From Candidatus Obscuribacterales bacterium (GTDB taxonomy: Bacteria; Cyanobacteriota; Vampirovibrionia; Obscuribacterales; Obscuribacteraceae), in the NCBI GenBank assembly GCA_019744775.1, contig JAIETZ010000004.1, forward strand, positions 496,001 through 560,000: a stretch of 64,000 nucleotides of DNA, written 5' to 3'. Positions 1 to 64,000 of the stretch are shown here, piece after piece. The position numbers and the translations under genes were made by a program. The notes beneath the pieces are model-generated. The model saw only the letters and a list, made by a program, of their open reading frames with translations. It was not told where the DNA came from and did no database searches. Every line of letters starts with the position of its first letter. Within the stretch, counting starts at the first letter, position 1.

Positions 1-246
1 TGGTTTTGGTGGCGTTGTTTCGTAAGCCGGATCACTCGAGTCACTGCTGGTGCCTGAGCTGCCACCGGCAGATGGATTTTGACTGTTGATTGGATCGTTC
101 CAAGAACTTTGCACACCTGGTTTTGTTTGCGCCAAACATGAAGAGGCAAAAACAAAATAAGGGGCACACACCAACAAAAGCATAACTAGAGCAGAAGCTT
201 GGCGCTTCCACCCTGTCAATTTCGTGTGTATTCCTGGAAATTTCAT
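1..246 (-). CDS. Secreted protein of unknown function, 5' part only
   Basis: An open frame of 82 codons starts at ATG 244-246 and runs off the left edge of the window without a stop, so only the N-terminus is seen. The translation begins with a basic segment, then a hydrophobic stretch (about residues 19-36) ending in SCLA, consistent with a signal peptide, possibly a lipoprotein one. After that it becomes rich in Ser, Gly, Asp and Pro, a typical low-complexity linker. It is the most downstream of a run of minus-strand genes for small secreted proteins, separated from the next one upstream by a stable hairpin (296-330). No domain is recognised in the visible part. Confidence 0.6.
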   Translation of the reverse strand, partial: MKFPGIHTKLTGWKRQASALVMLLLVCAPYFVFASSCLAQTKPGVQSSWNDPINSQNPSAGGSSGTSSDSSDPAYETTPPKP

Positions 247-295
247 TAGTTAAAAAACTTTTGTCGCCTTAAGTGGGGAAAACCGCCTTAAAGGC

Positions 296-330
296 ATCGG
301 GCCGGTACCAGCTTTTGATACCGACCCGAT
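296..330 (-). terminator. Strong intergenic hairpin, possible terminator
   Basis: Twelve-base arms (ATCGGGCCGGTA and TACCGACCCGAT) pair with one G-T wobble around an 11-base loop. It lies just downstream of the 143-residue gene ending at 342 and upstream of the partial gene. There is no long T-run, so it may end or process the transcript or protect its 3' end. A second short palindrome (GCCTTAAAGGC, about 285-295) abuts it. Confidence 0.5.
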
Positions 331-341
331 TGGGAAACGGT

Positions 342-773
342 TTAGAGACCGCCGCCCAGTCCGCCGAAGTTGTTGATGGCGAACGTGCCAATTAAGTGGA
401 CGGCAGTAGGACCGCCGAAACCGATACCGAGACCTTTGGCGACGTTCATGGCAGATTCACCACCATCACGGCTACCGAAGGCAACCTTCATACCAGCGAC
501 GGATGAAGGAATTGTCGATAAAGCAGTTGAAACTCTGGAGATGTCTCTTGCGGAGTCATATCCGAAGTCGGCCAACTGACCCACTTCATTGGACTGCCCG
601 TAGCGAGGGTCTACCGGGGGACCCACTAGTCCTTGCGCATGGGCTACTTGATCGTAGACACCAATTGCAATTAGGAGCAGTTGAGGGGCCAGTAGAAAGC
701 CCACGCGACAGGCAACCTTGAAGGCGCGCGAAGAAGTTACCTTCTTCGTTATTGCTGTTACTTTAGGAACCAT
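342..773 (-). CDS. Small exported or membrane protein, unknown function
   Basis: The 143-residue product starts at an ATG with a perfect AGGAGG seven bases upstream. A basic N-terminus (several Lys/Arg in the first 23 residues) is followed by a hydrophobic stretch at about residues 24-40 and AHAQ at about 45-48, fitting a signal peptide cut after AHA. The mature part carries VDPRYGQ and a LADFGYD segment, then a glycine-rich C-terminus (GLGIGFGGP...NNFGGLGGGL) that could insert in or pack against a membrane. The GIGFGG motif also closes the product of 1431-2117 two genes upstream, hinting at a shared role. No enzyme motif is visible; function unknown. Confidence 0.7.
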   Translation of the reverse strand: MVPKVTAITKKVTSSRAFKVACRVGFLLAPQLLLIAIGVYDQVAHAQGLVGPPVDPRYGQSNEVGQLADFGYDSARDISRVSTALSTIPSSVAGMKVAFGSRDGGESAMNVAKGLGIGFGGPTAVHLIGTFAINNFGGLGGGL

Positions 774-824
774 TTGTAACCTCCTTGTTTAGGTTGATGT
801 GTCCTGTAGCGTCTGGAATAAAAC

Positions 825-1427
825 TTAGTTTTTCAAAACCTTGCCGTGTACATCGGCATTTCTCTGGTAGCCGTCACTAGCCGAAGTTGGCAGATAGGTT
901 CCCGGAGCGTAACCGACGTTCTTGTCATAGCTAGCCAATTGAGCCGGAGTTGCATCAAGCGCACTTGGTGCTTTCTTTCTCATTAGCTTGGCATTGACAG
1001 AAGTTGTATGGTGCCCACGATGCGCAATAATCGGACGAGCCGTCAGCGGCTTCGATTTAGCTTGCGCCATCATTGGTTTTACTTCGGCAGGCGGAATAGC
1101 CGGCTGACCAAAGGCACTGTTAAACTCTACTTTCGGAGTGACCGTTGTGAATGCCGGACGCGCAGCTACTTGCTCACGGCTCTTCGGCTTTTCCAACATG
1201 CTTGGATCAAGACCCAAGAAGTTGGCACCTTTCGGTACGCTGCCGCTTTGTACGGCATGACTCATTTGAGGAACCTTCGGCTCTTCCGTTTTGTAATAGT
1301 TGGGAGCAAAACTGAAGCGAGCTCCAGCTCTTTGTTGAGCATTAGCCGGATTGACTGCTATCAACATAGCTGTCAACGCCAGTGCACTCATTGCAAAATA
1401 TTTGATGTTCATATTTGTCTTACTCAT
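825..1427 (-). CDS. Secreted protein, unknown function
   Basis: The 200-residue protein has a clear signal peptide: MSKTNMNIKY, a hydrophobic core (about residues 11-25) and ANAQ with likely cleavage after ANA near residue 30. The mature chain is basic and Ala/Pro/Lys-rich, with no Cys and no recognised domain, and looks partly disordered. Its ATG lies three bases after the stop of the gene 1431-2117, so the two are almost certainly co-transcribed and translationally coupled. It belongs to the run of six secreted-protein genes at the left end. Not recognised as any named family. Confidence 0.7.
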   Translation of the reverse strand: MSKTNMNIKYFAMSALALTAMLIAVNPANAQQRAGARFSFAPNYYKTEEPKVPQMSHAVQSGSVPKGANFLGLDPSMLEKPKSREQVAARPAFTTVTPKVEFNSAFGQPAIPPAEVKPMMAQAKSKPLTARPIIAHRGHHTTSVNAKLMRKKAPSALDATPAQLASYDKNVGYAPGTYLPTSASDGYQRNADVHGKVLKN

Positions 1428-1430
1428 GGA

Positions 1431-2117
1431 TTATCTTCCGCCCCCTGCGATTCCGCCAAAGCCAATGCCAGGTCCAAGAAATGTTGTTGGTATTTTCAGG
1501 AGTCCTGGAATCGAGCTGAAGGCATTAGAAGCTCCGCCGCGACGTGTATCACGTCTGACTATTGGATTGGTCGAACCACCAGTTAGTGTTTGTGACTGAC
1601 CAAAGCCAGGACCATCACTAATTGGGGAATTGACCGCCACCATACCTTGGTTGACCATATTTTGTGCGGCTTGGTTCGGTATCGGGTTGGTGCCCATAGG
1701 AACCAAATATGGATTAGTTCCGCCCATGTTGGCGTTGATTTGATTCAGTTGCGCTTGGTTGTTTGGAAAAGCCGGCATTGCAGCTCTTCCATGCATTGAA
1801 TCATTCATTGCCTTTTGCATTTGCTTATAAGGATTGTTGTTTGCACCGGCTTGATAGTCAGGCACTAGTCCAGGCACATTTGCCGAATCCGGTGTTGTGT
1901 CAAAACTAGATTGACTGTGCGATTGGTTGCGAGCCATTCTTGCAGCCACTGCCGGATCAACAGGCACAACTTCTGGGGGAAGAAGTGAATCTTGATCCAT
2001 ACCAAGACCCTGTGCAAAGGCACCATAAGAAATAGAGCCAAGCAAAACAAAAGACAAAGGAAGTGCAGCAAGCTTGCGCTTGGCGTTTCCTTTCATTTGT
2101 ATGTTGGTCAGTTTCAT
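1431..2117 (-). CDS. Secreted Asn/Gln/Pro-rich protein, unknown function
   Basis: This 228-residue protein has a signal peptide (basic start to about residue 15, hydrophobic core to about 33, cleavage near AFAQ). The mature region is rich in Asn, Gln, Met and Pro (NNNPYKQMQKAMND, NQAQLNQINANMGG), then has a segment NPIVRRDTRRGG and ends in GIGFGGIAGGGR. The TNPIVRR element is reminiscent of TSIPTVRRGG in the upstream gene product (2239-3177), suggesting distant relation or a common surface-binding motif. It sits between two other secreted-protein genes and is tightly linked to the next one (three bases). No catalytic motif is visible. Confidence 0.7.
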   Translation of the reverse strand: MKLTNIQMKGNAKRKLAALPLSFVLLGSISYGAFAQGLGMDQDSLLPPEVVPVDPAVAARMARNQSHSQSSFDTTPDSANVPGLVPDYQAGANNNPYKQMQKAMNDSMHGRAAMPAFPNNQAQLNQINANMGGTNPYLVPMGTNPIPNQAAQNMVNQGMVAVNSPISDGPGFGQSQTLTGGSTNPIVRRDTRRGGASNAFSSIPGLLKIPTTFLGPGIGFGGIAGGGR

Positions 2118-2238
2118 TTGGTTTTTCCTTGAAATGCTTCCCTGGGGGAGCTATTAGGTTGCAGATTTTAGGCTATTCACTATCCTGTGAGAAGCGGGGG
2201 AATTCCCATCTGAGTGGGAGTCTTCCCATTAGCCCTGT

Positions 2239-3177
2239 CTAAAAATTGGTCAGGACTGCATAAGGCAAGAGCAATTGATCTTGCTTCTGCGGGTTGGTGT
2301 TGGATGGGTCAAACTGCATGTAAGGAAAACCGAAATCGGTTGTCTTGCTGCTGTATTGCGGTTCACGTCTCATACCTTGACCAAATTCATAAGCTTGGCG
2401 GGCATTGAGAGGTGCCATCGGGTTATCACGCGTGGAGCTCAAGCCGTAGTCTTGCAGCGCAGTCCCTGTAGGGATCGTGCAGCAATCGCCGGCGCTGAAG
2501 CGTCTGCCGCCGCCCAAGTCGATTGAACTTGAACGAAGACCGTCGCCAGTTGGCACGCCGTAAGGCACGCCCCAACCAGCCCATGGACCAAGTCTAGTTA
2601 CTTCATCCTGGCTGCCGTCGCCGCCGCCGCCCAATACTGAGTTGCGACCACGATAACCCCATTGGTGTGATTCCTGACCACCACGTCTAACCGTTGGGAT
2701 AGATGTGTAGTAGCCACCAGTACCGGGAATGCCACCACCAGGATTGATGTTTTCAATCTGTGCCGGGTTGAATGAACCGTAAGGAGCCGTCATCGGACCA
2801 GGATCCACACCAGGAGTGGAAGGTGGAGCTGGAATGAAAGGCGTAAGCATCGGTCCTAGAACACCTGGCGGTGTAACAACTGATGGCGTAACCGGCAATG
2901 GAACACCGGAGGAAGCAACACCAGCTGTGTTGGCTGGAATATTGGTTACCCAAGGCTTCAATTCAGGTGAGCCACCCATACCGGGCGTCACCGGCGCCGA
3001 CGTTGGTCCATCGCCTACTGCGGGCGGTTGACCTTCCGGCGGGCAAACGAATGGCGGTGAGGATAAAGCACCCGAAATAAGCGGGTCACGCAACATCGAT
3101 GCCGATTGCGCGTGAGCTGCCTGCGCTGCAGCGAGTACTGCAAGTGGGAGCATTATTCTAGTCATTGTCTTGAACAT
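2239..3177 (-). CDS. Secreted Gly/Pro-rich protein, paralogue of next gene
   Basis: The 312-residue product has a signal peptide (MFKTMTRIMLPLAVLAAAQAAHAQ; cleavage after AHA). The N-terminal half is a Pro/Gly/Thr-rich linker; the C-terminal half contains TVRRGGQESHQWGYRGR, a glycine run, and GTALQDYGLSS before QAYEFGQGM. Reading it beside the neighbour 3198-4106 gives collinear matches: GDGPTS, then VDPGPM against PDPGPI, INPGGGIPG against IQPQGGLMG, and TGTALQDYG against TGTQLYDFG. The two are therefore divergent paralogues in tandem. A double Cys (DCCTIP) occurs in this copy only. Function unknown; low-complexity exported proteins like this could be structural surface components. Confidence 0.7.
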   Translation of the reverse strand: MFKTMTRIMLPLAVLAAAQAAHAQSASMLRDPLISGALSSPPFVCPPEGQPPAVGDGPTSAPVTPGMGGSPELKPWVTNIPANTAGVASSGVPLPVTPSVVTPPGVLGPMLTPFIPAPPSTPGVDPGPMTAPYGSFNPAQIENINPGGGIPGTGGYYTSIPTVRRGGQESHQWGYRGRNSVLGGGGDGSQDEVTRLGPWAGWGVPYGVPTGDGLRSSSIDLGGGRRFSAGDCCTIPTGTALQDYGLSSTRDNPMAPLNARQAYEFGQGMRREPQYSSKTTDFGFPYMQFDPSNTNPQKQDQLLLPYAVLTNF

Positions 3178-3197
3178 AATTGGCCTCCTGGAGCCGA

Positions 3198-4106
3198 TTA
3201 GCGCTTAACCAATGTGGTTTGCGGACGAAGTGGGGGATTACGACGATTCCATCTCTGGCGATTGCCATAAAGGTTTTGAGTTTCAGTAGCATTGGGCAAG
3301 TTAGGATCTCTATTGCTTGTTGCATACATAGAAACTGATTGTGAATTTGCTGTTGGACGAATACCGGATTGAGATTGCGTTGGTTTAATTACCGCAACAT
3401 CTTTCAAATATTGTCCGAAGTCATAAAGCTGTGTGCCGGTGCCATGATCAACACCAAGGTCTCTTGTCTTTTGCGAGGCCCAACGTTGAATTGGCGGGTT
3501 GCCCATAAGACCACCCTGCGGTTGAATATTGGTTACTTCAACAGGAGGCATTGCACCTGCGTCTTTTGCATATATAGGACCCGGATCCGGTCCTTTCAAA
3601 AGAGGTGCAGATGGTGGCATGTCGGTTGAGCGCGCATAGTCTTTACTTTCACTACCATCAAGAAGTGGAAATTGCATATGCGTCGGCGGTAAAAATGGAG
3701 CACCCCAATCACCAGGATTGATACCAACGGAAGTCGGTCCATCACCCCAAGCAGGCATCTGGCTCATTGGAGCTTCCTGATAAGGCTCAGTCACCATCGT
3801 CCCTGGAATATAGGGATTGCGGAGAGTTTCGTTTGATCCGGCATCTGACTTGGATATAGGATAGCTGCCGTTTCCCGTCATTGGATAACCGGCAAAACCT
3901 CTAACGGGCGTCCCTTGACCGTAATCTGTGTACGGATCACCTGGCGTATAAGGCACGCGAGTCATACTGCCCGGACGGCCAAAAACGTGGTCGTCATCAC
4001 CGGCAAGGGCAGGTATCTGGCAAGCAAAACCGGCAGCCAAAAGCAGAGGCATAAGCTTCGCCAGCTCTTTCTCTTTTGCCAATTTAGTTGTCTTTGTGTT
4101 TTGCAT
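3198..4106 (-). CDS. Secreted protein, divergent paralogue of 2239-3177
   Basis: The frame extends to 4157, but the ATG at 4104-4106 gives a conventional signal peptide (KTTKLAKEKELAKL, hydrophobic core, ALAG), so I prefer it; neither start has a strong SD. The product is about 302 residues. The mature chain is Pro/Gly/Asp-rich with GDGPTS, PDPGPI, VTNIQPQGG and TGTQLYDFGQYL in the same order as related motifs in the downstream paralogue. It is the first gene of the minus-strand run, so any promoter for the run would lie in 4107-4411. No enzyme signature is seen. Confidence 0.65.
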   Translation of the reverse strand: MQNTKTTKLAKEKELAKLMPLLLAAGFACQIPALAGDDDHVFGRPGSMTRVPYTPGDPYTDYGQGTPVRGFAGYPMTGNGSYPISKSDAGSNETLRNPYIPGTMVTEPYQEAPMSQMPAWGDGPTSVGINPGDWGAPFLPPTHMQFPLLDGSESKDYARSTDMPPSAPLLKGPDPGPIYAKDAGAMPPVEVTNIQPQGGLMGNPPIQRWASQKTRDLGVDHGTGTQLYDFGQYLKDVAVIKPTQSQSGIRPTANSQSVSMYATSNRDPNLPNATETQNLYGNRQRWNRRNPPLRPQTTLVKR

Positions 4107-4411
4107 TGCGCTTGTCTGATCGGTACTTTGGGGGCTTTTACCCCAGTTGGCTAACATTAACTTGCAGCCTGCCCGTTGTCTGTGGGGTTATTACGCAACG
4201 GCTTGCGGTTAATACGAATTGGGGCCGCATTAAGGAAGTTTGATCAGAAATTCGTCTTAGATTTAACCAAGCAAAAAATCAAAAAAAGCCGGAAAGTCCG
4301 ATCCCTAGATCGTTTCGCATCACGGGCGGTATCACACCTGCAAAATCAAAACTGCTGGCACATTTGCAAACTTGCCGTTATCATATTAAGCATTGAAGGG
4401 GAGACGACACC

Positions 4412-5050
4412 GTGGACAGTGCCAGCCAACATTTAACGAACTCACTTACTAATTTTTCAATTCCCGCACACGATCAAAATCTCAGTCTTGAAGGCCTCGA
4501 AGGTCTCTTTAACTGGGCTTCTGATCTGGTGGCTGACGGGCAGGATCCTCAAGTCAAACAAGTCAACGAACAAAAACTGCGTCGCCGGGTTTTAGAAGTA
4601 GTGCAACAAGCTCGCGAACAAAAGGTTGCCAGCGAAGTAAGCACTGAAGTTGCTTATCTACAAAGAAGAGTAATGGCACTTTTGAACGGACTCAGCTCAA
4701 TGAGCAACGAGAATGCCGAATTAAAACAGATCATTCTTTTGCAAACCTTTGCCATGCAAGCAATTCCAGAGTTAGAAGCAGAAGTCAAGAAGCTTCAAGG
4801 TTTTGAAACCGAGCGCAAACACCTACTAGCTACTCAAGAGTCGCTCATGAATACGGTATCCAAGATCAAAATCGAGCGTGACATCATTGATGATCTCTTG
4901 CGCGTGGTTGAACTGGAAAACGATCGCCTGGGTAGAAAACTTAACGAAGCCAGAGAACAAGTTACCGTTTTGTCGTCGCGCCGCTGGTGGCATTACTTCA
5001 CACCAAAGTTTATGCGCAGCAACCAAATTCTTGACGTGAACAAGGGCTAA
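4412..5050 (+). CDS. Coiled-coil protein, unknown function
   Basis: Translation starts at GTG 4412 with GAAGGGGAG upstream. The 212-residue product has no signal peptide. After about 45 residues of polar N-terminus, it is nearly all long amphipathic helix with heptad-like Leu/Val/Ile spacing, broken near residues 90-125, and ends in a basic aromatic tail ([17 protein letters not shown]) that could contact a membrane or nucleic acid. It is the only plus-strand gene here, and its TAA overlaps the TAG of rarA coming from the other side. Candidates are a structural or cell-division coiled-coil protein, but nothing in the sequence decides this. Confidence 0.7.
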
Positions 5051-6315
5051 GCCGAAGCGTCACCCGGAAGCTTACCTTCAAAGCCGCGTTTAGTCGGCAC
5101 GTAATATTTTCTGCCCTTTAATTCCTTGGGCATACAGTCCATATCCGCTTTGCCCCCTTCATAATCATGGGCATATTTGTATCCGGACGAATAACCAATC
5201 TCTTTCATTAACTTCGTCGGTGCGTTGCGCAGATGCAATGGCACTGGATGCTGAACCGTATTCAAAGCATCTTTAGCGGCCGAATTGTAAGCCGCGTACA
5301 CGCTATTTGATTTTGGAGCAGTTGCCATGTAAACAACAGACTGCGCTAAAGCAATTTTGCATTCAGGCATACCGATGAGTTCAACCGCCTGCATGGCTGA
5401 GACTGCCTGAGGCAATGCTTGCGGAGCAGCAAGCCCAATATCTTCCGATGCAAATCTGACAAGACGTCTGGCAATGTATAAAGGATCTTCGCCCGCTTCC
5501 AACATTCTAGCCAACCAATACAACGACGCATCAACATCGGAATTACGAATTGACTTATGCAGTGCGGAAATCAAATTGAAATGATGTTCGCCGTCTTTGT
5601 CATACTTCAGTACAGCTTGTTGAACCGCTTGTTTTATATCCGCTTCAGACAACTCATTTGCGCCACGTCTTTTTGCAACCAAGACCGCCAATTCCAAACT
5701 GTTAAGCGCAGTTCGTGCATCGCCAGACGCGTAAGTAGCTAAAAAACTCAGCAAGTCATCTGATACCACCAAAGATTCATTGCCCAAACCACGAACTTTG
5801 TCTTCCAAAGCGCGACGCAAAATAAAAACGACATCATCCACTCCTAATTCATCCAGGACAAATACTTTCAATCGAGAAAGCAAAGCCGAATTGATTTCAA
5901 AAGAAGGATTTTCAGTTGTTGCACCAATTAAAACAATTGTGCCGTTTTCCACGTAAGGCAAAAACGCATCTTGTTGCGCCTTATTGAAGCGATGAATCTC
6001 ATCGACAAACAAAACAGTCCGCCGCTTTTCAAAATTCATGAAGACTTCAGCTTCAGCCATCAGCGCCTTAATTTCTTTAATGCCGGCAATAACCGCCGAA
6101 AAAGAAACCCATTTACTGTTTGTCTTATTGGCAATTATCCGAGCCAAAGTAGTCTTTCCAGTACCCGGCGGACCCCACAGAATGAAAGACGAAAGCTGGT
6201 CACCTTCAACCATCTGCCGCAAAAGCCCACCCTCAGCCAAAAGCCTATCCTGGCCGACGAACTCATCGAGGTCGGTAGGACGCATACGCTCTGCTAGTGG
6301 CTGTTTCGAGTCCAT
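5047..6315 (-). CDS. rarA: RarA (MgsA) AAA+ ATPase, replication-associated recombination
   Basis: RarA acts at stalled replication forks; family members are clamp-loader-like AAA+ ATPases that interact with SSB and DNA ends. The 422-residue protein has the full architecture: Walker [10 protein letters not shown] (about residues 48-56), Walker [19 protein letters not shown] (about 103-120), sensor 1 GATTENPSF, arginine-finger segment ALLSR, then the helical tetramerisation part with [26 protein letters not shown] and the C-terminal [11 protein letters not shown] motif typical of the family. Length is usual. The ATG follows three bases after the stop of a small membrane-peptide gene (6319-6420), and no good SD of its own is seen, so translation is probably coupled to that peptide. 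Confidence 0.95.
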
Positions 6316-6318
6316 AGG

Positions 6319-6420
6319 TTAGCGACCAAGCATAAACACTGATGGGAGCAGCGTCCCAAGGAAACAGATGATCATTAACCAGATAATGGCTTTATAGTTC
6401 CGCCGAAAGAAGTCAAGCAT
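6319..6420 (-). CDS. 33-residue single-pass membrane peptide upstream of rarA
   Basis: This short frame begins at ATG 6418-6420 with a GAGG five bases upstream and ends in TAA three bases before the rarA start. The peptide has a basic amphipathic start (MLDFFRRNYK), one hydrophobic segment (about residues 11-30) and ends in LGR. The arrangement (SD, ATG, positive-inside helix, stop abutting the next start) argues that it is really translated, either as a functional peptide or as a leader that couples translation into rarA. Its N-terminus resembles membrane anchors of other small proteins but I do not recognise a family. No longer start exists in frame. Confidence 0.6.
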   Translation of the reverse strand: MLDFFRRNYKAIIWLMIICFLGTLLPSVFMLGR

Positions 6421-6486
6421 AAACGCCTCGATTACTGCCCCACTACATATATAAGGTAGGGACAAGCGCCTATTTTATCTCAAAAT

Positions 6487-6506
6487 CGCCCGGGTTTGCC
6501 CGGACG
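6487..6506 (-). terminator. Possible weak terminator after uvrC
   Basis: The inverted repeat CGCCCGGG-TTTG-CCCGGACG has an eight-base stem with one mismatch and is followed on the minus strand by ATTTTG. It sits 19 bases beyond the uvrC stop, and the T-run is short. Confidence 0.4.
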
Positions 6507-6524
6507 CAAGGACATCAAGGAACC

Positions 6525-8417
6525 CTAAGCATCTGCTTTGTGGAGTACGGCATGAATACTGGCTGCCAGTTTGGCAGAAACTCCAGGAACTTCTGCCAAC
6601 TCCACTACAGTTGCTTGTTTTATTTTGTCGAATGAACCAAAGTGATCCAGTAGCAATTTTCTGCGCTGAGGTCCAACACCTGGTAAATCGTCCATCCCGG
6701 AAACTAATGATCTTTTCGCGCGGCGCTTGCGGTGAAAGGTAACTGCGAATCTGTGCGCTTCGTCTCGTACACGTTGCAGTAAGTGCAATGCCTCACCCCT
6801 GCGCGGAAGAAGTACCGGATCAGATTTGCCAGGTAGGTAAACTTCTTCCTGTTTTTTGGCTAAGCCAACAATATCGATATCATTGATACCTAATTCAGTG
6901 AGCGCTTCTTTCGCCGCACCAAGTTGTCCTTTTCCACCATCAATAATAATGAGGTCAGGCATTGATTTGCCCTCTTCCGTGATGCGCTTATAGCGCCGGC
7001 CAACAACTTCTTTCATTGAAGCAAAGTCGTTAGCTTCACCTTCTACTCCGCGGATTTTAAAAGTCCGGTAGTCTGATTTCTTGCTTTGCGCGTTTTGGAA
7101 AACAACCATCGAAGCAACGTTGTCCACGCCTTGAATGTTTGAAATGTCGAAGCACTCAATTCGACGAGGCAATTTACTTAAATTGAGTTCTTCCTTGAGA
7201 TTAGACAATAAGAGCGCCGTCTTTTGATCTTCATGCGTTTCTTCTTCAAGCATTTGCATCAAGTGCGATTGCGCATTTTTCATTGCAAGATCAATTAATT
7301 CTGACTTGCGTCCTTTTTTCGGTGTAATAACTTTAACGTTCCTTTTGGCTTTACCGGTGAGCATTTCCGTCAATGCTTCCGTATCTTCAAGATCAAGGCT
7401 GACCAAAACTTCTTTCGGCACTGCGACGTCTTCGCAAGCAGTGTAGTACTGATCAACGAAACTCTGAAAAGCTTCCTGCGCGCTTGTCTTTTCCACCAGC
7501 GGTAAAGTATAAGTATCGGAAGCAACCAACATACCTTCTCTGACACGCAACAAACAAATGGCTACGGTCTTTTCGGTGTGCGCTTCGGCAAGCACATCTT
7601 GACTGAGTTTTTTGTCTGCAACAAATACTTGTTGCCTCTCAACTACTGTCTCCAATGCGCGAATACGGTTACGAATCTTAGCAGCCTTTTCGTACTCAAG
7701 TTCCTTGGACGCTACAGTCATCTGTCTTTTCATTAGATCCAGAACTTCATTCTGGCGCCCGGCCAAAAACATCTCAACTTGGCCGACCATGATGTCGTAT
7801 TCAGCCTCACCAACTAGTTTCTGGCAAGGAGCTAGACAAAGACCGATGTGATAATTCATGCACGGACGATCTTTAAATGGCGGAGTTCTCTTTTGACGCA
7901 TAGGAAAAACCTTGCGCAAAATTCGCACTGTCTGCCACATCAAACCAGCTTCTACGTATGGGCCGAATACTTTCGCTTTAGGATTTGTCTTGCGAAACTT
8001 TGATGGCTCTCTCACCATGATCAGACGTGGAAAAGGTTCATCATAAGTAATAGCCAACCACGGATAACGCTTATCGTCTTTGAGCGCCACATTGTATCGG
8101 GGTCTATGACGTCTCACCAAAGTAGACTCAAGGATGAGCGCTTCCTTTTCGGAATTGGTCAAGATAGTTTCGATGCACACTATTTTCGGCATCATAACTA
8201 AGAGCTTAGGGCGCTCGCGCCAGCCGGTGCTATTCCAATAGGATTTAACACGCGATCTGAGGCTTAAAGCCTTTCCTATATATACAATTTCTTGGTCTTC
8301 GTCCTTAAATAGGTACACGCCAGGAGTGTCCGGAAGGGAGGCAAGCTGCCGTTCCAACTCGTCACTTAATTTCTTCTCGCGACTGGGCTCTTCAGAGCCT
8401 GCGCTCTTCCTTGCCAA
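6525..8417 (-). CDS. uvrC: UvrC, excinuclease ABC subunit C
   Basis: UvrC makes the dual incisions in nucleotide excision repair with UvrA and UvrB. The 630-residue protein has the N-terminal GIY-YIG nuclease domain (PGVYLF...IVYIGKA, about residues 32-50, for 3' incision), a UVR motif that binds UvrB (about 235-265, KELEYEKAAKIRNRI), the RNase H-like 5' nuclease domain starting at ECFDISN with DLIIIDGGKGQL, and C-terminal tandem helix-hairpin-helix motifs (LPGVGPQRR, VPGVSAKLA). Length fits the family. No ATG is available near the N-terminus; TTG 8415-8417 with AGGTG upstream is the best start. The gene lies 97 bases downstream of radA on the same strand, so two repair genes may share a transcript. 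Confidence 0.97.
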   Translation of the reverse strand: MARKSAGSEEPSREKKLSDELERQLASLPDTPGVYLFKDEDQEIVYIGKALSLRSRVKSYWNSTGWRERPKLLVMMPKIVCIETILTNSEKEALILESTLVRRHRPRYNVALKDDKRYPWLAITYDEPFPRLIMVREPSKFRKTNPKAKVFGPYVEAGLMWQTVRILRKVFPMRQKRTPPFKDRPCMNYHIGLCLAPCQKLVGEAEYDIMVGQVEMFLAGRQNEVLDLMKRQMTVASKELEYEKAAKIRNRIRALETVVERQQVFVADKKLSQDVLAEAHTEKTVAICLLRVREGMLVASDTYTLPLVEKTSAQEAFQSFVDQYYTACEDVAVPKEVLVSLDLEDTEALTEMLTGKAKRNVKVITPKKGRKSELIDLAMKNAQSHLMQMLEEETHEDQKTALLLSNLKEELNLSKLPRRIECFDISNIQGVDNVASMVVFQNAQSKKSDYRTFKIRGVEGEANDFASMKEVVGRRYKRITEEGKSMPDLIIIDGGKGQLGAAKEALTELGINDIDIVGLAKKQEEVYLPGKSDPVLLPRRGEALHLLQRVRDEAHRFAVTFHRKRRAKRSLVSGMDDLPGVGPQRRKLLLDHFGSFDKIKQATVVELAEVPGVSAKLAASIHAVLHKADA

Positions 8418-8497
8418 TCCAACACCTACATTAAAAGGGCTTGCCGTATCTAATTCTACATTTTACCGGCTAAATATCGCTGGCGAGCATGCCAAAA

Positions 8498-8520
8498 GGG
8501 CGCATGCAATGCGCCCCTAC
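8498..8520 (-). repeat. Dispersed palindromic repeat, copy 1 (overlaps radA stop)
   Basis: On the minus strand this reads GTAGGGGCGCATT followed by GCATGCGCCC, a palindrome with GGGCGCAT/ATGCGCCC arms. Its GTAG supplies the TAG stop of radA. Related copies occur at 18942-19003, 30485-30507 and 30606-30640. Confidence 0.7.
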
Positions 8521-9998
8521 ACGGACTGGAAAGTCGGGTCTGGTTTAGGCTGAGGGGACATGTCTTGAGCGGGGGATTTGCGGCGGGAAGTCTTAAAGCC
8601 CGGCATAGCAGCCTCGAGAGCTTCGCTCAAGTATTCAACGGTGATTACTTCCAAGCTGCCTTTTTTGAAGCCAGTCAATTCGTTACCGGCTGAGACAATG
8701 GCTTTGGTGAAGCCCATGCGCTGGCACTCTTTGAGACGGCGATCAATGGCTGCCACAGGTCTCAATTCACCTGATAGTCCAAGTTCACCGATAACAACTA
8801 GTCCGGGATCAACGGAGCGATCCAGAGAAGATGTTGCAACTGCCAGCGCGACTCCCAGATCGCCTGCCGGATCTGAAAATTCAAATCCACCAACTACGTT
8901 TACATAAACATCTTCACGAGCCAATGAAAGACCAGCTTTCTTTTCCAGCACTGCCAATATTTGCAAGACTCTGCTCAAATCAAAACCATTGGCTACACGT
9001 CGTGGGCTCGGATATGCGGATGTGCCAACAAGTGCTTGGACTTCCAGAAGTAACGTTCTTGTTCCTTCACCCGTTGCCACAATTGCTGTACCTGATGCGG
9101 CTTGCTTGTGTCCAAGTCGTTTCAATCTATCAGCAAGAAATAAAGCACTCGGATTATCAACTTCCTTCAGTCCTTCTTCCTTCATAGAGAAGATCGCCAC
9201 TTCTGAAGTTGAACCGAATCTATTTTTTACTGCACGCAAAATTCTCAGTTGTCCGTGACGTTCGCCTTCAAATTGAAGTACAACATCAACAATATGCTCA
9301 AGTACTCGTGGTCCGGCAATTGATCCGTCTTTCGTAACATGACCTACGATGATCATGGAAATGCCGCGCGACTTGGCTAGTACTTGCAAAACTCCAGCAC
9401 ATTCGCGGACTTGTCCAACAGATCCAGGAGCAGAACTAATGTCCGGATGATAAATAGATTGAATACTATCGATTACAACTAAATCCGGTTTACTCTCAAT
9501 TATGTAACGCTCAATTGAATCCAAGTTTTGTTCAGACGTAATTAGAACATCGACTTCTTCGTCTTCACCCGTGAAGCTGCGTCCTATGCGAGCAGCTCTT
9601 AGTCTCACTTGTTGTGCCGATTCTTCCGCAGACACATACAATACGCGTCCACGCTTGGCCATTAATCTAGCCATTTGCAAAAGCATTGTTGATTTACCAA
9701 TGCCTGGATCGCCGGCTAAAAGAATTACGGAACCCGCAACGACTCCACCACCTAAAACTTCATCAACCTGTTTAAGTCCTGATGGAAATCTCGCCTCATC
9801 AGCAGGTTGAACAAAATCTAGAGTGATTGGTTTGCTTTCAACTTTCGACGATTCTTTCAGCCGACCCTTGCCTGTTGACTCTGTTGAAATTTCTTCTACA
9901 AGGGAACTCCAAGCACCGCACTCCGTGCAACGCCCCAAAAATCCAGAGGAAGCAAATCCACACTCTTGGCAGACCCAACGTGATTTCGATTTTGGCAT
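8517..9998 (-). CDS. radA: RadA, DNA repair protein
   Basis: RadA is a RecA-like helicase that helps process recombination intermediates. The protein has an N-terminal zinc finger (CQECG...CTECG), Walker A GDPGIGKST (about residues 99-107), the RadA-specific KNRFG motif (VKNRFGSTSE) and a C-terminal Lon-protease-like domain (DVYVNVVGGFEFSDPAGDLG, GELGLSGELRPV). The frame could begin at 10022, but ATG 9996-9998 is preceded by GGAG at a workable distance and gives the usual start just before the zinc finger, about 493 residues. The last codons and the TAG stop are contributed by a dispersed repeat (8498-8520), so the C-terminal tail may differ from relatives. Confidence 0.96.
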   Translation of the reverse strand: MPKSKSRWVCQECGFASSGFLGRCTECGAWSSLVEEISTESTGKGRLKESSKVESKPITLDFVQPADEARFPSGLKQVDEVLGGGVVAGSVILLAGDPGIGKSTMLLQMARLMAKRGRVLYVSAEESAQQVRLRAARIGRSFTGEDEEVDVLITSEQNLDSIERYIIESKPDLVVIDSIQSIYHPDISSAPGSVGQVRECAGVLQVLAKSRGISMIIVGHVTKDGSIAGPRVLEHIVDVVLQFEGERHGQLRILRAVKNRFGSTSEVAIFSMKEEGLKEVDNPSALFLADRLKRLGHKQAASGTAIVATGEGTRTLLLEVQALVGTSAYPSPRRVANGFDLSRVLQILAVLEKKAGLSLAREDVYVNVVGGFEFSDPAGDLGVALAVATSSLDRSVDPGLVVIGELGLSGELRPVAAIDRRLKECQRMGFTKAIVSAGNELTGFKKGSLEVITVEYLSEALEAAMPGFKTSRRKSPAQDMSPQPKPDPTFQSV

Positions 9999-10154
9999 AT
10001 TATATAACGCTCCGGCTCGCATAGCCTCGCCTTCGCTAAGCTTGCCAGCATTCTAGGTTCGCTACGCTGCGACCGGCTCGTCGCCGCTCTTGCTTCGCTT
10101 CAGGGTAAGTGTAGTCGCTTCTGGACCTCTTGTAAATGTTAGAATTGTTAGCTT

Positions 10155-10952
10155 ATGCAATCGCCTGGCTCGATAATATTTACCTTAGGTCCTTTAGTCA
10201 TTCGCTGGTATGGCGTAATGATTGCCCTGGGCTTCATTGCGGCAACTTACTTTGCCCACAGGCTGGCCAAGGGTTATTCAATAGACCCGGATAAGTTGGT
10301 CAATACAATTTTGGTTTCCTTCATTGGCGGCATTGTCGGCGGGCGACTTTACTTTGTCGCCCTTGAATGGCCGGCCTTTGCTTTACATCCGGAAAATATC
10401 TTCGCTACCTGGCAAGGCGGGCTTTCAATACATGGCGGCATGATTGGCTGCGTTTTGGTCGCGTATGCCTATTGTCACTTCAATAAGATCCCCTTTTTGA
10501 AAGCGCTTGATATAGGCGGCATAGTGGTATCACTTGGGCAAGCAATTGGACGCTGGGGCAATTTCTTCAACAACGAATGTTTTGGGGGTCCGGTTGATCC
10601 GTCATTCCCATTTAGACTTTACATTCCGGAAGAAATGCGACCGGCTAAGTATCAGCATGAGTCATATTTCCATCCGGCTTTTCTCTATGAGTCAGTCTGG
10701 GATCTGCTGATTTTCCTACTTCTATATTTCTATCTTGGCAAAAAACTTAAGAAGTATCCGGGCGTAACTTTTATGGCTTATCTGGCGCTCTACTCAATCG
10801 GCAGACTGCCTATAGAACTATTGCGTACAGACAGCATAATGAAATTCGGCATACAGGTGCCGGTAATTGCTTCGATAATCACGTTTGTGATTGCCATAGC
10901 AGGCATAGCCTTATTCATGGACAAATACCGCAAAGAAAGCAGTTCTACTTAG
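10155..10952 (+). CDS. lgt: Lgt, prolipoprotein diacylglyceryl transferase
   Basis: Lgt transfers diacylglycerol from phosphatidylglycerol to the lipobox cysteine of prolipoproteins in the inner membrane, the first step of lipoprotein maturation. The 265-residue protein is mostly hydrophobic with about seven membrane segments. It has the conserved HGG (about residues 93-95), the signature GRWGNFFNNECFGGP (about 132-146, with the essential Arg), and a late SIGRLPIELLRTD segment with the second conserved Arg. Length is normal. It stands alone on the plus strand; its stop overlaps the 3' end of the convergent dehydrogenase gene by eight bases. Its presence fits the many exported proteins encoded nearby. 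Confidence 0.95.
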   Translation: MQSPGSIIFTLGPLVIRWYGVMIALGFIAATYFAHRLAKGYSIDPDKLVNTILVSFIGGIVGGRLYFVALEWPAFALHPENIFATWQGGLSIHGGMIGCVLVAYAYCHFNKIPFLKALDIGGIVVSLGQAIGRWGNFFNNECFGGPVDPSFPFRLYIPEEMRPAKYQHESYFHPAFLYESVWDLLIFLLLYFYLGKKLKKYPGVTFMAYLALYSIGRLPIELLRTDSIMKFGIQVPVIASIITFVIAIAGIALFMDKYRKESSST

Positions 10953-11967
10953 TAGATGTAGGCGAGCTAATTCGGTTACAAAAAGCGTCCCATGCTGTTT
11001 TGTTAACAATATTTGACGGCGCCTTGCCGGAAAACGCCGAGATAAGTCCATCGACGGCTAGTTCCGACATTTTCTTGCGTGTGTCTTCAGTTGCACTGCC
11101 TATATGCGGCAACAAAGTGACATTATTCATAGCTATGAGTTCGGCGGGTACTTCAGGTTCGTGTTCGTAAACATCAAGCCCTGCACCGTAGAGTTTGCCA
11201 TTTTTCAGCGCGGCAATAAGGGCATTGATGTCGACAACAGGTCCACGAGATGTATTAACAAAAATGCAACCAGGTTTCACTAGAGACAAAGCACGCTCGT
11301 CTATCAAATGCGTGGTCTCTTTTGTCAGCGGGCAATGAATACTTATGAAATCAGAGCGCTTCAGCAGTTCGTCAAGATTGACATGGACGGCGTTCAATTC
11401 CGATTCAATTTTTGCATCGGCTCTATTTCTCTGGCTGTATATGACTTTCATGCCAAAGCCCAAGCATCTGCGAGCAAAAGCCTGTCCAATGCGACCAAGT
11501 CCAATAATTCCGACTGTCTTGCCGGCAAGATCTTCTCCCAGCATTAGATCAAGACGAAAGCCTTCCCACTTGCCTGCTCTTACAAATTTGTCGGCTTCAA
11601 CAATTCGTCTTGCAGTTGAGATTAGCAGGGCAAAGGCGATGTCTGCTGTTGCGTCATCTAAAACCCCAGGCGTATTGAGAACAAGAATTTCCTTCTTTGT
11701 TGCTTCCTCCACGTCAATATTGTCATAACCAACGGCGACATTAGCTATAAGCTTGAGAGTCGGATTGTGATCGATTACATCCTTTGTTATAGGCCCGGAC
11801 AATTGACAGACAACCGCATCACAGCCTTGCAGTCTCGTGATGAGTTCCTGACCCTCTAGCTTATTTTCACTACGATAGAAATCAGTTTCAGCAAAAGACG
11901 AAAGCTTTTCAGCCGCATGCTCTGTAATTGGTCCTGTAACCAAGACTTTCAACTTTGAAGGCATCAT
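10945..11967 (-). CDS. D-isomer 2-hydroxyacid dehydrogenase (glyoxylate/hydroxypyruvate reductase type)
   Basis: This family reduces 2-oxoacids to D-2-hydroxyacids with NAD(P)H. The protein (about 340 residues) has the Rossmann motif VGIIGLGRIGQAFARR (about residues 148-163), the substrate Arg in NTSRGPVVD, the Glu in LDVYEHEPEVP and the catalytic His in LLPHIGSAT. The overall pattern most resembles glyoxylate/hydroxypyruvate reductases (GhrB/GyaR); the exact substrate cannot be told, and D-lactate or phosphoglycerate are less likely. The start is taken at ATG 11965-11967, which overlaps the glpD TGA (TGATG) and so is translationally coupled; ATG 11962-11964 is an equal alternative. Pairing with glpD suggests use in glycerol or three-carbon metabolism. 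Confidence 0.9.
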   Translation of the reverse strand: MMPSKLKVLVTGPITEHAAEKLSSFAETDFYRSENKLEGQELITRLQGCDAVVCQLSGPITKDVIDHNPTLKLIANVAVGYDNIDVEEATKKEILVLNTPGVLDDATADIAFALLISTARRIVEADKFVRAGKWEGFRLDLMLGEDLAGKTVGIIGLGRIGQAFARRCLGFGMKVIYSQRNRADAKIESELNAVHVNLDELLKRSDFISIHCPLTKETTHLIDERALSLVKPGCIFVNTSRGPVVDINALIAALKNGKLYGAGLDVYEHEPEVPAELIAMNNVTLLPHIGSATEDTRKKMSELAVDGLISAFSGKAPSNIVNKTAWDAFCNRISSPTSTK

Positions 11968-13622
11968 CAAGCCGGCACACAAACTAATTTCAAATGCTCA
12001 TCCAGCAATGAATCAACCGCTTTGAGTTCATGATCCATACGCACGGTGTCCCAATTGAGCAACTGAGCCATCAGTTTAGCCACGCGTGGAGCCGCCTCCA
12101 TGCATTGGCGCTGATGCACAAGACCTAGTCTTAAGCGCCTGAACAGCATGTCTTCCAGCGACACGGCCATTTCTTGCTCAACACAGAATTTCACGTCAGC
12201 CATTAATGGCGGAAAGTCAGGACAAATTCTTTCAGACAATTGCGGCTCTGCCTCTAAATAATCGAGTACTCTTTGCGCGTCAGCTCCATAACTGGAGACT
12301 AAATGATCAATTGCCGCCGGCTCCAGTTTCATTTTACGCGCGCGTGCAGAAATCGCCGCAGACGCCGTAAGAAAATCTTGTTTATCAAGCCAGCCGCCCA
12401 GCATAATTGTTTGCGTTCTAGATTTACCGATATGATCTTGCTCTTCTTCCGGCAATTTCAAAAGGGCCTTGTCCACAACTTGCTTGGCCATTAAGCGGTA
12501 GTTGGTCAATTTTCCGCCTGTTAAACCAATAACTCCATACGGACCATCAAAGATACGATGTTCGCGCGAAGCACCTGATGAATCTTCATCGTGCAGAGGA
12601 TCTTCAACAAGCGGTCGCAGTCCGGCAAATGAGCCGGTAATATCTTTGCGACTCAACTTATGCGAATCCGTATATTCATTGACGACAGACAACAAGTAAT
12701 CTATTTCATCACCTGCAGGAATTGGATTTTCCAGTTCACCATGATATGGGTGATCAGTTGTGCCGATCATCAATGCTCTTTGCCAAGGAATAACAAAGAC
12801 GTATCTGCCGTCAGTTGTCGGCAAGAATAGCGCGGTGCTTGTTTCAAAAGCGGAATTAGGAACAATGATATGAATTCCCTTGGAAGGTGCAACATGCTTG
12901 CCCCAGTTACGATCCAGCATTTTGAATACTTGATCGACCCAGACGCCTGTAGCATTTACAAACGATTGTCCTTTTATTACAAATTCCGTGCCGTTCAAAC
13001 GATCCCGGCAATTGACTCCAACAAGACGTCCGTTCTCGATAACAAATCCTTTTGCTTCCGTGTAATTAACTGCTGTTGCACCTAAGTGACAGGCAGATTT
13101 AATTACTTCAACAACAAGTCTTGAATCATCAGTAATAGCGTCATGGAAACGCAGACCACCGGAGACCATCTTATTGGAAAGCGACGGCGCTACGCTTAGC
13201 GTTTCATCCTGCGACAAGGCTTCGTGTCTCTGGTGGGTTGCCGACCAAGAAACAATATCGTAAATGGTCAACCCGAGTCGCGCCTTCAGTCCAAAAAACC
13301 AGTTTCTACGTCCTGTCGGCAACACGAAGTTGAAATCGCGCACCATATGTGGTGCCAACTGCTCCAACAGTTCTCTTTCTTGACAGAGTTCTCTTGTTAG
13401 CTTGAAGTGCATTTGCTCCAAGTACCTGAGTCCGCCGTGTATAAGTTTTGTTGTTTTAGAAGAAGTACCGGAGGCAAAATCTTCCTTCTCAATAATGATT
13501 ACCGAAAGTCCACGAGAAGCGGCATCCTGTGCGATTCCCGCTCCAGCGATGCCGCCCCCAATAACAACGAGGTCAAATTCTTGAGTCTGTGCTACCGAAA
13601 GTCCGTGATCCCTGTGTTTCAT
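11967..13622 (-). CDS. glpD: GlpD, FAD-dependent glycerol-3-phosphate dehydrogenase
   Basis: GlpD oxidises sn-glycerol 3-phosphate to dihydroxyacetone phosphate at the membrane and passes electrons to quinone. The 551-residue protein has the N-terminal FAD motif VVIGGGIAGAGIAQDAASRG, the SSKTTKLIHGGLRYLE signature (about residues 55-70), LPTTDGRYVFVIPW, GSFAGLRPL and GVIGLTGGKLTNYR, then a C-terminal helical DAO_C-type domain. Length is typical of aerobic GlpD. Its ATG overlaps the stop of the upstream glycine-zipper gene (TAATG), and its stop overlaps the start of the hydroxyacid dehydrogenase, so the three are read as one unit. No glycerol kinase or facilitator gene lies in the window. Confidence 0.94.
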   Translation of the reverse strand: MKHRDHGLSVAQTQEFDLVVIGGGIAGAGIAQDAASRGLSVIIIEKEDFASGTSSKTTKLIHGGLRYLEQMHFKLTRELCQERELLEQLAPHMVRDFNFVLPTGRRNWFFGLKARLGLTIYDIVSWSATHQRHEALSQDETLSVAPSLSNKMVSGGLRFHDAITDDSRLVVEVIKSACHLGATAVNYTEAKGFVIENGRLVGVNCRDRLNGTEFVIKGQSFVNATGVWVDQVFKMLDRNWGKHVAPSKGIHIIVPNSAFETSTALFLPTTDGRYVFVIPWQRALMIGTTDHPYHGELENPIPAGDEIDYLLSVVNEYTDSHKLSRKDITGSFAGLRPLVEDPLHDEDSSGASREHRIFDGPYGVIGLTGGKLTNYRLMAKQVVDKALLKLPEEEQDHIGKSRTQTIMLGGWLDKQDFLTASAAISARARKMKLEPAAIDHLVSSYGADAQRVLDYLEAEPQLSERICPDFPPLMADVKFCVEQEMAVSLEDMLFRRLRLGLVHQRQCMEAAPRVAKLMAQLLNWDTVRMDHELKAVDSLLDEHLKLVCVPA

Positions 13623-14098
13623 TACCTGAGTTTATCTTTCAAGAGTGCTGCGCCGAGACCAACAGCGGCACCAGCGGCCGTCAGTTGTCCGACCTTCTTG
13701 GATTTATTGTAACCGCGGCTAGATGCCAAACCCAAGCCCAGACCAGCTACTGTACCAGTTGCTACAGTCTTGACTATTGGATGACGCTTCAAAGTTTCAC
13801 TGGAATTAATTGCGCCGACACCAGCACCGGCACCGGCTCCAATTAGTGCCCCGCGACCAACACCCTTGCCTGTTACCAAGCCGGTAACTGCTCCGGCAGC
13901 AACACCAACGCCTGCACCAACTGTGGCGCTACGTACTTTTGGATGTGTTTGGAAAAACTTCTTCGTAGCACTTGACTGCGTGGTGTTTTTGCTTGTACCA
14001 CCGTACAGCTGTGTATTGGCTGCAACTGCAGGCAACGCCATATTGATAATTAATGTGCTCGTTGTAAGTAGATACGCAATTCTTCCGCTTTGAATCAT
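13622..14098 (-). CDS. Exported glycine-zipper protein
   Basis: The protein (158 residues) starts with a signal peptide (MIQSGRIAYLLTTSTLIINMALPAVAA) and contains several glycine-zipper membrane-type segments (VGAGVGVAAGAVTGLVTGK, ALIGAGAGAGVGAI, TVAGLGLGLA, AAGAAVGLGAALL) separated by basic turns. ATG 14107 also opens the frame, but the AGGAGG at once precedes it with no spacer, whereas it lies nine bases before ATG 14098, so the second start is chosen. Such proteins associate with outer or inner membranes; no precise function can be given. It is the first gene of the glpD unit and overlaps it by one base. Three phased GATAC sequences lie just upstream. Confidence 0.75.
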   Translation of the reverse strand: MIQSGRIAYLLTTSTLIINMALPAVAANTQLYGGTSKNTTQSSATKKFFQTHPKVRSATVGAGVGVAAGAVTGLVTGKGVGRGALIGAGAGAGVGAINSSETLKRHPIVKTVATGTVAGLGLGLASSRGYNKSKKVGQLTAAGAAVGLGAALLKDKLR

Positions 14099-14132
14099 AT
14101 GAACCATCCTCCTAGAATCTTGGTCTATTCAA

Positions 14133-14178
14133 GATACAGCTGACTACCGTTTGATACTCATTGGATATCTTTTGATAC
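14133..14178 (-). promoter_or_regulatory. Three phased GATAC repeats upstream of the glpD unit
   Basis: GATAC occurs at 14133-14137, 14153-14157 and 14174-14178, spaced 20 and 21 bases, that is two helical turns, on one DNA face. A GATATC lies between the second and third. The array sits immediately upstream of the SD of the gene at 13622-14098 and could be a regulator-binding array. No protein is identified for it. Confidence 0.35.
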
Positions 14179-14297
14179 CACTCCTTGAAAACAACTCTGC
14201 TAAACAGAATTAAGAGTAGGTTGGTCGACGCCTATTATCCTTTAATTGTTCCTATTTGGGTGAGTCAACTTATCTGCCACTACAGAAGCTTCTCTCT

Positions 14298-14303
14298 TAT
14301 AAT
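14298..14303 (+). promoter_or_regulatory. Candidate -10 box of the TPR-CHAT gene
   Basis: A perfect TATAAT lies 40 bases before the preferred GTG start at 14344. No convincing -35 sequence is seen at the usual distance, so this is only a candidate promoter. Confidence 0.45.
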
Positions 14304-14343
14304 ATGGTTTGATAATTCCGTCATTTGAGTGAAGGGGACTTCT

Positions 14344-17322
14344 GTGAATTACAACAATCTCTTGTCTTCTACAAGAACGACAATGTCGTTGTTGCTTGCC
14401 CTGTCTATCGGCTTGCCGGCAGTAGCTGCTTCCGGTGTAAAGACGACGACAACACCCGCTGCTGAAGCTGTTATCAAAGCTTCCAAAGCCCCTGCGAATG
14501 AAGAAGATCCGACACTTCAGTATTTGCCGATAGTCCCGCAAACTGCTGAGACGATAGACAAACTTAAGAAGTTTGAAGCCGAAGGCGAAGCCGCATTTCA
14601 AAAACACGATTTAGACAAAGCCTTATCAAAGTGGCAAGAAGCCTATGGTTTATCAAAGGAAATGCGCTCATCAGAAGGTGAAGGCCGTGCACTTACTAAT
14701 ATGTGCCGCCTCTACTACGATCGTGGGCAATTAGTACGTGCAAAAGAATTAGGTGAGAATGCTCTTGAGGTTTTAAGCAACAGCTCCGATCAAAAAGCTA
14801 TTGCGCGTGCACGCGTTGCAATGGCGCAAGTATATTTCAAACAAGACAACCATGCTCTTGCCGGACAATTGCTCGAAATGGCGATGAAATCTTATGCCGA
14901 GTTGGGTGTTGACGATGCACCGGATGCTGCAAAAGTTATGAATCTCGCCGGCAACTTATTGGCAAACACCGGCAAATTGAAAGAGTCAATTCCATTTTTC
15001 CAGAATTCCGCTTCCTACTATGGAAAAGCTGGTGACTACGCCAATGAAATTACAATGCGCACGGCAATTGCTGCCATGTACCAGGAATTGGGTTACTTAG
15101 TTGCCGGTGAAGAAGAAGCCAATCAAGCACTGACTTCCGCACTAGCATCCAAAGAGCCGGCGCTTGTAGTCGGTGCGCTTGCCACATTAGCAAACTGTCA
15201 ATACAACTTGGGCGAGTATGAAAATGCTTTGCAAAAATACGACATGGCAATGGCCACACAAGTGAAGCTTGCTGATCAATTAGCAATCGCTCAATTTCAA
15301 GCAGGCTATGGTTCAACGTTGTCGGCACTTGGTGAATTGGAAACAGCCAAAACATATTTGGAAAATGCTTGTGCCATTTTGAAGACCAAAGGAAATGCCT
15401 TATCGCAGGCAACGCTTTTAAATACTTTGGCAATTGTTGAAACACAACTCGGACAATATCAGCCGGCATTCCAACACTTCCAACAAGCGCTGGAGATGCA
15501 AGCAATAGCAACTCCAAGACGTCCGAAGCTCAATGTCATCATCATGCAGAACCTGGCTTACGCTAGGGCTCGTTCGGGCGACAACAGAGGAGCAAAACAA
15601 ACTCTCACAGCAATATTGCCAAACTTCAAAAAATTGGACAACCAATTTCTTGAAGGTCGCACATATGCCGCACTCGGTGAGATATGTCTTGCCTTGAAAG
15701 AGACATCCGCTGCAGAATCATTTATCAAACAAGGCATCGCAATTAGCGAAAAAATACACGACGATGCCAGCCTCTGGCGCAACTACACAAATCTTGCCCA
15801 GATTTACATAAATCAAGCGCAAATCCCTGCGGCTCAACCTTTGACACAACAGCAGTTGCAGCAACAGCAGCAACAAATCAAGGACGCACTAAATAGCGCT
15901 GTTTCATTTATACGTTCGCCGCAAGCAGGCAACTTCGGCAGCGCGGAAAGTCTCAACTTCCCAACAAGCAGAGAAGATCTATCCTACAAGCTGGTATCAC
16001 TTTTGGTGGGACAGAAAATGGCCGGCACTGCATACAGTGTCGCAGCGCAGCTCAAGGAAGAGTCATTCATTTCGGATTGGAAGCGCTCGCAAGGGATTGT
16101 GAAAGCGGCTGATCAAGAAATCTACAACGATCTCTACAAGCAAAGAATTCACATCCACGCAGCCGAAATCGGCAGCAACCCGACCAACTTGGTCAAAGAA
16201 TGGCAAAACTGGATGGGTCGTTTTGCTCAGTTAGCTGCTGAGAATAAACCATTGGCGCGCCTGGTGGCACCATTGCCGTTAACCGCGCAAGAAATCACAC
16301 GTCTGGCACAACAAAAACATTTGACTGTGCTCGATTATTTTGTGGGCAGCAATTCCTCAATGGTATTTAGCATCAACCCGCAAGGTAAATTAGCTGCCTT
16401 CAGCTTACCCGTCGGACGTAAACAGCTCGAGTCACAAGTGGCTTCACTTATAAACGCTTCGACAAAACCGGAAACCACAGCTACAGCTCCTGCATCTGAT
16501 GCAGACAAGAAAATGTTGCAGATTCTAGGCACTGAACTGATGCCGCCGAATGTTATGGCGACACTGCCTAAAAATGAAGACGACACTCTGGTTGTTATTC
16601 CGGATGCCGTGTTGTTGAATGTTCCGTTTGCAGCTCTTATCGACAACACCGGTAAGTTTTTGGTCGAAAGCCATACGCTTTCCATGTTCGCTTCCGCCGC
16701 GGCTCTCGTCGACGGTGCAAGCTCCCAGGACAAGACCGCCGGACAAAATGTAGTCCTTGCCGAGCCGGCTGCAGGCTCTGTTGTAAAAACCAGTGCCGAA
16801 GTAAATGCTGTGGCTTCAGCATTTGAACCGGAAAACATCACCATGTTGACAGGCAAAACTTCTCTGCCCGAACTTGAAGAAAAATCAGCAGGCAATAGCT
16901 ACCTCCACTTGGCGACACAACTAACCTTGCCGGCAAACGATCCGCTGATGGTAGAAATACCTGTCCTTGTCAACAAGGAGAAGAACAGTCCTAAGCTTTC
17001 GGCCAAGCAGCTGTTTCAAACAAACCTGACGCCGGATTTGTTTGTCTTATCAGGAACGACAGTAAATCCCAAAGATACGCGCGGACATGCAGTCAAGGTG
17101 TTTAGCCGCGGGCTCAACTACACAGGCGCACGCAATGTAATGATGAGCCTATGGCAAGAGCCCGTTGAAGACAGATCAGGTCAACTTGCTGAGTTCTATA
17201 AGGAATCGCATGGTGGCTTGAGCCGGGCAAAATCCCTGCGCAAAGCGCAACTTAAAGGACTATCTCGCAATGCTTCGCCCAGACTCTGGGCGGCGTATCA
17301 GATATGGGGACCAAGCTTCTAG
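14344..17322 (+). CDS. Exported TPR protein with degenerate CHAT (caspase-like) domain
   Basis: The protein (992 residues) has a signal peptide (about residues 1-30, ending AVAAS), then roughly ten TPR-like helical repeats from residue 75 to 520, then a C-terminal CHAT domain (about 640-992) recognised by IPDAVLLNVPFAALID, FSRGLNYTGARNVMMSLW, SLRKAQL and WAAYQIWGP. CHAT peptidases normally carry a His in ATHG and a Cys in SACET. Here the matching positions read ATQL (Gln near residue 859) and SGTT (Thr near 905), so the domain seems catalytically dead and may act as a binding or scaffold module. GTG 14344 has GGGG seven bases upstream and gives a clean signal peptide; GTG 14329 is possible but less likely. 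The downstream barrel-type gene may be cotranscribed. Confidence 0.85.
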   Translation: MNYNNLLSSTRTTMSLLLALSIGLPAVAASGVKTTTTPAAEAVIKASKAPANEEDPTLQYLPIVPQTAETIDKLKKFEAEGEAAFQKHDLDKALSKWQEAYGLSKEMRSSEGEGRALTNMCRLYYDRGQLVRAKELGENALEVLSNSSDQKAIARARVAMAQVYFKQDNHALAGQLLEMAMKSYAELGVDDAPDAAKVMNLAGNLLANTGKLKESIPFFQNSASYYGKAGDYANEITMRTAIAAMYQELGYLVAGEEEANQALTSALASKEPALVVGALATLANCQYNLGEYENALQKYDMAMATQVKLADQLAIAQFQAGYGSTLSALGELETAKTYLENACAILKTKGNALSQATLLNTLAIVETQLGQYQPAFQHFQQALEMQAIATPRRPKLNVIIMQNLAYARARSGDNRGAKQTLTAILPNFKKLDNQFLEGRTYAALGEICLALKETSAAESFIKQGIAISEKIHDDASLWRNYTNLAQIYINQAQIPAAQPLTQQQLQQQQQQIKDALNSAVSFIRSPQAGNFGSAESLNFPTSREDLSYKLVSLLVGQKMAGTAYSVAAQLKEESFISDWKRSQGIVKAADQEIYNDLYKQRIHIHAAEIGSNPTNLVKEWQNWMGRFAQLAAENKPLARLVAPLPLTAQEITRLAQQKHLTVLDYFVGSNSSMVFSINPQGKLAAFSLPVGRKQLESQVASLINASTKPETTATAPASDADKKMLQILGTELMPPNVMATLPKNEDDTLVVIPDAVLLNVPFAALIDNTGKFLVESHTLSMFASAAALVDGASSQDKTAGQNVVLAEPAAGSVVKTSAEVNAVASAFEPENITMLTGKTSLPELEEKSAGNSYLHLATQLTLPANDPLMVEIPVLVNKEKNSPKLSAKQLFQTNLTPDLFVLSGTTVNPKDTRGHAVKVFSRGLNYTGARNVMMSLWQEPVEDRSGQLAEFYKESHGGLSRAKSLRKAQLKGLSRNASPRLWAAYQIWGPSF

Positions 17323-17375
17323 CTTGGTGTCTGGTTTCGGCTGTATGCGGTGGATTAATTCAGTTATCAAGGAGT

Positions 17376-17404
17376 TTGGTAAGTACTTATCGGTTGTATA
17401 TGAT
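17376..17404 (+). promoter_or_regulatory. Candidate promoter of the barrel-type gene
   Basis: TTGGTA (17376-17381) and TATGAT (17399-17404) are separated by exactly 17 bases and lie about 100 bases before the start at 17502. This would allow separate transcription of that gene. Confidence 0.4.
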
Positions 17405-17501
17405 CAATGCCTGGCTTAGAAGGCATGCCGGCACTGAGAAATCAGAGAGCCGACAAGAAATTGCACAAGCTCCAAGGCGTCACGAAAGGACCAGAAATAA
17501 A

Positions 17502-18794
17502 ATGACAAAGCGCGCCACAACTTTACGGAAACCTGGGATGATGCCACTCGCCCTAAGCCTCATGCTTGCATCGCAACTGGGACTTGGTACTTGTGCCTTT
17601 GCTGACGACTCAGCAAGCATCGAAATGTTGCAGAACAAAAATCTGCCGATACCGACAACACTGAAAGTCGAATCACAAGACTTAGTCGATGCCGCTCAAG
17701 AATCCAGCAAGAGCATCGCAGTTAGATCCGACATTACCCCAACCGAAACTACGACAACAGAAACGACTACAACCGTCGTCAAAGCATCTGAATCAACCTC
17801 TGAAGCTCCCGCTCCAGGTGCGGTTAATACAAACACCGCCCTTTCGCTTGGACCAATTCCATACGTACCGGCAGCACCACAGACTCCGCAAGCTCCTCTA
17901 ACAGAGGCAGCAACAGCCGGTGGACCAATCATCATTGATAACGATGAAGAAGTAGAGACACAAGAAACAATCAAATATGAGGAAATGCCGACCGATGACG
18001 GCAAAACCGTCATCAAAGCCGGTGCTCGCTTCCCGGTTGTTATGCAGTCTGAACTAAACAGCAAAACAACCAAGAAGGGTGATCCCTTCCAAGCAAGAGT
18101 TAAGTACGAAGTAAAAATCGGCGATCGTCACATTGCTAATAAAGGTAGCCTTGTAACCGGTCACGTAAACTACGTTTTGCGCGCAAGAACAATCTTGGGC
18201 TCCATGGTAACGACAACACGCTTCTATCGCAACTCTGGTGTACTCGGATTTGAATTTGACGAACTCATCAATGAAAAAGGTGAGCACATCAAATTGGAAG
18301 CGCAACCGGCAAGAATGGCCCGCATCATTAAGAACAAGGCTGAGGGTCGTGAACTTGGTGTTAACCACAAAGGACAAATCACAGGTCCATGGTCAACTCA
18401 ATTACGCTACAAAGCCATTCGTATCGGTATGAACTTCGCCATGGCTCCTTTAGGTCCGATGACCTTCGGCGCAATGCCTGTCGCCCTTGGTGTGATGGGG
18501 GCAATTCATCCGGATTTCGCTTTTGCTAAACCGGTAGGCTTAAACGTCCGTCACCGCCGTCTCAAAGGTTTCTTCTGGGGAGCCTTGAGTGGAGTGCCGG
18601 GATCGTGGTTGATTGAAGATACAACTGTTCGCGGACAGGAGGCAATCATTAAACCAGGTGATGAATTCCTCGCAGAAATGAATGAGAAGTTCACAGGTGA
18701 ACAGGTAACTGATGCTTCGCTTATGCCGAATGCTTCAACCAAGGTTCGTGGCTCAATCGTGAAGGAAAAGCCATCCAAGGCAAAATCTAAATAA
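17502..18794 (+). CDS. Secreted VirB10/TrbI-like barrel protein, paralogue 1
   Basis: The frame opens further upstream, but ATG 17502 gives a proper signal peptide (MTKRATTLRKP..., hydrophobic core, TCAFADD) and about 430 residues. After a Thr/Pro-rich linker (about 45-150) comes a beta-rich domain: GARFPVVMQSELNSKTTKKGDPF, IANKGSLVTGHVNYVLRA, then GVLGFEFDELINEKGEHI. This ordering matches the outer-membrane barrel domain of VirB10/TrbI proteins, and two other genes here (19395-20633 and 41489-42658) share it. A Gly/Ala-rich hydrophobic region (MNFAMAPLGPMTFGAMPVALGVMGAI) follows, then IIKPGDEFLAEM. There are no conjugation genes nearby, so the role is unknown and probably envelope-related. 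A strong terminator follows. Confidence 0.75.
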   Translation: MTKRATTLRKPGMMPLALSLMLASQLGLGTCAFADDSASIEMLQNKNLPIPTTLKVESQDLVDAAQESSKSIAVRSDITPTETTTTETTTTVVKASESTSEAPAPGAVNTNTALSLGPIPYVPAAPQTPQAPLTEAATAGGPIIIDNDEEVETQETIKYEEMPTDDGKTVIKAGARFPVVMQSELNSKTTKKGDPFQARVKYEVKIGDRHIANKGSLVTGHVNYVLRARTILGSMVTTTRFYRNSGVLGFEFDELINEKGEHIKLEAQPARMARIIKNKAEGRELGVNHKGQITGPWSTQLRYKAIRIGMNFAMAPLGPMTFGAMPVALGVMGAIHPDFAFAKPVGLNVRHRRLKGFFWGALSGVPGSWLIEDTTVRGQEAIIKPGDEFLAEMNEKFTGEQVTDASLMPNASTKVRGSIVKEKPSKAKSK

Positions 18795-18821
18795 GTTCCT
18801 TGTCGATAACCTAGTAAATCA

Positions 18822-18857
18822 AAACAAAAGCCCTGCCTTACGGCAGGGCTTTTGTTT
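18822..18857 (+). terminator. Rho-independent terminator
   Basis: A perfect 16-base stem around a TTAC loop (AAACAAAAGCCCTGCC paired with GGCAGGGCTTTTGTTT) lies 28 bases beyond the stop at 18794. The T-rich 3' arm fits an intrinsic terminator, and the symmetric A-tract could also serve the other strand. Confidence 0.9.
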
Positions 18858-18928
18858 AAGGCTTGAATCGCACTCACATATCGATTGTACGATCACCAAT
18901 TTTCTCTGCGAAGAGCCGCTGCATACGT

Positions 18929-19003
18929 GCCTCTGTCCTATGTAGGGGCGCACTGCGAAGGGCCCGCGCCTCTGTCCTGCGTAGGGGCGCATTGCATGCG
19001 CCC
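18929..19003 (+). repeat. Tandem pair of dispersed palindromic repeats (copies 2 and 3)
   Basis: Two units of period 39 each begin GCCTCTGTCCT followed after two bases by GTAGGGGCGCA. The second unit keeps the full palindrome (ATTGCATGCGCCC); the first is decayed (CTGCGAAGGGCC). They lie between a terminator and the 3' end of the zinc-ribbon gene. Confidence 0.65.
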
Positions 19004-19017
19004 GTCCTTGTGTCGCG

Positions 19018-19251
19018 CTAATCCTCAATCAAATTAAGCCAATACTCGGTCCGCTCTTTCCAATCACAACCGTCGTTGCCGCAGGTAAGCGTCACGCGCG
19101 AGCCGCGCGAATCAATCTCTACAATATTGAAGCCGTCACGAACAGCATCAATGGTTTCAGCGTACTTTTCAAACTTTTGAACAGGCTTCTTGCACTTCGG
19201 GCAAAGCATCTTCTTGTTGGCAATTGCTTCTTGAATAATCGAAAGAGACAT
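19018..19251 (-). CDS. Small zinc-ribbon-like protein
   Basis: The 77-residue protein carries CPKCKKPVQKF (residues 17-27) and CGNDGCDW (about 57-64), two Cys pairs separated by about 35 residues, which fits a four-Cys zinc ribbon. There is no signal peptide. ATG 19249-19251 is preceded by GAGG four bases away. It stands alone between the palindromic repeats and a terminator. Small zinc ribbons of this size may bind nucleic acid or proteins, but the family is not recognised. Confidence 0.7.
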   Translation of the reverse strand: MSLSIIQEAIANKKMLCPKCKKPVQKFEKYAETIDAVRDGFNIVEIDSRGSRVTLTCGNDGCDWKERTEYWLNLIED

Positions 19252-19330
19252 AGGACCTCGCTAAAATGCAATACATTGAAAGTATACTGCATGCGTGTCC
19301 TGCGCTCTGCGCCGGCAACATATATCGCAA

Positions 19331-19362
19331 CTAAAAAGCCCCGCAGAAGCAGGGCTTTTTAG
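19331..19362 (-). terminator. Terminator after barrel-type gene (paralogue 2)
   Basis: CTAAAAAGCCC pairs with GGGCTTTTTAG around a ten-base loop, giving an A/T-flanked GC stem with T-runs on both strands. It lies 33 bases downstream of the minus-strand gene ending at 19395. Confidence 0.85.
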
Positions 19363-19394
19363 AGTTATCTATTTAGTTTACCTTGCAGTTGGAG

Positions 19395-20633
19395 CTAGAA
19401 GGCACCAGTGTACGGAGGTACTCCACCACCGGATATGGATACAGGAGCATCCAATTGCACTTGCATGCGCTGTCCGGATAGGATTTTCACATCATTACCC
19501 TTACGCATGGTCACGCTCTGAACGGCGCCTAAACCACCACCAATTGCTGTTCCCGACCAAGCACCACGGCCGGTGGCACGACCGGAACGTCCGGCGATTG
19601 CACCAACTGCTGTACCAAGAGCGGCACCAGCGCCTGCACCAACTGCTGTTCTAATTGCAGCTTGTCCAAGCTTGGTCTTCATGGTTTCCCCTTTGACGAT
19701 ATCGCTTTGGTCTCCACCGATGTCGGCGTACTTACCAATGCCACCAACAATGTGAGCACTGATTGGTGTCTCTATACCGTCCGGTGTGCGCAGGCGGTTG
19801 AACTTAATTCCAAGCATTCCGGATCTGCCAAAGAAGCCGCCGGATTTTGCTTCGGTTATCTGTCCAATTAGGACAGAGCCGGCTGGTATTGTACCTTCAC
19901 CGAGATTTACCGGTTCGGCAACATTCGCTTGAATGGTATCACCGGATTGTGCAACTTGCGTTGAGATTGAAGTCGACAAAATGGTGTTCATAGTCAAGCC
20001 GGCAGGAGCGTATATTACGCGTCCTTGTCTCATCGCCGGATTCGGGTAGTTGGGGGTTGCTGCATAGTTAGTTGGAGGAGCGTAGCTGCCTTGTTGAGGA
20101 TAGCTTGTCTGCGGCGGGTAACTTGCTTGCTGGTAGCTCGGTTGTTGGGGTTGCTGTGGTGCAGCCGCTGCTTGCGGAGCGCTGGCACGATAATCGCCGG
20201 ACAACTGAGCGATATAGCTTTCTACAGAACCTGTGTCAACAAGCACGTGCCTTATGCCATCTGCCCACGTCTTAGCTAGAAGTGTCGGCGTGGTGCCGGC
20301 AGCTTTTGCGTTGGCATCATCAACAGTGGCAATTTGATAGCCATCGAGCGTGATAACAGGCAGTCCTTTTACATAGACAATATCAACTGCTTGCGGTGTG
20401 CGGTTCTTCGCAGCAACCAGTGCATTATCTAAATTACGTTGAATTGCTTCTGTGCGTTTGTCGGCAGTCATACCACCGGCAGCACTTCTATTTGTAATAA
20501 CAACTTGTCCGGCCAATCGGACAGTTCCATCAGCAGCAAATACTGATAGCGGAGCAAATGCCAATGTCTGCGACAAGGCTATTGCTACGGATAAGACTTT
20601 TACTTTTGACTTTGACATATTTGAAAAACTCAT
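19395..20633 (-). CDS. Secreted VirB10/TrbI-like barrel protein with glycine zipper, paralogue 2
   Basis: ATG 20631-20633 has GAAGGA just upstream and a signal peptide (to about residue 34, VFAADG); the frame's earlier Met is not used. The product has about 412 residues. An N-terminal part (about 40-160) contains VRLAGQVVITNRSA, and is followed by a Gln/Pro/Tyr-rich linker. The barrel-like segment reads IPAGSVLIGQITEAKSG...RSGMLGIKFNRLRTPDGIETPI, close to the GTxxxGxV...FxxLxxPDG pattern of VirB10. A glycine zipper (VGAGAGAALGTAVGAIAG) and a closing KGNDVKILSGQRMQVQLDAPVSI follow. It is a paralogue of 17502-18794 and 41489-42658. No type IV secretion genes are near, so an envelope role is inferred. 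Confidence 0.75.
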   Translation of the reverse strand: MSFSNMSKSKVKVLSVAIALSQTLAFAPLSVFAADGTVRLAGQVVITNRSAAGGMTADKRTEAIQRNLDNALVAAKNRTPQAVDIVYVKGLPVITLDGYQIATVDDANAKAAGTTPTLLAKTWADGIRHVLVDTGSVESYIAQLSGDYRASAPQAAAAPQQPQQPSYQQASYPPQTSYPQQGSYAPPTNYAATPNYPNPAMRQGRVIYAPAGLTMNTILSTSISTQVAQSGDTIQANVAEPVNLGEGTIPAGSVLIGQITEAKSGGFFGRSGMLGIKFNRLRTPDGIETPISAHIVGGIGKYADIGGDQSDIVKGETMKTKLGQAAIRTAVGAGAGAALGTAVGAIAGRSGRATGRGAWSGTAIGGGLGAVQSVTMRKGNDVKILSGQRMQVQLDAPVSISGGGVPPYTGAF

Positions 20634-20834
20634 TTTTTCCTTCACCTGTAGATACGGATTTGCACCCATCGAGAGTGATAGACTGCCAAAGTGTACCAAT
20701 GTTCCCGCCCAAGTTGCTGAGAGCAGCCTAAGCTCTGCTTGAGATCATCTATAACCAAAAGCTGTCAAGCAGCCCGAGGCATTGAGATCTACTTAAAGCT
20801 AGGACCGCCTCAAGAGTCGACAATTGAGCCAATT

Positions 20835-21632
20835 ATGCCTATAAATGGAACCAGTTTGAAGGGTAAAACGGCAGTAGTTACAGGTGCCAGCCGTGGCATC
20901 GGCAAAGCAATTGCATTAAAGCTTGCCGAATCAGGTGCCAATCTGGCTATTTGCGCTCGCAACCTCAAGACACTAAGCGATGTCAAGCAAGAGTGTGAAT
21001 ATTTTGGCATAAAGTGCTTTGCGCAGGTGGCTGATGTTTCATCTGAGCCGGCAGTAAATGACTTCATTCAGGCAGCTATAGATGAGGTAGGTGATGCCGA
21101 CATCCTTGTCAACAATGCCGGCATTTACATAACCGAGCCTATCACCAATCACTCAACTGCTGGCTGGCAATCAGTAATTGACACCAATTTGACCGGACCC
21201 TTTCTCATGAGCCGCGCCCTCATCCCTTTGATGATCAAGAAAGGCTGGGGTCGTATTATCAATATATCGTCCATTTCCGGCAAAGTCGCTGAAATCTATG
21301 GCAGCGCCTATTCAGCCTCCAAGTTTGGTCTCATCGGACTGACGCAAGCACTTGCTTTAGAGACTGCCAAACATGGAATCACGGTCAATGCCATCTGTCC
21401 TGGTTGGGTAGCAACGGATATGACTTTTAATCAGTTGAATGACGACCAATACCTGACTCTCACAAACATTGAGCAAATTGATTCGGTTGATGTAGCCAGG
21501 CTTTCAGTGCCCCAAATGCGCTTTATCGACCCGGTTGAGGTCGCCGATCTCGTCACATATTTGTGTTCAGACAATGCAAAAGGTATCCATGGACAGGCCC
21601 TTAACATCTGTGGTGGTTTATCATTGCATTAA
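20835..21632 (+). CDS. SDR-family oxidoreductase (FabG-like)
   Basis: This is a classical short-chain dehydrogenase of 265 residues with cofactor motif TGASRGIG (about residues 15-22), NNAG, the catalytic Ser in ISSISG and YSASK (Tyr and Lys). The pattern is closest to 3-oxoacyl-ACP reductases and related sugar/alcohol dehydrogenases; the substrate is not certain. The upstream part of the frame (from 20739) is discarded because conserved family sequence begins just after ATG 20835, although its SD is weak. It overlaps the next gene by one base (TAATG), so the two are coupled. A four-gene run follows on this strand. Confidence 0.85.
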   Translation: MPINGTSLKGKTAVVTGASRGIGKAIALKLAESGANLAICARNLKTLSDVKQECEYFGIKCFAQVADVSSEPAVNDFIQAAIDEVGDADILVNNAGIYITEPITNHSTAGWQSVIDTNLTGPFLMSRALIPLMIKKGWGRIINISSISGKVAEIYGSAYSASKFGLIGLTQALALETAKHGITVNAICPGWVATDMTFNQLNDDQYLTLTNIEQIDSVDVARLSVPQMRFIDPVEVADLVTYLCSDNAKGIHGQALNICGGLSLH

Positions 21633-22495
21633 TGAGTATGCAAGCACAGTCTCAAATGGATCTTGCCGCCAAGGCTCTAATCAAGAACGATTGGCCATTG
21701 GTGGAGACAGACGGCTTAACTCTTTTGTACTCCCCGCTTTTATCTCAATACAAAACTCTTACGCATGCTTTTACTACTCGTCTCGGCGGACAAAGTGTCG
21801 AGCCTGTTAACTCGTTCAATTTAGGCAAACATTGGGACGCAGATGGAGCACGAGCTGACGCTATAAGAAACAGGCAAGCACTGTGCAAAATATTTGATCT
21901 GCCGTTTGAAAATCTCATTGTGCCTCAACAAGTTCACTCAAGAAACGTTGCATGGATAACGGAGCACCAAGACTTGCCGGAAACAGATGGTGCCGCCACA
22001 GTCGACAGTCAATTTCCTATACTCCTGCAATTTGCCGACTGCGTACCTGTAATTCTTTTTGATAGAACAACAGATGCAGTATGCGTCGTGCACGCCGGAT
22101 GGCGCGGAACGGCTGCCGGTATTTCCTCTTATGCGGCCAATATGCTGGCTTCTGTTTTAAACTCACAGACAAAAAATATTGTGGCAGCTATAGGACCATC
22201 AATTGGAAATTGCTGCTATCCAACAGGACTTGATGTAAAGGCTCAATTAGAGACGACAACATCAGCCAATTCATCTGAGTTGATAAGTTGGAAAAATGAC
22301 GTTCCCCATCCTGACCTTAAGGCTTTTAATGCTCTGCAGTTGTACGAAGCAGGTGTGTCGGAAGTTGATGTCTGCAATAGGTGCACATCGTGCCAGAGCG
22401 ACATTTTCTATTCGCACCGCCATAGCGGCGGAAAAACAGGCAGGCAAGGCGCATTGGCAGCCATTAAAAACAGGGAATTGGCGAGATGCAGATGA
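21632..22495 (+). CDS. pgeF: YfiH/PgeF family protein (laccase-domain, purine nucleoside or peptidoglycan-editing)
   Basis: The 287-residue protein has the hallmarks of the DUF152 family: HAFTTRLGGQS near the N-terminus, VPQQVHSRNV, FADCVPVILFD, the metal-site VHAGWRGTAAGI, and IGPSIGNCCY, then CTSCQSDIFYSHRHSGGKTGRQG at the C-terminus. Family members were first called polyphenol oxidases; later work described purine nucleoside phosphorylase/deaminase activity and, in E. coli, removal of mis-incorporated amino acids from peptidoglycan precursors. Which applies here is not decided by sequence. The start overlaps the SDR stop codon. Length is normal. Confidence 0.88.
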   Translation: MSMQAQSQMDLAAKALIKNDWPLVETDGLTLLYSPLLSQYKTLTHAFTTRLGGQSVEPVNSFNLGKHWDADGARADAIRNRQALCKIFDLPFENLIVPQQVHSRNVAWITEHQDLPETDGAATVDSQFPILLQFADCVPVILFDRTTDAVCVVHAGWRGTAAGISSYAANMLASVLNSQTKNIVAAIGPSIGNCCYPTGLDVKAQLETTTSANSSELISWKNDVPHPDLKAFNALQLYEAGVSEVDVCNRCTSCQSDIFYSHRHSGGKTGRQGALAAIKNRELARCR

Positions 22496-22536
22496 AGCAA
22501 GGTAATATCAACATAGAAGCCATAAGAGGTTGAACT

Positions 22537-24195
22537 GTGCGTAGGCAGGCAAGTCAAATTGATCCTCCTGTGCGCCGTTTAGGCATAGCTTTGCTGTCCG
22601 CGCTTGCACTTAGCTCTAATGTTTGTTTTGCTCAACATCAAAACATTGCTGTAGCCAGCCCGACTTTGCAGAAAATGACGCCTATTGCCGACAAGACTCA
22701 GGCTCCGTCCGCACCTGCTAAACCAGTTCATCCAGTAGCCAAAGAGCCGCAGGCTACACCTAAAGAACCCGGCAAAGATGAGTATCCAACTCTTGCCCGC
22801 ATGGAAAACATCACTTTCGGTCATGCTAATTCCGGACTGCCTTTAGAAACTCGCTTGAATTATCTGGAAGCAACCATTTTCAGGCAGTCTTTCAACACTT
22901 TGACCCCCAACCAGCGTGCGGCAAAGTTGCAGGAGACATTATTTGGTGCTGTTGAAGATACTCATTTCCCAGGGGCTGTGGGCGGCGCCAGTCCAACACA
23001 TCCACCACAAACTCCGCCTGCTCACCAAGCTCATCAGGCTCCAGCTCATGAGACATTAATGGAACCGGCAACCCCTTCCGGCGAATCAGGTGCTGTTAAG
23101 ACGCAACGACAAGCAGAACAGCAACAAGAAGTCGAAGGACAGCAAGCTGAAGATCAACCTTTCTATCAAGCACAAATATCGATGGATGAACTAAAAATAT
23201 TTGTTTTGCAAATGATCAACGACAGACGGCAAATGCAAGGTTTATCAACACTGTCTGTTGATGAAACAGCGGCCAAGATGGCCCAAGCCCAAGCTGACGA
23301 TATGGGCAAGCGCAACGCAATTTCTCACTACAACGAAAAGGGTGAAAATCCAGACCAACGTTACACAAATGCAGGCGGCTCAGACGCTATAACAGAGTGT
23401 CTCACACTAGTTAGTGATCACGGTAAAATCAATCGCTTACTTGGGATGTACTTCCTGCGCGACTTGCTGAAAAGGCAAGACGACAGAGATGCCATCATGT
23501 CACCGGAAGCAACTGGATTTGGTTTTGCAGCTGCAGAAAATCACAACCACAACCGTGCATATGCCTGCTTTGAACTTGTGAGCAAACACGGCTTGATGCA
23601 ACCAGTACCAAAAGAAGTAAATGCCGGAGACAAAATAGAAGTTAAAGGTGCAGTTTTCGATCCGTATACATTAGATCGCGTAACGCTGGCTTGGGAAAAT
23701 CCAAACCCTGAAGCATTAGCCGGCGCCGATGAATCGGAAGAGGCATTACCTTATTTCCCGCCCTTGGATTTCGTGGCTTATGCAGGCAAATCAGAAAAGG
23801 ACTGGTCAACTGGTATCGCCATGCTTAAAGCAGCAGGCATAGTTGCTTGTATGGCAGGCGGCATGTTCATACCACCAGTAGCATTGGCAGCACCAGCGAT
23901 TACCATGATGGGTAATCCAGATCCAACTGCGGAAGCAAAGCCGGTATCCGATATTCCTGTAAAAGGCGGACTGAAAATGTCCGGTCCGCTGTTTAACGTG
24001 AAGATCGGCATTAGTAACGACAGCAAGCCTGGTCTTTATTACCTAACCGTGTGGGCAATACCTGCAGGCGGATCCAAAGCCGTGCCAATCAGCAGGAGAA
24101 TTATTGTGGCAACCAATGATCACGCGAAGGGTCATGACAAAGATCACAACAAGGAAAATGATGACGACAAGAAACAGGAAAAGTCGCATGACTAG
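22537..24195 (+). CDS. Secreted CAP-domain protein
   Basis: GTG 22537 is preceded by AAGAGG. The 552-residue product has a signal peptide (to about residue 33, VCFAQ), a Pro/Gln-rich linker (about 35-210) and a CAP/SCP-like domain: FVLQMINDRRQMQGLSTLSVDETAAKMAQAQADDMGKR, then ISHYNEKGENPDQRY with the usual His, Gly and Pro positions, and FGFAAAENHNHNRAYACFEL. After this come a conserved extension with a hydrophobic segment (about 425-460) and a charged C-terminal tail (KGHDKDHNKENDDDKK). The CAP fold binds sterols or peptides in some proteins; here the ligand is unknown. Its last eight bases overlap the start of the VWA gene, so the pair is coupled. Confidence 0.8.
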   Translation: MRRQASQIDPPVRRLGIALLSALALSSNVCFAQHQNIAVASPTLQKMTPIADKTQAPSAPAKPVHPVAKEPQATPKEPGKDEYPTLARMENITFGHANSGLPLETRLNYLEATIFRQSFNTLTPNQRAAKLQETLFGAVEDTHFPGAVGGASPTHPPQTPPAHQAHQAPAHETLMEPATPSGESGAVKTQRQAEQQQEVEGQQAEDQPFYQAQISMDELKIFVLQMINDRRQMQGLSTLSVDETAAKMAQAQADDMGKRNAISHYNEKGENPDQRYTNAGGSDAITECLTLVSDHGKINRLLGMYFLRDLLKRQDDRDAIMSPEATGFGFAAAENHNHNRAYACFELVSKHGLMQPVPKEVNAGDKIEVKGAVFDPYTLDRVTLAWENPNPEALAGADESEEALPYFPPLDFVAYAGKSEKDWSTGIAMLKAAGIVACMAGGMFIPPVALAAPAITMMGNPDPTAEAKPVSDIPVKGGLKMSGPLFNVKIGISNDSKPGLYYLTVWAIPAGGSKAVPISRRIIVATNDHAKGHDKDHNKENDDDKKQEKSHD

Positions 24196-25138
24196 AATAA
24201 TTCTGTTAGCGACAATTTCGCTGGGACTTCTCTTACCGGCGAAAGCTGCTGATGTAAAACCACCTTGCAATTGTGAGCACCTCGTGGCGCAAAAGCACGG
24301 CACATCTCTAACCGAGCCAACTCTGGGCATGCAAGAAACCGTGCCTTATCAGAAAGAGCCTTTAAGATCAGGCACGCAGTCAACAACTCTACGCAGCGGA
24401 ACTGAATCCACAACGCTGCAAACGGGGACGAAAGGCGCGCTTATTCAAGGACAAGTCGAGCAAGAAAAAGGCCCGGTCAATATCTTAATACTGATCGATG
24501 CTTCTTATTCCATGAAGGAAGAGCTTGGTGGCGACATGCAAAAAATGGATGCCGCCAAACAAGTTTTGCAAAATGCTTTGACGCGCATTCCTGCTGATGT
24601 AAATTTGGGTCTGCGCGTGTTCGGTCACCGCTTCGAAGGAAATCCCTCTATAGACTGTCAACAAACTGCTTTGTTGGTGCCTTTGGGCAGAGGCAATAGA
24701 CGCTCCATTATCGAGCAAATGCGGACAGTAAAACCGTATGGCTTGACACCTTTGACGTACGCCTTGCGCCAAGCCGCATTGGATTTAACGCCCATGCAAG
24801 GACCTAAAACAATCATTCTTTTAAGCGATGGTGCTGAAACCTGCGGCGGAGATCCTTGTTCGTTTATTGCCCGGCTGGAGAACATGGGCATCAAACTCAA
24901 AGTTGACATTGTCGGTCTTGGATTAAGACGCGACAAAGAGGCCAAAGAGCAACTCAATTGCATAGCTACCGTGTCAAATGGCAAATACTATGACGCCAAT
25001 ACTGCGGCAGAACTAATCGACAGCGTTGCCAAATCCGTAAACACAGCCATTCAAGGTCGAGTAATAACCAAAGTCAAAGATTCCGCAGGAATTATTGAAG
25101 TAGCTCCGGAAGTTGAAACCAAGCCCTTAGGAAAATGA
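24188..25138 (+). CDS. Secreted von Willebrand factor A domain protein
   Basis: ATG 24188 lies inside the end of the CAP gene with AGGA eight bases upstream, and gives a signal peptide (to about residue 20, PAKAAD). The protein (316 residues) has a short Cys pair (PCNCEH), a nine-residue repeat (LRSGTQSTT, LRSGTESTT, LQTGTKGAL) and a VWA domain with the intact MIDAS sequence DASYS (about residue 105), SDGAETCGGDPCS and later GLGLRRDKEAKEQL. The domain binds a metal and usually a protein partner, which fits a surface protein acting with the CAP neighbour. It has no C-terminal anchor visible. The gene ends 12 bases from the convergent Usp gene. Confidence 0.85.
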   Translation: MTRIILLATISLGLLLPAKAADVKPPCNCEHLVAQKHGTSLTEPTLGMQETVPYQKEPLRSGTQSTTLRSGTESTTLQTGTKGALIQGQVEQEKGPVNILILIDASYSMKEELGGDMQKMDAAKQVLQNALTRIPADVNLGLRVFGHRFEGNPSIDCQQTALLVPLGRGNRRSIIEQMRTVKPYGLTPLTYALRQAALDLTPMQGPKTIILLSDGAETCGGDPCSFIARLENMGIKLKVDIVGLGLRRDKEAKEQLNCIATVSNGKYYDANTAAELIDSVAKSVNTAIQGRVITKVKDSAGIIEVAPEVETKPLGK

Positions 25139-25150
25139 GAGAACAATTTG

Positions 25151-25696
25151 TTAAATAGTTACGCGGGTGTCTGTCTTAATATTCATGTCAGTTAAGTGTC
25201 TGGTCACAACGTGTGCAAAACTTGAATTTGTTTGCTCGGATTCGAAAAGATCGACCGCACTGCTCGATTTAACAACAATGACAGGACACGGCAATTCACC
25301 AGCTAGTTTTTCTGCCAAAACTCGATTGTCCTTCGTCTCAGCCAGCATAATTACACTGGCGTCAGTTGATCTTGCCTTTATCTGCTCAAAAATATCACCG
25401 GTATCGACAAATTCTTCTACAGGTATGCCGTATCCTTCTGCTACCGCGGTGAAGAATTTCATTAAATAGCCACCCAATTCCTGTAAAGCGATGGCAATTT
25501 TTTGCTGCGCGTCGATGAATACTCCACTGCCGCATAGCCCTCGTCCGCTAAATTCCTCCAAATCCATAATCTGATGAGGATCGATAACAAATTGCGCAAT
25601 AATATTTGAATTTAGCCGACGGGCCAACTTAATAGCCACATCGGCGGCGGTTAAACATATAGGAGGTCCTTGAATGCGTAAAAGAATAGTGTTCAT
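25151..25696 (-). CDS. Universal stress protein-like
   Basis: The product (181 residues) follows the Usp fold order: NTILLRIQGPPICLTAADVAIKLARRLNSNIIAQFV (strand, loop, helix, strand), a central Gly/acid region and the end KARSTDASVIMLAETKDN...LAGELPCPVIVVKSSS. The Usp ATP-binding pattern GxxGxxxxxxxxxVxxxxxxPVxVV is partly kept; the Gly positions are weak, so ATP binding is not sure. TTG 25711 also opens the frame, but a GGAGG six bases before ATG 25696 decides the start. Its stop lies 12 bases from the convergent VWA gene. Usp proteins are stress-linked nucleotide or ligand binders; this gene is unlinked to other stress genes here. Confidence 0.75.
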   Translation of the reverse strand: MNTILLRIQGPPICLTAADVAIKLARRLNSNIIAQFVIDPHQIMDLEEFSGRGLCGSGVFIDAQQKIAIALQELGGYLMKFFTAVAEGYGIPVEEFVDTGDIFEQIKARSTDASVIMLAETKDNRVLAEKLAGELPCPVIVVKSSSAVDLFESEQTNSSFAHVVTRHLTDMNIKTDTRVTI

Positions 25697-25764
25697 GTTC
25701 GCCTCCAGCAACTAAAGTCAGTTCTTTTCTATTATTAACAGTAACCCCCAGAGCAGGCATCATC

Positions 25765-26895
25765 CTAGCGAACGATGTGTTCAGACGACTCGTTACTAGC
25801 CGAGCCGATGGATTGCTTCTCCAGAGAGGCAATTTCATCCAAAACCTTTGGTTCAGCAAGGGCAATTACGCCATTTATATTGCGAACATACAAACCCTTG
25901 CCGTAAGTATCATCGATTTCTTTTTGATCAAGTTCCTTGACTATCTCATAAAGGCTCGGTCTGAGCATTCCCAACGTCTTCCTGCTGGCAGAATTGAAGC
26001 GATAAAACACTATTGCTTCAGACAACATTTCCATCGGACTTACGAAGTACAAGCTTGCTGGAGTTATTGTGGCTTTCGCCGCCATTTCAGAAGACGTAAT
26101 CCGCTGCGCGTCTAATTGCCTCAACACAATTCGACCATCAGTGGTCATTGGTCGCCCTTGCCGATCGCAACGCACCCAGAGGCGCGTACTATCATTGAAT
26201 TTGTATAGATGCAAGGCACTTTCTTTCGATTTCAGCAACCATCCACACTCATTAGTTTTTGGATTATAAAACGATGAATAACCAAGCTTTTTTGCAATTG
26301 ACCAATTCTCAGCCCGATAAGGCTTCCAGCCTAATTTGAATTGCATGTGATGCCCCAACTCATGCATCAGGCTACGCTCCAATCCGATTAACGATACTGT
26401 TTCATATGGTTCCACAAATATGGCCGGTCTGTTGTCCTTGTCAAAGCCCCAATTAGCAGCAGACCCCAGACACCTGGGTTCAGCCAGAAAATAAAACTTT
26501 ATTCCCTCACCACAGTTCTTCTTCAATAATTGGCTGGGAGTGGAGTGAGATAAGGCATATTCGAGAGCCTGCAATTCTCTTTCTGTTGGTGTACGGGCTT
26601 TGACATACCAGACTTTTTGAGAATATGGTCCATAACTGGCATCTGTTGTTAGCTCACCATCTTGTCCGATCTTTACATCATAAGTTCTACAAAGGTCTGC
26701 GATCTTTTCTACAACACGAGTTCGGTTTTCCATTCTATAACTGGGTTTGGAAACTGGCGCGCTATTGTCGGGACTCTGAGCGGTTATTGCCACCGTAACT
26801 TTTGCCCTTAAACCATCAAAGGCTGTCCTTCGCACATACATGTAAGCGAGAAGGACAATTATCAAAAATAACAGTAGACAAACCCGTACTTTCAT
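25765..26895 (-). CDS. Membrane-anchored putative zinc metallopeptidase (HExxH)
   Basis: The 376-residue protein starts with an uncleaved-looking hydrophobic anchor (about residues 4-21, followed by VRRTAFDG). In its middle it has SLMHELGHHMQFKLGWKPYR, with the HExxH zinc motif in a helix and preceded by hydrophobic residues. The rest has no clear family match; a likely third ligand could be the Glu in the segment MEMLSEAIVFYRFNS, but this is a guess. Such proteins are often gluzincin-type peptidases acting outside the membrane. The gene is transcribed away from a hairpin pair (26905-27001). It is not close to any known peptidase family that I can name with confidence, so protease activity is inferred from the motif only. 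Confidence 0.7.
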   Translation of the reverse strand: MKVRVCLLLFLIIVLLAYMYVRRTAFDGLRAKVTVAITAQSPDNSAPVSKPSYRMENRTRVVEKIADLCRTYDVKIGQDGELTTDASYGPYSQKVWYVKARTPTERELQALEYALSHSTPSQLLKKNCGEGIKFYFLAEPRCLGSAANWGFDKDNRPAIFVEPYETVSLIGLERSLMHELGHHMQFKLGWKPYRAENWSIAKKLGYSSFYNPKTNECGWLLKSKESALHLYKFNDSTRLWVRCDRQGRPMTTDGRIVLRQLDAQRITSSEMAAKATITPASLYFVSPMEMLSEAIVFYRFNSASRKTLGMLRPSLYEIVKELDQKEIDDTYGKGLYVRNINGVIALAEPKVLDEIASLEKQSIGSASNESSEHIVR

Positions 26896-26904
26896 AATTG
26901 CAGC

Positions 26905-27001
26905 AACACTAAGGTGCGGTCAAAACCTATTTCTAGTTGACCTCACTTTAGTGTTAGTCAGCTTCCATCCAAAGAATGATTGATTGGATAAAGCTAACTG
27001 A
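26905..27001. repeat. Two adjacent imperfect inverted repeats (hairpins)
   Basis: First, 18-base arms at 26905-26922 and 26938-26955 (AACACTAAGGTGCGGTCA and TGACCTCACTTTAGTGTT) match except at two positions. Second, about 26956-27001, arms AGTCAGCTTCCATCCAA and TTGGATAAAGCTAACTG pair imperfectly. Together they fill the gap between the TadE2 stop and the metallopeptidase start. Confidence 0.6.
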
Positions 27002-27010
27002 CCACGTTAA

Positions 27011-27493
27011 TTAAGTACTGAAACGAAAACGCACTATGGGGAATGTATACGTGCGAGAAAAGGTATAGGTGCCTGATTGCGTGAAGCCGTTGTTAAACCA
27101 GACAATTGGCGCAAAGGGTAATTTTGCCGTTGATCTTGTTTCCACAGTTACGAAAGGCGTCTGTGTGGGCGGGGGATTACCTGCATAATCGTTATAGATG
27201 ATATTTCCGTACAGTGCCGGTGAGCTTGTGAAAAAGCCGCCGCCGGCATGAGCCTTCAAACTTGTTTCTGCCAGAGTACGCGCTTCCGTGGGGTTAGAGC
27301 CATGAGCAGCAGCACGTGCCGCATCGCGGCAAGCGCGATCGTTAGCGGAGGCGCCCAATAGCAAAACACATATGTCAGTGCAAATGTACATAAACAGTAG
27401 AAGCCAAAAGGCAAAACAGACAAATTCAATGAGGACGTGTCCGGCATTGCGGCAGCGCATTCTTGCAACTTTTCGAGATCTTATACTAGTCAC
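27011..27493 (-). CDS. TadE-like minor pilin
   Basis: The protein (about 160 residues from GTG 27491-27493) has a basic start, then NAGHVLIEFVCFAFWLLLFMYICTDICVLLLGASA, a single N-terminal membrane helix with the Glu near its start, as in TadE and other pseudopilins. The rest is an extracytoplasmic domain with NDRACRDAARAAAHG, typical of TadE-like proteins. The GTG is chosen because AAAGAGGCG precedes it directly after the TadG stop; the frame itself extends to 27553 and overlaps the upstream gene, while ATG 27460 is another option. It is the last gene of the four-gene Tad-type unit. Confidence 0.8.
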   Translation of the reverse strand: MTSIRSRKVARMRCRNAGHVLIEFVCFAFWLLLFMYICTDICVLLLGASANDRACRDAARAAAHGSNPTEARTLAETSLKAHAGGGFFTSSPALYGNIIYNDYAGNPPPTQTPFVTVETRSTAKLPFAPIVWFNNGFTQSGTYTFSRTYTFPIVRFRFST

Positions 27494-27506
27494 TTTCAAC
27501 GCCTCT

Positions 27507-29273
27507 TTAATCAGAATGCACAAGTTCAACCAGGTGTCTGGCAATTTGCTCAAATACTCTTCTCAGATTGCCGCTATTGGTGACCAAACTAAATGTGCCG
27601 CCATTACCGGCAATAGCTGCCATGCCACCAGTAGTTTCATTGCTATTAGTGTCATTGAGAATTGCTGTTTGTCCCGGAATAATGTCCGGATTTTGAGCAA
27701 GACCAATTGTATAAATGGACACTCTGGCATTTTTTGCTTTTACTGCCGCCTTTCTGGCGTTACCCCAAGGGTCACCATCCAATGGACCGCCATAAGTAGG
27801 CTGACCATCAGTGAAAAGAACAATCGCCTTTTTAGAGCCTAGCCTTCCGTGCGTTGTTAATTCGTCGACAGCCTTGCTGACGGCAGCGCCGATATTTGTA
27901 CCACCCAAGGGCACACATGAAGCAATCGCCGCGTCGGTTTCCGGATAATGTCTGGCACCAGGTGCAGGATCCAATGGAATGACAGGCAAAGGAAATCCTG
28001 TATTGGCACCGTAAGTAGCGGCATCATCAATTGCGTATCTTGTTTCAACAGAAGTCGGACCACTGCCAATTTGATGATCGAAGGCCACAAAACCGAAGTG
28101 AGCATCAGTGTCTGTATTCAAAATATCAATGAATAATTGTCCGGCCGATTTAGCATCTTGCAGTGGCTGCAGTTTTGATTTTGCCAAATTGAAATAAGCT
28201 TGCTGATAACCAGGACTCGGACTGACAGCAACAGCGGTATTTGCTTTGCTGTTGTTAAATACCGTGGCATTTTCTAGATTACCTCTGGCAGCTTCTACCA
28301 TAGTCGCCACGTTCGGGAAGCTGTAACCGTTACCGTTGAAACTGGTGAATGTGTTGTTGCCATCTAGATTAACTACAACGTCAGTAAAGACAGCCCAACC
28401 AGGATATGTTGGTGCCGTGCCTGGTGGATAATTACCTGGAGGCGAGCCTGCTTCGGACGCACCTCCGGAAAGTGATCTCAATCCGGGAACGCCATAGTAT
28501 TGCGCAAGATATTCCGAAAACCAGAGTTGCGCATTGTAATACGCATCTGATGCTATGTGCGGTTGGACACCATTTAGACTTGTGCCATTTGGTCCAGGCA
28601 GCATTATGTCGTACTGCTTACCGCGCGCTGGTCCATTAGCACCGGTCGGCACCTCGTAGACAATTTTGCCTAGAGTTGCATCCCAAGAACGCTTAATGAA
28701 AGTCACAGGCGTCTGATCATCTATGGAGCCCGAGGTGTCAAAACAAAGTACAAGATCAAGAGAAGGTACAGCACCGAAAGCAATTGTCCTCAATGCAAAA
28801 TTTGATAGACCCAAGAAAGGCCCAAACGCCGGTGTTGCGCCAAAGGTTGAATAGAGTTTCACCACTTTGCCGTTTGGGTCATTCATGCCGACAACATTGT
28901 GTGTGACAGGGTCAATAAATTCAAAATACAAAACGGCTTCACCAGGAGCCGGATTGGCATTCATAGCACCGAGGGTACTGTTTGTTAATTGAATGCCGAT
29001 GATGCTGTTGCGCTTAAATAAATTGACGGCAGTATCAATTGCATCCTGGTGAGCGGCGGACGGATCAGTATTTTCTTCGCATGTAAGCGTTGCCACAGCA
29101 GCAAGCGCTGCAGCATCGGTCACGTTTTGCAATTCTTGGTGAGCAATCTGCACTCGCCCAATTTCAAAAGCAAATAGACCTATGATAGGCATTAACACAA
29201 AAGCCAGCCCAAGCATGAGCATGGTTAGCGAAACACCTTTTTGATTACGTTGTCTGATCAAAATCAATTTCAT
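27507..29273 (-). CDS. TadG-like pilus protein with VWA domain
   Basis: The 588-residue protein has an N-terminal basic segment and membrane helix (QKGVSLTMLMLGLAFVLMPIIGLFAFEIGR), then VQIAHQELQNVTDAAALAAVATL, the Tad-like N-terminal signature of TadG proteins. A VWA domain follows: LVLCFDTSGSIDDQT (intact MIDAS DTSGS, about residue 180) with an inserted Asn/Gly/Pro-rich region, and KKAIVLFTDGQPTYGG, TNIGAAVSKAVDELT. TadG takes part in Flp pilus assembly or adhesion at the envelope. The gene starts four bases after the TadE1 stop, so these are cotranscribed. Its C-terminus closes the VWA domain (RRVFEQIARHLVEL). Confidence 0.85.
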   Translation of the reverse strand: MKLILIRQRNQKGVSLTMLMLGLAFVLMPIIGLFAFEIGRVQIAHQELQNVTDAAALAAVATLTCEENTDPSAAHQDAIDTAVNLFKRNSIIGIQLTNSTLGAMNANPAPGEAVLYFEFIDPVTHNVVGMNDPNGKVVKLYSTFGATPAFGPFLGLSNFALRTIAFGAVPSLDLVLCFDTSGSIDDQTPVTFIKRSWDATLGKIVYEVPTGANGPARGKQYDIMLPGPNGTSLNGVQPHIASDAYYNAQLWFSEYLAQYYGVPGLRSLSGGASEAGSPPGNYPPGTAPTYPGWAVFTDVVVNLDGNNTFTSFNGNGYSFPNVATMVEAARGNLENATVFNNSKANTAVAVSPSPGYQQAYFNLAKSKLQPLQDAKSAGQLFIDILNTDTDAHFGFVAFDHQIGSGPTSVETRYAIDDAATYGANTGFPLPVIPLDPAPGARHYPETDAAIASCVPLGGTNIGAAVSKAVDELTTHGRLGSKKAIVLFTDGQPTYGGPLDGDPWGNARKAAVKAKNARVSIYTIGLAQNPDIIPGQTAILNDTNSNETTGGMAAIAGNGGTFSLVTNSGNLRRVFEQIARHLVELVHSD

Positions 29274-29276
29274 GAA

Positions 29277-29795
29277 CTACACACTAAGACCTTGAGCGTT
29301 TTCAGCATAGCGCTGGTCTTTCACTGTCAGATTAATAGGCGTTGTCAGTCCCGGAATGCTGCCGAAAACACCAACGTTGTATGGGATCAAGGGCTGAATG
29401 ACACCATTCAAGGTAACTTCGATATGATAGGTGTTGGCAATAGAGTCAGCCGGTGTTGTTAACGGGCTCGTGAAGCGAGCGACTGCTTTTGTGGCGGTAT
29501 TGGTCACTAAGATTGCAGTTTGCATGCTGGCAATTTGCACACCACCAAAATTGTTAATTGTCTGATGTGCAACACTGTCTGCAAGTGTGGCGGCAGTCGG
29601 ATATCCATTAATGCTGGCAGAGAAAGAACGCGCACGACTAGCCGCTGTCACCGCATTGTGAGCAGCCATAAACAAGAAAGTGGTGCGGATAGTGACTGCC
29701 ACCAAGTCAAGCATGGGGAAGAAAAGTAAAAAGATGAGGAACCAAAGTACGATTGGTACTTCGGCAATAAACGATCCTCTTTGACGGCGCTTCAC
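29277..29795 (-). CDS. TadE-like minor pilin
   Basis: The 172-residue protein starts MKRRQRGSFIAEVPIVLWFLIFLLFFPMLDLV, a basic residue cluster followed by the TadE signature with a conserved Glu five residues after Gly, and a membrane helix. The remainder (AHNAVTAASRARSF, ATLADSVAHQTI) is an extracytoplasmic pilin-like domain with no Cys. Its ATG overlaps the stop of the TPR gene (ATGA), and the TadG start follows four bases on. TadE proteins are minor pilins of Flp-type pili processed by a prepilin peptidase such as TadV, which is not seen in this window. Confidence 0.85.
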   Translation of the reverse strand: MKRRQRGSFIAEVPIVLWFLIFLLFFPMLDLVAVTIRTTFLFMAAHNAVTAASRARSFSASINGYPTAATLADSVAHQTINNFGGVQIASMQTAILVTNTATKAVARFTSPLTTPADSIANTYHIEVTLNGVIQPLIPYNVGVFGSIPGLTTPINLTVKDQRYAENAQGLSV

Positions 29796-30427
29796 TTCTT
29801 AAATCCCCCTTGAGGCTGTTCTTTCACGCTGCGATCAATGCGATCGAGCATGGCAGGCAAATTAGTTGGTTTGCTTACTACTTTGAGCAGGCTCGCTAAT
29901 TGTCCTCGTACTTGCGCGTCACGGCAGCTATTGATGCCTTCAGTACAAGCTTGCTTGGCCTTTTCCATATCCTTATTTGCCATATAGGTCTCAGCCAAAC
30001 GACCATGAGCAATTGATAATTGCGGGTCTAATTTCACTGCTTCGGCAAGAGCTGCAGCAGCTTCAGTACGTCTATTGGCGTGCAAATAAGCTTCGCCCAA
30101 CCAATAACGGTCCATAGCGTCACTGCCCGTCATTTTGGTCACATCTAAATAAATTTGGGCTGCTTCATTGAATCTCTCCGATCTAATAAGAGCAAGACCG
30201 AGCATGCGGCGAGCATCAATGTCTGAAGGCGCCATGTAGACCGCTCGATTCAAAGATTCGACAGCCTGCGGGTAAGCACGTGTCTCCATCAGGGAGCGTC
30301 CCTGACTGAAAGCTGCTTGAGCTTCAGGGTTTGTTGGATTAGCCTTAGCCGACATCCAAAGACCGAACGACATGCAGGCAAGTAAAAACAGCGTCCGCTT
30401 GTTGCTATACAGAAGGTAATACATCAA
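29792..30427 (-). CDS. TadD-like TPR protein
   Basis: The 211-residue protein has a signal peptide (hydrophobic from about residue 12, SAKAN at about 26-30) and about four TPR repeats (AAFSQGRSLMETRAYPQAVESLNRAVYMAPSD; DARRMLGLALIRSERFNEAAQIYLDV; MDRYWLGEAYLHANRRTEAAAALAEAVKLDP; IAHGRLAETYMANKDMEKAKQACTEGIN). This resembles TadD, the TPR assembly factor of Tad pili. It heads the operon with TadE1, TadG and TadE2. The palindromic repeat copies lie just upstream (30485-30507). Confidence 0.8.
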   Translation of the reverse strand: MMYYLLYSNKRTLFLLACMSFGLWMSAKANPTNPEAQAAFSQGRSLMETRAYPQAVESLNRAVYMAPSDIDARRMLGLALIRSERFNEAAQIYLDVTKMTGSDAMDRYWLGEAYLHANRRTEAAAALAEAVKLDPQLSIAHGRLAETYMANKDMEKAKQACTEGINSCRDAQVRGQLASLLKVVSKPTNLPAMLDRIDRSVKEQPQGGFKK

Positions 30428-30484
30428 AGTAGATTCCTTTTGCGGACAGATAAGTCCGCGTTGGTTTCAGCAGGCCATAGGAGC

Positions 30485-30507
30485 GGGCGCATACAATACG
30501 CCCCTAC
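30485..30507 (-). repeat. Dispersed palindromic repeat, copy 4
   Basis: The plus strand reads GGGCGCATAC then AATACGCCCCTAC; it is the same element as at 8498-8520, with the outer arm GTAGGGGCG kept on the minus strand. It lies upstream of the TadD-like gene. Confidence 0.6.
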
Positions 30508-30605
30508 AGTCCACTTGATGTTACCAGCGTAATAGTTAGGCAGACAAGACTCTGCTTAATCAAACGTATGGTGGTCTTCCCACTTAAGGCATGTTATTTA
30601 ACGAA

Positions 30606-30640
30606 AGGGCGCCAATCACATAGTTTCTGCGCGCCCCTAC
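30606..30640 (-). repeat. Dispersed palindromic repeat, copy 5 (long loop)
   Basis: GGGCGC...GCGCGCCCCTAC with a longer, decayed loop. It lies seven bases beyond the nuoM stop, and could act as a transcript-end hairpin as well as being a repeat. Confidence 0.5.
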
Positions 30641-30647
30641 GAGAGTT

Positions 30648-32207
30648 TTACTGCACTACCTGATTGGTGCTCATGCTTACTTGACGAGCGGTAATGTCTT
30701 TCGCCATGCGGTCAGCAATTTGCTGGTAGGTATTGGTCATCATCATTGGGTAAATTCCCAATACGATGACGCAAACTGAGAGCACCGCACCGACAAATAC
30801 TTCTTGCGGTCTGGCATCTGTTAAATGGTGAGCCCACTTAGGCATCTCCGGTCCGTAGAAAAGACGCTTCAATAGCCAGAGCATGTAGCCGGCGGAAAGA
30901 ATTACGCCTGTTGCTGCAAAGATAATCCAGCCATGTACAACATCTGCATTAGCAGCAATGGCAGCCAACGGTGATGTGTATGAGCCGTAGAAGACTGTTG
31001 CTTCAGCAACGAATCCGGCAAGACCAGGCAAACCGATATTTGCTAAGGCAGCCAACATCCAGAAATAGAAGATGATTGGCATTTGAGCGGCCAAGCCGCC
31101 ACCAATTTCTGAAAGCTTACGTGTATGGCAACGCTCATAGACACAGCCTACGAGGAAGAACAATAGTGCTGAAATAAATCCGTGGCTGACCATTTGGAAA
31201 ATGGCACCACTTAGTGCGGCCGATGACAAACATGCCATGCCCATCAAAACAAATCCCATGTGGCTGACACTGGAATAAGCGATGATGCGCTTCATATCGT
31301 CTTGCACCAAACAAGCAATGGCCGCCCAAACAACGTTGAAGGCACCAAGTGCTAATAAGAAAACACCATAAGTAATGATTACATCCGGGAAGAAGCCCAT
31401 GCAGATACGGACCAAACCGTAAGTACCCATTTTCAAAAGAAGTCCGGCCAGAATCATTGATATTGGAGTTGGAGCTTCAACGTGCGCATCCGGCAACCAA
31501 GTATGGAATGGGAAGGATGGCAGTTTGATAAGAAACGCCAGTAAGAATCCCAAGCAACCAAGTCCCTGGACTTGGGCAGTAAGAGCTGGGGCAATTTGAG
31601 CCAGCTTGACCATGTCGAATGTTTGGAATTCAGGTCCGCCTTGTCCGACACTGAAGTAAAGATATAGAAGTGATGCCAGCATAAAGATGCCGCCGGCAAA
31701 CGTATAAATAAGGAACTTCATGGCTGCATAATCGCGACGTGGTCCGCCCCAGATAGCAATCAAGAAGTACATTGGAACCAATTCGAGTTCCCAGAGGACG
31801 AAGAATTGGAGCAAATCAAGAGAAATAAACACACCGACGATCGCTGTAGTGAGCAACATAAGCATGCTGTAATAAAGTCTTGGTCTGTGCTCAGCAATTG
31901 TGCCTGAAGCATAGATTGACATCAACGTGACAATTGAGGTCAATGCCACCAAGCAGAAGCTCATGCCATCGACACCGACGTGATATTCAACCGGAAACGG
32001 TGACGATATCCAGCTTATCTTTTCAACGAACTGCATGGCTCCGTCAGCCGGATTGAAGTTAAGTCCAAGTATTACCGTCACGGCAACCATTGCCCAACCA
32101 AGCGCTATTGCTATCTGGCGAGCAGACGATGCAGGTGCCCAGGCAATTGCGAAAGTGCCCAGCAGGGGTATCAAAATCAAAGCTGTCAATATGTGTTCAG
32201 GTGTCAC
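30648..32207 (-). CDS. nuoM: NuoM, NADH-quinone oxidoreductase subunit M
   Basis: NuoM is one of the antiporter-like membrane subunits that form the proton channels of complex I. The 519-residue protein has about 14 membrane helices and conserved family features: LWELELVPMYFLIAIWGGPRR with the helix-5 Glu, PFHTWLPDAHVEAPTPISMILAGLLLKMGTYG with the helix-7 Lys region, and KRIIAYSSVSHMGFVLMG. Length is typical. Translation starts at GTG 32205-32207 with GGAG upstream. It diverges from nuoL with 179 bases between them; a group-4 hydrogenase or Mrp subunit is less likely given the close match of the whole sequence to NuoM. No other nuo genes lie in the window. Confidence 0.93.
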   Translation of the reverse strand: MTPEHILTALILIPLLGTFAIAWAPASSARQIAIALGWAMVAVTVILGLNFNPADGAMQFVEKISWISSPFPVEYHVGVDGMSFCLVALTSIVTLMSIYASGTIAEHRPRLYYSMLMLLTTAIVGVFISLDLLQFFVLWELELVPMYFLIAIWGGPRRDYAAMKFLIYTFAGGIFMLASLLYLYFSVGQGGPEFQTFDMVKLAQIAPALTAQVQGLGCLGFLLAFLIKLPSFPFHTWLPDAHVEAPTPISMILAGLLLKMGTYGLVRICMGFFPDVIITYGVFLLALGAFNVVWAAIACLVQDDMKRIIAYSSVSHMGFVLMGMACLSSAALSGAIFQMVSHGFISALLFFLVGCVYERCHTRKLSEIGGGLAAQMPIIFYFWMLAALANIGLPGLAGFVAEATVFYGSYTSPLAAIAANADVVHGWIIFAATGVILSAGYMLWLLKRLFYGPEMPKWAHHLTDARPQEVFVGAVLSVCVIVLGIYPMMMTNTYQQIADRMAKDITARQVSMSTNQVVQ

Positions 32208-32386
32208 GACTTAACTCCGGGAATAATTCCACTAATTTAGTACGAATAGTATTTCAAGAAAAACCGCTTTGCTTCTATGTTTTGAAGATATATTCAAGCG
32301 AAAAATATTTTTAGGTCGCTCGCAAGCCCCTCTCTGCAATACTGTTAGCTTGTGTATTTTAAATACGAACGTAGTTGGAGGTTCCC

Positions 32387-34399
32387 TTGTTTGACTTCAG
32401 CCCGAATGCAATCTTGAGCTCGGCACAATGGATTGTGCTGGTGCCATTTTTAGCAGCGACAATAATCATCCTCTTCGCTCGATTTAACAAGACACTGTCG
32501 ATGGCGCTGTCCGTCGGTTCCGTTTTCTACGGTTTCATCCACTCACTTTTGATTTTGGATGTACTGAGAAAGCATCCGGAACTTGCGCCTTATCAAGTCA
32601 ACTATGACTGGTTTGTGTCCTCTGCATTCAAGCTGTCTGTCGGCGTGCTTGTCGACAACTTGGCTGCCATCATGCTCATTGTTGTCTGTGCAGTTAGTTT
32701 GCTTGTGCAAATTTACACGCATGGATATATGCGTGAAGATCCCGGATACAGCCGCTTCTATTCCTACCTATCATTATTTACCGGCTCCATGCTTGGACTG
32801 GTTGTTTCCACCAACTTATTCCAGATGTATATGTTCTGGGAATTGGTCGGAGTTTGCTCTTACTTCCTCATCGGTTTCTGGTTCTACAAGCCAACAGCAG
32901 CAGCAGCTTGCTTGAAGGCATTTGTTGTAAACCGTATCGGTGACTTTGGATTCTTAGCGGGACTCTTGATGTTCTTCGCAGCAACATTTGGTTTCTGGAA
33001 CGGACATTCAATACTTGCCTTTACCGATCCAAATGGAATTGATTTAACAGGAGCAATTAAGTGGGCAGCAGACAACGGTTCATTGACTGCAGCATCGCTC
33101 ACAGTAATTTCCATTCTTGTATTTATGGGTCCAATGGCCAAATCAGCACAAGCACCATTACATGTATGGTTGCCTGATGCGATGGAAGGTCCTACACCAA
33201 TTTCAGCACTTATTCACGCTGCCACAATGGTTGCCGCCGGTGTCTATCTTGTAGCCAGAGCCTATCCAATTTGGCTCACTCCGGATGGTTCAACACATTC
33301 AGCAGGACTTGCTGTTGTTGCCTGGGTAGGTGGACTAACAGCATTCATGGCTGCCACCATTGCTCTTACACAGTTTGATATCAAACGTGCTCTAGCCTGG
33401 TCGACAGTCAGTCAATTGGGTTACATGTTTGTCGGTCTTGGTTGTGGTGCTTATACAGCAGGTATGTTCCACCTCTTCAATCACGCCTTCTTCAAAGCCA
33501 TGCTCTTCCTTTGCTCCGGTGCTGTAATTCACGGCTTATCCGGTGAACAAGACATGCGCAAAATGGGCGGACTATGGAAGAAGATGCCAATTACCGCATG
33601 GTGCTTCTTAATAGGTACTATTTCTATATCCGGTGTTCCAGGATTCTCCGGCTTCTTCTCCAAAGACGAAATTATTGCTTCGGCCAATCATTTCAACTTT
33701 GGTGCAATGGCAGGACTTCTTGGACCATTGATGACATTCACAGCATTTCTTACTGCCTTCTATATGTTCCGCATGTTCTTCATGACTTTCACCGGAAAAT
33801 ATCGTGGCGAAGCACATGCTCACGAATCACCTTTGGTTATGACCATGCCATTGATGGCGCTTGCTGTGCCTTCAATTGTTTCCGGTTATCTCGGTGTTAA
33901 TCCGCAAGCCTTGTTGCAAGTGCTTGCATTCCAAACACCAACAGCATTCCCAAATGTGTTTACACAATTCCTGCACTTTGGTCATGTTGAATACGAAGCG
34001 TTGAATCCAACAGTGATGTTTGTTTCAACAACCGTTTCGCTTATTGGTATCGCTCTCGCCTTCAATTGCTATGTGCAAAAGTCCGGCGTCAACGAAAAGA
34101 TTGCCAAGTTAAGTGGACCACTCTACGGCTTCTCTTTCAACAAGTGGTACTTTGACGAGCTTTACTTGGGCTTGGTCAATAAGGTCATATTGCCTCTGTA
34201 CCGCGCCGTATGGTCCTTAGTCGACCAATTCATCATCGATAACCTGGTCAACCTCTCAAGCCTTCTTACAGTAGGCACCGGCGAAGCTCTACGCTACACG
34301 GAAAACGGCAAAGGTCAGTACTATGCAATGGTCATCTTTGCCTGCGTAGCCGGCTTCAGCCTGATATTCCTGCTCTATAGAACGTACGTAGGAGGTTAA
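32387..34399 (+). CDS. nuoL: NuoL, NADH-quinone oxidoreductase subunit L
   Basis: NuoL is the distal proton-pumping subunit of complex I, with the long lateral helix. The protein (about 670 residues) has some 16 membrane helices, including FWELVGVCSYFLIGFWF with the helix-5 Glu, KSAQAPLHVWLPDAMEGPTPISALIHAATMVAAGVYLVAR and DIKRALAWSTVSQLGYMFVGLG, and the extra C-terminal helices expected of NuoL rather than NuoM. The TTG at 32387 is chosen since GGAGG lies five bases before it; the frame's first codon (TTG 32375) is part of that SD. The next gene, a small His-rich peptide, follows three bases after its stop. Confidence 0.93.
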   Translation: MFDFSPNAILSSAQWIVLVPFLAATIIILFARFNKTLSMALSVGSVFYGFIHSLLILDVLRKHPELAPYQVNYDWFVSSAFKLSVGVLVDNLAAIMLIVVCAVSLLVQIYTHGYMREDPGYSRFYSYLSLFTGSMLGLVVSTNLFQMYMFWELVGVCSYFLIGFWFYKPTAAAACLKAFVVNRIGDFGFLAGLLMFFAATFGFWNGHSILAFTDPNGIDLTGAIKWAADNGSLTAASLTVISILVFMGPMAKSAQAPLHVWLPDAMEGPTPISALIHAATMVAAGVYLVARAYPIWLTPDGSTHSAGLAVVAWVGGLTAFMAATIALTQFDIKRALAWSTVSQLGYMFVGLGCGAYTAGMFHLFNHAFFKAMLFLCSGAVIHGLSGEQDMRKMGGLWKKMPITAWCFLIGTISISGVPGFSGFFSKDEIIASANHFNFGAMAGLLGPLMTFTAFLTAFYMFRMFFMTFTGKYRGEAHAHESPLVMTMPLMALAVPSIVSGYLGVNPQALLQVLAFQTPTAFPNVFTQFLHFGHVEYEALNPTVMFVSTTVSLIGIALAFNCYVQKSGVNEKIAKLSGPLYGFSFNKWYFDELYLGLVNKVILPLYRAVWSLVDQFIIDNLVNLSSLLTVGTGEALRYTENGKGQYYAMVIFACVAGFSLIFLLYRTYVGG

Positions 34400-34402
34400 C
34401 CC

Positions 34403-34615
34403 ATGGGACACGATCACGGACATGGCAGTCATGGGCACGGAGCTGCAGCTGCAGGCGTAATTCCAGAAGGAAGCTTGCAAGACAAAACGCTTACCTTAAT
34501 CGCCTTCTTGGTAATGGTATTCATGACCATAGCCGGCACCCAATGGTCTCTTTCGATTGGCTGCGCGCCACCAGAAATGCCTGCCGAACACGAGTCTGAG
34601 CACCACGCCGAATAA
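34403..34615 (+). CDS. His-rich single-pass membrane peptide after nuoL
   Basis: The 70-residue peptide has an N-terminal metal-type His cluster (MGHDHGHGSHGHG), one hydrophobic segment (about residues 29-46, TLTLIAFLVMVFMTIAGT) and a His/Glu tail (EHESEHHAE). A perfect AGGAGG lies eight bases upstream, inside the nuoL end, so it is surely translated and coupled to nuoL. It may be an accessory of complex I, a metal-binding peptide, or an assembly factor; no family is recognised. The Cys (GCAPP) is single. Confidence 0.7.
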   Translation: MGHDHGHGSHGHGAAAAGVIPEGSLQDKTLTLIAFLVMVFMTIAGTQWSLSIGCAPPEMPAEHESEHHAE

Positions 34616-34620
34616 ATAAT

Positions 34621-34974
34621 TTAGTGGTCAACAATTTCTTGGACAGAACGCACCACTTCCAGCAACTTGTGGGCAGTAACAGTACCCAGCTTGTTTGTAA
34701 AACGAGTGTGCGATACGGTTCGGACTTGGAAGGCCATGGAATAACTTGGTTTGGTCAAACCGCCTTCCGGAGGAAGAATTTCGACCATCGCCGGAGATAG
34801 TTTTCCTGACTTGGTATGCCAGGCAGTTCCCGTGAAAGGCACTATGATGCTCAATTCCATTTTGGTATTCATCAGATCGTTGCTGATCACGAGGCATGGA
34901 CGAATTTTGGCCTGCTCGTGTCCCTGAGCAGGATTAAGATCTATCTCCCAAACTTCGCCTTTAAGAGGCATCAT
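34621..34974 (-). CDS. MazF/PemK-family endoribonuclease toxin, module 1
   Basis: This protein (117 residues) matches MazF toxins that cut RNA: KGEVWEIDLNPAQGHEQAKIRPCLVISNDLMN with the RPxLVIS motif, then LSIIVPFTGT and a long KPSYSMAFQVRTVSHTRF segment with LGTVTAHKLLEV near the end. The reading frame opens at 35043 but the family starts just before KGEVWEI; ATG 34974 (or 34971) is used, overlapping the antitoxin gene end by 14 bases, the usual TA overlap. The antitoxin precedes it on the same strand. Toxin identity is confident; RNA target unknown. Confidence 0.85.
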   Translation of the reverse strand: MMPLKGEVWEIDLNPAQGHEQAKIRPCLVISNDLMNTKMELSIIVPFTGTAWHTKSGKLSPAMVEILPPEGGLTKPSYSMAFQVRTVSHTRFTNKLGTVTAHKLLEVVRSVQEIVDH

Positions 34975-35239
34975 CCAACCCATCAGACAAAGCAGAATCC
35001 CAAGCTGTCTCATCAGCTTTGAATTCTGCAAATTGCTCGACATTACTGCGTGCTAGATCGAAGGATTCGCCTAAGTCTTCTAGATACTTTTGCCGTCGTC
35101 GCTCTTCGCACATCGTATGGATGACCTCGGCAGCGGTTAAACCAAACTTCCTGGCTTCTTCATTTATGAGCGCGATGTCCTGCTCAAAGGCCTTCACTGT
35201 CTTTTGCATTGTTTCTTTTGCTTTGGGCTCTAGAGTCAT
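34961..35239 (-). CDS. Antitoxin of MazF module 1
   Basis: The product (92 residues from ATG 35237-35239, with GGGAGG just upstream) is helical and acidic towards the end (LGESFDLARSNVEQFAEFKADETAWDSALSDGLDDAS). It is not close to a known antitoxin sequence that I can name, but position, size and overlap with the toxin support the role. The earlier start at 35293 lacks an SD. The N-terminal helix may bind DNA while the acidic end binds the toxin, as is usual for such antitoxins; this division is inferred. Confidence 0.7.
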   Translation of the reverse strand: MTLEPKAKETMQKTVKAFEQDIALINEEARKFGLTAAEVIHTMCEERRRQKYLEDLGESFDLARSNVEQFAEFKADETAWDSALSDGLDDAS

Positions 35240-35328
35240 TACAGCCTCCCAACCCTCGGGCCTGTATACAGAATTGTATACCAATACGGACACGATGTCA
35301 ACAGAATACTTGCGTACCTTTTGCCTTC

Positions 35329-35658
35329 TTACGAGCCAATTAGCCCGAGCAATGCAGCTAGCGCTACGTTTACTTTGCGCAACGTGGCAGCATCAATGCT
35401 TCCTAAGCGCTGACCTACCTTCTGGCGGGGAATGGTTTGAGGTTTATCCACCATTATTTGAGATACCTTACGCAATCCCGTTCGCTTGTCTGGTTGAACC
35501 GTAATGCGCAATAGCGGCGCATCATGGAGTTCGCTTGTTAGCAAAAGCACAGTAACTGAGGGCAGCTCGGTAAAAGCATCCGACTGTATTACTAAAGCAG
35601 GGCGCGGTTTTCCATAATCGCCAGACAATGCAACTGTAACCAAATCTCCACGTTTCAT
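35329..35658 (-). CDS. MazF/PemK-family endoribonuclease toxin, module 2
   Basis: This 109-residue protein starts MKRGDLVTVALSGDYGKPRPALVIQSDAF, a MazF N-terminus with the RPALVIQ motif, and continues with VTVLLLTSEL, LRITVQPDKRTGLRKVSQIMVDKPQTIPRQKVGQRLG, the conserved MazF pattern with the catalytic region. Its relation to the toxin of module 1 is distant, so it is unlikely to be a simple duplication. The ATG is eight bases after the antitoxin stop. Ribonuclease activity follows from the family. Target sequence unknown. Confidence 0.87.
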   Translation of the reverse strand: MKRGDLVTVALSGDYGKPRPALVIQSDAFTELPSVTVLLLTSELHDAPLLRITVQPDKRTGLRKVSQIMVDKPQTIPRQKVGQRLGSIDAATLRKVNVALAALLGLIGS

Positions 35659-35666
35659 TCTCAGCC

Positions 35667-35957
35667 CTATTGCCAGTCTGCGCGCTGAGACAATTCGTCG
35701 AACTCCCTATCCAAGTGACGCAGAACTTCTGCCTCATCGCTATTAGAGGAGTTAGCAGCATTTGCAATAACTTTGGATTGCAGACGTGCTTGTCTGAGAA
35801 ATTCATTTTGACGTTTTGAACTAACCAGCTCCCGTATAAACCCACGCAAAACTTCTCCAGCTGGCTTGTTCTGGGATTCCACCAATTTGACAAAGTCCGC
35901 CTTGAGGTCAGACTCAATTCGAAAGGTAAAAGTGTCCATCTTAGGGGTATTGCTCAT
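35667..35957 (-). CDS. Ribbon-helix-helix-like antitoxin of MazF module 2
   Basis: The 96-residue protein begins DTFTFRIESDLKADFVKLVESQNKPAGEVLRGFIREL, fitting a ribbon-helix-helix DNA-binding domain (strand then two helices), then has a polar and acidic C-terminus (HLDREFDELSQRADWQ) that would bind the toxin. It precedes the toxin by eight bases on the same strand. ATG 35957 has a weak GGA upstream; ATG 35939 is possible. An extended -10 with a palindrome (TGTAATTACA) is found directly upstream and supports autoregulation. Confidence 0.8.
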   Translation of the reverse strand: MSNTPKMDTFTFRIESDLKADFVKLVESQNKPAGEVLRGFIRELVSSKRQNEFLRQARLQSKVIANAANSSNSDEAEVLRHLDREFDELSQRADWQ

Positions 35958-35982
35958 TGGCTCAATCCAGTATGTTACATCT

Positions 35983-35999
35983 TGTAATTACATATTATA
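35983..35999 (-). promoter_or_regulatory. Promoter -10 and palindromic operator of MazF module 2
   Basis: On the minus strand TGTTATAAT forms an extended -10 (TATAAT at 35994-35999), followed by the perfect palindrome TGTAATTACA (35983-35992) over the expected transcription start. This fits repression by the RHH antitoxin. No clear -35 sequence is needed for an extended -10. Confidence 0.6.
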
Positions 36000-36222
36000 A
36001 CACATCCAATGACAACGAGACAAAGGCTTCATGAAGGTTGCTCTACCTGTGAAAGCTCTATGTTTCCGTTTAGTTAACAAGAAAGCTAAGACAAAGCAAA
36101 ATCTTAAGCCTTTAAGTCTATTAGCTGACAAGATATCTGGTCCCACTTGAAGCGGGTGTCGGCAGCCGGCCGAAACTCCGCTATTAAGCAGGGTTAAACA
36201 CAATATCGAGGTTTCTAAATCA

Positions 36223-38229
36223 ATGCATGAAGTTACCGTAGGGATCGCTGGTGCAGCCGGAGACGGTCTGGATAAGTCAGGCGATACGCTAGCTAAAACA
36301 TGTGGCAGGCTAGGTCTTTTCGTCTACGCCTATAACAGCTATCAGTCCATTATTCGTGGTGGTCACATTTGGCTAAAAGTCCGTATCGGACAAGACAAAG
36401 TTCGCTCCCACGGCGACAAGTTGAACATATTGGTTGCCTTGAACCAGGACTCTATTGAGCGTCATTCCCGTGAGATTGACAATGACGGAGCCATTATCTT
36501 CAACGGCGACAGATTGAAGTGTGACCCTTCCATGGTCAAAGAAGGCGTTCAAATTCTTTCCATCCCGATGAGCCAAGTAACGGCCGATGTGGTCAAAGAA
36601 TTTGGACCAATTCAACCAATCATGCAAAACACAGTCATGATCGGTGCCGTTCTTTATCTCGGTAATTTTGACTTCAGCGAAGCTGCCAGTGTTTTGACCG
36701 ATACCTTCAAACACAAAGGCGAAAAGATAATCAACTTAAACGTTGGTCTTTTGAAGGCTGGTTATGAATACGCCAAGACCCACTTCAAGGCAGTTGCCGG
36801 CGAGTGGAAATTCAGCCGAATCAAGCGTCCATTCACCACAGGCAACGAAGTAATTGCATTAGCAGCAGCTGCTGCCGGTTGCAAATTCTATTCTGCATAC
36901 CCAATGACACCAGCATCAACCATTCTTCACTGGATGGCTGATCATGCTCAGAAAGTGGGCATCGTCGTGAAGCAAGCAGAAGACGAATTGTCTGTTATTA
37001 ACATGGCCATCGGTGCCGGACTAGCAGGCGCACGTTCAATGTGTGCAACTGCCGGTGGTGGTTTTGCCTTAATGACCGAAGCTGTCGGCATGGCAGGCAT
37101 CATGGAATGTCCAGTTGTTTGCGTTGAAGTACAACGTGGTGGTCCTTCGACAGGTCTGCCAACAAAGACAGAACAAGCTGACTTGTTCCAAGTCTATGGC
37201 GCTTCGCAAGGTGAATTCCCACGCTTGATTGTGGCACCGCGTGACACAGCTGATGCTTATGGAACAACTGTTGAAGCTTTCCACATCGCTGACAAATATC
37301 AATTGCCGGCGCTCATCATGTCCGACTTGCTCTTGTCCGAGCACCCGGAAACAGTTGATAAAGAAGTGTTTGACTCAAACATCAAAATTGATCGCGGACA
37401 AGTTGTTAAGGAATGGAATCAGGACAATGGCAAATTCAAGAGATTTGCTTTGACCGAATCAGGTGTTTCACCAAGAGTAATTCCAGGAACAGCCAACACT
37501 TGTTTCGTTTCGGCAACAGACGAACACGACGAAGAATCTATTTTGATTTCAGACATGTTCACCGCAGCTCCAATACGTCGCAAGATGATGGAAAAGCGCG
37601 GTCGCAAAATAGAAAACATGCTCAAAGATCTTCCGGCGCCAAAGCTGGAAGGCCCAGCTGATGCTGACGTAACATTACTTACCTGGGGTTCAACCTGGGG
37701 TGTAGTTAAAGAAGCAATTGAGCTTTTAGCTGCCAAAGGCGTCAAAGCAAATCACTTGAACATCAAGTACATCTTCCCGTTCCACGCCAAAGAAGTAACT
37801 GAAATACTTTCAAAGGCGAAGAAGAAGATTTCAGTAGAAGTCAACTTCACCAGCCAATTGGCACGCTACGTGAGAAGCGAAACCGGCATTGCCATGGATG
37901 GTCATGTTAACCGCTATGACGGCGAACCAATGGAACCTGCATATGTGGTCGAACATGTTCAAAGAATTCTTTCCGGCAAAGAGTGGAATCTCGATGTGAC
38001 CGAAGAGGAAGCACGTGAAATCGGCTATCACTACCTGCGTACGCACTATGCTGAAAAGCTGCGTCCAGGCAAGATAACCCGTGGCACAAGCAAAGGCATT
38101 TCAGAAGATGTCTGGAATGTAGAGCTTGTTGATAGAACCTCGGGCGAGAAACAAGCCGAAATGGTAATTGGCATAAGCACGGGTGCTACTTATTCGTATA
38201 AGTCGCTTGTACCGGCAGCCGCTAAATAA
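36223..38229 (+). CDS. korA: 2-Oxoacid:ferredoxin oxidoreductase, fused gamma/alpha subunit (KorA)
   Basis: The 668-residue protein joins two domains: an N-terminal gamma domain (about 1-190: VGIAGAAGDGLDKSGDTLAKTC, YQSIIRGGHIWLKVRIG) and an alpha domain (about 205-560) with GNEVIALAAAAAGCKFYSAYPMTPASTILHWMA, VVKQAEDELSVINMAIGAGLAGARS and QRGGPSTGLPTKTEQADL. This layout is that of 2-oxoglutarate:ferredoxin oxidoreductase KorA; pyruvate or another 2-oxoacid cannot be excluded. It converts a 2-oxoacid and CoA to acyl-CoA with reduction of ferredoxin. GAGG 12 bases upstream of ATG is a modest SD. The beta subunit follows 37 bases later. Confidence 0.92.
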   Translation: MHEVTVGIAGAAGDGLDKSGDTLAKTCGRLGLFVYAYNSYQSIIRGGHIWLKVRIGQDKVRSHGDKLNILVALNQDSIERHSREIDNDGAIIFNGDRLKCDPSMVKEGVQILSIPMSQVTADVVKEFGPIQPIMQNTVMIGAVLYLGNFDFSEAASVLTDTFKHKGEKIINLNVGLLKAGYEYAKTHFKAVAGEWKFSRIKRPFTTGNEVIALAAAAAGCKFYSAYPMTPASTILHWMADHAQKVGIVVKQAEDELSVINMAIGAGLAGARSMCATAGGGFALMTEAVGMAGIMECPVVCVEVQRGGPSTGLPTKTEQADLFQVYGASQGEFPRLIVAPRDTADAYGTTVEAFHIADKYQLPALIMSDLLLSEHPETVDKEVFDSNIKIDRGQVVKEWNQDNGKFKRFALTESGVSPRVIPGTANTCFVSATDEHDEESILISDMFTAAPIRRKMMEKRGRKIENMLKDLPAPKLEGPADADVTLLTWGSTWGVVKEAIELLAAKGVKANHLNIKYIFPFHAKEVTEILSKAKKKISVEVNFTSQLARYVRSETGIAMDGHVNRYDGEPMEPAYVVEHVQRILSGKEWNLDVTEEEAREIGYHYLRTHYAEKLRPGKITRGTSKGISEDVWNVELVDRTSGEKQAEMVIGISTGATYSYKSLVPAAAK

Positions 38230-38266
38230 TTCACGAGCCAACATAAACAAAGAGGACTAATAAGAA

Positions 38267-39145
38267 ATGGCAACTGTTGTAGAACTACCAGTAGATTTGT
38301 TTAAAGGACCAGTCGATCCCGATTGGTGTCCAGGCTGCGGTGACTTCGGTGTTTTGAAGTCCGTACAGATGGCAGCGGCAGCAAATGGCGTCACGCCAGA
38401 AAACTTGCTTGTCGTATCCGGTATCGGCTGTTCGTCTAACCTGCCTGGATTTATCCACGCATACGGTATCCACAGCTTGCACGGACGCTCTGTTGCAGTA
38501 GCAACCGGCGCGCACCTGGCAAACACCGATCTCAAAGTGGTTATCACTGGTGGAGACGGTGATGGATATGGTATTGGTATTGGACACTTCATCCATGCTA
38601 TGCGCCGCAACCTTGATGTCACCTATGTCGTAATGGACAACCAAATCTACGGCTTGACCACAGGTCAAACATCACCAACAACAACACTCGGTCACCGCAC
38701 CAAGTCAACTCCAGGCGGCAACGTGGAAATTCCATTGAATCCGTTGGCATTGGCAATTACTTGCGGCGCAACTTATGTTGCACGAGGATTTTCCGGTGAG
38801 CAAAAGCAGTTAGCTGATCTCATCGCCGGCGGCATTGCCCACAAAGGCTTTGCTCTCATCGATGTCTTCAGCCCATGCGTCACTTACAACAAAGTGAACA
38901 CCTATCCATGGTTCAAAGAGCGCGTCTATAAACTGGAAGATCAAAATTGGGATCCGACAGATGAGAAGAAATCACTCGATAAATCCTTCGAGTGGGGTGA
39001 CAAGATTCCTTTAGGCGTTCTCTACAAAGCCGATCAACCAACCTATGAAGACTCCGAACCAATCTTCAAAAAGGGAGCGCTTGTTAAACAACCATTAGGC
39101 TTGGACAAGCAAATCTTCAACGAACTCATTGAAGAGATGATCTAG
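38267..39145 (+). CDS. korB: 2-Oxoacid:ferredoxin oxidoreductase beta subunit (KorB)
   Basis: The 292-residue protein is the thiamine-pyrophosphate-binding partner of the preceding alpha subunit: DWCPGCGDFGVLKSVQMA (the CPGCG at residues about 22-26), GIGCSSNLPGF, the TPP motif GGDGDGYGIGIGHFIHAMRRN and DNQIYGLTTGQTSPTT. AGAGGA precedes the ATG. No separate ferredoxin domain is fused, so the electron acceptor must be elsewhere. An intrinsic terminator follows (39173-39204). Like KorA, the substrate is inferred as 2-oxoglutarate from the closest family. Confidence 0.92.
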   Translation: MATVVELPVDLFKGPVDPDWCPGCGDFGVLKSVQMAAAANGVTPENLLVVSGIGCSSNLPGFIHAYGIHSLHGRSVAVATGAHLANTDLKVVITGGDGDGYGIGIGHFIHAMRRNLDVTYVVMDNQIYGLTTGQTSPTTTLGHRTKSTPGGNVEIPLNPLALAITCGATYVARGFSGEQKQLADLIAGGIAHKGFALIDVFSPCVTYNKVNTYPWFKERVYKLEDQNWDPTDEKKSLDKSFEWGDKIPLGVLYKADQPTYEDSEPIFKKGALVKQPLGLDKQIFNELIEEMI

Positions 39146-39172
39146 ATTTGTCGAACTCAACAACTTGAACTC

Positions 39173-39204
39173 AGAAAGGGCGCATATACTGCGCCCTTTC
39201 TTTT
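39173..39204 (+). terminator. Rho-independent terminator after korB
   Basis: A perfect 12-base stem (AGAAAGGGCGCA and TGCGCCCTTTCT) with loop TATAC is followed by TTT. Its core GGGCGCAT...GCGCCC resembles the dispersed repeats. It overlaps the end of the convergent HicB-like gene by two bases. Confidence 0.85.
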
Positions 39205-39685
39205 AGACTGCTTTTTTGCGAATCGCTTTACTTTTGCTTTTTTCCAAACGCTTCTGAACTATGCGTTGAATGTCGTCACCCATGTCCTTTAGTGCTTCGT
39301 ACAGAGTCATATCTTGCGCGTCAACAACAGTGCCACCCGATTGCGCTTGATAAAAAAACAGAAGAAAATCCAGCAACTCCCCCTGCGTACAAACAAGTTC
39401 CTTCGCTAGACTCTTCAACTGTTTCTTAGTCTTTACTTTCACATCTGCGTTAAAAGCGATTCTTCCTTTTGATGGTCTGCCTGGCTTGTCATAAATATGT
39501 TTCAACCGACCCTCTAGGTAAGATTCGTAAGCGGTATCAACATGACTTTCAAAATTGCTGTAGGCAGCTTGCCTAGTTTCACCAATACCAGCAGCAACTT
39601 CCAATAGTGGAGACTCAACAACGAAACAGTCATCGTCATTACTGAAATAACAAACGGCGGTATTCAAAATGGCTTTCTTATTCAC
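39203..39685 (-). CDS. HicB-like/RHH antitoxin-like protein without a partner toxin
   Basis: The protein is about 160 residues. The N-terminal part (YFSNDDDCFVVESPLLEVAAGIGETRQAAYSNFESHVDTAYESYLEG) has the HicB-type fold order, a degraded RNase H-like antitoxin domain; the middle (GRIAFNADVKVKTKKQLKSLAKELVCTQGELLDFLLFFY) resembles a ribbon-helix-helix. No HicA or other toxin gene lies beside it. The start is unsure: a strong promoter (39696-39724) puts the transcript start near 39689, so the GTG at 39683-39685 would be nearly leaderless; ATG 39697 or 39700 would require an upstream promoter. It could be a free regulator descended from an antitoxin. Confidence 0.65.
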   Translation of the reverse strand: MNKKAILNTAVCYFSNDDDCFVVESPLLEVAAGIGETRQAAYSNFESHVDTAYESYLEGRLKHIYDKPGRPSKGRIAFNADVKVKTKKQLKSLAKELVCTQGELLDFLLFFYQAQSGGTVVDAQDMTLYEALKDMGDDIQRIVQKRLEKSKSKAIRKKAV

Positions 39686-39695
39686 CTTGCTTCCC

Positions 39696-39724
39696 ATCAT
39701 AATATTGTCTTGACAATATGTCAA
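39696..39724 (-). promoter_or_regulatory. Consensus promoter with palindromic operator in the spacer
   Basis: On the minus strand TTGACA (39719-39724) and TATGAT (39696-39701) are separated by exactly 17 bases, and that spacer (TATTGTCAAGACAATAT) is inside an inverted repeat with arms ATATTGTC and GACAATAT (39702-39719). A protein bound there would block polymerase. It is the expected site of autoregulation by the gene at 39203-39685. Confidence 0.7.
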
Positions 39725-39852
39725 TTTCGTCTTGCCAGCGACCTTAGCTGTCTGGCGGCAACGCAAATGAATTTGAGCGACTTTGGGAATTCCCCCATTG
39801 AGGACGGAGATTAAATTAAATATTCTGGCGGCACACTAGGGAGGGACTTTGC

Positions 39853-41409
39853 GTGTCTAGCCATAAAGAGACAGAGAGCAGTAAAGAGACTCTGCTTCAA
39901 GAGTTGACTTCTCTGCCTGGCGACTTCGTCCAGGCTGCCGTCAGCGCTGCCTATTGGAACCCCGTCAGAGGTGTCACGCAGCTAAAAGACCGCATTTACC
40001 ACCCAATCAGGCCAGGCAGCCTAGAAGACGTTCAGTCCGAGCATAGGCCATCGGCATTCGGCAGTTTGCGTTGGCACGCTGAGCAGCTGGGCGGCGCAGT
40101 CGGTACAATGCTTCCCTACTGCATATTGAACAAAGCAGTTGGACTCGTCGGAGTAGCAAAAATCCTTACGCCTTTCGCCACAGGCGCTCTTATGGAAGGA
40201 GTTTTCAGACCAATTGAGAGAACCGAAGGTGATTTCAACAAGGCGCGCATTGTGAACGCTCTTACCGGCATGGCAACTTTCGGTACACTTGGACACTTGC
40301 CCGGCTATTTGAAATCACGAGATGTTATGCGTTTTCAAATTGATCAGCCTTGGCTCATAAATTCATTTACCAGTGATCTCAAACGTCATCTTGTATCCGG
40401 CGTTGCAGCGGGAGTAGTTGATACTGAATCCAGATCACTTTTTTCAGGCAAAGGATTGAATACAAACGCCGAAGAAATTATTCAATCAGTCTATTCCTAC
40501 GGTGCGCTTGGCGGACTGATGTGCAGTGCAAGCGAAGTTGGACCATATCTAAGCAAAGGCCGCACAATAAACGACATAGTGCAAACAAGTCCTTATTTGA
40601 GCGAACGAGCAAAATTAGATCCTGTAGCCAAAGAATTAATTGTCGAGTATGGCGAACAACGAGTTAGAGCAAAAAATAGATCTGCAGCGCGCGATATCTA
40701 CGATCTCTTTGCTCACGCAAACGTAGCTGAGGCAATGGAATTAAAAAACAATTCGATGAACGGGACAATTTCTTTCACTGAAAAGCAGTCACATCCGGTA
40801 GAAGAACTTCTACGTACTAACCTGCCGATTGAGAAATTCCCTTTTTATTCATACCACCCGACAAGTGCCTATGCCGAAGCTTTCAAAAACTCGTCTAAAG
40901 AAGCAACTGGTTTTCTTGGTGTCGGCTTTGACTCGGTTGTAATCAAGCTAAAAGATGGTGGAGCGCTAAAAATCAGCTCGCAATTGCGAGATGCTGAAAT
41001 GGGCCAAAGAATTTTTGATATGCCGATTCTAGAAGAAGGACTATTCGATACAAAGAAAATTGCCGATGCAATATTGGAAAACCCGCAAGCTTCCGAATGG
41101 CAGAAGATTCAATTACGCTTACTGCATGAGCCCAAACGTGGTGTCAACTATATTGTGCAACCAGAGGCAATGACAAAGATTCCCATTAAACTGATTCAAC
41201 GATTCCGTGAGCATATGCCCAAAATCGGCTATGAGTTTTGGGACTGGCAGCATGACCAATTAGGTTATTACGATGGGCGGATTGTATTGCTTGATTATTT
41301 TGCCGTCAAATCGGCAGAGGTGTTAAAAGCCGAACGGGATAAAAAGGCTAGGGAAGACAACCAACGACCAATTGCCACACGTCTCGAGGAAATTGTGGAG
41401 AAGTTATAG
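39853..41409 (+). CDS. Unknown 518-residue protein with a possible kinase-like C-terminus
   Basis: GTG 39853 has GGGAGG upstream. There is no signal peptide. The N-terminal half (about 1-210) has Ala/Gly-rich hydrophobic segments (LGGAVGTMLPYCILNKAVGLVGVA, ILTPFATGALMEGVF). The C-terminal third (about 340-500) has FLGVGFDSVVIKLKDGGALKIS, ending near EFWDWQHDQLGYYDGRIVLLDYFAV, an order like the nucleotide-loop strand and late acidic segment of a kinase fold (Gly-x-Gly-x2-Ser/Val, VxIKL, D-x-F). The usual HRD and DFG motifs are absent, so it would be degenerate. Function is not known. Downstream lies a barrel-family gene 79 bases later on the same strand. Confidence 0.6.
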   Translation: MSSHKETESSKETLLQELTSLPGDFVQAAVSAAYWNPVRGVTQLKDRIYHPIRPGSLEDVQSEHRPSAFGSLRWHAEQLGGAVGTMLPYCILNKAVGLVGVAKILTPFATGALMEGVFRPIERTEGDFNKARIVNALTGMATFGTLGHLPGYLKSRDVMRFQIDQPWLINSFTSDLKRHLVSGVAAGVVDTESRSLFSGKGLNTNAEEIIQSVYSYGALGGLMCSASEVGPYLSKGRTINDIVQTSPYLSERAKLDPVAKELIVEYGEQRVRAKNRSAARDIYDLFAHANVAEAMELKNNSMNGTISFTEKQSHPVEELLRTNLPIEKFPFYSYHPTSAYAEAFKNSSKEATGFLGVGFDSVVIKLKDGGALKISSQLRDAEMGQRIFDMPILEEGLFDTKKIADAILENPQASEWQKIQLRLLHEPKRGVNYIVQPEAMTKIPIKLIQRFREHMPKIGYEFWDWQHDQLGYYDGRIVLLDYFAVKSAEVLKAERDKKAREDNQRPIATRLEEIVEKL

Positions 41410-41488
41410 GATGAACTCCAGTTTCTTTAAAACAAGTCCTGAGTTATACTCCTTTCACCAACTCTGAACATCTAGATCGAAGGACTTC

Positions 41489-42658
41489 TTGGCCAAAGCA
41501 TTATCAGCTGCATTGACAGCGATGCTTGTGGTTGCCACCATCCCAGGTGGCACAGGGCAAGCCTGGGCAAAAGCGAAAGCAGAGCCTATTAGACACTTGG
41601 TCACCCTGCCGCTTCCACCTGAACATCCGGAATTGGATGTGCCACCAGCCCTAATTGAGCAGGAAAATAAAATCAAAGCCTCAGGCTTGATGCTGAAAGG
41701 CGGCGTCACTTTGGTTGTTCCAAAAGGAACACCAATCAAGCTCAAGTTAGCAACCGTCCCGACAACCGGACTCAAGATGATGGACAGGGATGAAGATGGA
41801 AATTTGCCGCCTGCCCAATTAGGACAACAGATCACAGCGAAAACAACCGAAGACTTGTTTGTTGCTGATAACAAAGTTTTGCCGGCAGGCACTATTTTCC
41901 GCGGCGAAGTCTCAAGAATCTATGAACCGAAGCGCGTTGGCAGACCAGGCGCACTGGCACTGTCGTTTAACGAATTCCAAACACCGGACGGTCGCAAGTT
42001 TGCATTCCACTGCGAAGCCGATAATCGAATTGAATCAACCTGGAAAACAAAAGGAAAAGGACTAGGACAGATAGCTGCGCACATGGCAGGTGGTGCAGCT
42101 ACTGGTGCTCTAATTGCTTATCAATTGTTCGGCATGGAACAAACAATTGCCATGCACGGCTACAACATTGCCGGCGGTGCTGCTGCTGGTGCTTTAGGAG
42201 GCATGGCTGTAGCGCTTTTGCGCAAAGGACACGTTGCTGTTCTGGAGCCTGGTGATGACCTCAACATGTCTATCGATAGCGATCTGTTGCTGACAGCAGC
42301 GGTAGACAAAAAGGTCAGGAAAGATCCTAAGCTTGAAGGATTGGACATCGAGGTCTTGACTGCGAAAGTTATCAAAGACGGCTTAGATGGCCACTGTTTG
42401 AGAGTTGATGCTTACATCACAAACAATACAAAGTACCGCTTAAGCTCCTTGGATCTCTTCTTGGAAGACGACAACGGTGGACGCTATCCTGTCTGCACAA
42501 GTATGGAATGGGACGCAGAAATTTTGTTTAGAGTCGAGCCTTACTCAAGCAAACATGTTCTTTTTAACTTCCAGGTCGAATTTCCAAAGTTGAAGCGCAA
42601 GCTCGTCTGGCTTGAGCATGCCTCCCAAACTGTTTTGACAAAACAACCGTTACCCTAA
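41489..42658 (+). CDS. Secreted VirB10/TrbI-like barrel protein with glycine zipper, paralogue 3
   Basis: TTG 41489 has AAGGA just upstream. The 389-residue product has a signal peptide (LSAALTAMLVVATIPGGTGQAWAK) and the family pattern seen twice before: GVTLVVPKGTPIKLKL, VLPAGTIFRGEVSRIYEPKRVGRPGALALSFNEFQTPDGRKF, then a glycine-rich hydrophobic region (MAGGAATGALIAY and NIAGGAAAGALGGMAVALL) and VAVLEPGDDLNMSI. The C-terminal 110 residues form a further beta-rich domain (DGHCLRVDAYITNNTKYRLSSLDLFLED) that resembles Ig-like secreted domains. No T4SS context is present, so the function is unknown and likely envelope-related. It is 20 bases before a TPR gene, so these are one operon. Confidence 0.75.
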   Translation: MAKALSAALTAMLVVATIPGGTGQAWAKAKAEPIRHLVTLPLPPEHPELDVPPALIEQENKIKASGLMLKGGVTLVVPKGTPIKLKLATVPTTGLKMMDRDEDGNLPPAQLGQQITAKTTEDLFVADNKVLPAGTIFRGEVSRIYEPKRVGRPGALALSFNEFQTPDGRKFAFHCEADNRIESTWKTKGKGLGQIAAHMAGGAATGALIAYQLFGMEQTIAMHGYNIAGGAAAGALGGMAVALLRKGHVAVLEPGDDLNMSIDSDLLLTAAVDKKVRKDPKLEGLDIEVLTAKVIKDGLDGHCLRVDAYITNNTKYRLSSLDLFLEDDNGGRYPVCTSMEWDAEILFRVEPYSSKHVLFNFQVEFPKLKRKLVWLEHASQTVLTKQPLP

Positions 42659-42678
42659 TTGACCAGAAAGGAAAAGTC

Positions 42679-43239
42679 TTGAAAAAGTCATTTCTTCTGC
42701 CGGTGCTTCTTGTGCCAATCATTGCGCGGATGACCATGCCTGCAGGGGCAGTTCCTCCTTCAATATTGCCAAAACTGCCTGAATCGTCCACTCCAGCACA
42801 AGAGTCAGTTAAGGTTAACGAGCATACTATTGAGCTTAAAGGCGCCAGCGCCAATAAGGTCAAAGCAGTCGAATTATTAAACGAAGCGACGACCCATGCC
42901 GAGGCAGGCGAATTTTCCGACGCTGCCAGAAATCTCGAAGATGCCGTTCTCTATTTAAACGACTCAGATGCCAAACTAGCAGCCGCCCTGCACATGAATT
43001 TGGGCAGCTGCTACGACCATTTGGGCAAACTTAATGAGGCTATAGGCGAATATGAAAAGGCAGCCAAATTAGATCCAGGCGAATTGGAAATCCTCTATAA
43101 CGAAGGCTTGGTCTATGAAAAGCTCAAGCGCTATGACGATGCTGTCTCCTGCCTAAAGCGATATGTAGCCAAACAACCAGACGCCAAATTGCAGCATGAA
43201 GGCGTTGCCACCCTCGAGAGAATTGAAGCTCTAAAGTAG
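42679..43239 (+). CDS. Exported TPR protein
   Basis: TTG 42679 has AAAGGA eight bases upstream. The 186-residue protein has a weak signal peptide (KKSFLLPVLLVPIIARMTMPAGAVPP) and about three TPRs: AVELLNEATTHAEAGEFSDAARNLEDAVLYL, AAALHMNLGSCYDHLGKLNEAIGEYEKAAKLDP and LEILYNEGLVYEKLKRYDDAVSCLKRYVAKQP. It would act as a protein-interaction scaffold outside the membrane, probably with the barrel protein before it. No catalytic domain. Confidence 0.75.
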   Translation: MKKSFLLPVLLVPIIARMTMPAGAVPPSILPKLPESSTPAQESVKVNEHTIELKGASANKVKAVELLNEATTHAEAGEFSDAARNLEDAVLYLNDSDAKLAAALHMNLGSCYDHLGKLNEAIGEYEKAAKLDPGELEILYNEGLVYEKLKRYDDAVSCLKRYVAKQPDAKLQHEGVATLERIEALK

Positions 43240-43310
43240 CCTGAAAAGCCAGAAAACCCCCCGTAAACGGGAGGCTCTCTGACAGGAGGAAGGCGGGAGG
43301 AAAACTTTAG

Positions 43311-43547
43311 TTAGGCTGCCTGCAACTGCACGTCATAAGCCAGACGCACAATTTCATATTCAACGCGAACCGACACTGTATTTACTGTGCCGAATTCGAG
43401 ACGTACCCGCCCCAGATTGCCGGTCGAATAGTCCTGCCAGTGTCTTGGCACGGATACAACGACGTTCTCTGGACCCCACTCTTCAACAAATGCTTTTAAT
43501 ACCTGGCAAAGCTTCTCTTCGTCTTGTGGATTTTTAAAAATGCTCAT
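43311..43547 (-). CDS. Small protein of unknown function
   Basis: The 78-residue product starts at an ATG with AGGAG upstream (spacing about nine) and has no signal peptide or membrane helix. It contains an acidic helix (DEEKLCQVLKAFVEEWG) and then beta-like stretches (ENVVVSVPRHWQDYS, RVRLEFGTVNTVSVRVEYEIVRLAYDVQLQAA). It looks like a compact alpha-beta domain and stands alone, convergent with the TPR gene. No family is recognised. Confidence 0.6.
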   Translation of the reverse strand: MSIFKNPQDEEKLCQVLKAFVEEWGPENVVVSVPRHWQDYSTGNLGRVRLEFGTVNTVSVRVEYEIVRLAYDVQLQAA

Positions 43548-43691
43548 GATACCTACTCCTGGGAACCTTCATCCTGTAAGCGTTTCAGCCGCTTTTGATG
43601 ACACAAGCTTAAGGAAAAACGAACCTAATGACAATTGGTGGTTTTCCCATCTCATTCGTAGAAATGCGAAAGCGAATGGCAAAGCAAAACA

Positions 43692-43710
43692 GGGGTGCAT
43701 TTTATGCCCC
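43692..43710 (-). terminator. Hairpin beyond the cation transporter gene
   Basis: GGGGTGCATTTTATGCCCC folds as a GGGGTGCAT... stem with one mismatch-tolerant loop, 25 bases downstream of the stop of the minus-strand operon at 43735. It may be a weak terminator or a decayed relative of the dispersed repeat (the GCAT...ATGC core is similar). Confidence 0.35.
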
Positions 43711-43734
43711 ACGCTCGTTTGCCAACTTACCTAT

Positions 43735-44649
43735 TTAGGCGCAGGTATCCGTGCCCTTGCACTCAGTCTCTTCAACTTGAAAGGTTGTGTGGTTAATGCC
43801 GAATTCGTCTTGCGCTATGCGGGTAATTGAGGACAACACATTTTCTGCCGGCACTTCCCTATTTATGGTGACGTGACCGGACATGGCATCGCGTCCTGAG
43901 GTAATTGTCCAAACATGGATGTCGTGCATTTCCACAACTCCAGGAACAGCCAGCATGGCATTTCTCAGTTTGACTAAATCAATGTGTCCTGGTGTGCCTT
44001 CCATCAAAACATTGGTGCACTCTTTTAAAAGGTTCCATGTTCGAGGCAAAATCATAAGACCGATCAATCCGGAAATGATTGGATCAGCCATGTACCAACC
44101 TGTCGCAAGCATAATGACAGCGGCAACAATGACACCAACCGTAGCAAGCAAATCCGACATCACTTCCAGATAAGCGGCCTTCATATTGACTGATTCTTTA
44201 GACACACCATGCAAAAGTTTGAAAGCTACAAGATTTACAAGCAAACCCATTACTGCAACAACCAGCATTGGCAGTGACTTCACCTCAGGTGGATCACTCA
44301 AACGCTGATATGACTCAAAGAGAATAAAAACCGACAGTCCAACGAGCAATACGCCATTTATCAAACCAGCCAAAATTTCTGATCGATAATAGCCGTATGT
44401 CTTCAATGGATTTGGTGGGCGAGAGCCAAACCAAATTGCCACCAATGCCAATATCAAAGACCCAACATCAGATAACATGTGACCGGCATCAGCTAATAAG
44501 CCCAAGCTTTTCGTATAGTAAGCGCCCACTATTTCCGCAAGCATATAAGCGGCAGTCACATACAATACAATCAAAAGGCGGGACTTGCTCTCTTGCCTGA
44601 AGCTTCCGTGCCCGTGCGTATGGCTGTGGTGATTGTGGCTTGTGCTCAT
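43735..44649 (-). CDS. Cation diffusion facilitator (CzcD/ZitB-type zinc exporter)
   Basis: The 304-residue protein has six membrane helices and a His-rich N-terminus (SHNHHSHTHGHG). The conserved CDF metal site is present: LLADAGHMLSDVGSLILALVA (HxxxD in helix 2) and YLEVMSDLLATVGVIVAAV (helix 5). The C-terminal domain (MHDIHVWTITSGRDAMSGHVTI) is usual. These proteins export Zn2+, Cd2+ or Co2+ by proton antiport; zinc is the likely substrate. It is the last gene of a four-gene operon and begins four bases after the metzincin stop, an adjacency that may matter for zinc handling. Confidence 0.92.
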   Translation of the reverse strand: MSTSHNHHSHTHGHGSFRQESKSRLLIVLYVTAAYMLAEIVGAYYTKSLGLLADAGHMLSDVGSLILALVAIWFGSRPPNPLKTYGYYRSEILAGLINGVLLVGLSVFILFESYQRLSDPPEVKSLPMLVVAVMGLLVNLVAFKLLHGVSKESVNMKAAYLEVMSDLLATVGVIVAAVIMLATGWYMADPIISGLIGLMILPRTWNLLKECTNVLMEGTPGHIDLVKLRNAMLAVPGVVEMHDIHVWTITSGRDAMSGHVTINREVPAENVLSSITRIAQDEFGINHTTFQVEETECKGTDTCA

Positions 44650-44653
44650 TTAC

Positions 44654-45706
44654 CTATTTACTTAGAGTTTCGAGATTTGGCTCAGAATACAATCTTACGA
44701 TAATTTCCGCATCACGCTTAGACGGCATCAACCATTTGTCTTCAATTGGCAGGGAATAAAACATCACGTCGGAAGGGTCAGGACTATGTCCCCTCAGTCC
44801 TAATATATGCCCGACTTCGTGCAAGCAAGCTTTTCTAAGCTGATTAGCGCTCACTGTCTGCGTCCGATCCATAAGCACAGTCAACAGTTTAATCGTACCT
44901 TTCAGCAGACAATGCTGACGATAGGAAAAGTCGGCAAAACCGGCCTCTGCCGGATTGGGCAACTCTTTTGGATCTGCAGTCCAAACAACCTTAATATCAG
45001 CATTGTGAGGGTCTGATACAAATGTAATTCTTATGCGTCCCTGCGCTGCATTCACCCAGTCGATAAAACTGTTTCTGGCAATATCGATAAACTCCGGGCG
45101 AAAATTAGGAACACCTTGCCCATCAGTAATAAAGATACGCACAGGCAAAGAATTCGAACACCAGCGCACCGGATTCTCGGTTGTTACTTGCCTGAAATAC
45201 GTATCTGCCTCTGAAAGTCCGCCGGCAGACTTTTGCCGATCTGCTTCTTCTTTCAATTTACTAATTAGTCCTTTTACTTCAGCCTTGTCGGGAAAATCCG
45301 GAAATCGTTTCAAAGTCTCCTTATAAGTTTCCAGAGCTTCTTGAAGCCTGCCACTTGTTTGATAAGCACCACCGAGGGTAAGTAAGCTCATTGCCGACTG
45401 TGGATTCAATTCGACAGCCTTTTTCAACTCATCAATTGCCTCTTGCGTATGGCCAACTTTAGAATAGGCTAGACCTAGATTGTGATGAGCTTGCGACAAC
45501 TGCGGATCAAACGAAAGCGCCTCTTTAAGTACAGCAATAGCCTTCTCATTTTCATTGGCTCGCATGAGGCTCATAGCCTCTGTGTTGAGATTGCTTGCTT
45601 TGTATTGTGCTTCTGTTATTGGCTTGCCATCACGAAAATAGCTTTGGGCAAATGCCGCACTGCTGAAAAGCAGTATGGCAAAAACTCCAAGAACCAAATT
45701 CTTCAT
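44654..45706 (-). CDS. Exported TPR-metzincin (matrixin-like) zinc peptidase
   Basis: The 350-residue protein has a signal peptide (MKNLVLGVFAILLFSSAAFAQ), then about three TPRs (residues 30-150), then a matrixin-like peptidase domain: SLPVRIFITDGQGVP, SFIDWVNAAQGRIRITFVSD, and CLHEVGHILGLRGHSPDPSDVMFYSLP. The last contains HExxHxxGLxxH with a Met-turn (DVMF), the complete metzincin site. TPR with metzincin in one protein is uncommon to my knowledge. Its ATG is three bases after the pgk stop. It is followed four bases later by a probable zinc exporter. Secretion and activity are inferred from signal peptide and motif. Confidence 0.85.
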   Translation of the reverse strand: MKNLVLGVFAILLFSSAAFAQSYFRDGKPITEAQYKASNLNTEAMSLMRANENEKAIAVLKEALSFDPQLSQAHHNLGLAYSKVGHTQEAIDELKKAVELNPQSAMSLLTLGGAYQTSGRLQEALETYKETLKRFPDFPDKAEVKGLISKLKEEADRQKSAGGLSEADTYFRQVTTENPVRWCSNSLPVRIFITDGQGVPNFRPEFIDIARNSFIDWVNAAQGRIRITFVSDPHNADIKVVWTADPKELPNPAEAGFADFSYRQHCLLKGTIKLLTVLMDRTQTVSANQLRKACLHEVGHILGLRGHSPDPSDVMFYSLPIEDKWLMPSKRDAEIIVRLYSEPNLETLSK

Positions 45707-45709
45707 TTC

Positions 45710-46933
45710 TTACCTGACACCGGAAGCAAGATTTGCATCAAGGGCTGCAACTCCCGGCAGTTCGATACCTTCAAGAAACTCCAGTGAAGCCCCACCGCCT
45801 GTAGATACGTGACTGAAGTAATGATCTGCAGCACCATAGGCTTCTATGGCAGCCAATGAGTCGCCTCCACCAATTATTGTTTTGGCACCTTGCTTAGTCA
45901 ATTCGATAAGCTCGCCGATAACGGCATATGTTGCCTTTTCAAAACTGGCAATCTCAAATACGCCGAGTGGTCCATTCCATAGAACGGTTTTAGCTCCTTT
46001 CAATGCTTCTTTGATTTTCTCAATGGATTTAGGTCCAAGATCCAGACCCATTTGATCGGCAGGAATTGCATCAACTGATACGACTTCGGATTTAACACCG
46101 GCTTTCAATTCAGGTGCAACAACAACATCAACCGGCAGTACAAGATTTACGCCTTTTGCTTTAGCTTTTTCAATTAACTGACGGCAGAATTCGAGTTTAT
46201 CGTCTTCAACCAAAGACTTGCCGACTTGTTTACCTTGCGCCTTCAAAAAAGAAAAAGCCATTGCGCCGCCGATAACAAGTACATCAACGCGCTCTAACAA
46301 ATTATCGAGCACACCCATTTTGGAAGATACTTTTGAACCGCCAATTATGCAAGCAAAAGGACGCACCGGATTGAACAATGCTGAAGACAAGGCATTGAGT
46401 TCCTTTTCCATCAAAAATCCTGCAAGACAGGGCTTGACGTGTTTGGTTACACCCTCTGTAGATGCATGTGCTCTGTGAGCCGTGCCAAAAGCATCATTTA
46501 CGTACATGTCAGCCAAACTAGCTAATTGTTTTGCAAAAGAAGGATCATTCTTCTCTTCTTCTTTGTGGAAGCGGACATTTTCCAGTAGACAAACTTCGCC
46601 GTCTTTCATTTCTTGGACGAATTTGCTTACTGCATTGCCAATGCAATCTTCCAAGCAATGCACTTTTTGTTTAAGCAGCTCAGAAAGTCTTTGAGCAACT
46701 ACCTTAAGACTAAGCTCTTCAGATGGACCTTTAGGTCTGCCGAAGTGGGAGACAAGAATTACACGCCCACCTGCCTGTTTCAAATGCTCGATAGTCGGTA
46801 TCACAGCCTTTATGCGAGTGTCGTCGGTGATATTTCTTTTGTCATCGAGCGGCACATTCAAATCGGCGCGCACCAAAATGCGTTTGCCTTTGAATTCATT
46901 TTTGTCGACTTGGGCAATTGTTTTCTTGTTCAT
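45710..46933 (-). CDS. pgk: Phosphoglycerate kinase
   Basis: Pgk interconverts 1,3-bisphosphoglycerate plus ADP and 3-phosphoglycerate plus ATP. The protein (about 407 residues) has the family signatures: [15 protein letters not shown] near the N-terminus, [50 protein letters not shown], and [34 protein letters not shown] at the C-terminus. ATG 46931-46933 has AGGGA upstream and matches the usual start, whereas the longer frame to 46993 has extra low-quality residues. It lies downstream of gap and upstream of the metzincin gene. Confidence 0.96.
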
Positions 46934-46957
46934 CTTATTTTCCCTAAAATACCTTGC

Positions 46958-46991
46958 GGGCGCCGCCCAAGCTAAGCTTGGTGCGACGCCC
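46958..46991 (-). other. Stable hairpin between gap and pgk
   Basis: Arms GGGCGCCGCCCAAGC and GCTTGGTGCGACGCCC pair with a single bulge and one G-U wobble around a three-base loop. There is no T-run, so it is probably an mRNA-processing or stability element rather than a terminator. Confidence 0.5.
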
Positions 46992-47006
46992 ACAGAAGGT
47001 TTTCTA

Positions 47007-48032
47007 TTAGACGCGAGCTACTGCCATTTTGTTGGCGACAATACCGGCCAACTCGATCAAGCGGTTGCTGTAGCCCCACTCGTTGTCGTACCAAGCAAGA
47101 ACTTTCACCATGCGTGGTCCAACAGCCATTGTCAATTCGCTGTCAACGATGGACGACATCTTGTTGCCACAGAAGTCTGTGGAGACAAGCGGCAAATCGC
47201 AAACGGAAAGAATGCCGTTAAGTTCACCGTTGCTGGCTTCTTTCAATGCCTTGTTAACACTTTCAGCAGTAACGTCTTTCTTAGTTGTAATAACCAAGTC
47301 AACGATGCTTACATTAGGTGTCGGCACGCGCATTGCAAAACCGTTCAACTTTCCTTTCAAACCTGGCAACACCAAACCTAATGCTTTAGCAGCACCTGTT
47401 GTTGACGGCACCATCGATAAAGCAGCAGCACGGGCACGGCGCAAGTCGCTGTGTGCAGCATCGAGCAAACGCTGGTCGCCAGTGTAGCTGTGTACTGTGG
47501 TCATGGCACCGGATTCGATACCAAATACTTCATCGAGTACTTTAGCTACTGGAGCCAAGCAGTTGGTTGTGCAGCTAGCATTCGAGATGATGTGGTGTTT
47601 GGCTGGGTCGTAGTTCTTATCATTGACACCAAGAACAATAGTGATGTCCTCGCCTTTTGCAGGAGCGGAAATTATCACCTTCTTGGCGCCAGCTTTGATG
47701 TGACCGCCGGCTTTTTCAGCATCGGTGAAAACACCGCTGCACTCAAGTACGAGGTCTACGCCAAGCTTGGACCATGGGCAAGTAGACGGGTCCTTTTCAC
47801 GGAAGAACTGGAAGCTCTTGCCATCGACAACCAGGGCATCTTCAGTGTGGCTGACGCTATTTGGCAACTCACCCAAGATTGAGTCATATTTAAGCAAGTG
47901 AGCCGATTGCGCCACACTCTGAATAGGGTCGTTGATAGCTACGATTTCAACGCCTTTTACAGGGTTCTCGAGAAGTGCCCGTAGAGCGTTACGGCCGATA
48001 CGTCCAAAACCATTAATTGCTACTTTTGCCAT
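47007..48032 (-). CDS. gap: Glyceraldehyde-3-phosphate dehydrogenase, type I
   Basis: GapA oxidises glyceraldehyde 3-phosphate to 1,3-bisphosphoglycerate with NAD+. The protein (341 residues from ATG 48030-48032, preceded by GAAGGA) has [20 protein letters not shown] (NAD binding), the active-site [15 protein letters not shown] with the catalytic Cys, and [13 protein letters not shown] and [12 protein letters not shown]. The frame extends to 48119, but conserved sequence starts here. The cofactor-specificity segment is INDP (Asp-type), so NAD+ is likely. It heads the gap-pgk-metzincin-CDF operon; a likely regulator site lies upstream. Confidence 0.96.
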
Positions 48033-48098
48033 CGTGATTTCCTTCAATTTTGAAAGGGCTAGAAATACCGCTCCCGGGCAGCGGCTGACAATTCGATA

Positions 48099-48148
48099 AA
48101 TGCTCATTAAGTTGAGCATCTATAAGCATATAACTTTAATGCTCATTA
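48099..48148 (-). promoter_or_regulatory. Repeated AATGCTCATTA sites upstream of gap
   Basis: AATGCTCATTA occurs at 48099-48109 and 48138-48148, 39 bases apart. The first is also part of an inverted repeat, ATGCTC-ATTAAGTT-GAGCAT (48100-48119). On the minus strand, TTAAAC and CATAAT, 16 bases apart, form a plausible promoter overlapping the second site. A regulator of glycolysis may bind here. Confidence 0.45.
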
Positions 48149-48268
48149 TGCCGAAGCTTTATCAGGGTTTAAGACTAGCTAAAGGGTTGCTATGAAGTAG
48201 AGCTTCAACTGAGTATAATTATGCTAAGGCCGTTCAGAAAGCGGTCATATATTAAAGAGGTCATGAAC

Positions 48269-48493
48269 ATGCGCGACAAGATAGAGACTGTTTTGGACAA
48301 AATCCGTCCCATGCTGATGGCTGACGGCGGCAATATTGAGCTAGTGGATGTTAAGGAAGCCGAAGGGCAAGTCTTCGTTCACCTGACAGGCGCCTGCGGT
48401 ATGTGCCCAAGCTCAACCATGACCCTGAAGATGGGTGTTGAGCGTGCGCTAAAAGAGCACATTCCGGAAGTCACCCAAGTGATTCAAGTCTAG
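48269..48493 (+). CDS. Nfu-type Fe-S cluster scaffold domain protein
   Basis: The small protein (74 residues) is a NifU C-terminal/Nfu domain: IRPMLMADGGNIELVDVKEAEGQVFVHLTGACGMCPSSTMTLKMGVERALKE, with the CxxC (CGMC) that binds a bridging 4Fe-4S cluster. The start is ATG 48269, since AGAGG lies eight bases before it; ATG 48263 is too close to that SD. A TATAAT (48214-48219) stands 50 bases upstream and may be its promoter. It ends in a 23-base overlap with the convergent enoyl-CoA hydratase gene. It could pass clusters to the complex I and Kor enzymes in the window, though that is an inference. Confidence 0.92.
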   Translation: MRDKIETVLDKIRPMLMADGGNIELVDVKEAEGQVFVHLTGACGMCPSSTMTLKMGVERALKEHIPEVTQVIQV

Positions 48494-49211
48494 AGCGAAA
48501 CTCGTCGCTCAAATAACTGCTTATCACACAAGATTCGTCTTGTGTGTTTTGCTTTTTTGAAATGCGCGCACAAGATAACTTCGCTTGTTCAATAGATACA
48601 GCGGCATTTTTCGCAACGTCACTTGCCAGCATTTTTACATGAGCTTCAAGATTGCTTGAGTCTAAATAATCATTGATCAATCCAATTTGCTTAGCTCTTT
48701 CAGCATTTACAACTCGTGCCGAAAAAATAATTTCTTTTGCGCATGCGACACCGACAAGTGATACCAGTCGCTCAATATTTCCATCATCAAGAACTATGCC
48801 AAGTTTTGCAACAGGCAAAGCAAAACTGGCATCTTCGGCAGCGTAACGCAAATCGCAAGCAAGTGCTAAGAGCAATCCGCCACCCATGCAATTGCCGACT
48901 ATAGAGGCGATTGTCGGCAATGAAAATTGCGCAACGGCTTTTAAACAATTAGCTATTGCGTACCAGTTTTCTCTAGCTTGCGAGTAGTCTTTTATCTGAG
49001 CAAGCTCTTTAAAATCAGCACCTGCAGCAAATGAATTACCTTGTCCGGATATGACTACAACTTTGGCACCACGCTGTCTCAGCGTGTCTAGTGCTTCGGG
49101 CATCGCTTCCCACATCCGACGTGAAATTGCATTATGCACCGTTGGCCGGTTGAGAGTTAAACACCCAACTGAACCCTGAACATCTAAAAGAAATTCGCCG
49201 GTATCAGACAC
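48471..49211 (-). CDS. Enoyl-CoA hydratase/isomerase family protein
   Basis: The 246-residue protein follows the crotonase fold: VGCLTLNRPTVHNAISRRMWEAM, VVVISGQGNSFAAGADFKEL (oxyanion-hole segment), IASIVGNCMGGGLLLALACDLRYAAEDASFALPVAKLGIVLDD (GGG motif and the catalytic-Glu region, where the usual Glu positions are only partly kept). The reaction may be hydration, isomerisation or hydrolysis of an acyl-CoA; the substrate is not certain. It starts at GTG 49209-49211 with AAGAGA upstream and is five bases after the membrane-protein gene 49217-49510. Its end overlaps the Nfu gene. Confidence 0.83.
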   Translation of the reverse strand: MSDTGEFLLDVQGSVGCLTLNRPTVHNAISRRMWEAMPEALDTLRQRGAKVVVISGQGNSFAAGADFKELAQIKDYSQARENWYAIANCLKAVAQFSLPTIASIVGNCMGGGLLLALACDLRYAAEDASFALPVAKLGIVLDDGNIERLVSLVGVACAKEIIFSARVVNAERAKQIGLINDYLDSSNLEAHVKMLASDVAKNAAVSIEQAKLSCARISKKQNTQDESCVISSYLSDEFRSRLESLG

Positions 49212-49216
49212 GGCTG

Positions 49217-49510
49217 CTAGTCTCTTGAGTTAGCAGCAGCCATTGGATAACGAAGCTGATAGACATTTCTATTTCGTGCAGCATATGCTCTTTCAGCGTG
49301 AGCGCGAGCAACTTTCATTCTGTCCCACTCAAGTTGACGTTTTTCTTGATGGTCTTTTTGCTTATTTCTATCTTTGCGCCACGACCAGAAACTAAATCCT
49401 AGTCCGGTTGCCATAAACATAAGGAGTACCGACTGCCAGGTAACGGATGCCACAACAACCGAAAGACCCAAAGCAGCAGATCCGGCACGAATAGTACGTA
49501 ACTGGCCCAT
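49217..49510 (-). CDS. Small membrane protein, unknown function
   Basis: The 97-residue protein has two hydrophobic stretches (about residues 10-24, SAALGLSVVVASV, and 28-44, SVLLMFMATGLGFSFWSW) followed by a long charged helix (RKDRNKQKDHQEKRQLEWDRMKVARAHAERAYAARNRN). GGGG stands eight bases before the ATG. It precedes the enoyl-CoA hydratase gene by five bases. Family not recognised. Confidence 0.6.
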   Translation of the reverse strand: MGQLRTIRAGSAALGLSVVVASVTWQSVLLMFMATGLGFSFWSWRKDRNKQKDHQEKRQLEWDRMKVARAHAERAYAARNRNVYQLRYPMAAANSRD

Positions 49511-49535
49511 GCGCCTGCCCCTTGAAAATATTAAA

Positions 49536-49570
49536 TTGAAGTAAGTGTATATACAATACCACTACTTCAA
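49536..49570 (-). promoter_or_regulatory. Inverted repeat upstream of the small membrane gene
   Basis: TTGAAGTAAGTG (49536-49547) pairs with CACTACTTCAA (49560-49570) with a single bulged base. It is just upstream of the membrane-protein start at 49510 and could be an operator or a leader hairpin. Confidence 0.35.
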
Positions 49571-49645
49571 AATATCGCAAGACCTTGATAATTATTCCGA
49601 TTGAATATCCATTAAGATGTACCCCAGCCATCTATTGACCACTTG

Positions 49646-50437
49646 CTACTGACTAAATGGATCCGCCTTCTTGTTTAGAGGAAGGGATTTGGGAGTGGCT
49701 GATAGTGGTTCTTCTTCAACTGGTGCAGACTTGGTCTCTGCTTGAGGTGGTGGAGTTGAAACTGGCGGACCGGAAACAGGTTCTTGCGCTGGAGTTTGCA
49801 CAGCCGGCGCAGTTTCGGCTGGTGCTTCAACCGGTTTCGATTCTTGCACAGGTTGACTTGCAGGAGGATTTTCCTGCGTTTTCACAGGAGCAGCCTTGTC
49901 GGCAGCGTCATCGTCAGCATCAATTTCCTTGCCTTCTTGCTGCGCCTTCTGAATATCTTTCATGCGCACCGACTCCCACATTGAGCCGTCGCTGAATTTG
50001 ACTGCCAGCACACGTATCTTGGCTTGATGAATATTGCTGCGCAATTTGTAATGAGCAAACTTGCCGCCGGCTAAGCCACCCTGGGGTACAAATGCCTCAT
50101 CGTTGGCATGAAAAGTACCGCGGCTTGCCCCGTTTTTATCCAAATAACGAACCCTAAACTTAACGGCGTTAATAGCTTTATCAGAGACATTCTTGTAATC
50201 TATATACGTTTTACCGAAAACGGGCAGACCGAAGGAGTCAAATCCCAGTTCTGTACGTCCACCTGTAATTTCTACAGGGCAACCGGATTCCGGCACGACA
50301 TCCATGGCAATGGTCTGTGTGGTGAAAGGCGTAATTTCCTGAGCAGTACAAAGTCCGGGGAATAGTCCACAAAGCAAGACAAAGGAGAGAACTACTATGC
50401 AACGTTTATTCAGGCTTTTACTTATAGCCTCAGTCAT
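49646..50437 (-). CDS. Exported protein of unknown function
   Basis: The protein (263 residues) has a signal peptide (CIVVLSFVLLCGLFPGLCTAQ), then a folded domain of about 150 residues (VVPESGCPVEITGGRTELGFDSFGLPVFGKTYIDYKNVSDKAINAVKFRVRYLDKNG) that reads as a beta-sandwich, and a Pro/Glu/Gln-rich tail (about residues 190-263). ATG 50435-50437 has GGGGAG ten bases upstream; the first codon of the frame (TTG 50446) is too close to it. The start is inside the divergent nucleotidase gene, so 5' ends overlap by 41 bases. No family recognised. Confidence 0.65.
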   Translation of the reverse strand: MTEAISKSLNKRCIVVLSFVLLCGLFPGLCTAQEITPFTTQTIAMDVVPESGCPVEITGGRTELGFDSFGLPVFGKTYIDYKNVSDKAINAVKFRVRYLDKNGASRGTFHANDEAFVPQGGLAGGKFAHYKLRSNIHQAKIRVLAVKFSDGSMWESVRMKDIQKAQQEGKEIDADDDAADKAAPVKTQENPPASQPVQESKPVEAPAETAPAVQTPAQEPVSGPPVSTPPPQAETKSAPVEEEPLSATPKSLPLNKKADPFSQ

Positions 50438-52052
50438 AACGCTCAATCTCCCCGGTCTTTCCGCATCAGCTCAATCCGGCACGTCTCAATTTACAAAACC
50501 GGATCTCGTCCTCACCATCTTACATACTAATGACCTGCACGCACACGAAGACTCATTTTTAGAAAACGGCCGCGTGCTTGGCGGTACCGCCCGATTAACC
50601 TACCTAATACGTGCCATTCGAGCCAGGACACCAAACGTATTAACTATAGATGCCGGTGATATTTTCCAAGGTACAGCCTATTTCAAGTTTTACTCGGGAG
50701 CCACAGAGGTTGCCTATTTGAACAATGCCGGCTACGACATTTACACAATCGGCAATCATGAATTCGATAATGGGTCGGATAATCTAGCCAAGCAATTGCA
50801 GTCAGCCAAATTCAGCATTATCTCCGCCAATATAGACGCTTCGGCAAAACCGGAATTAGCCAAACTCATTAAGCCCTCTACAATTCGCACCATTGAGGGA
50901 AAGAAAGTTGGTTTTGTCGGTGCCGTCACGCCTGATCTTGAAAAAATCTCTTTAACGACAGGCGACGTACACATCAAAGAATCCGGCGAACCAACAGCAT
51001 GGATAAAACCCATTGCCGACGAAGTAGATCATCTTAAACAAGAAGGCGTGGACAAAATAATTTTAGTAACGCACTGTGGCGTTGACAGAGACAAGGTGCT
51101 GGCAGAAAACATCCCGGCAGTGGACGCCATTATTGGTGGTCACAGCCATACGCGCCTAAACAAACCAGTAGTAATAAATCGCGCTGACGGCAGCACTTGC
51201 ACTATTGTGCAAACAGGCTGCTTTGGACGCACACTAGGCAAATTGCGCTTGTCCTTCGACAACAAAGGACAGGTAATGACACCACTTACAAAATACAGCC
51301 TTATTAGCATCAACGAAAAAATCGGCGAATCTCCCGATGTAAAAAAATATTTGGCCAGCAAGAGTCAGCCAATACTAGCTCTGCGAAATAATATCCTTGG
51401 ATTTGCCCTAGGCAATTTCGACAATCGCTCACAAGGACTACCGGCTGATACAGCCATGGGCAACCTGGTTGCCGATGCAGTATACGAATTAGGCAGCAAA
51501 TACGGAGCCACCATCTCCTTCCACAATCGTGGCGGCATTCGCGGTCGCATTGATCAAGGACCGATTAGTCTGGAAAAAATAGAGGAAGTCTTACCGTTTA
51601 ACAATGCAGTAGTAGTTGCCACTGTTTCTGGTGCCACTATAAAAAACGTAATTGAGCATGCGCTTTCCAACAACCCCAGTGGTAAGTTCCTAAACGTACA
51701 CGGACTAAAAATTACCTATGATCCAACAAAGCCTTCAGAGCATCGCGTTGTAAGCCTGCTTGTGGAAGCAACTCCCAATAACTGGAAACCGATTAATTTG
51801 GAAAAGAGTTATCGCGTAGCACTCAATGACTACAACTTCTCCGGCGGTGAAGGATTTGATTTTGCCGGCGCCACTGATGTGACATCAACCAAAATAAGAT
51901 TGGCAGACGCACTGGTGGCTTATCTCAAGAAACATCCCAAGATAAGCCCAGTCAGTGCTGTAAGAGTAACGCCGGTAGACAACACAATTTCGGATAATCA
52001 TTTTAGTTCAACACCGAAAGGTCGCACCAGCGTAAAGGGTGCCGTCAACTAG
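50397..52052 (+). CDS. Exported 5'-nucleotidase/UshA-family metallophosphatase
   Basis: The 551-residue protein has a signal peptide (RLFRLLLIASVITLNLPGLSASAQ) and two domains of the family: the metallophosphatase domain with ILHTNDLHAHE (metal site), LTIDAGDIFQGTAYF, IGNHEFDNG and VTHCGVDRDK with GGHSHTRL, and a C-terminal substrate-binding domain with FHNRGGIRG and LNDYNFSGGEGFDF. Such enzymes hydrolyse nucleotides and related phosphoesters outside the cytoplasm, for nutrient salvage. AAAGGAG stands nine bases before the ATG. Its end overlaps the convergent gene by four bases (shared CTAG). Confidence 0.9.
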   Translation: MQRLFRLLLIASVITLNLPGLSASAQSGTSQFTKPDLVLTILHTNDLHAHEDSFLENGRVLGGTARLTYLIRAIRARTPNVLTIDAGDIFQGTAYFKFYSGATEVAYLNNAGYDIYTIGNHEFDNGSDNLAKQLQSAKFSIISANIDASAKPELAKLIKPSTIRTIEGKKVGFVGAVTPDLEKISLTTGDVHIKESGEPTAWIKPIADEVDHLKQEGVDKIILVTHCGVDRDKVLAENIPAVDAIIGGHSHTRLNKPVVINRADGSTCTIVQTGCFGRTLGKLRLSFDNKGQVMTPLTKYSLISINEKIGESPDVKKYLASKSQPILALRNNILGFALGNFDNRSQGLPADTAMGNLVADAVYELGSKYGATISFHNRGGIRGRIDQGPISLEKIEEVLPFNNAVVVATVSGATIKNVIEHALSNNPSGKFLNVHGLKITYDPTKPSEHRVVSLLVEATPNNWKPINLEKSYRVALNDYNFSGGEGFDFAGATDVTSTKIRLADALVAYLKKHPKISPVSAVRVTPVDNTISDNHFSSTPKGRTSVKGAVN

Positions 52053-52624
52053 AAGCCGAGAATATTTCTCAGCCCTGAGAGCATCGACGGATTATTGTAG
52101 AAGCCCGTACCGGAAGCAATACCGTTTTGCACATTGATGATGCGGTTTAGGCGATCTTGTACTCTAACTGCCCGGTCAGGACTTAGCGTTCCCGATGAAA
52201 GCAACTGTTGAAGATATTGCTGCTCGGAAGTTAGGCGATTGTTCCAATAGCTATTCAAGCCTGTTTGCTGTCCTTGCAGTCGTGTCAATTCTGCTTGCAG
52301 GCGGGCTTGTCTGTCCGGTGACAAATTGCCATTGGCCAAACGCTGCTGGATTCTAGCAAGCTTATCGTTAAGATTGGTTTGCTGTCCCCAGTATGGTCTT
52401 ACTTGAAGACTGTTGGCGCCAAATGCTCCATAGCCTGCATTGTTATAGCCATTGTTGTTGTAGCCATTTATTCTATTGGCAAAACGATCTTGGTTGTTGC
52501 GCCAGCCATAGTGGTTTCCATTATTTCCCCTGCTGTTGTTGCAAGATTGTGCATCTGCCGGAATCACTGCCGAAAAAACCATGGCAGCCGCAAGACTTAC
52601 TGCACCTAGAAACTTTGCGTTCAT
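52049..52624 (-). CDS. Exported Asn/Gln-rich helical-repeat protein
   Basis: The 191-residue protein has a signal peptide (AKFLGAVSLAAAMVFSAVIPADAQ), a Asn/Tyr/Gly-rich linker (about 28-72) and two similar helical units: LARIQQRLANGNLSPDRQARLQ and LQQLLSSGTLSPDRAVRVQDRLNRI, each with G-x-LSPDR followed by R-x-Q. The repeats could form a helical hairpin that binds a partner or dimerises. No Cys pair or catalytic motif is visible besides one N-terminal Cys. It ends convergent with the nucleotidase gene, whose TAG it shares. Confidence 0.7.
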   Translation of the reverse strand: MNAKFLGAVSLAAAMVFSAVIPADAQSCNNSRGNNGNHYGWRNNQDRFANRINGYNNNGYNNAGYGAFGANSLQVRPYWGQQTNLNDKLARIQQRLANGNLSPDRQARLQAELTRLQGQQTGLNSYWNNRLTSEQQYLQQLLSSGTLSPDRAVRVQDRLNRIINVQNGIASGTGFYNNPSMLSGLRNILGF

Positions 52625-52863
52625 TTAGTAACCTCCAAAATAATTGCGTGAAGCGCACTCTAGAGAGGCAGACGACGCTGACCATTTAAGGTTCCGAAAA
52701 TTGGCTCAAATTTCCTAAACTAATTGCCAGAAATCCTGACAACTTGGGCGTTTCCGGCTCTGGTCAGGCTCAGGAGAAAAGCCTCCCCCGTTTGGGTACA
52801 TAGTCAGAGAGGGGAATAGCCTCAGAATTCTCGTCCCATTCTTTATATAGAAGGCATTTCAGC

Positions 52864-53787
52864 ATGGCATCGAAAGGCTTTGAGAACAAGGATTCCAGAA
52901 CAGAAAAGCAGGAAGGGGGCAAGCAGTCCGGCGGTCCCAATTTCGATGTTTTGGGTCTTATGAAGATACAGAAGGACATTGAAAAAAATGTCGGGCAAGC
53001 CGTAGATGGATTGATGCATCTGTTCGGACAAGCTGAACAAGCCAATCACAAAGACACTCAGGATTTCAAACGCGGCAGCTTATTGAATGCAGGTGAGCAT
53101 GGCAATGACCAAAAGAAAGTTTTGACCGGCCATTTGTCCCACAATGAGAGCGTACATGCTGGGCAAGACCAGCATCATCTAAGAGGGGCATTGCTGAATC
53201 GTCTGAAACATGACGGACCCACGCATCAAAACCCCAGTCATCTGAGCGCATTTCTGCTTAAACGACTTCATGAACGTGAAGGTCGGCACCCCACACAAGC
53301 TACAATCCAACCGCAATCATTTCAATTCGATCAGCCAACGCCTATCAACCAACAAAGTTTTGATCAGCAATCGGCTCAAAATCCTCAGCGATCGGAAGCG
53401 CCACAATGGCGCCAGGATATGTACAATGCCCGGCGAGATCTTGCTCAAGCAACAATGGATGCAGCTGTGCCTGTTGTTAGCGCAATGCCTTTCAGTGAAT
53501 TCAATCCTAATAACCCCAATGTCAATCGTGCTGACCTATCCGCCCAGGGAATGCCTTTCACCAGGGGTGTACAAGAGGACTTTAACAGGGTAATGGAGCA
53601 TGTTGTAAGGCCTGTTATGGAACGTCGCGCGGAAAAGTTTCAGAGTCAAATGTCCAATGTTGGACATGGATCCTTTCATTCATATGCTTCATCGCGAGTA
53701 TCGGACAATTACTATCAAGGACAACACAACCAACTGCCGTATGGCGGCTTCAAAAGCAATATCTCGTACTACCGCCGCGAAATGTAA
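52864..53787 (+). CDS. Unknown His/Gln-rich protein
   Basis: The 307-residue protein starts at an ATG with AGAAGG 12 bases upstream and a TATATA box just before that. There is no signal peptide. A helix (about residues 30-60, FDVLGLMKIQKDIEKNVGQAVDGLMHLFGQA) is followed by repeated short elements RGSLLNAGEHGND, RGALLNRLKHDGPTH and AFLLKRLHEREGRH, a Gln-rich linker and a basic C-terminus. The three repeats share (G/F)xLL(N/K)xxxH. No family recognised; the charge pattern suggests a cytoplasmic or exported scaffold. Confidence 0.6.
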   Translation: MASKGFENKDSRTEKQEGGKQSGGPNFDVLGLMKIQKDIEKNVGQAVDGLMHLFGQAEQANHKDTQDFKRGSLLNAGEHGNDQKKVLTGHLSHNESVHAGQDQHHLRGALLNRLKHDGPTHQNPSHLSAFLLKRLHEREGRHPTQATIQPQSFQFDQPTPINQQSFDQQSAQNPQRSEAPQWRQDMYNARRDLAQATMDAAVPVVSAMPFSEFNPNNPNVNRADLSAQGMPFTRGVQEDFNRVMEHVVRPVMERRAEKFQSQMSNVGHGSFHSYASSRVSDNYYQGQHNQLPYGGFKSNISYYRREM

Positions 53788-53793
53788 TTTGAT

Positions 53794-54930
53794 TTAGGCA
53801 AGTCCTTCGAGGTTATAGAGCTTTTTCGCATTCTCGTGAAGAATAGCCGCGGCAATATCATGCGCCTGTTCCTCATAGATTAGCCCCGCAGAAATCAAGG
53901 CATTCAATGCAATAGACAGTACGCGCTTCCAGGATAATGCTCCATACCAGTGAGCTTCCGGTACAGTGTGCCCATCGGAGGCCGCTAGAATTTTCGAAGT
54001 AGGAGCCATTGAAAGCGCCTGCCGCAAGAGATAGCGGGCATAGGGCGAAGCAAAGCTTATGGACAATGAAAGATCCATATAGACATTGGGATAAATTGAG
54101 CAAAAATATGCAGCCTCGCTTACGTACGGATAGCAATGAAGAAGCACAAATTGTGTCTTATTGAATCTTTCCGAAATAAATACATCGCGCAACACCAACG
54201 GATTCGTTTGCCGCAAGTCTCCATCATCGTCACCGATACCTGTATGCAATTGCACGGGAAGATTGAGGGAACCGGCAATTTCAAAGGCTTCCAAAAGGGC
54301 ATAGTGATAGAGATTTTTTGTATCCGGTCCGCCAATGCGAATTCCCGAACGTGTCTTTAATCCATCATATTCTTTTCGCGCCGCCTCAACAGGAACTGCT
54401 TGCAAATCAAGACCGCCTCTATACCCGGCAATTGTCTTCACACCTACGGCATTTGTCGATTTGGCCTGTTCAAGAGTTGTCTTAAATAAAGACAGCACCT
54501 CATGAAAGCTTGAGGCTTTACCTAATGCTGCTTCTAAAATTTGTTCAAGGCGAAGGCATCTCCAGACAGGACGCTGCGATATTGCAGACATCTCTTCGAT
54601 GGACATCGAGTCACCTGTAACATAGCCATCATCGACAATCATGCCGCCAATTGATACGTTGTCCCAGAGCCTGTTTAGATATTCTTTTTCCGGCAGTGAC
54701 TGTCGTTTGGCAAATACCTCCTTTTCACCGTAAACCTCGAAGAGATCGCCAAGCCTGTTTAGAAGATCCATATAGAAAACAGAAGTAGGCATATGTTCTT
54801 CAATTTGAGTTATCGACCGGCTTTCGGAAAAGCTTTTGCGAAAATCAAGCAAATCCAATTGTTGCTGCCGCTTGCGTAACGGATGGCAGTGCTGATCAAG
54901 GAAAACAAAAGTCTTTAGATCGATTCCCAC
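53794..54930 (-). CDS. Amidohydrolase-2 family protein (FluG N-terminal-domain-like)
   Basis: The 378-residue protein starts at GTG 54928-54930 with GGAGA upstream and has the metal-dependent hydrolase order: DQHCHPL (His-x-His, about residues 12-16), a central PVQLHTGIGDDDGDLRQTNPL (His), LLHCYPYVSEAAYF (His) and AASDGHTVPEAHW (Asp). Substrate unknown. In fungal and plant FluG/NodGS proteins such a domain is fused to a glutamine-synthetase domain, and here the GS-like gene lies 11 bases upstream, so the two likely work together. Alone, the family could also be a decarboxylase or hydrolase; the FluG link is the best lead. Confidence 0.82.
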   Translation of the reverse strand: MGIDLKTFVFLDQHCHPLRKRQQQLDLLDFRKSFSESRSITQIEEHMPTSVFYMDLLNRLGDLFEVYGEKEVFAKRQSLPEKEYLNRLWDNVSIGGMIVDDGYVTGDSMSIEEMSAISQRPVWRCLRLEQILEAALGKASSFHEVLSLFKTTLEQAKSTNAVGVKTIAGYRGGLDLQAVPVEAARKEYDGLKTRSGIRIGGPDTKNLYHYALLEAFEIAGSLNLPVQLHTGIGDDDGDLRQTNPLVLRDVFISERFNKTQFVLLHCYPYVSEAAYFCSIYPNVYMDLSLSISFASPYARYLLRQALSMAPTSKILAASDGHTVPEAHWYGALSWKRVLSIALNALISAGLIYEEQAHDIAAAILHENAKKLYNLEGLA

Positions 54931-54941
54931 AATGTCTCCAA

Positions 54942-56303
54942 TTAGTATTTAAACCTATGCTGACTCAATTCAAACTCAATATCCTTACCGCCGAACATAA
55001 TAATTTCAGATTCTTTAACTATGGAAAACGTTCTCAGCAGAAACGGTCCAACAATTGACTCCAGTAACGTGTCTGCCTTAAGTTCTGCCAAAGCATTTTT
55101 CAGTGAATCAGGCAAACGTCTAATTTTATTGGCTTTCAGTTGTTCATCACTTAGCGTGCTTGGCTCTACTTCAATTGGTTTAGGTGGCGTAAGTTTTTGC
55201 TCAATGCCGGAAAGTCCTGCACCGATTATGGCGGCCAAAGCCAGATATGGATTGGCGCTACTATCCACGCACTTTATTTCAATGTTGGTGGACTCCTCCT
55301 CGTGCCCCCAATATGTTGTTGGAATACGCACCGCTGCTTCTCTATTTTCATAACCCCAACACGTGTAGGCTGAACTCCAAGATCGTGGTTTCAAGCGCCT
55401 GTAAGAATTAACAGAAGGGCAGCTTAAGGCTACAATGCCGGGCAAATGCTCAAGAATTCCCGCCACAAAAGACTGTCCAATTTCGCTTAATTGTCCGTTT
55501 GCCGCAAGCAAATTCTGAGTGCCGTCGGGATTCCACAATGACAGATGCAGATGGCAGCCATTACCTGCTTGATTTTCAAATGGCTTGGGAGCAAGGCTTG
55601 CATCGAATCCCAATTGAAATGCAGTCCCCCGCAGTGTTTCCCTATAAGTAATTTGCCTGTCGGCAGCCGTCATAGCCGATGAATGTCGAATGCTTAATTC
55701 ATGCTGACCATGTCCCAATTCCGGATAGTACTGCTCAACGGGCAAGCCCTGACTTTCAAGATTGTCGACAAATCGAGAAATGAATTCGGCGGCCCGATTC
55801 ATACCATCAGTTGAGAAACAAACACTTCGATCGATAGGTACGTATTGTCCTTCTAGCATACGTCCAAGGCTAAACTCCGGCTCAAAAGCTGCCTGGACAG
55901 AAATGCCTAAATGAGCAGCTTTCTCAATTTGCCTCCTCAAGACAGCCCGTGGACACAAATCCCAGGGTGAGTGATTCAATTCGACTAGATTACAAAGAAC
56001 TTGTGCTTGACGCTCAGTGTAAGGCAAGACAGTAAAGGTCGATAAGTCCGCCAGCAAACGAACTTCGCCGGTTGCTCCCAATCCGGTTTCAGCCTGTGGT
56101 TCGTCGAGCATATTCATAGACAGCTGACCTTTAACAAGACCAATGCCTGAAGAGGCTTTGTCGGCAAAACGTGTGATGTTGGCAGATTTTCCGCGAATCA
56201 TGGAACTTAAGTCGCAGTAGAGGAAGCGAACCAACTGAATATCGGCAGCTTTGGCTCGCTCTAAAGTAGCATCCAGTTGCGGTGACTTACCTAGCCCTAC
56301 CAT
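54942..56303 (-). CDS. Glutamine-synthetase family enzyme (FluG/PuuA-like)
   Basis: The 453-residue protein has the GS catalytic order: AAFEPEFSL (metal Glu), ELGHGQHELSI, GNGCHLHLSLWN (ammonia and ATP site), PSVNSYRRLKPRSWS (Arg) and ESTNIEIKCVDSSANPYLALAAIIGAG. It lacks the C-terminal adenylylation loop of GlnA type I. Members like this ligate ammonia or an amine to glutamate or another acid; the true substrate is unknown. ATG 56303 has GGGAGG three bases upstream; the long frame to 56543 is an extension without family match. The amidohydrolase gene follows in the same operon, giving the FluG-like pair. It diverges from a TPR gene. Confidence 0.85.
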   Translation of the reverse strand: MVGLGKSPQLDATLERAKAADIQLVRFLYCDLSSMIRGKSANITRFADKASSGIGLVKGQLSMNMLDEPQAETGLGATGEVRLLADLSTFTVLPYTERQAQVLCNLVELNHSPWDLCPRAVLRRQIEKAAHLGISVQAAFEPEFSLGRMLEGQYVPIDRSVCFSTDGMNRAAEFISRFVDNLESQGLPVEQYYPELGHGQHELSIRHSSAMTAADRQITYRETLRGTAFQLGFDASLAPKPFENQAGNGCHLHLSLWNPDGTQNLLAANGQLSEIGQSFVAGILEHLPGIVALSCPSVNSYRRLKPRSWSSAYTCWGYENREAAVRIPTTYWGHEEESTNIEIKCVDSSANPYLALAAIIGAGLSGIEQKLTPPKPIEVEPSTLSDEQLKANKIRRLPDSLKNALAELKADTLLESIVGPFLLRTFSIVKESEIIMFGGKDIEFELSQHRFKY

Positions 56304-56397
56304 TTGCCTCCCAGATTTTATCTGCCGTTTGCAGATAAGCTTGTAAATATCATTTACCCAGGGAATCAACAATATCAGAACTGGGCATAGGTAAAAA

Positions 56398-56403
56398 TAT
56401 AAT
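56398..56403 (+). promoter_or_regulatory. Candidate -10 box of the TPR-led operon
   Basis: A perfect TATAAT lies 14 bases before ATG 56417, which would leave a very short leader, and no SD is seen. The gene could therefore be nearly leaderless. No clear -35 sequence was found. Confidence 0.4.
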
Positions 56404-56416
56404 TGGTAATAGATAT

Positions 56417-58126
56417 ATGCCAGCGAATCAAAAAAAACTCGTTTCCATCTTCTCGGCCATTTTCTTGGCTGGCAGTTTTGCAATTGCAACCTTGCCGGCA
56501 CCAGCCATTGAGTCCAACTGCCAAAAATGCATGGCAGAGGCAACCAAGTTGCTTTCCACTGGTGATGCAGTCAAAGCAAGCGAGTTGCTTAAGGCACAAT
56601 CGGCTGAGTGCGCAGACAATGCAGCGTTCCAGACTCTATTGGCGACGATCTATTTGCGTCTGTCTAATTTAGCAGGCGCACAAAGCGCCGGACTTAAGGC
56701 CATTGAACATGCACCAAATTCAACAGCCGCGCATTTTCAATATGCTCTTGCCTTGAAAGGTCTCGGTAAAAAAGAAGCAGCCATTGTCGAATTTGACAAA
56801 GTTGTCGACCTGGATCCAAGCAACTGGGAATCTTGGGCAAGCCTCGCAGATCTCTACAAAGAATTGCATCAAGACGATAAAGCCAAGCAATGCGAATACA
56901 AAGCTGCAACTTTGGCTGCTCCAACACTTGATGCACGCAACAACGTTTTTAGAAATCTCGTCCGGCAAGGAAACTTGACCAAAGCAGAAGATGAATTTTC
57001 AAAATCGATAAATGCCAATGAGCACAATCCGGTCGTATTGCAACAATTAGCCAAGCAAGCACTAGTGTTCAATTTTTGGAATGAGGCGATTGTTGCCGCA
57101 AGTGAAGTGTTAAAAACATTTCCCGACGCACAAGATGCACTTCTGTCAAAGGCAACAGGCGAATATTTTCTGCACAAATATTTAGACTGCCAAAACACGT
57201 TGAATTCAGTTTTAAAAACCAGTCCCGAAAATAGTGAAGCAAAAATTCTCTCTGCGTTGTGCTTCCTGGATTTAGGCGAGTCAACAAAAGCAGCAGAAAT
57301 TCTGGAATCTGCAAATGCTCCCAAGCAAAATTCTCCTTTGTCTCAATTGGCAGTGGGTAAGTGGCATCAAGCTCGTGGTGATCTAAAAGCAGCCGAAACC
57401 AGCTACGGAGCGATTTCAGATGACATGCTCTCACAAGAAGCACAACTAGCTTTATCCAGAGTTTATGCAAAACAAGGCAAGGTCGATGATGCAGAGGAAA
57501 AAGCCGCTTTCAATGTCACAAGTCAAATTTCGTTAGCTCGATCATTGGCAGCTCAAGCTGAAGCAATATGCCAACAGGATTCTAAAACAAAAAGCTTGGA
57601 CAAAGCTCGTGAATTGGTGAGCAAAGCACTAACAATTGCTGAAGACGAGCCTTCTTCACTTCTAGCAATGTCGAAAATTGACCTAGCATACGGCAAAGAC
57701 GAAGACGCGAAGACTCTGGCTAATAAAGTAATTCAAATGGTGCCTGGGACATCCGATGCATATCTTGTTTTGGCAAAAATTGAATCCCAAAAAGGCAACA
57801 CTAAACAAGCGGAACTACTATTAGACAAAGTTTTGGCATTGGCTAATGATGATCCCGACGCCAGTCTTATGCTCGGCACCATATATCTTAGAGACGGCAA
57901 TACTAAGCAGGCTCTGGACGCTCTTAAAGCCGCCCTGGCAGGAAGACAAGAAAGCGCTGAGATTTGTTACGTATTAGCAAAAGCCCTGGAACAAGACGGT
58001 GATATAAATGCATCTCTCAAGTACTATAAACAAAGTCTATCCTTGGGTCTTGTGGGAACCGAAAACGCGGAAGCCTCACAAGCAATCAAACGTCTTACCG
58101 GCAATAGCCAAGAGCAAATGCGCTAA
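56417..58126 (+). CDS. Exported TPR protein
   Basis: The 569-residue protein has a signal peptide (LVSIFSAIFLAGSFAIATLPAPAIES), one Cys pair (CQKC), and about 12 TPR-like repeats over residues 40-560 (for example AAHFQYALALKGLGKKEAAIVEFDKVVDLDPSN, SLMLGTIYLRDGNTKQALDALKAALAG). TPR superhelices carry protein partners, here likely outside the membrane. It is the first gene of an operon with aldehyde dehydrogenase (15 bases), a peroxiredoxin-like protein, a hydrolase and a permease. No further domain is seen. Confidence 0.8.
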   Translation: MPANQKKLVSIFSAIFLAGSFAIATLPAPAIESNCQKCMAEATKLLSTGDAVKASELLKAQSAECADNAAFQTLLATIYLRLSNLAGAQSAGLKAIEHAPNSTAAHFQYALALKGLGKKEAAIVEFDKVVDLDPSNWESWASLADLYKELHQDDKAKQCEYKAATLAAPTLDARNNVFRNLVRQGNLTKAEDEFSKSINANEHNPVVLQQLAKQALVFNFWNEAIVAASEVLKTFPDAQDALLSKATGEYFLHKYLDCQNTLNSVLKTSPENSEAKILSALCFLDLGESTKAAEILESANAPKQNSPLSQLAVGKWHQARGDLKAAETSYGAISDDMLSQEAQLALSRVYAKQGKVDDAEEKAAFNVTSQISLARSLAAQAEAICQQDSKTKSLDKARELVSKALTIAEDEPSSLLAMSKIDLAYGKDEDAKTLANKVIQMVPGTSDAYLVLAKIESQKGNTKQAELLLDKVLALANDDPDASLMLGTIYLRDGNTKQALDALKAALAGRQESAEICYVLAKALEQDGDINASLKYYKQSLSLGLVGTENAEASQAIKRLTGNSQEQMR

Positions 58127-58141
58127 GAGCATGAGGTAAAC

Positions 58142-59707
58142 ATGGCAGTCGACCAGGCTAGCACAATTAAGTCATTCAACCCGGCTACAGGCGAGCTGTT
58201 AGGTGAGGCACCTTGCCTGAATGCCGATGAGGTACAGGCGGCCGTCGACAAAGCATGGTCGTCCTTTGAAGAATGGCAATTACTTGACTATCCCAAGAGA
58301 CGCAAGTTGGTCCTCAACCTGCACAAAGTCTTGCGTAAGCACTCTGACGAAATTGCCAAACTTATAACTCAAGAAGTAGGCAAGCCGTTATTTGAAAGTT
58401 ACACAGCGGAAATTACAGGCTCGCTGGATGCGTGTATTTGGTTCGCCGAAAACTCAGAAAAAGCCCTCAAAGATCAAACCATCGGCATGACCAATCCATT
58501 ATTGGCCAGCAAGCAAAGCATAATTAGTTTTGAGCCAATTGGGGTCGTCGGCATAATTTCTCCCTGGAACTATCCATTTGCCATTCCGATGATGGCAATA
58601 ATTATGTCTGTCATGGTCGGCAACACAGTTGTTTTAAAGCCGTCTGAAAAATGCCCTCTCATTGGTATCAAAATAGAAGAGCTTTTTGCTGAAGCAGGAT
58701 TTCCGGAAGGTGTCGTAACCGTAATCACAGGCGACCGCACAACGGGACAACACTTATGTCAAACATCCCTTGCCAAAATTTTGTTTACCGGTTCTGCTGA
58801 AGGCGGCAGCAAAGTAATGGCTCAGGCAGCAAAGACATTGACGCCTGTCGGATTAGAACTTGGCGGAAAAGATGCCGCAATAGTTTTGCCGGATGCGCCT
58901 GTTGAATGGACAGCCAAAGGAATTGTTTGGGGAGCATTTACCAATTGCGGACAAGCCTGCGCATCTGTTGAGCGAGTCTATGTCGTCAAAAGCAAGAATA
59001 CGGAGAAGCTGATTTCGTACATGATGTCCTATACCGAGAAATTAAAACTCGGTGACGGCTTAGATACAAAAACAGAAATTGGCCCTGTTATCGATGAAGG
59101 ACAGCTTGCCAAAATAGAAAAACAAGTCAATGAAGCACGCAACATGGGTGCAACAGTCGTTTGCGGCGGCAATAGAAGAAACGATCTTGGCGGTCATTTT
59201 TACGAGCCGACAATATTGACCAACGTCGATCACTCCATGGATGTGATGACCAAAGAAACATTTGGTCCTGTTTTGCCAATAATGGTTGTTAACTCCGAAG
59301 ATGAAGCAATTGAATTAGCTAACGACAGCGAATATGGACTGTCCGCTTCCATCTGGACCAAGAATTTGACCAACGCCGAAGATATCGCTCGCGATTTGGA
59401 AGTTGGTACTGTTTTTATAAACGACGGACTCTTCTCATTTGCCTGTCCGCAATTACCTTGGGGCGGACTTAAAAAGAGTGGCTTTGGCCGCACACATTCC
59501 TACTTTGGGCTGCTTGACCTTGTGAATATAAAGCATATTACTATTGATGCCGCAGGCGGCGCCACTCGCCTATGGTGGTATCCGTACGGCCAAGCACGAA
59601 TTGAAATCGCCAAAGCCGGCGCTGCCCTTCTGCATGGTGATGTACCACACAAAGTAAAAGGCTTATTTGATTTTGTCTTCAATTCCATTCGTGGTATCAA
59701 GAGCTAG
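58142..59707 (+). CDS. Aldehyde dehydrogenase family protein
   Basis: The 521-residue protein has the NAD(P)+ aldehyde dehydrogenase core: ISPWNYPFAIPM, VLKPSEKCPL, ILFTGSAEGGSKV, the general base Glu in LELGGKDAAIV and the catalytic Cys in NCGQACASVERVYVV. A C-terminal extension of about 45 residues (TRLWWYPYGQARIEIAK...IRGIKS) is unusual for the family and contains aromatic/basic residues that could lie on a membrane. The aldehyde substrate is not decided. GAGG six bases upstream of ATG supports the start. The gene lies between the TPR and peroxiredoxin-like genes. Confidence 0.9.
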   Translation: MAVDQASTIKSFNPATGELLGEAPCLNADEVQAAVDKAWSSFEEWQLLDYPKRRKLVLNLHKVLRKHSDEIAKLITQEVGKPLFESYTAEITGSLDACIWFAENSEKALKDQTIGMTNPLLASKQSIISFEPIGVVGIISPWNYPFAIPMMAIIMSVMVGNTVVLKPSEKCPLIGIKIEELFAEAGFPEGVVTVITGDRTTGQHLCQTSLAKILFTGSAEGGSKVMAQAAKTLTPVGLELGGKDAAIVLPDAPVEWTAKGIVWGAFTNCGQACASVERVYVVKSKNTEKLISYMMSYTEKLKLGDGLDTKTEIGPVIDEGQLAKIEKQVNEARNMGATVVCGGNRRNDLGGHFYEPTILTNVDHSMDVMTKETFGPVLPIMVVNSEDEAIELANDSEYGLSASIWTKNLTNAEDIARDLEVGTVFINDGLFSFACPQLPWGGLKKSGFGRTHSYFGLLDLVNIKHITIDAAGGATRLWWYPYGQARIEIAKAGAALLHGDVPHKVKGLFDFVFNSIRGIKS

Positions 59708-59725
59708 TTTCTTAGGAGAAAGAAA

Positions 59726-60394
59726 ATGCGCATAGCAAAAATGGGCTTGGCAGTACTTGCAATTACTGCACTAAGCTTGCAGTTGACACTGCCATCAGGT
59801 GCCAAGGAAACACGCAAAGTAGCTGAGTCATCTACAACAATTGCAGCAGTGGCTGAATGCGGCAAAAAGGCTCCGGATTTCACTTTGCCTAATACTCAAG
59901 GCAAAAACGAATCGTTATCCGATTACGCCGGCAAATTTGTTGTTTTGGAATGGGTTAACTTCGGTTGCCCTTTTGTGAAAAAGCACTACGAGAGCAGCAA
60001 CATGCAGAAACTCCAGGACGCATACACGAAGAAAGGCGTCATCTGGCTCTCCATTTGCTCATCAGCAGATGGACGTCAGGGTAATATGCCGGCATCAGAC
60101 ATCAATAAAGCCATTAAAGAGAAGAACGCTCATCCGACCAGTTACTTAATTGATAAGGACGGCAAAGTCGGCAAAATGTACGGAGCTAAAGCAACTCCGC
60201 ATATGTATGTCATCGATACTAAGGGCACTCTCGTTTACAAGGGCGCCATTGATGACAAAGCATCCGTCGATCAAGAAGACATAAGCGGGGCAAAGAATTA
60301 CGTCAAAGCGGCCTTAGATGAGGCAATGGCTGGACGCAAAGTAAGTACGGCATCCACCAAGGCTTACGGATGTTCCGTTAAGTATCAACAGTAA
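59726..60394 (+). CDS. Exported peroxiredoxin-like redoxin
   Basis: The 222-residue protein has a signal peptide (LAVLAITALSLQLTLPSGAKE) and a thioredoxin-fold domain: CGKKAPDFTLPNTQGKNESLSDYAGKFVVLEWVNFGCPFVKKHYES, with the CPFVKKH motif of the PRX-like family, ATPHMYVIDTKGTLVYKGAIDD, and a C-terminal YGCSVKY, where GC[S/A]xKY is the usual last motif. It is likely a thiol peroxidase or redox partner in the envelope; the reductant is unknown. AGGAG is upstream of the ATG. It lies 18 bases after the aldehyde dehydrogenase gene. Confidence 0.85.
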   Translation: MRIAKMGLAVLAITALSLQLTLPSGAKETRKVAESSTTIAAVAECGKKAPDFTLPNTQGKNESLSDYAGKFVVLEWVNFGCPFVKKHYESSNMQKLQDAYTKKGVIWLSICSSADGRQGNMPASDINKAIKEKNAHPTSYLIDKDGKVGKMYGAKATPHMYVIDTKGTLVYKGAIDDKASVDQEDISGAKNYVKAALDEAMAGRKVSTASTKAYGCSVKYQQ

Positions 60395-60408
60395 TTCAGA
60401 GGCTAAAA

Positions 60409-62079
60409 ATGACAAGAACAATCAAAGGTTTCCTTTCGCTGACCCTGTCAGTTAGTTTGCTGTGCGGATTTTCAACAGCACAAGCACAAACAGCTCAAAG
60501 CGAATCAACACCTGACGGACAAGCATTAACGCTGCTTATCGCAGGCAAAGAAAAGGAAGCTAAGGATAAACTTCTAACTGCCTACAATGCTCAATCAAAA
60601 TCCGGAACACTACAGTGGGATATCCCTTATTTCCTAGCCGTCTTTGACTTGCGCGTGAACAACGAAGAGCAAGCAATCAAATACTTGAATGAAGCGATCA
60701 AACTATATAAAGGGAATGACCCCAAATCCATCTTGCTTTTAAATAAACGCCTGGCGGACTGTGAATATCACGCTCACGAGCCGAAAAGAGCGCTTGTTGA
60801 ATACAACAAAGCCTACGTACAGGCAACGCTGAATTCCGGAGTGCCACCAATTGTCATAGCCGAACTTTTGGAATCAATTGCAGCGTGCGAAGAAGAACTC
60901 AAATTAAATGACGAAGCAGAGACACATTTGAAGCAACTCATTGCCTTGACAGGGCAAGGAGCAAAATCACGAGATCTGGCAGCCGTAGTGAGATACTGGT
61001 GGGCTCTGGCACAGCTTGCTGATTTTTACAGACTGACAAATCAGCAGGAAAAACTTGATGTTGTAAAAAAACAACTGAGCCCAATTCTAACCAGCATGGT
61101 TGAAACGCGAGCTAGTGCCGAAGTAGAAGGCACTATGCAGGATTTCGACAGTCTTGTTCGTCAATACAGGCAGCAATACATAAATGCTTACGGTCCTAGT
61201 AGCCCTGCTGAACTTGCTTGGGCGGCTATTGATTTTAAAGTAAAGTCATTGCCTGTAATTGCCTGGAAAACCCAAGTTGCCAAACCATTGGCGGCTATTT
61301 TATGCATTCACGGATTGGGTTTAGAGAACAGGGCATTCCAAGCCACAGCCAAGGAATTGAATCGTCGTGGCTACATGGTGTTTGCGCTGGATGTACGAGG
61401 CTTTGGTTCATGGGCGCAAACTAAAGGTGTCGAGGAACTGGACTATGAGCAAACCATTGTCGATATTGCCAATGCCGTGCAGGTAATTAAGAATCGCAAT
61501 AACAATATTCCTGTTTATGTCTTGGGAGAATCAATGGGAGGTGCTATCGCTATTCGAGCCGGTAGTAACCTGGGCAAGAAAATCGACGGCGTTATCTCGT
61601 CTGTGCCGTCAGCAGAACGCTTCCAACAAAAGAAGATGACAATGCAAGCCACTCTACATTTCCTGAAAGACCCTAAAGAGCCTTTTGATGTTGGCTATGT
61701 AACAGAGATGGCAACGTCAAATGAAGAGACAAGAAAAATGTGGGAAGAAGATCCAAATTCAAGATTGGCTATGACGCCGGTTGAATTATTGGAGTTCGCG
61801 GTCTTCATGCGCCGCACCAAACCACAAGCAGAGAAGATCACCGAGTTGCCTATACTCATGTTGCAAGGTCTAAAAGACAGACTGGTTAAACCACAAGGAA
61901 CTTTCGATCTATTCGATGCAGTAAAGTCTCCGGACAAAACAATATTGATTATCGGCACAGCCGAACACTTGATGTTTGAAAATCCGCATCCGGATAAACT
62001 CTTAATGGATACAGTTGACTCCTGGCTGAAATCCCACCTACAGAATCGACTAAGTGGAAAATCTCCAACTAACAATTAA
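60409..62079 (+). CDS. Exported TPR-containing alpha/beta hydrolase
   Basis: The 556-residue protein has a signal peptide (LSLTLSVSLLCGFSTAQAQ), a TPR-like helical part (about 30-280) and an alpha/beta-hydrolase domain of the serine-aminopeptidase/monoacylglycerol-lipase kind: ILCIHGLGLENRAFQATAKELNRRGYMVFALDVRGFG (oxyanion and strand), VYVLGESMGGAIAIRAG (nucleophile Ser), GLKDRLVKP (Asp) and GTAEHLMFE (His). Lipase or esterase activity is likely. GAGG is upstream of the ATG. It ends overlapping the permease gene by 26 bases. Confidence 0.85.
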   Translation: MTRTIKGFLSLTLSVSLLCGFSTAQAQTAQSESTPDGQALTLLIAGKEKEAKDKLLTAYNAQSKSGTLQWDIPYFLAVFDLRVNNEEQAIKYLNEAIKLYKGNDPKSILLLNKRLADCEYHAHEPKRALVEYNKAYVQATLNSGVPPIVIAELLESIAACEEELKLNDEAETHLKQLIALTGQGAKSRDLAAVVRYWWALAQLADFYRLTNQQEKLDVVKKQLSPILTSMVETRASAEVEGTMQDFDSLVRQYRQQYINAYGPSSPAELAWAAIDFKVKSLPVIAWKTQVAKPLAAILCIHGLGLENRAFQATAKELNRRGYMVFALDVRGFGSWAQTKGVEELDYEQTIVDIANAVQVIKNRNNNIPVYVLGESMGGAIAIRAGSNLGKKIDGVISSVPSAERFQQKKMTMQATLHFLKDPKEPFDVGYVTEMATSNEETRKMWEEDPNSRLAMTPVELLEFAVFMRRTKPQAEKITELPILMLQGLKDRLVKPQGTFDLFDAVKSPDKTILIIGTAEHLMFENPHPDKLLMDTVDSWLKSHLQNRLSGKSPTNN

Positions 62080-62785
62080 CGCCTCTCTCGTTGCCGTCTT
62101 AGCCGGAGCAATTGCTTCAGTTAGTGGATTCGGAATCGGCAGTCTTTTAACTCCTGTAGTTTCCCTGGGGGCAGGCACGAAACTAGCTGTTGCTATCGTG
62201 GCAATTCCACATTTTGTCGCCACCGCGCTCCGCTGCTTTATGCTAAGGAAAGACATTGACCGAAAAGTGCTCGTGTCTTTTGGCATTACAAGCGCTCTAG
62301 GTGGTTTGTCCGGAGCCCTCATGCACAACTATTTGCAAACGACAACGCTTACATTTGTTTTTGCCTGCATTTTGATATTTGCCGGGCTGATGGGATTAAC
62401 AAATTGGCTGAACTTGCTTTATTTAAAAGGCTGGTCTTCTTTTTTAGCAGGTGGTTTATCTGGGTTTCTCGGAGGAGTGGTTGGCAATCAAGGCGGAATT
62501 AGATCAGCGGCACTGTTTGGTTTCGACTTAAGTCCGCGAGTATTCGTGGCTACAGCCACGGCAATTGGAGTAGCTGTCGATTTGGCCAGACTACCTGTGT
62601 ATTTAGTTGCCGAATACAAGGAAATAACTACTTACTGGCTTCTCACACTAATACTTTGTGTCGCCGTCACTATAGGAACACTTGCCGGCACAGTCATTTT
62701 AAAACGAATGAACGAGACGCTATTTAAGCGCGTTGTGTCCGCGGCAATTCTTGCTCTAGGGATTTTTCTTCTAATTAAGACTTAG
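62054..62785 (+). CDS. TauE/SafE-family membrane permease
   Basis: The 243-residue protein has about eight membrane helices and the family order: SLVAVLAGAIASVSGFGIGSLLTPVVSLG (Gly-rich first helix), LGGLSGALMHNYL, LAGGLSGFLGGVVGNQGGIRSAALF and ATATAIGVAVDLARLPVYL. TauE/SafE proteins export sulfonates or sulfite-like anions or other organic acids; the substrate here is unknown. Start GTG 62054 lies inside the hydrolase gene and lacks a good SD, so it is probably coupled. It ends in an 11-base overlap with the convergent cysteine desulfurase gene. Confidence 0.85.
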   Translation: MENLQLTINASLVAVLAGAIASVSGFGIGSLLTPVVSLGAGTKLAVAIVAIPHFVATALRCFMLRKDIDRKVLVSFGITSALGGLSGALMHNYLQTTTLTFVFACILIFAGLMGLTNWLNLLYLKGWSSFLAGGLSGFLGGVVGNQGGIRSAALFGFDLSPRVFVATATAIGVAVDLARLPVYLVAEYKEITTYWLLTLILCVAVTIGTLAGTVILKRMNETLFKRVVSAAILALGIFLLIKT

Positions 62786-63950
62786 ACTGTGCTGCCGGTT
62801 GCTTGCGCAAGGATTTAAATACATTCACCAAAATATCGGCTGCGCGATTGATTTCATCTTCACTGTTGAAACGTCCTGCAGAAATTCGGGCTGAGCCTAA
62901 AGCATATTCTCTAGGCAAACCTATAGCTTTCAGCACCGATGAAGGTTCGATAACACCAGAGTGACAAGCAGATCCTGACGATAGACAAATTCCTTGCAAA
63001 TCGGAGCGTAGAATAATGGCTTCGCCTTCGGCACCTTGCACGCCGACGCTTACGTGTCCTGGTACGCGTTTTTCCGGATCGGTTGGGCCTGTTATACGAA
63101 CGCCATCGACTGCCAACAAACTATCCGTCAAAGTCTTTTGAGCCTTACGTAATTGCTTGTAAGACTCTTTGAGTTCTTTGTGTGCCAATTCAGCTGCCAC
63201 ACCAATACCGACAATGCTGGCCAGATTTTGCGTGCCCGGGAATAATCCCTTTTCTTGTCCGGCACCAAAAACGACAGGCATCAAGTTGACGCCTGTGCGC
63301 ACATACAAAATACCGATACCTTTTGGCGCGTAGAATTTGTGCCCAGAAAGCGACAAAGTGGAAATAGGCACATTGCCCATATTCATTTCAAGTTTGCCTG
63401 CAGTCTGCACGGCGTCAGTATGGAAATAGATTCCTTTCTCTTGCGCAAATGCGGCAATTTCTTCAATGGGTTCGAGGGTGCCTATCTCGTTATTGGCCCA
63501 CATGATAGAGATAATGCTGGTTTCTTTCGTGACAGCCTTTTTGAATTCAGCAAGGTCAATGAATCCCTGCGCATCAACAGGCAAATATGTTACTTTCCAA
63601 CCTTGTGATTCAAGATGTTTGGCAGGACCAATTACACTTGGATGCTCAATAGCTGTTGTTATCAGATGACGACCTTGGTCATTGGCTTCAGCAAATCTTG
63701 CTCTACCGATAAGCGCAACATTATTGCTATAAGTGCCACACGGTGAAAAGTAAATTTCCTCAGGCAAGCAATGCAAAAGCTTGGCTACGTTTTGACGTGC
63801 CTTCTCGATACCCTCTTTAGCCAGACGCCCCTGCAAATGCAAAGAAGAGGCATTGCCGAAGCTATCTGACAAAAAAGGCAACATTGCTTCAACAACTTCC
63901 GGTCTAACCTTTGTTGTCGCGCTGTTATCGAGGTATATTGAAGAGGACAT
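62775..63950 (-). CDS. Cysteine desulfurase (NifS/IscS-type)
   Basis: This PLP enzyme takes sulfur from cysteine for Fe-S clusters and thiolation. The 391-residue protein has YLDNSATTKVRPEVVEAM at the start, VSHF-type cofactor region FSPCGTYSNNVAL, the PLP-lysine segment STLSLSGHKFYAPKGIGILYVR, and the catalytic Cys loop LSSGSACHSGVIEPSSVL. Start ATG 63948-63950 has AGGAG six bases upstream; the frame extends to 63995, with no family match. It could feed the Nfu-type scaffold encoded at 48269-48493, though they are not linked. Its partner IscU or a regulator is not seen. Confidence 0.93.
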   Translation of the reverse strand: MSSSIYLDNSATTKVRPEVVEAMLPFLSDSFGNASSLHLQGRLAKEGIEKARQNVAKLLHCLPEEIYFSPCGTYSNNVALIGRARFAEANDQGRHLITTAIEHPSVIGPAKHLESQGWKVTYLPVDAQGFIDLAEFKKAVTKETSIISIMWANNEIGTLEPIEEIAAFAQEKGIYFHTDAVQTAGKLEMNMGNVPISTLSLSGHKFYAPKGIGILYVRTGVNLMPVVFGAGQEKGLFPGTQNLASIVGIGVAAELAHKELKESYKQLRKAQKTLTDSLLAVDGVRITGPTDPEKRVPGHVSVGVQGAEGEAIILRSDLQGICLSSGSACHSGVIEPSSVLKAIGLPREYALGSARISAGRFNSEDEINRAADILVNVFKSLRKQPAAQSKS

Positions 63951-64000
63951 TTTGAGCTCCTGGCGATTTGCCCCGGCAAAACCAAACTTAAGCATGTTAG

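Follow-up and report, generated by a model that had tools for sequence, protein, structure and literature searches.

A promoter-like sequence with a palindromic spacer precedes an orphan HicB-like gene in a Candidatus Obscuribacterales genome

Results

On the minus strand of the window (the whole 64,000-nt stretch of a Candidatus Obscuribacterales genome analyzed here), we found a promoter-like sequence, TTGACATATTGTCAAGACAATATTATGAT, at 39724-39696. It consists of the -35 hexamer TTGACA (39719-39724) and the -10 hexamer TATGAT (39696-39701) separated by 17 nt, the near-consensus arrangement that the first-pass annotation had described, and both hexamers align without gaps to those of homologous operons. 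This is the single TTGACA-17-TATGAT in the window (0.01 expected by chance) and the top promoter-like site nearby, matching at 11 of 12 hexamer bases. Between the hexamers lies a palindrome, ATATTGTC-AA-GACAATAT (39702-39719), whose two perfect 8-nt arms (39702-39709 and 39712-39719) stand 2 nt apart. At 18 bp, compared with a spacer of 17 nt, the palindrome takes up the whole spacer plus the last base of the -35 hexamer; the earlier description of it as lying exactly in the spacer is off by that one base. The window contains 16 perfect inverted repeats of such size, compared with 8.7 expected under a first-order model, so the palindrome is unremarkable by itself and its fit between the hexamers is the unusual part. 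When its own 100 nt were shuffled for comparison, the window palindrome had a p value of 0.035.

The promoter-like sequence is followed by a gene for a HicB-like protein of 160 aa (39203-39685, minus strand), with a GTG start at 39685 and a TAA stop at 39205-39203, within a reading frame that is open from 39766 to 39203. The codon corresponding to GTG 39685 is where homologs begin, with MNKK and often behind a purine-rich stretch, in agreement with the start codon annotated at first pass. We rejected two other in-frame starts, ATG at 39700 and at 39697, because both overlap the -10 hexamer and the homologs start at the GTG position. The -10 hexamer and the GTG are 10 nt apart. Transcription would be expected to start 5-10 nt past the -10 hexamer (39686-39691, minus strand), and from this position we infer a leader of 1-6 nt; a nearly leaderless message is plausible. 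Downstream, a perfect inverted repeat between the convergent porB-like gene and the HicB-like gene (39177-39197) forms a hairpin that is probably a terminator shared by both. On the other side lies a divergent gene of 518 aa (39853-41409); one congener conserves the 70 bp upstream of it, and another lacks the gene. Joint control of this gene was considered and rejected, since the congener in which the 70 bp are conserved has no hicB.

Sequence searches of Pfam, NCBIfam, and PDB returned no HicB name for the protein, and Pfam and NCBIfam gave no match with a useful score; the HicB identification is therefore based on fold comparison and genome context. We built an AF2 model from ten homologs (mean pLDDT 74.7). 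Its N-terminal domain (residues 1-72; 39470-39685) is beta-beta-beta-alpha and matches the partial RNase H fold of HicB chains with Z scores from 8.5 to 5.6; the best VIA-align chains were TTHA0281 (2dsy, Z 8.5) and Burkholderia pseudomallei HicB (6g1c, Z 6.6), and Escherichia coli HicB gave Z 6.2-6.4 (6.2 for 6hpb). We take TTHA0281 to be a HicB-type protein, on which its entry title is silent. The C-terminal domain (residues 75-118; 39332-39463) matches the operator-bound ribbon-helix-helix (RHH) domain of PutA (2rbf, Z 6.4, rmsd 2.1 over 44 residues), with low model confidence in the strand region. The top Foldseek matches were all HicB-type N-terminal domains, with weak E values (best 0.095), and RHH_1 was weakly matched by 2 of 25 family members. 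The best reading of the modeled protein is HicB-like with a C-terminal RHH DNA-binding domain, and the predicted fold thus agrees with the identity proposed at first pass.

Homologs of the gene were found in 16 of the 60 genomes searched (its own genome counted). Most of these come from the same family, and homologs also occur in one more distant member of the class. Named homolog records were mostly Candidatus Obscuribacterales MAGs, and searches of viral contigs, phages, and plasmids found none. The family is divergent, and we found it here only in the class of Candidatus Obscuribacterales and relatives. Most homologs have a short gene (about 57-120 codons) upstream, in many cases with an overlap or a gap of a few bases, and both paralogs in the genome itself are likewise preceded by a small HicA-like gene. 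Profile and fold comparison both identify the relatives' partner gene as a homolog of HicA: HicA_toxin (PF07927) was weakly matched by 3 of 17 partner proteins (best E value 0.0031), the partner profile aligned with canonical HicA at 90.7% probability in hhalign, and the partner model, alpha-beta-beta-beta-alpha, placed HicA chains at ranks 2-6 (Z 5.0-4.3), low scores that carry weight only through the mutual agreement of the HicA matches. Separately, L020 encodes a 421-aa protein (206-1471) upstream of the hicB-like gene, seemingly with a HicA-like segment at its end, a possible fusion.

At the window locus, neither the partner profile nor HicA_toxin detected a partner gene. The partner profile had two matches in the 4.1-Mb genome, each adjoining a paralog of the window gene, and it found no unpaired HicA-like partner elsewhere; three canonical HicA genes are present in this genome, all on other contigs. 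Because both partner-profile matches sit beside paralogs, the window gene is a true orphan. It had been called one at first pass, and the adjacent toxin gene named there as counter-evidence was looked for and not found beside it.

Alignment with canonical HicA shows that the partners belonging to the nearest relatives of the window gene have Glu (TKE, STE) in place of the GSH-motif catalytic His (His28 in Yersinia pestis HicA3; PMC11594946); other partners in the family retain His. Partners with Glu in the form TKE-W are encoded at L036:1353-1577, L035:2215-2430, L037:3771-4001, L039:3770-3988, and L044:3792-4001. For L016, L018, and L028 the alignment is less certain around this position.

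Next, we compared upstream regions, taking those of the operons or, for orphans, those of the genes themselves. The promoters of eleven close relatives, the window copy included, align without gaps as TTGnnn-17-TATnnt. In this alignment, TGCC-type repeats occur ahead of the -35 hexamer and in the spacer in most pairs, and the closest paired promoters carry direct repeats with this other core, TGCC, in place of the palindrome; the window operator is therefore not conserved by sequence. Long inverted repeats occur upstream of L014 (AACAACAGAATAAT-AG-ATTATTCTGTTGTT), L021 (TAATTTAAATTAC-T-GTAATTTAAATTA), and the orphans L011 (ATTCCTGCCAT-N11-ATGGCAGGAAT) and L026 (AATAATAACTGCTAGC-N16-GCTAGCATTTATTATT, with mismatches). 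Inverted repeats were significant relative to shuffles (p < 0.05) in 8 of 27 upstream regions, compared with 3 of 56 control stretches, and the combined p value was 0.0014 for the 27 regions and 0.77 for the controls; in the same shuffle test, 19 of the 27 regions had no significant inverted repeat. This excess upstream of family members is among the evidence on which we propose the window palindrome as an operator. The distance from the -10 hexamer is 11 nt to the ATG in the orphan L011 and 12 nt to the hicA-like ATG in the paired L024, so very short leaders are not peculiar to the orphan state.

One congener (G001) likewise has the 518-aa gene next to the porB-like gene, with a different insert between them and no hicB. 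This insert (G001:C54, L069:919-3108) resembles a group II intron carrying a reverse transcriptase. In the other (G002), neither hicB nor the 518-aa gene is present at the corresponding site. Both are incomplete genomes, with the site itself covered in each. With hicB missing from the site in both congeners, its distribution is patchy, through either a gain in this genome or a loss in the others, and it has the look of a leftover more than of a regulator that has become fixed. The tree joins the window gene to its closest relative, L032 (G010:C44:30833-31042), from another genus, with support of 100/95. L032 is also an orphan, at a different site; its N-terminal domain is 71-74% identical to that of the window gene, and it ends after this domain, with no trace of an RHH found behind it. 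A promoter-like site precedes L032, and such a palindrome is absent there. The gene adjoins a DNA adenine methylase-like gene and an XRE-type gene. In another relative, L030, the partner gene is reduced to a stump. The promoter of the relatives reads into the hicA-like gene and here leads straight into hicB; deletion of a hicA-like gene between promoter and hicB would yield the layout seen in the window.

The first-pass annotation had proposed that the protein is a domesticated regulator with a regulon, and had suggested searching the genome for the same palindrome near other promoters. In exact and relaxed searches of the 4.1-Mb genome, the full 18-bp palindrome had no other match with fewer than two mismatches; a match with two mismatches lies within a gene, and the core ATTGTC-N2-GACAAT has four other exact matches, all within long ORFs. 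No regulon emerged from these searches.

Discussion

The locus probably represents an orphan HicB-type antitoxin gene that has lost its toxin gene and whose product represses its own expression through the palindrome in the promoter spacer. The gene would encode an antitoxin of the HicAB-like family found in this class; a dimer of the protein would bind ATATTGTC-N2-GACAATAT via the C-terminal RHH domain and keep RNA polymerase off its own strong promoter. With the hicA-like gene missing between promoter and hicB, transcription would pass straight into hicB and leave only a very short leader, and the likeliest remaining role of the protein would be to neutralize related toxins in trans, or none. 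DNA binding, repression, and toxin deletion are what we infer at this locus, and self-repression through the spacer palindrome is, from the sequence, the well-supported and best-supported mechanism, given the repeat excess in the family, the promoter alignment, and the known palindromic operators of HicB. HicB represses hicAB by binding palindromic operators (PMC10865869), and these can overlap the -10 hexamer (PMC11594946). The tight self-repression suggested at first pass would fit such a promoter-operator, which is of the kind used for it. Overall, the promoter-operator ahead of this orphan HicB-like gene is real and coherent, and the locus is a commonplace type of toxin-antitoxin leftover.

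Whether the protein still has a use is a separate matter, and two answers are each possible, at rather less than even odds. In one, the orphan HicB serves as an antidote in trans (anti-addiction): its N-terminal domain neutralizes HicA-like proteins of paralogous pairs or incoming elements, and the operator sets the dose only. Being a matter of what the protein is used for, this is compatible with autorepression. In its favor, each of the two paralogs in the same genome is paired with a HicA-like gene, orphan antitoxins have been proposed to act in this way (PMC7192599), and the orphan L032 retains the N-terminal domain and has lost the RHH, as if the toxin-binding part alone mattered; however, the window protein is only 45-50% identical to the paralogs, which makes cross-recognition doubtful, and L032 is perhaps just a dying gene. 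In the other, the window gene is what is left of a HicAB-like module in decay and no longer has a function. Its patchy presence, its truncated nearest relative, and the toxin remnant in L030 are consistent with this, although its reading frame, both predicted domains, and the near-consensus promoter are intact.

We consider two further explanations unlikely, though not to the same degree. The palindrome could be bound by another regulator or be a chance inverted repeat in a promoter, as the number of repeats of such size in the window and the modest p value against shuffles would allow; its placement between the hexamers, the RHH in the gene product, and the family-wide excess of repeats in the same place speak against this. 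A domesticated regulator with targets beyond itself is less likely still, indeed improbable. The predicted RHH is intact, the promoter is strong, and HicB is among the common orphan antitoxins, which have been suggested to be transcriptional regulators (PMC12654330), but the palindrome is effectively unique in the genome, the four core matches fall within long ORFs, and the gene is absent from the site in both congeners. Beyond the predicted RHH, we found nothing in favor of this idea, and it is not supported.

The partners with Glu in place of the catalytic His are a more unusual thread than the promoter-operator. Tentatively, and with low confidence, such pairs may consist of a regulator and a co-regulator, or have other chemistry, instead of being an RNase toxin with its antidote; the orphan would then mark the end point of this path, with nothing left but the DNA-binding half that controls itself. 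More broadly, the locus offers a testable case of an antitoxin gene outliving its toxin: within one class of bacteria there are relatives that keep the pair, orphans whose promoters are related, a single toxin remnant, and an orphan that lacks the DNA-binding domain. In addition, it brings to light a divergent HicAB family, missed by the Pfam and NCBIfam HicB models, part of which has lost the HicA catalytic residue.

Among known systems, the closest comparison is with hicAB class 4, as in B. pseudomallei and Y. pestis hicA3B3 (PMC10865869, PMC11594946). The window protein is alike in combining a HicB N-terminal domain with an RHH, its relatives share the order of toxin then antitoxin, and the palindromic operator over the core promoter, here proposed from sequence, would be a further likeness. 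Unlike these systems, the window locus has no toxin gene, its sequence is too distant for the Pfam and NCBIfam HicB models, and the partner proteins of its nearest relatives have no catalytic His. Solitary hicB genes in Methanosarcina (PMC10865869) and other orphan antitoxins (PMC12654330, PMC7192599) similarly have no neighboring toxin; in contrast to these, the promoter, the putative operator, and the kinship to paired promoters can here be read from the sequence.
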